Shown here: positions 1-9,653 of the stretch, piece by piece
Layout of the letters: each line of letters starts with the position of its first letter
How positions within the stretch are numbered: the stretch's first letter is position 1
DNA from: Burkholderia sp.
Lineage (GTDB): Bacteria; Pseudomonadota; Gammaproteobacteria; Burkholderiales; Burkholderiaceae
Reading direction: 5' to 3'
NCBI GenBank assembly: GCA_028292565.1
Contig: JAQGMD010000234.1
Span: 1 to 9,653 of the forward strand
Length of the DNA: 9,653 nt
Program-made: the position numbers and the translations under genes
The notes under the pieces: generated by a model
The model's input: the letters and a program-made list of their open reading frames with translations, nothing else
Told to the model about the DNA's origin: nothing
The model's database searches: none

Positions 1-604
1 GACCCGCCAGTATCTGGTCTACGTCGACGAGATCCGCAGCCGCAACCTGGAACTGGCGGCCGAATACCTGCTGATGGCGGCGATGCTCATCGAAATCAAA
101 TCGCGCATGCTGTTGCCGGTCAGGAAGGCCGACAGCGGCGATGAAGCGGAGGACCCGCGCGCCGAACTGGTGCGGCGGCTGCTGGAATACGAACAGATGA
201 AGATGGCGGCGCTGCAGATCGACACCCTGCCGCAACTGGGGCGCGATTATGTGCGCGCGCAGATACACATCGAACAGAACGTGGTCACCCGCTGGCCGGA
301 TGTGAACATGTCCGAGCTGCAAGCCGCATGGGCCGACGTGATCAAGCGCGCCAAACTCACTGCGCACCATACCATCAGCCGCGAAGAACTTTCAGTGCGC
401 GAACACATGACTGGCATCCTGCGCCGCCTGCAATCGGCCAGGTTTGTCGAATTTGCCGACCTGTTCGAGCCGTCGCGCGGCGTGCCGGTGGTTGTGGTCA
501 ATTTCATCGCCCTGCTCGAGCTGGCCAAGGAAACCTTGATCGAGATCACGCAAGCAGAGGCCTTTGCGCCAATCTATGTGCGGTTGGCATATTCTCCGGC
601 CTAA
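1..604 (+). CDS. scpA: Segregation and condensation protein A (ScpA), 3' part
   Basis: ScpA is the kleisin subunit of the SMC-ScpA-ScpB condensin, which compacts and segregates the chromosome. The frame is open from base 2, so the gene begins left of the window; 200 residues are visible and roughly 60-90 N-terminal residues are missing, judged from the usual family length. Family marks seen are the N-lobe stretch LAAEYLLMAAMLIEIKSRML, and a C-terminal winged-helix region with LSVREHM, a hydrophobic VVVNFIALLELAKE helix and the ending FAPIYVRL. In kleisins the C-terminal winged helix contacts the SMC head; that role is family knowledge. The ATG at base 74 is internal and is not the start. The stop TAA is 31 bases before panC, so the two genes are probably co-transcribed. 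Confidence 0.93.
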   Translation, partial: TRQYLVYVDEIRSRNLELAAEYLLMAAMLIEIKSRMLLPVRKADSGDEAEDPRAELVRRLLEYEQMKMAALQIDTLPQLGRDYVRAQIHIEQNVVTRWPDVNMSELQAAWADVIKRAKLTAHHTISREELSVREHMTGILRRLQSARFVEFADLFEPSRGVPVVVVNFIALLELAKETLIEITQAEAFAPIYVRLAYSPA

Positions 605-608
605 TTAG

Positions 609-1475
<867 letters not shown>

Positions 1476-1485
1476 TCGGGCAGCG

Positions 1486-1505
1486 GTTGGAATGCCAATT
1501 CCAAC
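1486..1505. repeat. REP-like hairpin, copy 1
   Basis: A perfect 8-bp stem GTTGGAAT/ATTCCAAC around a GCCA loop lies 10 bases after the panC stop. The sequence on its right (CCAACATTCAC) is repeated in inverted orientation at the left of copy 2. It shares its stem and the GCCA loop with copy 3. There is no following T-run, so it is not a standard Rho-independent terminator, although it could slow polymerase or protect the 3' end of the panC mRNA. Confidence 0.6.
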
Positions 1506-1548
1506 ATTCACACTCGAATCAGAGCCGGTGGTTGTGCGGAGGGTGAAT

Positions 1549-1567
1549 GTTGGGATTTCGTCCCAAC
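1549..1567 (-). repeat. REP-like hairpin, copy 2, with flanking GTAG
   Basis: A perfect 7-bp stem GTTGGGA/TCCCAAC surrounds a TTTCG loop. Read on the - strand, the stem is preceded directly by GTAG (1568-1571 on the + strand is CTAC), the arrangement expected of REP sequences recognised by RAYT (TnpA-REP) single-strand transposases. From memory, variants of GTAGGTTGGG...CCCAAC are widely dispersed in proteobacterial and cyanobacterial genomes. The function here is unproven. Confidence 0.6.
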
Positions 1568-1604
1568 CTACGAATACCCGGACTCCTGACCTCTGTCCCT
1601 GAAA

Positions 1605-1636
1605 TAGTGGTTGGGATGCCAATCCCCACACTACGT
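1605..1636 (-). repeat. REP-like hairpin, copy 3, abutting the dinB 3' end
   Basis: The core 1610-1629 pairs GTTGGGAT with ATCCCCAC around a GCCA loop, with one mismatch in eight. Outer bases TAGTG (1605-1609) and CACTA (1629-1633) can pair instead of the inner mismatch region. On the - strand it begins with GTAG (1633-1636), as in copy 2. Its last base touches the stop codon of the dinB-family gene, so the hairpin lies immediately 3' of that reading frame. It is the same orientation and loop as copy 1 on the + strand. Confidence 0.5.
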
Positions 1637-2145
1637 CAATCCGGCATCAACATCAAATCCGTATCACCCGCATCTATGCCACGTTGTGACAGCAGCGTCG
1701 CGACCTGCGCGCGATGATTGGTCTGGTGATTGAAGAAGTGGGTCACCAGCAGCCACGCCGGTTTGCTGCGCGTCGATTTGCTCAGCCCGCTGTACCAGCT
1801 GAAATCAGCGCGTAGCCATTCCCCGTCGATCGCCGCAGCCCATGCGTGAATATCCGCATCCATTACCAGGCGTTCCGCCTTTAGCGCATTCCAGTCGGCA
1901 TAGATGTCGTTGCCCAGGGTCGCTTTCGGATAGTCCTTCTCGAGCGGCGTGCCTTTGGTAAACCGTCCAGTCCACATGTAATCGGCCCAGATCAGGTGGT
2001 TCAACGTCGAGTGGATCGATTTGAAAAACGCGCCGCAATCCACCTTGCGTTCTTCATCGGTCAGTCGATCGCACGCCGCATAGATTTTTTCATTCATCCA
2101 GCGGTTGTAACGTGCCATCGTTAGTGCGTACTGCGGTGTGATCAT
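1636..2145 (-). CDS. DinB-family putative metal-dependent protein
   Basis: This 169-residue protein has the four-helix-bundle DinB/YfiT fold by its motifs: ARYNRWMNEKIY near the N-terminus, NHLIWADYMW (49-58) and HFFNHQTNHRAQV (136-148). The likely metal triad is His50, His140 and His144. Family members include thiol transferases and many proteins of unknown role; the name comes from a DNA-damage-inducible Bacillus gene and does not imply a repair role. No substrate can be assigned here. The start at 2145 fits the usual family N-terminus, but no Shine-Dalgarno sequence is visible before it, so weak or coupled translation is possible. It lies 61 bases downstream of parA on the same strand and converges on panC across the hairpin cluster. 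Confidence 0.85.
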   Translation of the reverse strand: MITPQYALTMARYNRWMNEKIYAACDRLTDEERKVDCGAFFKSIHSTLNHLIWADYMWTGRFTKGTPLEKDYPKATLGNDIYADWNALKAERLVMDADIHAWAAAIDGEWLRADFSWYSGLSKSTRSKPAWLLVTHFFNHQTNHRAQVATLLSQRGIDAGDTDLMLMPD

Positions 2146-2164
2146 TGCAAGGGCGGCAAATAGT

Positions 2165-2189
2165 CGTTAAGGGCACGTATACATTAACG
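2165..2189. other. Dyad symmetry in the parA-dinB gap
   Basis: The arms CGTTAA (2165-2170) and TTAACG (2184-2189) are perfect inverted repeats separated by 13 bases that contain GTATAC. This is the only clear structure in the 61-base gap. It could be an operator for the dinB-family gene or chance; the arms are AT-rich and would make a weak hairpin, and no T-run follows. Confidence 0.25.
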
Positions 2190-2206
2190 CAAATGCGGCA
2201 GTACCG

Positions 2207-2818
2207 TCATTGGTCCACCCAGTTCGCAAGCGCCTGCCATTGCTCCAGGTCCTTTTCCACGCGCGAAGGCGCGACGTCCCATATGGTCAGGCCGTGGGCG
2301 GCGAGCTGTACATAGTTTTGCGTATCGCGCAGGTAGCCGAGCACAGGCAAACCGAGGCTGTTGACATAGTGCGCAAGTTGGTCGGCGGAACGTGTGCGGA
2401 CATTGACGCGCATGCCGAGTACGGCAACGCCACGCTTGCCCTTGCGGACCAGCAGTTTTTCCAGGAAGGATTGTGTCGCCAGGATATCGAACATCGATGC
2501 CTGCAGGGGAACGATCACCTTGTGGGCAATTTTCATCACTTCGTCGAAGCGCGCACCGTCAAGACCCGCGGGTGTATCGAGCACGATATGGGTGGTGCCC
2601 TTCGGCGGCCTGGCGATATGGCCGTTAGTCATGTCCCATGCCGCGATCGTCGGCAACGCGGCGGACCGCAACTGGAGCCAGCTACGGGAGGATTGCTGGA
2701 GATCGGCGTCGCCGAGCATCACCTTGTGGCCCTGCTTCGAAAAATAACCTGCGAGGTTGGTGGCAAGCGTGCTCTTGCCGACGCCGCCTTTCGGGTTCGC
2801 GATGACGATCACTGGCAT
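2207..2818 (-). CDS. Orphan ParA-family ATPase
   Basis: This is a ParA/MinD-type P-loop ATPase of 203 residues. The deviant Walker A is PKGGVGKST (9-17) with the signature lysine at position 10 or 11 region and the catalytic-loop lysine at 15. Walker A' follows as GDADLQQSS (36-44) and Walker B as IVLDTPAG (78-85). The C-terminal part contains LRDTQNYVQLAAHGL and SRVEKDLEQW. ATPases of this group position cargo such as DNA, chemoreceptor clusters or other complexes by ATP-dependent surface gradients; the cargo here is unknown. No parB, parS array or replication gene is adjacent, so it is not a visible plasmid partition locus. The start at 2818 is chosen because GGGGAG lies 6 bases upstream and the protein begins directly at the P-loop strand. 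The frame opens to 2950, but the extra 44 residues look non-native. It follows cobQ by 140 bases. Confidence 0.88.
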   Translation of the reverse strand: MPVIVIANPKGGVGKSTLATNLAGYFSKQGHKVMLGDADLQQSSRSWLQLRSAALPTIAAWDMTNGHIARPPKGTTHIVLDTPAGLDGARFDEVMKIAHKVIVPLQASMFDILATQSFLEKLLVRKGKRGVAVLGMRVNVRTRSADQLAHYVNSLGLPVLGYLRDTQNYVQLAAHGLTIWDVAPSRVEKDLEQWQALANWVDQ

Positions 2819-2824
2819 TGCTTT

Positions 2825-2830
2825 CTCCCC
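2825..2830 (-). promoter_or_regulatory. Ribosome-binding site fixing the parA start
   Basis: On the - strand GGGGAG sits 6 bases before the ATG at 2816-2818. It is a strong match to the Shine-Dalgarno consensus and decides against the longer upstream start at 2950, which has none. Confidence 0.8.
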
Positions 2831-2840
2831 AGATTGGAAT

Positions 2841-2856
2841 ACCGGTTGCGTCCGGT
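2841..2856. other. Small GC hairpin in the parA leader
   Basis: ACCGG and CCGGT form a perfect 5-bp stem with a 6-base loop (TTGCGT), just upstream of the parA ribosome-binding site. No T-run follows on either strand, so it is not a convincing terminator for cobQ. It might affect leader RNA stability, or it may be chance. Confidence 0.2.
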
Positions 2857-2893
2857 TTAATCGCACGCCCTTGTGTGACGGGCATTTTTCAGA

Positions 2894-2922
2894 AGAATAG
2901 CATGATGCTTGGGCGCAAGAAT
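2894..2922 (-). promoter_or_regulatory. Candidate extended -10 promoter for parA
   Basis: The - strand carries TGCTATTCT (2894-2902), an extended -10-like element, in an AT-rich gap between cobQ and parA. The -35 match at normal spacing (TTCTTG, 2916-2921) is poor. The wider stretch 2921-2966 is strikingly AT-rich compared with its surroundings. The gap and the strong parA ribosome-binding site suggest that parA has its own promoter, but the exact site is only a guess. Confidence 0.2.
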
Positions 2923-2958
2923 TGAATAAGGTTTTTTGAATTATTATCACAAAATCAA

Positions 2959-4425
2959 TTAATTTGATCTCCCCTCTTCCGCAGACTGTCGTAGCAGTGC
3001 GTCCAGAAGCGGTGCCGACGCATCAGCAATACGATCCAGGCTCTGCTCCCGCAGTTGCCCAAGATCGACCGGGACATCGCTATCGAGCCCGGCCCAGCGC
3101 AGGAGCGCCGAGAGCGCCTGCGGGGTATCGAACAAGCCGTGCAGGTACGTGCCCATCACCAGATCGTCCGCCGAACGCGCGCCTTCAGCGCGCCCCGCGA
3201 TGTAAAACGCGGGCATGTCCCGTGCCGGGCCATCGGAAACCCCCATATGGATTTCATAGCCGTTGACCGGAACGCCTTCCGCGAATGCGCAAGCTCCACG
3301 GACCTGCTCGAGCCGCTTGTCACCAGTCATTTCGGTATCGATGTCGAGCAGCCCCAGCGCCTGCGACACGCCCGCCGGGCCTTCCACTCCCTGCGGATCC
3401 GCAACCGTACGTCCGAGCATCTGATAGCCGCCGCAGATGCCGATCACTTTCCCGCCATACCGCACGTGCCTGTTCAATGCCTGTGGCCAGCCCTGCACCG
3501 TCAGCCATGCCAGGTCGCCGCGGGTGTTTTTGCTTCCGGGAAGAATAACCAGATCTGCAGCAGGGATAGGTTGTCCCGGACCGATGAAGCGCAGGTCGAT
3601 GCCGGGATGCGCGCGCAATGCATCGAAGTCCGTGTGGTTGCTAATGCGCGGCACCGCCGGAACGATCACCCTGAACTCGCCACGCCCGCTTTGCGCCGGC
3701 TGAACCGCGTCTTCGGCATCGAGGTAGAGGCCATGCAAATACGGCAGCACCGCGAGGACAGGTTTGCCTGTTTGCTGCTCCAGCCATTCGAGGCCCGGTT
3801 CGAGCAGGCTGATGTCGCCGCGAAAACGGTTGATCACAAAACCGACGATGCGATTGCGCTCGCTCTCAGACAGGCAAGACAGCGTGCCCACAATATGCGC
3901 GAACACCCCGCCGCGATCGATGTCGGCCACCAGGATCACCGGACAATCGACCGCTTCGGCAAATCCCATGTTGGCGATATCGCGATCGCGCAAGTTGATC
4001 TCGGCGGGACTGCCGGCGCCTTCGACGATGACCGCTTCATAACTGTCGGTCAGCCTGCGATAAGAAGCCAGTACAGCCTCCATCGCCACCGTCTTGTATT
4101 GGTGGTAGTCGCGCGCATTCATGTCAGCGCGCACCTTGCCGTGGATGATGACTTGGGCGCCAGTGTCGCTCGAAGGTTTAAGCAGCACCGGGTTCATGTC
4201 GGTGTGAGGCTCGAGTCCCGCCGCCTGCGCCTGCAATGCCTGCGCTCGACCGATCTCGCCGCCGTCAGTCGTGACTGCGCTGTTGAGCGCCATGTTCTGC
4301 GGCTTGAACGGCACGACCTTTACGCCTTGGCGAGCGAGCAGCCGGCACAATGCGGCGACCACGGTACTCTTGCCGGCATCCGAGGTCGTGCCCTGCACCA
4401 TCAGCGTGTGGAAAGGAAGCTTCAT
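2959..4425 (-). CDS. cobQ: Cobyric acid synthase (adenosylcobyric acid synthase)
   Basis: CobQ amidates four peripheral carboxylates of adenosylcobyrinic acid a,c-diamide, using glutamine and ATP, to give adenosylcobyric acid. The 488-residue length is normal. The N-terminal synthetase domain opens with the P-loop [10 protein letters not shown] (12-21) and KPQNMALNS (41-49), with [12 protein letters not shown] (134-145) and [12 protein letters not shown] (166-177) further on. The C-terminal class I amidotransferase-like domain has VILPGSKNT (293-301), the nucleophile Cys331 in [10 protein letters not shown], and His429 in GTYLHGLFD. It is the last gene of the corrinoid cluster. Its ATG overlaps the btuF stop by four bases (ATGA) and there is no strong ribosome-binding site, so translation is probably coupled to btuF. 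Its presence means the cell either makes cobyrinic acid diamide or takes up incompletely amidated corrinoids. Confidence 0.97.
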
Positions 4426-5306
4426 CGCTTGTCACCACGACGGCTGCGCGCCAGCTCCAGCTTTTCGCATACCGCGGCCGCGCCCTGCAACAGGCGTGGA
4501 CCGGCGCGGTTAAGCAGGTCCGCATCGATGGCGAACAGGTTGCCGCGTTGTACGGCGAGCATGCCTGTGTATCGGTGCCAGACTTCGAGACCGGCTTTGG
4601 TTGCATCGCGCCGGTCGCCGGTGATCATCGCTTCCGGATTTTCCAGCAGGACCGCTTCGGTGCTGACCGTCGGCGCAGTCACCGGCAAAGAGGCGAAGAT
4701 GTTTTCTCCGCCGCACAGCCGCAATACATCGCTGATGATATGTTTTCCATTGAGTGTGTAAACGGGCTGGCCCCACACCTGGTAGAAAACGCGGACCAGC
4801 GGCCGCTGTTGATATTGTGCTTTCAAGCGAGCCAGTTGCAGCCGCTGCTCCGCAGCGGTTTGCTCAGCCTGCTTTTCGGTTCCCATCAGCTTCCCGAGGC
4901 GGACGATATTTTCGGGAATGTCATCGAGCTTATGCGGCTCGCTATAGAAGAGCGGGATGCCGAGCTTGCGCAGGTGTTCCAGTTGCCGCTCCGAATTGCC
5001 GTGCAACCAGACCACCAGCAGGTCGGGCTTGAGAGCAATGATGCGTTCGATATCGATCTGCCGGTGGTCGCCTACGCGCGGGATGTCCTTTGCCGCCGGA
5101 GGGAAATCACTATAGCCGACAGTGCCGACGATGCGGTCGCCGCCACCGGCGGCGAAAACCATCTCGGTTACATGCGGTGCGAGCGTCACGACGCGTTGCG
5201 CCGGACGCTGCAAAACGATGGTGTTGCCGGTGGCATCATGTACTGTGATGGCGGCAGATGCATGGAGGGTAACCAGCCATGCGGCTAGCAGGATAAAACG
5301 TTTCAC
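4422..5306 (-). CDS. btuF: Cobalamin/corrinoid periplasmic binding protein
   Basis: This is the substrate-binding protein of the B12 ABC importer: it captures corrinoids in the periplasm and delivers them to BtuCD. It has 294 residues. A signal peptide is clear (MKRF, hydrophobic [12 protein letters not shown] before residue 19, no lipobox Cys), so the protein is soluble and exported. The helical-backbone binding-protein fold shows in [20 protein letters not shown] (38-57), GYSDFPP (64-70), [20 protein letters not shown] (77-96) and [10 protein letters not shown] (195-204). The start is set at GTG 5304-5306, because AAAGGAA lies just upstream and the signal peptide begins there; the frame opens 16 codons earlier, inside cobD. 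The GTG overlaps the cobD stop as GTGA, and its own stop overlaps cobQ. The position between cobD and cobQ ties uptake to late assembly. Confidence 0.92.
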
Positions 5307-6301
5307 TGTGTTCCTTTCGATGCGGACCATTCGGCCAATGCCTGCTGCAGGCAATGCCAGCCCGCTTCATCGGGCGGCAAGCCAAGTCGTATGCCTGTTG
5401 CCCCCTTTGTAAACAGGCGCACCCATATACCGCGTTGCGCCATGTGCTGCCAGAATTCTTTAGCGCGCGGCTCAGGCCACCATTGATACAGCGCGCTGCC
5501 GGCCGAACTTATGCCATGAGCGGCAAGCAGCGATTGTAAGCGCGCCCCGCTCTCAAGCAATCGGCATCGCGTCGCTTCCTGCCATGCGTAATCCGAGAGT
5601 GCCGCACGGCCGATCTCTTGCGCCGGACCGCTCACGGCCCATGGCCCAATCGCTTCGGCCAAATCATGTAGCAGCGCTTCATCGGCCGCCACGAATCCGA
5701 GGCGCGCACCGGCCAGGCCGAAGAATTTTCCGACCGAGCGCAGCACAATCAGTCCCGGACGCCCGGTCCAGCTAGCCACGCTCATCTGCGGCGTGGTGTC
5801 ACTGAACGCTTCATCCACCACCAACCAGCCGCCGCGCGCGCCAAGACGTTCGGCCCAGTCCAGCAGCACCCCGGGATCCACCGTCTCTCCGGTGGGATTA
5901 TTCGGATTGCAAATCACCATCACGTCGCAATCGTCAACCGCAGATGCCAGCGCGTCGTAGGCGACCTCGCGCATTGCATGACCAACCTGTGCCCAGCGAT
6001 GCGCGTGTTCGGCATATGCCGGCGCGGCGATGACCACCCGCGATGGCGCGCGCAGGCGCGGCAATGCCTGTATCGCTGCCTGCGTGCCCGCGACCGGCAG
6101 CAATCGTGGCGCTCCGTAATACGTTTGCGCGGCGGTCACCAGCGCCTCACTGGTTTCCGGAAGACGATGCCACACATCGCCGGCCAACGCCGGCACCGGA
6201 TACGGCTGCGGATTGATACCGGTCGACAGGTCGATCCATTCGTCACGCGGCCGATCGAATTGGACGATCGCATCCTGCAGATTGCCGCCATGCTCAAGCA
6301 T
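5303..6301 (-). CDS. cobD: L-threonine-O-3-phosphate decarboxylase
   Basis: This PLP-dependent fold-type I enzyme (CobD in Salmonella, CobC in Pseudomonas denitrificans naming) converts L-threonine phosphate to (R)-1-amino-2-propanol phosphate, which CbiB attaches to adenosylcobyric acid. It has 332 residues. It begins EHGGN, typical of the family, followed by WIDLSTGINP (22-31). The PLP-site motifs are CNPNNPTGE (131-139), VVDEAF (161-166), the Schiff-base Lys192 in RSVGKFFGL and the phosphate-binding Arg200 in GARLGF. A conserved VRLFTKGATGIRLGL segment lies near the C-terminus. The ATG at 6299-6301 is preceded by AAAGGG with 6-base spacing. It overlaps the cbiB stop by 8 bases, and its own stop overlaps the btuF start. 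It could be confused with histidinol-phosphate aminotransferase, but context and N-terminus favour CobD. Confidence 0.93.
   Translation of the reverse strand: MLEHGGNLQDAIVQFDRPRDEWIDLSTGINPQPYPVPALAGDVWHRLPETSEALVTAAQTYYGAPRLLPVAGTQAAIQALPRLRAPSRVVIAAPAYAEHAHRWAQVGHAMREVAYDALASAVDDCDVMVICNPNNPTGETVDPGVLLDWAERLGARGGWLVVDEAFSDTTPQMSVASWTGRPGLIVLRSVGKFFGLAGARLGFVAADEALLHDLAEAIGPWAVSGPAQEIGRAALSDYAWQEATRCRLLESGARLQSLLAAHGISSAGSALYQWWPEPRAKEFWQHMAQRGIWVRLFTKGATGIRLGLPPDEAGWHCLQQALAEWSASKGTQ
5311..5318 (-). promoter_or_regulatory. Ribosome-binding site fixing the btuF GTG start
   Basis: GAAAGGAA on the - strand ends 4 bases before the GTG at 5304-5306, with AGG spaced 6 bases from it. It lies within the last codons of cobD and supports the GTG start over the upstream ATG at 5352-5354. 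Confidence 0.75.
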
Positions 6302-7220
6302 GCATTACCCTTTCAAGAACAACCGCCACGCTCAATACGCCCACCCACAACGCCGTCGTGCCCGCTACCAGCCGCCATGCTCTTCCGATATCGGATGCTG
6401 ACGCGCCTCGCCCTATCCCGAGCGGCGGCCGGTTCTCTATTACGCCGTCATAGGTAGCTGCGCCGCCAAGCGCAAGACCTAAAGCGCCGGCGCCGGCCGA
6501 CATGACCGGGCCCGCATTCGGACTGGACCACGCCGGCGCCTGACTGCGCCAGCATCGCCACGCTACCCGGGTATTCCCGAGCAATGCATACGACGCTGCG
6601 GTCAGGCGGGCGGGGATCCAGTTCAGTGCATCATCGATACGCGCTGCGGCGCAGCCAAAAGCAAGAAAGCGCGGCGTCCGGTATCCCCACATGGCATCGA
6701 GTGTATTGGCCAGACGGAACAACACGGCGCCGGGCGCGCCTGCAACAATGAACCAGAACAGCGTGCCGAACACGGCATCGTTGCCATTCTCGAGCAAGGA
6801 CTCGACGCTGGCTTTGGCCAGGTTGGATTCATCGGCGTGCGTGGTATCGCGGCTAACGATGCGGGCAGTGAGCCGGCGCGCCTCGGGCAGGTCATTGTCT
6901 GCCAACGCGCGTTCAATCGGAAGGGTATGGTCGCGCAAGCTGCGCAGCCCGATACAGAAATATAGCAGCACCGCATGCAGGAACAGACTCGCCGCAGAAT
7001 AATATGAGAGCAATACCAAAGGAATCACAGCCAGCAGCCATGCCCCTGCACCCTTCGCGAATCGGTATTCACCGCGATTCATCCTGCGCTCCAACGCATC
7101 GGCCAGGCGACCGAATCCGACCAGTGGATGCCAACGACGCACCTCGCCCAGCATCAGGTCGAGTGCAATGCCCGCAATGGCCAGCAGCGCAATTGTCGTC
7201 AGGTCCAGTCCCGCCAGCAT
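6294..7220 (-). CDS. cbiB: Adenosylcobinamide-phosphate synthase, membrane protein
   Basis: CbiB condenses adenosylcobyric acid with aminopropanol phosphate to form adenosylcobinamide phosphate at the inner membrane (it is called CobD in P. denitrificans naming). The 308-residue product has several hydrophobic segments (about 8-24, 58-92, 150-172, 235-253, 285-302). Family motifs are ALDLMLGEVRRWHPLVGFGR (19-38), the conserved loop KASVESLLENGNDAVFGTLF (136-155), RLANTLDAMWGY (169-180) and SPNAGPVMSAGAGAL (233-247). The start is placed at ATG 7218-7220, 2 bases after the cobU stop, because AAAGG is spaced 6 bases away and family proteins begin at this hydrophobic helix; a longer frame to 7277 overlaps cobU and lacks such support. 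Its stop overlaps cobD. Confidence 0.93.
   Translation of the reverse strand: MLAGLDLTTIALLAIAGIALDLMLGEVRRWHPLVGFGRLADALERRMNRGEYRFAKGAGAWLLAVIPLVLLSYYSAASLFLHAVLLYFCIGLRSLRDHTLPIERALADNDLPEARRLTARIVSRDTTHADESNLAKASVESLLENGNDAVFGTLFWFIVAGAPGAVLFRLANTLDAMWGYRTPRFLAFGCAAARIDDALNWIPARLTAASYALLGNTRVAWRCWRSQAPAWSSPNAGPVMSAGAGALGLALGGAATYDGVIENRPPLGIGRGASASDIGRAWRLVAGTTALWVGVLSVAVVLERVMHA
6308..6313 (-). promoter_or_regulatory. Ribosome-binding site of cobD
   Basis: AAAGGG on the - strand lies inside the 3' end of cbiB, 6 bases before the cobD ATG. It supports the start that overlaps cbiB by 8 bases. Confidence 0.7.
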
Positions 7221-7222
7221 GC

Positions 7223-7774
7223 TCAGCCTTTCAGCGTCATCGGCAAGCCTGCAGCGACCCACACCGCACGTTCGCAACGGGCGGCCACTGCCTGATTCAG
7301 GCGGCCGGCTTCATCGACGAACCAGCGCGATATCGCTCCCTGGGGCACCACACCCATGCCAACTTCATTGGAGACAACGATCACATCTCCCGCCGCTTGC
7401 TCCAGCGCGAGCAGGAAACCCGTACGCTGTTCATCGAAGCATGCGGGCGGAATAATTTTTCCTACTTCCGGAAAAACCTTTTCTTCAGCGAACAGCAAAT
7501 TGGACAGCCAGACAGTCAGGCAATCGACCAGTATCAATCGCTGCGGCGAGCTCCATTGCGCGATGGCGGCGCCGAGCGCAAACGGTTGTTCGATCGTCTG
7601 CCACGACTGGCTGCGCTGTTGCCGATGCATGGCGATACGCGCCGTCATTTCCTCGTCGCCCGGCTGCGCGGTGGCGATGTAAATCACTTCCTTGCCGGAA
7701 GCCGCGGCAAGCGCCTCCGCATGCGCGCTCTTCCCGGAGCGCGCGCCACCCAGTATGAAGGTCCGCGTTACCAC
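7223..7774 (-). CDS. cobU: Adenosylcobinamide kinase / adenosylcobinamide-phosphate guanylyltransferase
   Basis: CobU (CobP in P. denitrificans) is a bifunctional cytoplasmic enzyme: it phosphorylates adenosylcobinamide and transfers GMP to the phosphate, giving AdoCbi-GDP for CobS. The 183 residues match the family. The P-loop is GGARSGKS (9-16). YIATAQPGDEEMTARI (32-47) precedes His50, which aligns with the guanylylated His46 of Salmonella CobU. LVDCLTVWLSNLL and VVSNEVGMGVVPQGAISRWF are the other conserved blocks. The start is GTG at 7772-7774, which overlaps the end of the cobO remnant by 7 bases; no ATG lies near. The upstream ribosome-binding site is weak, so translation is probably coupled to the small ORF before it. 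That may be why the remnant has been kept open. Confidence 0.95.
   Translation of the reverse strand: MVTRTFILGGARSGKSAHAEALAAASGKEVIYIATAQPGDEEMTARIAMHRQQRSQSWQTIEQPFALGAAIAQWSSPQRLILVDCLTVWLSNLLFAEEKVFPEVGKIIPPACFDEQRTGFLLALEQAAGDVIVVSNEVGMGVVPQGAISRWFVDEAGRLNQAVAARCERAVWVAAGLPMTLKG
7227..7231 (-). promoter_or_regulatory. Ribosome-binding site fixing the cbiB start
   Basis: AAAGG on the - strand forms part of the last codons of cobU and lies 6 bases before the ATG at 7218-7220. It supports the shorter cbiB start. Confidence 0.7.
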
Positions 7775-7860
7775 TCGACACCCGTCTTCGGGTCGACGAC
7801 TTCCTTCTTGCGCTGCATGCGGGCGTGATGCCGTTCGTTGATGCGTTCTTGTTCACTCAT
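7768..7860 (-). pseudogene. cobO: Internally deleted cobO (corrinoid adenosyltransferase) remnant, 30-codon ORF
   Basis: The 30-residue product starts MSEQERINERHHARMQRKK and ends DPKTGVEW. The first ~22 residues match my memory of the N-terminal helix of CobO/BtuR (E. coli BtuR begins MSDERYQQRQQRVKEKVD). The last residues resemble that family's C-terminal tail (E. coli ends AQIGIDY). A full protein is about 200 residues; the P-loop (GNGKGKS) and catalytic body are absent here. The ORF has a strong GGAGG site 9 bases upstream, overlaps the btuD stop by 8 bases and the cobU start by 7 bases, so it sits as an intact cobO would and is probably still translated. I infer an in-frame internal deletion. 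A real microprotein, or an assembly collapse, are alternatives. If genuine, adenosylation needs another enzyme, such as PduO-type ATR, elsewhere. Confidence 0.6.
7780..7793. other. Short perfect hairpin at the inferred cobO deletion junction
   Basis: ACCCG and CGGGT form a perfect 5-bp stem with a TCTT loop. It covers codons 23-27 of the remnant, exactly between the N-terminal-like and C-terminal-like parts. It also lies just before the cobU GTG, so it may affect initiation there. It could be part of the breakpoint or chance. Confidence 0.3.
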
Positions 7861-8632
7861 GTCGAGGATCCTCCACAGGTAGGTATATCGTGCGGTTGCC
7901 GTGCCGGACAATTTCAATCGGATGACCGAGGCAGCGGCTCAGGATCGGTGGACGCATTACTTCGTCGACCGGGCCCGCCTGCCATTGCCCGTCGCCCATC
8001 AACAGCAATGCGTGACTCGCGACGCCATGCGCGAGATTGAGATCGTGGCTGACCATCACCACCGACTTTCCTGACTGCCTGCACAAGCGCGCCAGCAATC
8101 CCATGACACTTACCTGGTGCGCCAGGTCGAGCGCGTTGGCGGGCTCGTCCAGCAGCAATAGCGGCGTGTCCTGGGCGAGCACGGCGGCAATGGCAACGCG
8201 CTGGCGCTCACCGCCGGACAAGGTCCGCACATCGCGCTCAGCCAGGTCACGTACATCCAGCGCCTGCAGCGCCGCATAGGCAGCCTGGTAGTCCGCATCG
8301 GATTCCCAGTAGCTTGCTTCCTGATACGGATGACGCGCGGTGAGCACCGTTTCGATCACGCGATAGCCGAACGCATCGCTGCGGCCCTGCGGAAGGAAAG
8401 CACGTTCGCGTGCCAGGTCGGTCAATCGCCAGTCTGGCAGCGGTCGACCACCCAACTGCACAGTGCCGCCGTCCGGATCGCGCAAGCCGGCGAGAGTTCG
8501 TAGCAACGTGCTCTTGCCCGCGCCGTTACGGCCGATCACGCACCAGCATTCGCCCGGGCCAACCTGCCAGTCCAGTCCCTTCACCAGCAGGCGATTGCCG
8601 ATGCGAAGATCGAGGTTCACCGTTCGCATCAT
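7853..8632 (-). CDS. btuD: Cobalamin ABC transporter ATP-binding protein
   Basis: This is the cytoplasmic ATPase that powers B12 import through BtuC. The 259 residues carry all ABC motifs: Walker A GRNGAGKST (34-42), Q-loop at Gln82 in FLPQ, signature LSGGERQR (138-145), Walker B LLLLDEP (158-164) and switch His196 in VSHDL. The general family also covers haem and iron-siderophore importers; the corrinoid genes around it decide the assignment. It follows the btuC stop by one base. AGGAGA lies at 8637-8642; the second ATG (8627-8629) has slightly better spacing (8 bases) than the first (5 bases), so either Met may be used. Its stop overlaps the start of the cobO remnant. Confidence 0.93.
   Translation of the reverse strand: MMRTVNLDLRIGNRLLVKGLDWQVGPGECWCVIGRNGAGKSTLLRTLAGLRDPDGGTVQLGGRPLPDWRLTDLARERAFLPQGRSDAFGYRVIETVLTARHPYQEASYWESDADYQAAYAALQALDVRDLAERDVRTLSGGERQRVAIAAVLAQDTPLLLLDEPANALDLAHQVSVMGLLARLCRQSGKSVVMVSHDLNLAHGVASHALLLMGDGQWQAGPVDEVMRPPILSRCLGHPIEIVRHGNRTIYLPVEDPRHE
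7870..7874 (-). promoter_or_regulatory. Ribosome-binding site of the cobO remnant
   Basis: GGAGG on the - strand lies in the last codons of btuD, 9 bases before the ATG at 7858-7860. It is part of a 10-base palindrome, GAGGATCCTC (7865-7874). It is one of the best such sites in the operon and indicates that the small ORF is translated. Confidence 0.6.
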
Positions 8633-8633
8633 G

Positions 8634-9641
8634 TCATCTCCTGCGTATCTGGTGCAGCTGCAGCAGGAATACCGGCACGCCGATGAGTGCGGTAATCACA
8701 CCGACCGGCAGCTGCTGCGGAGCGACGATGCTGCGCGCGAGCGTATCGGCCAGCACGAGGAATGTTCCGCCGACCAGCGTGGCTGCCGGCAGCAGCAGGC
8801 GATGTTCCGGGCCAAGTGCGAAGCGACACGCATGCGGGACGATCAGCCCCACAAAGCCGATACTGCCCGCATTGCTGACAGCAGTGGCGGTTAGCAATGC
8901 CGCGGAAACAAACAAACCTTGCCTGAGAGCGCCCACCCGGATGCCGAGGGTCGCCGCCGTTTCCGCATGCAATGCCACCACATTGATGGCGCGCGCGACG
9001 CGAATGGAAAAAGTCAGCGCGGCTGCCAATACCAGCCAGGGCAGCCAGCGCAACTGCGTGCCGGACAGGTCGCCAATGAGCCAGAACACCATGCCACGCA
9101 AGCGGTTGTCGGGCGCTACAGACAGTATCAGGGTCACCAGCGCGCCGCAGCCCGAAGCCACGATGACACCGGTGAGTAAAAGAAGAGGCGCATTGCCCTC
9201 GGCAATGCCATTGCGCAAATCGCGATGCGCCAGCAGGAACAGCAGCAAAGCCACCGAGATGGCACCGGCAAAGGCGGCGACATCGATTATCCAGGCGGCG
9301 GTGAAGAACAGCATGGCCGCGAGCGCGCCGACTGCGGCCCCGCTGGACACACCGAGCACGTAGGGATCGGCCAATGGGTTGCGCAACAATGCCTGCATCA
9401 TGACGCCCGCGAGGGCCAGCGTCGAGCCCGTAACGAACGCGGAGAGCACCCGTCCCAGCCTGAGCTGCAACAATGTGGCCGCGAGAGTCGATGGTTCTCC
9501 GCTGGCGATTTCGCGCAGTGCGGTAAACATGTCGGAGACCGGCAGTGCCACGGAACCGATGCCGCACGCGAGCAAGATGGTCACGAACGCAAGCACCAGC
9601 AGTCCGGTCAACACAGAAAAAGCCCTGCGGCGTTCGCGCAC
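8634..9641 (-). CDS. btuC: Cobalamin ABC transporter permease (FecCD family)
   Basis: BtuC is the inner-membrane channel of the B12 importer and works as a dimer with BtuD. The 335 visible residues contain many hydrophobic segments consistent with the family's ~10 helices. Motifs are LRLGRVLSAFVTGSTLALAG (60-79), MQALLRNPLADPYVLGVSSG (82-101), the ATPase-coupling region AETAATLGIRVGALRQG (226-242) and SIGFVGLIVPH (260-270). The start is uncertain: GTG at 9639-9641 gives a typical length, but no ribosome-binding site is visible in the 12 bases left, and the frame stays open to the window edge, so translation may begin further out. It is the first visible gene of the operon. A B12 riboswitch or btuB, if present, would lie outside the window. 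Specificity for corrinoids rests on context. Confidence 0.9.
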   Translation of the reverse strand: MRERRRAFSVLTGLLVLAFVTILLACGIGSVALPVSDMFTALREIASGEPSTLAATLLQLRLGRVLSAFVTGSTLALAGVMMQALLRNPLADPYVLGVSSGAAVGALAAMLFFTAAWIIDVAAFAGAISVALLLFLLAHRDLRNGIAEGNAPLLLLTGVIVASGCGALVTLILSVAPDNRLRGMVFWLIGDLSGTQLRWLPWLVLAAALTFSIRVARAINVVALHAETAATLGIRVGALRQGLFVSAALLTATAVSNAGSIGFVGLIVPHACRFALGPEHRLLLPAATLVGGTFLVLADTLARSIVAPQQLPVGVITALIGVPVFLLQLHQIRRR

Positions 9642-9653
9642 TGAAGGCAGGTT

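Follow-up and report, generated by a model that had tools for sequence, protein, structure and literature searches.

Within a corrinoid import and salvage operon we found, between btuD and cobU, a frame of only 30 codons. What is this frame, how did it arise, and does it still do anything for the genes around it? The window, by which we mean the whole analysed stretch of 9,653 nucleotides, carries the operon in the order btuC-btuD-stub-cobU-cbiB-cobD-btuF-cobQ (Table 1), the aminotransferase gene being one that we take to be cobD because of where it stands in the operon. The contig ends 12 bases past btuC. The left part of the window (74-2950) holds ordinary chromosomal genes, namely scpA, panC, a DinB-family gene and a ParA-like gene.

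Table 1. Operon genes, subdivisions of the short frame and signals around it
Feature	Position	Strand	Remarks
btuC permease	8634..9641	-	PF01032
GGAGG Shine-Dalgarno-like site of mini-cobO	7870..7874	-	9 nt before ATG
btuD, ABC transporter ATPase	7853..8632	-	stop 7853-7855; 3' end shares 8 nt with the mini-cobO start (ATGAGTGA)
mini-cobO (remnant of cobO)	7768..7860	-	30 codons and stop, ATG to TAA
cobO 5'-end part	7785..7860	-	76 nt, codons 1-25 and one base
cobO 3'-end part	7768..7784	-	17 nt: rest of the apparently hybrid Thr codon, GVEW, stop
cobU start/mini-cobO stop overlap GTGGTAA	7768..7774	-	also scar of the cobB loss
cobU	7223..7774	-	PF02283, E 6e-60; GTG 7772-7774 within cobO's final codons; overlap of 7 nt with mini-cobO
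cbiB	6294..7277	-	PF03186
cobD-type aminotransferase	5303..6301	-	PF00155
btuF	4422..5354	-	PF01497
cobQ	2959..4425	-	PF07685, PF01656

Identity of the 30-codon frame

Translation of the minus strand from 7860 to 7768 gives MSEQERINERHHARMQRKKEVVDPKTGVEW, which forms the 3' part of a 49-aa open reading frame (ORF). The initial annotation had read this product as an in-frame relic of cobO at the btuD-cobU position, with a CobO-like N-terminus joined to a CobO-like C-terminal tail and some 170 residues between them missing, a reading that a profile comparison without any CobO similarity would have undone. The comparison is significant: residues 8-23 are recognised by Co_AT_N (PF12557), the family of CobO N-termini, with 24.8 bits (E 2.1e-5), above the cut-off of 21.4 bits. 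The catalytic core PF02572 finds no match in the 30 residues at E values up to 1, and no full CobO was detected elsewhere within the window by tblastn at 1e-6. The C-terminal end is as in relatives, since 11-16 of its last 17 bases are identical to those that end cobO in 32 relatives, the best being L013 (16/17), and a set of 200,000 random GC-rich tails of six codons contained none with the same pattern (any residue, then G, A, P or S, then V, E, then W, F or Y, then stop). The profile score over the cut-off and the random tails together rule out a chance similarity to CobO. Judged by its sequence, the frame is a remnant of cobO and a real gene relic, and on these points the annotation was borne out.

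The breakpoint can be placed closely. With the end of btuD and the start of cobO as query, the best genome matches stop at query position 168-176, where 176 corresponds to position 7785 of the window, and the last 60 nt of the 5' part are identical at 33-54 of 60 positions in the 32 relatives. Between the two parts 519 nt, or 173 codons, are missing in frame with respect to 32 of 32 cobO genes of the same type, these being the genes of all loci among L001-L062 whose CobO reaches 60% identity to the L001 protein (20 loci at 49-54% were left out). A smaller count of the junction, on 12 hand-picked of 21 listed cobO genes, is part of these 32. A 519-nt in-frame deletion has thus taken the codons of the whole catalytic core and fused codon 25 to the last codons, and the Thr codon at the join looks like a hybrid of both sides of the deletion. 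A single deletion running from cobO codon 25 into cobB or cobU was also considered and is ruled out, as the final 17 nt correspond to how cobO ends in relatives and cobB lies beyond cobO in L001-L003.

Mini-cobO shares with the CobO/BtuR/CobA corrinoid adenosyltransferases (PF02572 with PF12557; structures 1g5r and 4hut) the N-terminal segment, the last residues and the place after btuD, but it is without the 173-codon core and its product therefore cannot be an adenosyltransferase. This serves as a warning that a Co_AT_N match by itself is no proof of an adenosyltransferase, and that short ORFs within operons may be deletion scars.

Loss of cobB and the junction with cobU

Relatives of the locus were found by a CobU scan of genome contigs, which gave 460, and the best 80 were kept with their flanks; the titles of L001-L062 name mostly genera that we take to be Oxalobacteraceae. 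In the nearest three, L001-L003, the order is btuC-btuD-cobO-cobB-cobU-cbiB-cobD-btuF, with an intact cobO orthologue at the place of the stub and, between cobO and cobU, a cobB gene that is absent from the window. A tree of five concatenated proteins took 32 of 63 sequences (62 loci and the window), namely all that had four or more of the five genes (L006, L017, L020 and L035 were excluded), and in it the window groups with L001-L003 with a support of 0.996. Because all three have btuD-cobO-cobB-cobU, two losses, of the cobO core and of all of cobB, are derived in the window's line. At the other end of the operon (4422-4425), btuF passes straight into cobQ, and in L001-L003 an extra stretch of weak btuF similarity lies between.

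The loss of cobB has left its own trace. Past the mini-cobO stop, the sequence enters codon 2 of the relatives' cobU (GTG-GTA-ACG-CGG versus ATG-ACG-CGC), so that the ancestral cobU ATG was lost along with cobB. With cobB gone and the cobO stop abutting that codon, the first possible cobU start is the GTG in cobO's last codons: no start codon lies between it and the preceding stop of the cobU frame, and there is no further ATG, GTG or TTG between it and the P-loop codons. The move from ATG to GTG adds one residue and makes CobU 183 residues long here, against 182 in eight of the ten next database proteins.

According to the initial annotation, both outer ends of the stub keep the overlaps of the operon. 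The 8 bases shared with btuD, the 7 shared with cobU and the GGAGG site are all present, but the two overlaps differ in age. That with btuD is ancestral, because L001, L002 and L003 have it too by their coordinates, and 8 of 32 relatives carry the string ATGAGTGA close to where cobO starts (as a string match only). That with cobU is a new junction and was not kept, cobB having stood there in the ancestral order.

Other relatives arrange the same genes in other ways. In L012 and L020 cobO stands directly before cobU without cobB between, and the junctions differ from the window's. In L004, L005, L009 and L025 btuD runs straight into cobU, with no cobO or cobB between them, as in the window; in contrast to the window, they have a 4-nt overlap and no stub, and beyond btuC they carry a cobO-cobB pair of a second type. 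Their CobO proteins are 48-50% identical to that of L001, and L005 CobO is 88% identical to that of L025. Since L008, the tree neighbour of L005, has the other type of cobO-cobB pair between btuD and cobU, it seems that in L005 the pair was exchanged and btuD was joined cleanly to cobU. The window adds a base-resolved case in which an operon loses two adjacent enzyme functions, the cobO core and cobB, while the neighbours stay joined by overlaps.

A second copy and the role of the stub

A protein-database search with the 49-aa ORF gave, within its length and word limits, one candidate and one match. This protein, P0001, comes from JGI, has 30 residues, is encoded on a 926-bp contig and belongs to a cluster of 3 sequences. 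It reads MSEQEGINERHHARMQRKKEVVDQKTVVEW and has the same length and junction as mini-cobO, with 27 of 30 residues identical in this protein comparison with one sister. Residues 7-23 are the same in both; compared by eye, P0001 agrees with L001 CobO at two of the differing residues (G6 and Q24) and the window at the third (27). The short form that the annotation had proposed to look for in sister strains is thus present on an independent contig, and that two diverged copies share this deletion points to a single event preceding their split.

How widespread are such stubs? Among 392 family genomes, Co_AT_N was found in 212, with exactly one match each, and the CobO core in 271. At the Co_AT_N threshold none of these 212 genomes has a stub beside an intact cobO, an arrangement that would have spoken against the relic, and none of the 392 holds a convincing Co_AT_N-only relic; lengths of the frames around Co_AT_N were seen among the matches listed. 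Co_AT_N without a CobO core occurs in G101 only, and this 15-residue, 21.5-bit match inside a 364-codon frame was taken as chance and rejected as a CobO relic. The search reaches the CobO types that Co_AT_N recognises: 60 genomes have a CobO core without a Co_AT_N match, and stubs of such types, or too eroded ones, would escape it. Among plasmids, 174 records match btuD-cobU and none does so over 80% of it, and no paper on such a cobO stub was found, as judged by titles and the starts of abstracts.

What, then, may the stub do? We think it probable that this scar of the ancestral cobO now works as a passive translational bridge to cobU, which would be the simplest role for it. Ribosomes arriving from btuD and from the GGAGG site would translate the 30-codon stub, terminate at its TAA and then reinitiate at the overlapping cobU GTG, so that the stub would take over the part played by cobB in relatives; the peptide itself is most likely without activity. 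In favour of the bridge, the end of mini-cobO overlaps the start of cobU by 7 nt and mini-cobO has its own Shine-Dalgarno-like site, for which the calculated duplex with the anti-Shine-Dalgarno sequence is strong (-9.3 kcal/mol), while cobU has a GTG start and a weak site (-4.3). Moreover, 44 of 62 relatives have a cobU start that falls within the end of the preceding ORF, with ATGA as the overlap in 43 cases, and the stub continues this arrangement.

The same comparisons also provide arguments against the bridge. The cobU site is not unusually weak, being exceeded by 38 of 57 relatives and stronger than 19, with sites in L001-L003 that are about as weak (-4.1, -3.4 and -4.6), and 18 of the 62 relatives have no overlapping upstream ORF or are unscorable (gaps in 9, no long upstream ORF nearby in 4, no clear start in 5). 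The -7 spacing to cobU lies outside the range in which, by the passages on spacing in the review PMC12548453, coupling is most efficient (-4 to +3 nt); the same passages have coupling fall with more overlap, which makes 7 less favourable than 4. In favour of the bridge, they list the -8 spacing (NTGNNTGA, the form of the btuD/mini-cobO overlap) as an enriched one. With the coupled upstream ORFs as these parts of PMC12548453 describe them, the stub shares its own Shine-Dalgarno-like site, a stop over the next start and a weak site on the next gene; it differs in its origin from a deleted enzyme gene, in an overlap of 7 nt instead of the common 4, and in that coupling here is predicted.

If selection maintains such a bridge, an enzyme gene has been pared down to its ribosome-loading and ribosome-releasing parts, and the stub would be nature's equivalent of an engineered non-polar deletion scar. 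Scars of this kind, in frame, are reportedly those of the Keio collection. Like them, the stub keeps the start and the last codons in frame, encodes a short peptide and leaves the downstream gene translatable. It differs from them in being natural, in that the following gene was lost too, and in the moved cobU start. The locus offers a small testable system for the question of whether leftover ORFs persist because they hand ribosomes to the next gene.

That selection has in fact maintained the stub of 30 codons throughout a clade, as a functioning bridge for cobU, is a further step, and one that we consider less likely than not. The initial annotation had seen in the preserved frame and coupling a sign of selection. 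The comparison fits either view: one sister protein with changes at 3 of 30 residues is compatible with drift. Under pure drift, the stub would be a pseudogene too young to have decayed, and cobU would be translated independently from its own GTG. The two known copies are set apart by only three residues, a 93-nt frame under no selection would often still be intact, and one random deletion in three preserves the frame. The weak cobU site, the position of the cobU GTG inside the stub and the frequency of overlapping upstream ORFs in this operon weigh on the other side, and we consider drift alone the less likely account, though the most serious of the rivals.

The alternative that the annotation had raised, a retained microprotein, fares much worse. 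Here the N-terminal arm and tail of CobO would keep a binding role, e.g. with another corrinoid enzyme, and the unchanged residues 7-23, which fall within a conserved CobO segment, are what such a role might leave behind. However, the unchanged stretch is short, the catalytic core is absent, no partner is known and the family genomes yielded no convincing ORF with Co_AT_N only, so that we regard this as very improbable. Finally, a collapse of cobO and cobB out of the contig during assembly, conceivable as the window is apparently a stand-alone contig (the database cluster of its CobU, with 6 member sequences, lists one contig of 9653 bases), has a negligible probability and is largely ruled out by P0001, since the same stub on a different contig with three residue differences argues against assembly error and the deletion is exactly in frame against all the relatives compared.

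A riboswitch or a special RNA structure can be dismissed as well, as no Rfam family reached its threshold in the window and the RNA around mini-cobO shows no unusual structure (fold z -0.74), a point that also counts against the bridge. A five-pair hairpin (ACCCG-AAGA-CGGGT) lies at 7780-7793, immediately upstream of the cobU GTG. Its conservation is improbable, because codons 24 and 27, which it uses, encode other residues in the sister protein.

Adenosyltransferases in related genomes

With its CobO reduced to a stub, the strain was expected by the initial annotation to rely on a different adenosyltransferase or on imported adenosylated corrinoid. Relatives make the first of these plausible: a PduO-type enzyme is present in all 14 relative genomes examined, and the CobO core in 12 of the 14. 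CobB exceeds its curated cut-off of 261.4 bits in 10 of the 14; below it are a near full-length match in G004 (246.3 bits) and short weak matches in G011 and G012, with none in G014. In the genomes of L017 and L035 (G011 and G014, respectively) no CobO, convincing CobB or CbiC was found, and the PduO-type enzyme is the only one present; these two apparently salvage corrinoids with PduO only. CbiC, a corrin-ring enzyme, occurs in 4 of the 14 genomes, which are exactly those of L004, L005, L009 and L025 with the cobO-cobB pair across btuC. Adenosylation in the window's genome is thus probably carried out by a PduO-type enzyme or a second CobO encoded elsewhere, and this genome could resemble either L005, with its apparently exchanged pair, or L017 and L035, with PduO only.
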